Shown here in pieces: positions 1 to 9,279 of a DNA stretch of 9,279 nt. Position 1 is the stretch's first letter. Each line of letters opens with the position of its first letter. This DNA comes from Candidatus Atribacteria bacterium (GTDB lineage Bacteria > Atribacterota > JS1 > SB-45 > 34-128): the NCBI GenBank assembly GCA_003451675.1, contig DMCY01000099.1, forward strand, positions 1-9,279, in the 5' to 3' direction. Below the pieces are notes generated by a model that made no database searches, was not told the DNA's origin, and saw nothing but the letters and a program-made list of their open reading frames with translations. Position numbers and translations under genes: made by a program.

Positions 1-1
1 C

Positions 2-60
2 CAGGCGAGACGCCTGTCCTACGGTTATCTATCTCGGGCAGACACAAGGTCAGCCCCTAC
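2..60. repeat. Pair of small hairpin repeats at left edge
   Basis: Two compact hairpins lie side by side. The first is CAGGCG-AGA-CGCCTG (2-16), a perfect 6-bp stem with a 3-base loop. The second pairs GGGCAGAC (36-43) with GTCAGCCC (49-56), with one mismatch and a 5-base loop. No reading frame runs through them. Short GC-rich hairpins like these stand out against the AT-rich surroundings and resemble dispersed intergenic repeats; that they are dispersed is inference from one window. Confidence 0.5.
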
Positions 61-363
61 ATTTAACTTCCAATACAATACACAAATACAATTTTAATTA
101 ACCAATTAACTAGATAACCAAGTAACTAATCATACACACGATACTCGATACTAATTTCCTATCTCCATTTTACCCCAAAACAAAAAAATTAAAAAGAATA
201 AATCCGATTTTATTTTTTCTATCTACTTTTTTTCCGAATCTTTTCTTTTTTTACGCAATGCGCGATATGCAATACCCGATACGAATATTTTTGTCTTTAT
301 AAATATAGAAGAATAATATATAATGATTTTGTTGTATGGGAATTTCCTTTTTCCGTAATCTTT

Positions 364-427
364 GTTTAGTAAATACTCATTTAGTAAGGTAAGCCCCTGT
401 TTAGCAGATACTCGCTTAGCAAAGTAA
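364..427 (+). repeat. Diverged 29-bp tandem direct repeat
   Basis: Two 29-base copies lie at 364-392 and 399-427, separated by 6 bases. They match at 23 of 29 positions, and all six differences are transitions (A/G or C/T). Each copy itself contains two TTAG words followed by AA or CA. No coding frame explains them. Confidence 0.65.
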
Positions 428-448
428 AAAAGGGCAATAAAATAGAGA

Positions 449-468
449 GGGCACAATTCATTGTACCC
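449..468. repeat. 9-bp hairpin repeat GGGCACAAT/ATTGTACCC
   Basis: GGGCACAAT (449-457) faces ATTGTACCC (460-468) across a 2-base centre, giving 8 of 9 matched pairs, with a G·U possible at the ninth on one strand. There is no T-run in a position that would make it a good terminator. It resembles the two GC-rich hairpins at the left edge and is probably the same class of intergenic element. Confidence 0.45.
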
Positions 469-550
469 CCACAAAAGAAAAGTAAGAGCATGGTATGGTG
501 TGCCATGTCTTCTTGTACTAACGACTATTCACTATTCACTAACGACTAAT

Positions 551-577
551 TTGATACTGATTAGAAAGCAATATAAT
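551..577 (+). promoter_or_regulatory. Possible sigma-70 promoter for the M50 protease
   Basis: TTGATA (551-556) and a perfect TATAAT (572-577) are separated by 15 bases, shorter than the usual 17. An offset -10 (TAATAT, 574-579) would give 17. Transcription would begin at about 584-586, almost on top of the GAGGTGA motif, so the mRNA would have almost no 5' untranslated leader. This matters for deciding how the downstream gene starts. Confidence 0.4.
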
Positions 578-595
578 ATAACGAGGTGAAGAATA

Positions 596-1366
596 ATTTT
601 ACACTTAATCTTATTTCTTCTGACTATAGTTTCTTGTTTTTTTATAGGTGGTATCTGGTATGCTCTATTTTTAACCACTATTCTACTTGCTCACGAATTA
701 GGACATTTCTTTGTTAGCAGAAGATACGGGGTAAAAGTCACTCTTCCCTTTTTTATCCCCTTCCCTCTATCTCCTTTTGGTACTTTAGGAGCAGTTATCA
801 AAATGAAAGGGATTATGCCTAACCGTAAAGCTTTATTTGACATCGGGTTAGCTGGACCTTTTGTAGGCTTAGTTCTCACTATCCCTACTATAATAATCGG
901 ACTTAAACTGTCAGAAGTAGCAGTAATTTCAGAAATTGAGGGACCGGTTATACCTCTGGGAAGTTCCATACTGTTCTCATTTATAGAAAAAATAATGTTT
1001 GGTCATCTCCCCGAGGGCCAGGATATAATTCTGCATCCTATAGCTTATGCTGGCTGGGTAGGATTGTTTGTAACTGCTTTAAATCTCCTTCCCGTTGGAC
1101 AGTTAGATGGTGGACACATAATTTATTCCTTGTTAGGTAAAAATAGTAAAATTGCTTATTATATAACCCTGGGTATTTTAGGCTTTATCTGCATATTTGT
1201 TAACTCAGCGTGGACCTTATTATTTATCTTACTTCTTATATTTGGATTTAATCACCCTCCGCCATTGGATGATTCCACCCCATTAGATAAAAGAAGAAAA
1301 ATATTGGGAACCTGTGCTTTAATTTTTTGCGTCTTATCTTTTACTCCTGTACCTTTTCAAATATAG
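596..1366 (+). CDS. M50 (site-2) membrane zinc metalloprotease, 5' end uncertain
   Basis: A polytopic intramembrane protease of the M50 family, which cuts membrane-spanning substrates. The zinc-binding HELGH is encoded at 692-706, preceded by hydrophobic residues. The second signature, NLLPVGQLDGGH (1082-1117), supplies the third ligand (Asp). GTLGAVIKMKGIMPNRKALFDIG between the motifs, and the later helices, also fit the family. The frame opens after a TGA at 587-589, and its first ATG/GTG/TTG is ATG 803, downstream of HELGH, which cannot be the true start. I place the start at ATT 596, six bases after GAGGTG (584-589), giving 256 residues. Alternatively GTG 586 is the start and the T-run 597-600 holds one extra T, which would restore an N-terminus MKNNLHLILFLLT. 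Family and catalytic residues are clear; the exact start is not. The substrate is unknown and no operon partner is visible. Confidence 0.85.
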   Translation: MLHLILFLLTIVSCFFIGGIWYALFLTTILLAHELGHFFVSRRYGVKVTLPFFIPFPLSPFGTLGAVIKMKGIMPNRKALFDIGLAGPFVGLVLTIPTIIIGLKLSEVAVISEIEGPVIPLGSSILFSFIEKIMFGHLPEGQDIILHPIAYAGWVGLFVTALNLLPVGQLDGGHIIYSLLGKNSKIAYYITLGILGFICIFVNSAWTLLFILLLIFGFNHPPPLDDSTPLDKRRKILGTCALIFCVLSFTPVPFQI

Positions 1367-1718
1367 CAATTAAGCAAATTAACTTACTTAATTGATCATC
1401 TAAAACTGATTAACATTGATTTTTAAAAAAATTTAAAATATTTTCAAAAAAAAGAAGGATTTTCTGAATTAATGTCGTATGTATATATTAATTAGATAAC
1501 ATTATTATTTTTATTTTTATTAACTATACTTATTTTTTTATCTGAAACAATCTATTCTACTTGCAAATTTCACTCTATTAAAACAAAAGGTGGTGGTGCT
1601 AATGAAAAAAATAATAAAACGCTTATCTTAGGAATCTCGCGAAATATTACACTTTTATTTATTCATTTAAAATTCATTAAAATTTGCCAAAAAAAATAAA
1701 AAAAAGGAGGATTTTTCA
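1367..1718. other. 352-base AT-rich intergenic region
   Basis: Immediately after the protease stop codon, CAATTAAG (1367-1374) and CTTAATTG (1387-1394) form a perfect 8-bp inverted repeat with a 12-base loop. It lacks a following T-run, so it is at best a weak 3' end structure. The rest is A/T-rich with no clear promoter. A tiny ORF with a good ribosome-binding site sits at 1602-1631, and a poorer 7-codon one begins at an ATG near 1472. The strong AAGGAGG at 1704-1710 belongs to the transporter gene. Confidence 0.5.
1602..1631 (+). CDS. Possible 9-residue upstream ORF (MKKIIKRLS)
   Basis: ATG at 1602 follows AGGTGG (1588-1593) with an 8-base gap. The frame runs nine codons to TAG at 1629-1631 and ends about 87 bases before the NSS transporter. 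The peptide is basic and has no run of any one amino acid, so it is not an obvious attenuator. It may be a decayed gene start, a translated leader or chance in an A-rich region. Confidence 0.25.
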   Translation: MKKIIKRLS

Positions 1719-3062
1719 ATGGAAAATAAATCAAGAGGGAATTGGCAATCCCAAGTAGGATTTATAGCAGCAGCTGCCGGCTCTGCCGTAGGTCTGGGAA
1801 ATATCTGGAAATTCCCTTATATCACCGGAAAATATGGTGGTGCAGCATTTGTTTTAGTGTATTTAATTATAATTATTTTTATTGGTGTTCCCCTTATGAA
1901 TTCGGAACTATTAGTAGGTCGTAAATCCGGAAAAAATGCACTTGGTGCATTTAAAGAATTAGCACCGAAGAGTTCCTGGTGGATTGTAGGAGCTATGGGA
2001 ATATTAGCAGGATTTATCATCCTTTCTTACTATTCAGTTATTGGTGGATGGGCAACAGCATACATCTTTAAATCAGGTGCTTATATGGCTGCTGGTGCTG
2101 ATCATGCTAACATTTTTGTTGGTTCAATTACCAACCCTTGGGCTCCTCTAATTTGGCATGCTATATTTATGCTGATGTGCATAGGTATCGTGGTAGCCGG
2201 TATTGAAAAAGGAATCGAAAAATATACAAAGATTTTAATGCCTGCTTTGTTAGTAATAATGTTGATCTTAATTATCCGTTCAGTAACTCTACCCGGTGCA
2301 GGCAAAGGCTTGGCTTTCTACCTCAAACCAGATTTTAGTAAATTAACTGCTGAGGGAATTTTAGCTGCCTTAGGACAGGCCTTCTTCTCATTGAGTTTAG
2401 GAATGGGTTGTATGATAACCTATGGTAGTTATCTTAAAAAAGACCAGGATATTCCTGCCAATTCTTACTGGATTGCCGGAGCTGATACTGCAATCGCTTT
2501 CTTAGCTGGTTTTGCTATATTCCCAGCAGTGTTTGCCTTTGGATTAGAACCGGGTGCAGGACCAGGATTAACCTTTATTACTCTTCCAGCCGTATTTGCT
2601 TCTATGGGAGCAGTTGGCCATGTATTTGGAATTTTGTTCTTCTTCTTACTTACTATTGCTGCTCTTACTTCGGCTATTTCCTTACTCGAAGTCGTTTGTG
2701 CTTACTTTATTGATGAAGCAAAATGGGATCGTAAAAAAGCAACCTGGATAATGGGTACAATTATTTTCTTATTAGGAATTCCGTCTTCATTGGGTCAAGG
2801 TGTATGGTCTGGAGTAAAGATTATTGGTGGAAGAGATATCTTAGATTCTCTTGATTTTATAGCTTCTAATATACTTCTACCTTTAGGCGGACTCTTACTT
2901 TGCATCTTTATTGGTTGGTACTGGGGAACTGATAAGGCAATTGAAGAAGCAAATATAGGCGCAAAGAGCATTAAATTAGGAGCTACTTATAGTTTCCTTA
3001 TTAAATATGTTGCCCCTGTAGCTATATTCATAGTCTTCCTTAAAAGCATAGGAGTATTTTAA
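1719..3062 (+). CDS. Na+-dependent NSS-family (SLC6-like) amino-acid transporter
   Basis: Secondary transporter that couples Na+ entry to amino-acid uptake across the cytoplasmic membrane. The 447 residues fold into about 11 membrane helices, as in bacterial members such as MhsT. TM1 carries the family signature with the unwound GSAVGLGNIWKFPY (21-34). TM6 has FFSLSLGMG (222-230), aligning with LeuT FFTLSLGFG, so the Na1-site Thr is Ser here. TM8 has ALTSAIS (315-321), keeping the Thr-Ser pair of the Na2 site. TM5 has G165 and P175 in the GX9P spacing linked to Na2 release in MhsT. The start is secure: AAGGAGG (1704-1710) lies 8 bases before ATG. It is a single-gene unit followed by a strong terminator. 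Substrate cannot be read from sequence; known bacterial relatives take tryptophan, tyrosine, leucine or other hydrophobic amino acids. Confidence 0.95.
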   Translation: MENKSRGNWQSQVGFIAAAAGSAVGLGNIWKFPYITGKYGGAAFVLVYLIIIIFIGVPLMNSELLVGRKSGKNALGAFKELAPKSSWWIVGAMGILAGFIILSYYSVIGGWATAYIFKSGAYMAAGADHANIFVGSITNPWAPLIWHAIFMLMCIGIVVAGIEKGIEKYTKILMPALLVIMLILIIRSVTLPGAGKGLAFYLKPDFSKLTAEGILAALGQAFFSLSLGMGCMITYGSYLKKDQDIPANSYWIAGADTAIAFLAGFAIFPAVFAFGLEPGAGPGLTFITLPAVFASMGAVGHVFGILFFFLLTIAALTSAISLLEVVCAYFIDEAKWDRKKATWIMGTIIFLLGIPSSLGQGVWSGVKIIGGRDILDSLDFIASNILLPLGGLLLCIFIGWYWGTDKAIEEANIGAKSIKLGATYSFLIKYVAPVAIFIVFLKSIGVF

Positions 3063-3118
3063 ACTAGAACGAACATAAGAAATTCGTATTTCGTATTTAA
3101 TGAGATAAACTAAAATGA

Positions 3119-3156
3119 AAAAAATGCCCATCACTAACAAGGGGTGGGCATTTTTT
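3119..3156. terminator. Bidirectional intrinsic terminator between convergent genes
   Basis: A perfect 12-bp stem pairs AAAAAATGCCCA (3119-3130) with TGGGCATTTTTT (3145-3156) around a 14-base loop. A T-run follows on the plus strand (3151-3157), and the A-run at 3118-3124 gives a matching U-run on the minus strand. It lies 57 bases after the NSS transporter and 37 bases beyond the end of the M48 gene, so it can end both transcripts. Confidence 0.9.
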
Positions 3157-3192
3157 TCTGTAAAATCAAATAAAATATTTTTTTCTCTCTAT

Positions 3193-4338
3193 TTAATCTT
3201 CTAAATCTCCCTTAATATCAAAAGGCATATTAAGTCTGAACTCCCAAAGCACCTGCTTAATCCTATTCTTAGTTTCATGCAATACTTCTTCAGCAGTCTT
3301 TCTTAAATAAATTGTTTCTGAATCATCTAAAGAAATTATTTTATTATTACGAATCAAAAGCGTAGATGTAGTTCCTTCTACTAAAATATTTATTTCATAG
3401 GGAGCCAAATCAATACTAAGAAATTTATCCAGATTTTGAGCAGCTTCTATCGTTTTTAGGTAAAGTTCATGACCTATCGGAAATGTTAAATTCAATATAG
3501 TAATATTATCAATATAAATAGCAGTATTACAAAAAGACTCTTCGTATATATATTTGATGTCTACTTTAAGATAATCAGTAGTTACCCGTCTATCAATATC
3601 TATTCCTCTTTCTATTAATTTATTTCTTATATAATTAATCCTATCTTTAGTTTCAGGGTGAGTCTGAAATATCCCCAAATATATTTCAGGTTTAAACATT
3701 TCCCTGGTATACAATCTTTCTAAAAAAGTTAAAAAACCTACCGGATTATATCCTGTCTTAATTAAGAGGTCTATAGCAGTTAAATCCGCTTCTTCTTCGT
3801 ACTCCCGGCTATATTGATTAAGAAGAGTTATAGTGGTAAGCTTCCCTAATACGCCAACATCCGGCTCCCCGGTTAAAAGAACTCCTAAAATAGTCAACAA
3901 AGTGAATCTAGTATTATCTCTGGTCTGTTTTAAGGCATGATTATGGATTACATGGGCAATTTCGTGGGCTAAAATTCCAGCAAGCTCGTCATCTGACTGG
4001 ATATAATCAAAAAGATCGTAAGTTACATAAACATATCCGCCCGGAATAGAAAAAGCATTGGGTCCACCCTTTTTTAATATCCTGAAGTGAAATTTCATCT
4101 CTCTCATCTCAGAAGCTTCAGCTAATTTATTGCCAATCTCATTAAGTAATGAATTTTGGTTTAAATTCTCAACCACTTCATATTTTTTCTCAATATCTTC
4201 AGATAGTTTCTTTCCTAATTTCTGCTCTTTGTTTAAGTCTCTTTCAGCAGAAAATGAATTAAAATCTACCAATAAAAGAATTAGCAGAAAAACTATTACA
4301 AAAACTAATTTACTTATTAACTCTTTATTTCTTCTCAT
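3193..4338 (-). CDS. M48-family zinc metalloprotease, membrane-anchored, BepA-like core
   Basis: Zinc-dependent endopeptidase, probably acting outside the cytoplasmic membrane in protein quality control; BepA and related M48B proteins are the closest well-studied type. Residues 9-25 form a signal peptide or anchor. The catalytic motif HEIAH is at 125-129 with E126 as catalytic base, and the third zinc ligand is probably E181 in SREYEEEAD (177-185). THPETKDRI (226-234) matches the conserved THP segment whose His can also contact zinc in BepA. The 381-residue protein lacks the C-terminal tetratricopeptide region of BepA and instead ends in about 130 residues I do not recognise. AAGG lies only a few bases from ATG 4336-4338, a tight spacing. 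The gene follows the AlaX gene on the same strand after 67 bases, possibly co-transcribed, though the functions are unrelated. Confidence 0.92.
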   Translation of the reverse strand: MRRNKELISKLVFVIVFLLILLLVDFNSFSAERDLNKEQKLGKKLSEDIEKKYEVVENLNQNSLLNEIGNKLAEASEMREMKFHFRILKKGGPNAFSIPGGYVYVTYDLFDYIQSDDELAGILAHEIAHVIHNHALKQTRDNTRFTLLTILGVLLTGEPDVGVLGKLTTITLLNQYSREYEEEADLTAIDLLIKTGYNPVGFLTFLERLYTREMFKPEIYLGIFQTHPETKDRINYIRNKLIERGIDIDRRVTTDYLKVDIKYIYEESFCNTAIYIDNITILNLTFPIGHELYLKTIEAAQNLDKFLSIDLAPYEINILVEGTTSTLLIRNNKIISLDDSETIYLRKTAEEVLHETKNRIKQVLWEFRLNMPFDIKGDLED

Positions 4339-4405
4339 TTTCCTTCTTTTCTTTTTCTTTCTTAACTCGATACTATATACTCAATACTGTTTTTGCACTC
4401 TATAC

Positions 4406-5632
4406 TTATTTTTTTACAAAATCTTTTAAATTCATCAAAGCAAAATCTAAAGCTTCATGAATTCCCTCAGCCTTCTTCCCTCCAGCTTGAGCAAAATTGG
4501 ATGTTCCGCCTCCCCGACCTTCGATAAATTTTCCCGCTTCTCTTATTAATCTATTCATATCATATTTTAACGCCCTGGAACAGGCAAACAATATCTTTAC
4601 TCCTTCTCCCTCTCCTTTACTCTTAATTCCAGCAAATACAACTATACTGTCATCCAGATTAATAATCTTCTGTACCAATCCTCTTACTTCTTGAAAATTT
4701 TTCTCTTCAAATACTTTGCTTATAATCTTTATTCCATCATCTCTTATAGAGGTTTCATCGATTAATTTTTTTGCTTCATATTCTTGTAATTTTTCTTTGA
4801 TCTCTCTTAATTCTTTTCTGGTTTCTTTCCGTTCCTCTAACATTCTCTCCACTGCTTCTCCCAGCTCTGTATCTTTAATCGTCAATTTATTAGAAATGTT
4901 CTTAATTAATTCATTTTTCCAATAATAGTCCTTCAAAGAACGCTTACCGCATGTAAAATCCAACCGAATTTTTACTCCTCTTTTCTCCCATTTTAAGATT
5001 TTAATCAAGCCAACCTCTCCGGTAGTCCCACAGTGAGTACCACAACAGGCACATATATCAAAATCCTTTATTTCTACTATTCTTATATCTCCTTTTTTAG
5101 GAGGAATTTTCCTTAGATTTAATTCATTTGCCCTTTCTTGGTCCACAAAATATACTTTAATCGGTTTATTTTCTAAAACGATATTATTAGATAATATCTC
5201 CGCTTTTTTTACTTCCTCAGAAGTAATGTTATCTTTCATGATATCTAAAGTGCAAATTTCATCCCCCAAATTAAAAGATACCGTATCGGCATTCCATAAT
5301 TTTTCGAAAGCAGCAGAAAGAATATGTTGCCCACTATGTTGTTGCATATGGTCAAATCTTCTCTTCCAGTCAATTTTTCCTATTACCGTATTTCCGCATT
5401 CTTCTTCAATGCCTTCTTTTAATACATGGATTATATTCTCATTATCCTCTATTACATCAACTATTGACACACCCTGAATATAACCTAAATCATTTGGTTG
5501 ACCACCAGAAGTAGGATAAAAACAAGTGTTATCCAAAATAAGAGCAGGTTTGCCATCTATTTTTATTTTTTCTAATATTTTTCCTTTAAACTCTTGCAGA
5601 TATGGTTCTTCATAATATAATCTTTTACTCAA
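4406..5632 (-). CDS. Alanyl-tRNA editing protein, AlaX-L type with DHHA1 domain
   Basis: Stand-alone trans-editing factor that hydrolyses mischarged tRNA(Ala), typically Ser-tRNA(Ala), in the cytoplasm. The N-terminal part resembles the AlaRS domain around PTSGGQPND (40-48). The editing site has HSGQH (99-103), corresponding to AlaRS HxxxH, and a second zinc pair, C196 and H200, in CCGTH. Residues about 260-290 are charged and helical, probably a coiled coil. The C-terminal DHHA1 domain ends with GRGGGTSNFAQAGG (372-385), the AlaRS-type glycine-rich motif. No aminoacylation domain is present, so it is not an alanyl-tRNA synthetase; 408 residues suits AlaX-L. The start is TTG (complement of 5630-5632): no in-frame ATG lies nearby, the N-terminus fits the family from that codon, and GGGAG plus GGAAGGG lie just upstream. 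Confidence 0.93.
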   Translation of the reverse strand: MSKRLYYEEPYLQEFKGKILEKIKIDGKPALILDNTCFYPTSGGQPNDLGYIQGVSIVDVIEDNENIIHVLKEGIEEECGNTVIGKIDWKRRFDHMQQHSGQHILSAAFEKLWNADTVSFNLGDEICTLDIMKDNITSEEVKKAEILSNNIVLENKPIKVYFVDQERANELNLRKIPPKKGDIRIVEIKDFDICACCGTHCGTTGEVGLIKILKWEKRGVKIRLDFTCGKRSLKDYYWKNELIKNISNKLTIKDTELGEAVERMLEERKETRKELREIKEKLQEYEAKKLIDETSIRDDGIKIISKVFEEKNFQEVRGLVQKIINLDDSIVVFAGIKSKGEGEGVKILFACSRALKYDMNRLIREAGKFIEGRGGGTSNFAQAGGKKAEGIHEALDFALMNLKDFVKK

Positions 5633-5675
5633 TACCCTTCCACTCCCTTTAAAATTAGTTTCTCGTATAGATACA

Positions 5676-5786
5676 GTAACAAGTAATATGTAATGATTAA
5701 TAAGATTAAATTTCCTAAATTATAAAAACAGATACTTATTGCAGAGTTACTTATCACATGTTACTTTACATTGTATTACTTGTTAC
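5676..5786. repeat. Imperfect 18-20 bp inverted repeat with 73-base loop
   Basis: The left arm (5676-5695) begins GTAACAAGTAATA; the right arm (5769-5786) is CATTGTATTACTTGTTAC. The outer 13 bp pair perfectly and the inner end is broken by a short insertion. The loop contains further GTTACTT and GTTACTTTA words. This could be the remnant of a small mobile or dispersed element, or simple-sequence filler; no transposase is present. Confidence 0.5.
5719..5724 (-). promoter_or_regulatory. Candidate -10 box for the AlaX / M48 unit
   Basis: On the minus strand the sequence reads TATAAT, a perfect sigma-70 -10 element about 87 bases upstream of the AlaX TTG start. The expected -35 region (near ACTCTG) does not resemble TTGACA, so the call rests on the -10 alone in AT-rich DNA. 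Confidence 0.3.
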
Positions 5787-5915
5787 CTGGTTGGATGGTT
5801 AAGAAAATAAAAGAAAAAAACCAGGAACCGGAATAAAAAAGTTTACATTAACCTTTTAAAATATTTATATAGTTCTATTGTTTTTTATTATAATACAAAA
5901 AGCCAACCTACACAA

Positions 5916-5962
5916 AAAAAGAGCCTTGAATTCGTATGCAATACAAACATAAGACTCTTTTT
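5916..5962 (-). terminator. Intrinsic terminator of the ABC importer operon
   Basis: On the minus strand AAAAAGAGTCTT pairs with AAGGCTCTTTTT as a 12-bp stem containing one G·U, followed by a T-run (complement of 5914-5920). The 23-base loop holds its own small GTAT/ATAC hairpin. It begins about 20 bases beyond the stop codon of the ATPase gene, closing the three-gene operon. Confidence 0.85.
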
Positions 5963-5983
5963 ATTTATATCAAGTATGATAAA

Positions 5984-6787
5984 TTATATCAAGACCATTC
6001 TATCTTCTATATACTTATCTTTTCGATTGCCTAATATTGAAAACTGTCTTACTAGATCATCTACATTAATCTTTTCTCTTTCTTCTCCTTGAATATCAAA
6101 AATATTTCGTCCCCTATCCATCATAACAGTACGATTACCCACTTCCAAAGCTTGCTTCATATTGTGGGTAACCATTAAAGTAATTAAGTCTCCCTGCCGC
6201 TCCATAACTAAATCTTGCGTCAATTTCAAAATCTTTTTACTGCTTTCCGGATCCAAAGCTGCTGTATGTTCATCTAAAAGTAAAACCTTGGGTTTAAACA
6301 TGGTAGCCATTAACATGGTCATTGCCTGCCGTTGCCCCCCGGAAAGTAAGCCCACCTTTTTTGAGATATTATCTTCCAGTCCTAAATTTAATTCACTTAG
6401 TTTTTCCCGAAAAAAATTGCGTAAATTTTTATTAATCCCCAAGCGTAATCCCCTTTTTTCTCTTTTTAAAGATAAAGATAAATTTTCCTCAACAGTCATA
6501 TAAGAAGCAGTGCCCAAAAGGGGATTCTGAAAAACCCTTCCAATCCAACGAGCTCTTTGATATTCAGGCTGACAGGTAATCGCCTTTCCTGATAGACTTA
6601 TTTCTCCCTTATCTTGCTGTAGAGTTCCAGCAATTAAATTTAATAATGTTGACTTGCCAGCACCATTACTGCCGATAATCGTAATAAAATCACCCTTTTT
6701 AATCCGCAAGTCAAAATTATCTAAAGCCAGAGTTTCATGAGGACTATTTTTAGCAAAATATTTAGTCAATCCTTTAATTATCAGCAT
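5984..6787 (-). CDS. ABC importer ATP-binding protein, TrpZ-like
   Basis: Cytoplasmic ATPase that powers the importer encoded with it. All nucleotide-binding motifs are intact in 267 residues: Walker A GSNGAGKST (39-47), Q-loop Q87 in FQNP, signature LSGGQ (148-152), Walker B VLLLDE (168-173), D-loop LD (178-179) and H-loop H208 in VTHN. It is the third gene of the operon, starting 3 bases after the permease stop, with AAGGAAG inside the end of the permease gene serving as its ribosome-binding site; translation is probably coupled. The substrate-binding partner belongs to the PF04392-type family found in TrpXYZ systems. Because of the leader peptide upstream I infer tyrosine as substrate rather than tryptophan. 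Confidence 0.95.
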   Translation of the reverse strand: MLIIKGLTKYFAKNSPHETLALDNFDLRIKKGDFITIIGSNGAGKSTLLNLIAGTLQQDKGEISLSGKAITCQPEYQRARWIGRVFQNPLLGTASYMTVEENLSLSLKREKRGLRLGINKNLRNFFREKLSELNLGLEDNISKKVGLLSGGQRQAMTMLMATMFKPKVLLLDEHTAALDPESSKKILKLTQDLVMERQGDLITLMVTHNMKQALEVGNRTVMMDRGRNIFDIQGEEREKINVDDLVRQFSILGNRKDKYIEDRMVLI

Positions 6788-6790
6788 AGA

Positions 6791-7735
6791 TTAAACTTCC
6801 TTTCCATTATTATTTTGTAGATCTTTTCTTCCTAAATTAAATCTATCTGCAAAATTAAGTTTACCTTTAATAAAAGGCACACTTAAGGCTATTACTACCA
6901 GTATAACAGAAATCATTTTCAAATCTCCTGGCTTAAAGCCAAAACTATAACCATAACGTAAAGCAATTATCATAATTAAACGATAAACCAAAGAACCAAC
7001 TAATACAGCGATTGTCCTCCAAAAAATAGTAGGAATTTTTATAATACTGATACCAATTATTACACAAGCCAATCCCGCAACTATTGTACCTAAACCCATA
7101 TTTACATCGGCAAATCCAGAATACTGAGCAAAAAGTGCTCCTGACAAACCTACTAAAGCATTAGAAAGGCAAAGTCCAATAATTTTAGTAAAATCCGTAT
7201 TAACTCCCAGGCTCCTAATCATCTGCTCATTATCTCCGGTGGCAATTATCGTTAACCCTATTTCTGTAGACAAGAAAAAATCTAAACTAAATTTGAGTAT
7301 CACCACCAAAAACAAGAAAAAGAAAGGAATCAGATAATCCATCGATAAATTAGGAAAATAATTTTTTATTTCTCCCAATAAGGTTACTTTTCCCAATAAG
7401 GGAATATTTGGTTTTCCCATAATTCTTAAATTTACCGAATATAGTAAAGTCATTGTCAAAATTCCTGATAAAAGATTAGTAAGTTTTAATTTGGTATGTA
7501 ATAATCCGGTAATTAATCCGGCAAGGGAACCCGCTATCATGGCTAAAAATGTACCCCATAATGGATCTCCACCAGAAAAAATGACCTTGGCGGCTACCGC
7601 TGCCCCCAAAGGAAAACTACCTTCAACTGTTAAGTCAGGAAAATCCAATACCTTGTAAGTAATGAATACTCCCAGGACCATTATTCCAAAAACTAATCCT
7701 TGTTCTAAAGCATGAAGAAAAAGACTTATCGACAT
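6791..7735 (-). CDS. ABC importer permease, TrpY-like (BPD_transp_2 type)
   Basis: Membrane channel subunit, 314 residues with about eight or nine hydrophobic segments. The N-terminal VLDFPDLTVEGSFPLGAAV (29-47) is characteristic of permeases paired with PF04392-type binding proteins. Residues 165-185 (ATGDNEQMIRSLGVNTDF) form the cytoplasmic coupling loop expected to touch the ATPase, followed by GLSGALFAQYSGF (196-208). The tail after about 290 is polar and cytoplasmic. AAGGA lies 9 bases before ATG 7733-7735, and the gene starts 29 bases after the binding-protein stop. A single permease gene implies a homodimeric channel. It has no sequence relation to the NSS transporter at 1719-3062. Confidence 0.94.
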   Translation of the reverse strand: MSISLFLHALEQGLVFGIMVLGVFITYKVLDFPDLTVEGSFPLGAAVAAKVIFSGGDPLWGTFLAMIAGSLAGLITGLLHTKLKLTNLLSGILTMTLLYSVNLRIMGKPNIPLLGKVTLLGEIKNYFPNLSMDYLIPFFFLFLVVILKFSLDFFLSTEIGLTIIATGDNEQMIRSLGVNTDFTKIIGLCLSNALVGLSGALFAQYSGFADVNMGLGTIVAGLACVIIGISIIKIPTIFWRTIAVLVGSLVYRLIMIIALRYGYSFGFKPGDLKMISVILVVIALSVPFIKGKLNFADRFNLGRKDLQNNNGKEV

Positions 7736-7764
7736 ATTATCTGATCCTTTCTTTTAATGGGGGA

Positions 7765-8787
7765 TTAATCACCCTGCACTTTACCATCTTTTATAATTTT
7801 ATCTGCTGCTTTTATAATTTCTTCACTTACAGAAATCCCAATGGTTTTTGCAGTATCCAGATTCACCACAAATTGTAAATCCTTAGGATCAGTTATAGTC
7901 TGAATAGGAATATCAGAAGGTTTAGCACCCTTAATAATCTTTAGAGCTATCTCTCCGGACTTCTTACCTAACGAAAAATAATCAATACCATAAGAAGCTA
8001 AAGCGCCTTTGTCAACCGTGCTCGGGTCAGCAACAATCAAAGCAATCTTCTCTTGATTACATACCTTTATCACAGATTCCAAGGCTGATACTACCGTATT
8101 ATCTGTAACAATATATAAAGCTTCCACTCTGTCAGCCAAAGATTGAGCTGCCATTAAAACTTCACTGGAATTACTTACTGTTACTTCTATCAAATTAAGA
8201 CCGAGCTCTTTGCAGGCTTCTTTTGCCACCTCAACTTGAACCACTGAATTTGCTTCACCCGCATTATAAATAGTTCCAACGTTTTTAGCTTTCGGTAAAA
8301 AACGTGGAATTAATTCAATCTGTTGCTTGTTTGGAGCGGCATCACTCATTCCGGTAAGATTATTCCCAGAACTTTCCCAACTCTTTGCCAAATTAGCAGC
8401 AACCGGATCGGTAACTGCAGTAATAACTATCGGAATATCCTGGTTGACTTGTAATGCTGCTTGGGCGGTAGGAGTAGCGATAGCAAAAATGATATCTACC
8501 TTATCATCTTTAAATTTCTGCGCAATAGAAATAGCATTATTAAAATCCCCTTGTGCATTTTGCAAATCATAGATTACATCTTCGCCTTCCTTCAATCCTG
8601 CTTCTTCTAAAGCGGCTATAAAGCCATCACGGGCAGCATCTAAAGCAGGATGTTCTACAATCTGAGTTACACCAATTACCAAAGGTTGAGCCCCGGCTAA
8701 GGATGATACTCCCCCGATAATCATAAGTGCAATCGCCAATAATAAAATTGATATAGTTTTAATTAAATTTAATTTCATCTTTTTCAT
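7765..8787 (-). CDS. ABC importer substrate-binding protein, TrpX-like (ABC_sub_bind family)
   Basis: Extracytoplasmic solute receptor of 340 residues in the PF04392 (ABC_sub_bind) family, which includes tryptophan-binding TrpX. Residues 1-33 are a Sec signal peptide, with likely cleavage after AGA (31-33). There is no lipobox cysteine, so it should be a free periplasmic protein, fitting a diderm cell. Family landmarks are TQIVEHPALDAARDGF (41-56), ITAVTDPVAA (122-131), NLTGMSD (143-149) and the C-terminal YGIDYFSLG (266-274). It is the first gene of the operon; AAGGAGA (complement of 8795-8801) lies 7 bases before ATG. A second Met at position 4 is a less likely start. The upstream attenuator with eight Tyr codons suggests tyrosine as ligand; the protein sequence alone does not decide between aromatic amino acids. 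Confidence 0.94.
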   Translation of the reverse strand: MKKMKLNLIKTISILLLAIALMIIGGVSSLAGAQPLVIGVTQIVEHPALDAARDGFIAALEEAGLKEGEDVIYDLQNAQGDFNNAISIAQKFKDDKVDIIFAIATPTAQAALQVNQDIPIVITAVTDPVAANLAKSWESSGNNLTGMSDAAPNKQQIELIPRFLPKAKNVGTIYNAGEANSVVQVEVAKEACKELGLNLIEVTVSNSSEVLMAAQSLADRVEALYIVTDNTVVSALESVIKVCNQEKIALIVADPSTVDKGALASYGIDYFSLGKKSGEIALKIIKGAKPSDIPIQTITDPKDLQFVVNLDTAKTIGISVSEEIIKAADKIIKDGKVQGD

Positions 8788-8861
8788 AATTTTTTCTCCT
8801 TTTTATTTTTTTTATTTTTTAGATTATTTTGTACAATTTTTCGCTTATCCCATGTTTAGTC

Positions 8862-8882
8862 CTACATTTCAATCTCCTCCTT
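8862..8882 (-). other. Perfect Shine-Dalgarno followed by ATG-TAG start-stop
   Basis: AAGGAGG (complement of 8876-8882) lies 8 bases before ATG (8865-8867), ideal spacing, yet the next codon is TAG (8862-8864). Another start is TTG (8870-8872), closer to the Shine-Dalgarno, opening a 17-codon frame to TAA at 8819-8821. The site is about 75 bases before the binding-protein gene. It could load ribosomes on the leader, be a start-stop regulatory element, or be a decayed leader peptide. Confidence 0.4.
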
Positions 8883-8923
8883 TCTCTTTATCGACATAAA
8901 ATTAATATTTTCTCTCAGAAAAT

Positions 8924-8974
8924 AAAAGTAGGGCCAAAGATGTTAAAATTAAAAACACCCATGGCCCTACTTTT
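8924..8974 (-). terminator. Second leader terminator (T2)
   Basis: A perfect 13-bp stem pairs AAAAGTAGGGCCA (8924-8936) with TGGCCCTACTTTT (8962-8974) around a 25-base loop. On the minus strand the RNA ends ACUUUUAUUUU, a reasonable termination tract; on the plus strand a five-T run also follows. It lies inside the leader, 11 bases after terminator 1. A competing 10-bp AU helix (8946-8955 with 8971-8980) would hold the 5' arm in its loop. Confidence 0.75.
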
Positions 8975-8984
8975 TAATTTATAA

Positions 8985-9024
8985 AAACCATAGGCATGCC
9001 CTGGGAGGCACATGCCTATGGTTT
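8985..9024 (-). terminator. Attenuator terminator (T1) downstream of Tyr leader peptide
   Basis: A perfect 14-bp stem pairs AAACCATAGGCATG (8985-8998) with CATGCCTATGGTTT (9011-9024), with a 12-base loop. On the minus strand it is followed directly by a five-U tract (the stem end plus UUAU). Its 5' arm overlaps the strand used by the antiterminator, so only one of the two can form. It stands 44 bases beyond the leader peptide stop codon, the usual place for an amino-acid attenuator. Confidence 0.85.
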
Positions 9025-9084
9025 AATTTTTGATAATAGCAATCTAAATCAACATTACTATTTATCTCTTAGGCATATACCCCC
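9004..9084 (-). promoter_or_regulatory. Antiterminator helix competing with T1
   Basis: In the minus-strand RNA, GGGGGUAUAUGCCUA (9084 to 9070) pairs along its whole length with UAGGCAUGUGCCUCC (9018 to 9004): 15 bp, 12 Watson-Crick and 3 G·U. It takes 8 of the 14 bases of T1's 5' arm. The enclosed segment contains a further 12-bp hairpin with one bulge (9054-9066 with 9032-9043). The upstream strand lies inside the last codons of the leader peptide, so a ribosome at the stop codon would cover it. Confidence 0.8.
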
Positions 9085-9155
9085 TCAAGATAATAGTAAT
9101 AGTAATAATAGTAGTTATTTATAATATTGTTTTTGCTTTGTATTCCAATTTTCAT
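9069..9155 (-). CDS. Tyrosine-rich leader peptide (attenuator sensor)
   Basis: A 28-codon ORF begins at ATG 9153-9155 and ends at TAA 9069-9071. It has an in-frame TGA just upstream of the ATG, so the start is unambiguous. Codons 15-22 (9090-9113) are eight consecutive tyrosine codons (five UAU, three UAC), and codon 27 is also Tyr. The first half is MKIGIQSKNNIINN, and the end is LEGVYA. The peptide is not expected to act itself; its translation senses charged tRNA(Tyr). The ribosome-binding site is weak (a GGTTG-like stretch), which is tolerable for a leader. The ATG is about 39 bases after the predicted transcription start, and the antiterminator strand lies in the last five codons. Position, content and downstream terminator make this a textbook attenuator layout. 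Confidence 0.85.
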   Translation of the reverse strand: MKIGIQSKNNIINNYYYYYYYYLEGVYA

Positions 9156-9188
9156 TTTTATTCAACCAACTCACTGTTAGTTTATAAG

Positions 9189-9205
9189 ATATTATTAAAT
9201 AATAT
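9189..9205. promoter_or_regulatory. Perfect 17-bp palindrome over the -10 and start site
   Basis: ATATTATT-A-AATAATAT is an exact inverted repeat with a single central base. It covers the -10 box and the predicted transcription start of the importer operon, where a repressor would block initiation. Being wholly A/T it could be chance in AT-rich DNA, and no regulator gene is seen nearby. Confidence 0.4.
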
Positions 9206-9229
9206 ACATCTCTTTCTCTATTATGTCAA
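9201..9229 (-). promoter_or_regulatory. Sigma-70 promoter of the ABC importer operon
   Basis: On the minus strand a perfect TTGACA (complement of 9224-9229) and TATATT (complement of 9201-9206, 5 of 6 consensus) are separated by exactly 17 bases. An A/T tract lies directly upstream of the -35 as an UP-like element. The start should be near 9194. No better-matched promoter was seen in the window. Confidence 0.75.
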
Positions 9230-9279
9230 ATTTTTTAAATTAGATTGTCATTTAAGAATCAAAACCGGACTGTTTTTTA

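Follow-up and report, generated by a model that had tools for sequence, protein, structure and literature searches.

Upstream of an amino-acid ABC importer operon in Candidatus Atribacteria we identified a conserved leader that is, in all likelihood, a ribosome-mediated transcription attenuator sensing charged tRNA(Tyr), with the importer itself probably serving tyrosine. The window, by which we mean the whole 9,279-nucleotide stretch that was analysed (GenBank assembly GCA_003451675.1, contig DMCY01000099.1), contains the parts of such a device, these parts are conserved in relatives, and their alternative RNA pairings show covariation.

Results

The leader peptide ORF lies on the minus strand (9155..9069), runs from ATG to TAA over 28 codons and reads MKIGIQSKNNIINNYYYYYYYYLEGVYA. 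The original prediction of eight consecutive Tyr codons in this ORF was borne out at base level: segment 1 (9113..9090, minus strand) holds them in the order TAC TAT TAT TAC TAT TAC TAT TAT, as candidate control codons, and also provides the 5' arm of a protector hairpin. The TAYx5 pattern occurs four times in the window, each time within the Tyr run, and was absent from 200 dinucleotide shuffles. According to the passages seen of one paper, an attenuator with many control codons should respond more sharply (PMC1183508). The Shine-Dalgarno sequence before the leader ATG is weak in the window and likewise in the relatives G001-G004; good ones precede the importer leader of G006 and eight of the 13 leaders of aromatic biosynthesis (aro) genes described below (TAAGGAG).

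Ahead of the leader we found the near-consensus promoter that had been predicted, a sigma-70-like TTGACA-17-TATATT (9229..9201, minus strand) with 11 of 12 matches, in a stretch that is near-identical in four close relatives (L001-L004). A promoter scan of the window returned 4 promoter-like sites against 4.8 in shuffles, and the call is therefore made on the quality of the site and the likeness to L001-L004, not on scan statistics. Between the leader ORF and the first importer gene lies an intrinsic terminator, conserved with covariation, which was the single match in a terminator scan of the window (0.1 in shuffles). Its 5' arm, segment 3 (9024..9003, minus strand), doubles as the 3' arm of an antiterminator, as seen by folding and alignment; its 3' arm, segment 4 (9002..8988, minus strand; terminator scan, alignment and folding), is followed by TTTTT. 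The distance of 44 bases claimed between leader stop and terminator is correct, since the last base of the TAA is 9069 and the first arm begins at 9024. Three further minus-strand segments complete the anatomy. Segment 2 (9086..9070) comprises the last leader codons and is the antiterminator 5' arm that pairs with segment 3; segment 1' (9068..9053) pairs either with the Tyr run, giving the protector that encloses segment 2, or with segment 1'' (9044..9032), which in the window folding is the 3' arm of a small hairpin between segments 2 and 3. This 1':1'' hairpin is nested in the antiterminator, and a comparable hairpin was read by eye in other groups. Folding of the region 9200-8980 gave -54.3 kcal/mol (z = -4.36), and 0/200 shuffles were equally stable.

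The substrate-binding protein (SBP) of the importer was used to find relatives. Its seven nearest among species genomes all belong to Atribacterota MAGs (59-90% identical), and it was detected at E <= 1e-40 in 38 of 50 Atribacterota genomes, which fall into clade A (16 genomes, SBP identity 59-89%) and clade B (22 genomes, 45-53%), both being identity groups and not drawn from a tree. Upstream DNA was readable in the window and in 15 clade A genomes (G005 was left out because of a contig end), and all 16 of these importer loci have the leader architecture. The longest Tyr run varies from 3 to 12 codons: 12 in G004, 11 in G037, eight in the window and G006, seven in G003 and G048, six in G002, G007, G047, G049 and G050, five in G001 and G046, four in G043 and G045, and three in G034. 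It reaches at least five codons in 13/16 loci.

Loss of the reading frame or of the Tyr codons in close relatives had been named as evidence that would speak against a leader peptide, and both were largely retained, with a run of at least four Tyr codons in 15/16 loci and an in-frame ATG in 15/16. The G034 leader reads YGYYYF, with an alignment one base short inside the run and an early stop, and that of G046 is without an in-frame ATG, having TTG alone directly after a stop. Both leaders look damaged, with MAG error and real decay indistinguishable as the cause. One base is missing from segment 2 in G043 and G046, with an earlier stop, and Phe adjoins or interrupts the Tyr run in G043 and G045.

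These loci bear on whether the TAY run is a mere DNA or RNA repeat, kept for pairing with 1' or for protein binding, with an incidental ORF. Such a reading would account for the Tyr run forming the 5' arm of a conserved hairpin, for the partial persistence of the repeat in G046 and G034, where the frame is disturbed, and for the existence of leaderless TAY repeats upstream of dnaN-like genes (L051, L198 and L204). It would not explain why, in 15/16 loci, the frame stays open from ATG until a stop codon that lies within segment 2 or just beyond it and encodes Tyr instead of Ile, Thr or Leu, nor why the aro and amidohydrolase leaders described below swap to Phe codons yet stay in frame, and we consider it improbable. 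The conserved leader very probably works as a tyrosine attenuator, as judged from the sequences compared here.

Pattern searches gave a broader view of TAY repeats. TAYx6 occurred in 21/50 genomes of the phylum and its backward control in 12/50, so the pattern alone is not specific. TAYx7 was found in 33 of 386 genomes (50 of the phylum plus 336 that were counted as outside it, the phylum search listing no more than 50), nine within the phylum and 24 outside. In 21 of these 24 (all except G307, G170 and G240) one place was inspected by eye, and no leader before amino-acid genes was seen there. The repeats just upstream of the dnaN-like genes in L051, L198 and L204 presumably resemble DnaA-trio origin elements. 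Long ORFs with 7-12 Tyr near the C-terminus (L040, L043, L049, L199, L201-L203, L206, L207, L210, L213 and L215) are an ordinary source of TAY matches; several of them have what we take to be a tyrosine-kinase look. An ORF of about 48 residues in L209 ends in QWYYYYYYYWY and is more like a peptide precursor than a leader. For other amino acids, TGGx4 was discarded as a search pattern (37/50 genomes, with a similar backward control), and CAYx6 occurred in 4/50 genomes as a pattern count alone.

In the 16-row alignment, 88.9% of cells in the antiterminator (2:3) are paired and 12 cells are changed on both sides; for the protector (Tyr run:1') and terminator (3:4) together, 86.6% are paired, with 18 both-side cells. 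The number of both-side cells in the antiterminator exceeded that of all 500 shuffles. Covariation was 0.254 versus 0.165 in shuffles (0/500) for the antiterminator and 0.201 versus 0.133 (0/500) for the protector and terminator, in a shuffle control that ignores relatedness, while slid controls, which allow for relatedness with the structure read from the same sequences, reached at most 47.0% and 54.5% paired cells, respectively. For neither set was there an excess over shuffles in pairs with both-side changes or in further pair types. Columns 15:60, at the third base of a Tyr codon, are UA in eight rows, CG in seven and UG in one. The 2:3 duplex was matched in stability by at most 2/300 shuffles in 16/16 loci. 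Swapping segments across the three groups weakened 2:3 in groups 1 and 2, and segment 2 of group 3 was not weakened (-21.0 own versus -23.0 and -21.9 swapped).

In mask folding of the window RNA with arm 4 unmade, the expected number of 2:3 pairs was 15.8 for a ribosome at Tyr 1-5, fell to 15.4, 13.9 and 10.9 at Tyr 6, 7 and 8, and was 0 at the stop. In this same state 2:3 also wins with no ribosome (15.7 pairs, protector 0). Once arm 4 is made, a ribosome sitting at Tyr 1 or 2 leaves enough of the run for the protector to be able to form (11.6 and 7.7 pairs). The protector would therefore have to form early to act. The full-length RNA at equilibrium prefers the terminator whatever the position of the ribosome, and a switch between the two would thus have to work kinetically, which is the usual case among attenuators.

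A mechanism can be proposed from these pairings. When Tyr-tRNA(Tyr) is plentiful, a ribosome translating the leader would pass the eight Tyr codons to the stop and cover segment 2, leaving 3:4 to pair and RNA polymerase to terminate at about 8985, with a second terminator just downstream that may back up the first. When Tyr-tRNA(Tyr) is scarce, the ribosome would stall in the Tyr run and block its full pairing with 1'; segment 2 would then be free, and 2:3, with 1':1'' nested, could pair before segment 4 is made and permit readthrough into the importer operon. If the leader is not translated, the Tyr run could pair with 1', hiding segment 2 and allowing the terminator to form. The same RNA logic would serve a device in which the ribosome is stalled by a nascent poly-Tyr peptide or by slow decoding, and which senses general translation speed instead of Tyr-tRNA charge, because the anatomy is blind to the cause of a stall. 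We find this hard to reconcile with Tyr runs of 3 to 12 codons in changing surroundings, unlike a fixed arrest peptide, and with a Phe/Tyr content that differs by downstream operon, and therefore give it little weight beside the sensing of tRNA(Tyr) charge.

The importer operon consists, all on the minus strand, of an SBP of the aromatic amino-acid type (PF04392; 8787..7765; 304.8 bits against a 25.9-bit gathering score), a permease (PF02653; 7735..6791) and an ATPase (PF00005; 6787..5984), the last two likewise assigned by Pfam profile. A TrpXYZ-type operon had been predicted here. The ABC importer operon is indeed present (8787..5984), and the family name needs loosening: the SBP scored 275.6 bits against the NCBIfam TrpX model (NF041285), below its 390-bit equivalog cut-off, and is thus TrpXYZ-like, not a called TrpX. 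The window also encodes an SNF/NSS-family sodium symporter (PF00209; 1719-3062, plus strand), possibly another amino-acid importer, with no Rfam element at gathering score upstream of it, and, downstream of the ABC operon, an alanyl-tRNA-editing-like protein with a DHHA1 domain (4406-5632, minus strand).

The best PDB relative of the SBP is Clostridioides difficile CD0873 (6hni; E = 2.3e-76), which binds tyrosine and for which Glu263 and Tyr279 are named as specificity residues in the parts seen of its description (PMC6816091). The window SBP has Asp254 and Tyr270 at these positions. The same Asp/Tyr pair occurs in all 14 of the clade B homologs examined, which have T-boxes with a Trp reading; the residues alone do not decide the substrate, and we rejected the pocket as substrate proof. 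The Tyr codons are the better argument, and they make tyrosine the likely substrate. It is nonetheless conceivable that attenuation works as proposed and that the cargo of the importer is Trp, Phe or several aromatic acids, with tyrosine only as the signal, an alternative that overlaps with our preferred explanation and differs from it in substrate alone. Solved relatives of the SBP bind Tyr, Phe or Trp (PMC6816091, as far as seen), and the UGG (Trp) T-box of clade B homologs sharing the pocket pair points the same way. However, the importer leaders have mostly Tyr codons while the sister leaders of the common pathway combine codons for Phe and Tyr, and Gln at the second pocket position, said to favour Trp in the portion consulted of the same paper (PMC6816091), is absent. 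Taken together, we regard a substrate other than tyrosine as rather unlikely, and tyrosine as what the importer probably brings in.

The original prediction had contrasted this leader with T-boxes, and a T-box does sit on the same importer gene in clade B, beside the SBP gene in 21/22 genomes (the 22nd, G021, is cut by a contig end). The Rfam T-box (RF00230) was recovered in 12/12 clade B loci scanned, with a UGG specifier in 10/12 by pattern and L029 and L037 outside the pattern. Across the phylum, T-box matches were present in 50/50 genomes at E <= 0.001, and in 44/50 over the cut-off. This abundance is what would favour a T-box or metabolite riboswitch at work upstream of the importer, with an unrelated ORF. 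Against it, neither the window nor any of the 16 clade A importer loci has an Rfam match that reaches the gathering score, and we hold this explanation to be extremely improbable; for the window itself, T-boxes and other Rfam elements were accordingly rejected. Among Rfam amino-acid operon leaders, the best in the window was Thr_leader with 33.7 bits against a cut-off of 55, and an unrelated sRNA family scored higher in the same scan (35.1). At tyrS, 16 of 30 loci were examined and none showed a T-box.

Through the TAYx6 search we reached a further leader, in front of an operon for chorismate mutase and DAHP synthase. Profiles identified these two and AroE, whereas the other aro genes were assigned by ORF reading; chorismate mutase is present in 37 of 50 Atribacterota genomes. 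The shikimate operon occupies 2824-6491 of L068, and leaders with Phe and Tyr codons and attenuator-like RNA occur in L069-L081. A mixed Phe and Tyr leader was seen in 13/13 of the closest aro loci inspected, for example SFNFYYYYFTTDVYALTS, with no start visible in L081 and TTG alone listed in L080. Phe and Tyr codons ahead of shikimate genes fit codon-based sensing. The aro terminator covaries; the aro antiterminator has 98.2% of cells paired but neither both-side changes nor an excess over shuffles, and hence offers no covariation proof for this helix. A check of the 17 more distant of 30 aroH loci (L082-L098) for the T-box core motif found none.

A covariance model of the importer leader gave weak matches to the aro leaders (E 4e-4 to 0.35) and recovered a third leader class, outside its training set, in G043, G047, G048, G049 and G050 (E 6e-10 to 3e-6; for example SYYFFYFIPEVNAFGDW). 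These Phe/Tyr leaders, at L174-L178 (G048, G047, G043, G050 and G049, respectively), have a similar RNA device. The next gene in 4/5 loci is, by reading, an M20-type amidohydrolase with a signal-like start; the G048 copy matches TIGR01891, and the G050 locus (L177) ends before the gene. Weaker matches of the model include G049:C268 and G015:C293, and there were also antisense matches to hairpins. A shared peptide end, TGCC and a shared terminator core suggest common descent of the leader classes.

The second terminator-like hairpin (segments 5:6; about 8974..8924, minus strand; -29.4 kcal/mol) was not part of the original prediction; a hairpin lies at the corresponding position in 16/16 loci folded there. 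Its 5' arm resembles that of the first terminator, and arm 4 could pair with arm 5: at most 3/300 shuffles were as stable in 15/16 loci (20/300 in G003), with own pairs not clearly better than swapped ones and with arm 5 having been chosen by motif and resembling arm 3. The 4:5 pairing was absent at equilibrium in the window folding. By chain coupling, 2:3 pairing would release arm 4 for pairing with arm 5, and the second terminator would open; these observations are weak grounds for such a coupling. A Shine-Dalgarno-like purine stretch is present at about 8883-8870 in the window and 64-131 bases ahead of the SBP start in 12/16 loci. Tiny ORFs, most of them not conserved and at least one of the start-stop type, come after it in the interval from the second hairpin to the SBP gene; a mini-ORF before the SBP gene was dismissed as a feature, not being conserved as an ORF across loci.

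Discussion

Attenuators for Trp, His, Phe, Thr and other amino acids are textbook cases. If true, the attenuator proposed here would fill the tyrosine gap among these classical systems. The mechanism is known; its use with this amino acid, in this phylum and for this importer is new, to judge by the open papers seen. Tyrosine control is assigned to T-boxes or TyrR in the literature passages that we found, and tyrosine is listed under T-boxes in the excerpt seen of one paper (PMC1262725). In line with the original remark that no described example was known for this transporter family, a search of open PMC literature, as far as its texts were displayed, returned no attenuator with a Tyr run, the nearest being the Corynebacterium glutamicum aroR leader, reported to ignore Tyr. 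A search of open PMC for Atribacter together with T-box or attenuation gave no Atribacter paper among the matches listed.

We also propose, tentatively and with somewhat more doubt than confidence, that the leaders of this Atribacterota lineage go back to one aromatic attenuator which was duplicated into several operons and adapted through exchange of codons, to Tyr at the importer, Phe and Tyr at the shikimate genes and Phe/Tyr at the amidohydrolase. This would make up a small leader-peptide regulon for Tyr and Phe charging that takes the place of a T-box at the importer, with the two tandem terminators coupled in a chain. That one gene has a T-box in one clade and a leader peptide in another, and that leader codons vary with the operon, makes the evolution of tRNA-charge sensors directly testable. 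The leader codons also allow a prediction of what is imported by a transporter from bacteria that have hardly been cultured.

The leader resembles trpL, pheL, hisL and thrL, from general knowledge of their anatomy, in having a codon-run ORF, a protector, an antiterminator, a terminator and, if the importer does serve tyrosine, a cognate operon. It is unlike them in its Tyr codons, its transporter operon, its occurrence in Atribacterota and its second terminator-like hairpin. At the protein level, the closest solved SBP relative, CD0873, differs in having Glu263 where the window SBP has Asp254. The C. glutamicum aroR leader (Phe-Tyr-Phe), which precedes aroF and is described as responsive to Phe and not to Tyr in the passages seen of one paper (PMC11802643), shares with the Phe and Tyr aro leaders found here its aromatic codons before a DAHP synthase; in those passages, it is without a long Tyr run and without a transporter. 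According to an extract of the relevant study, trpXYZ of Streptococcus suis carries a Trp T-box (PMC9382623), which places the same transporter family under tRNA-charge-dependent antitermination. Clade B Atribacterota are of this type. Unlike the leader described here, the S. suis RNA, as presented in that extract, binds tRNA directly and has no leader peptide. Swaps between leader peptides and T-boxes are known for His genes of different lineages from the sections seen of two papers (PMC2965389, PMC9413887), and the His leader peptides of Firmicutes, found at genes that have a T-box in other lineages, are a parallel to what we observed between clades A and B, differing in that they concern His, not an aromatic amino acid, and another phylum.
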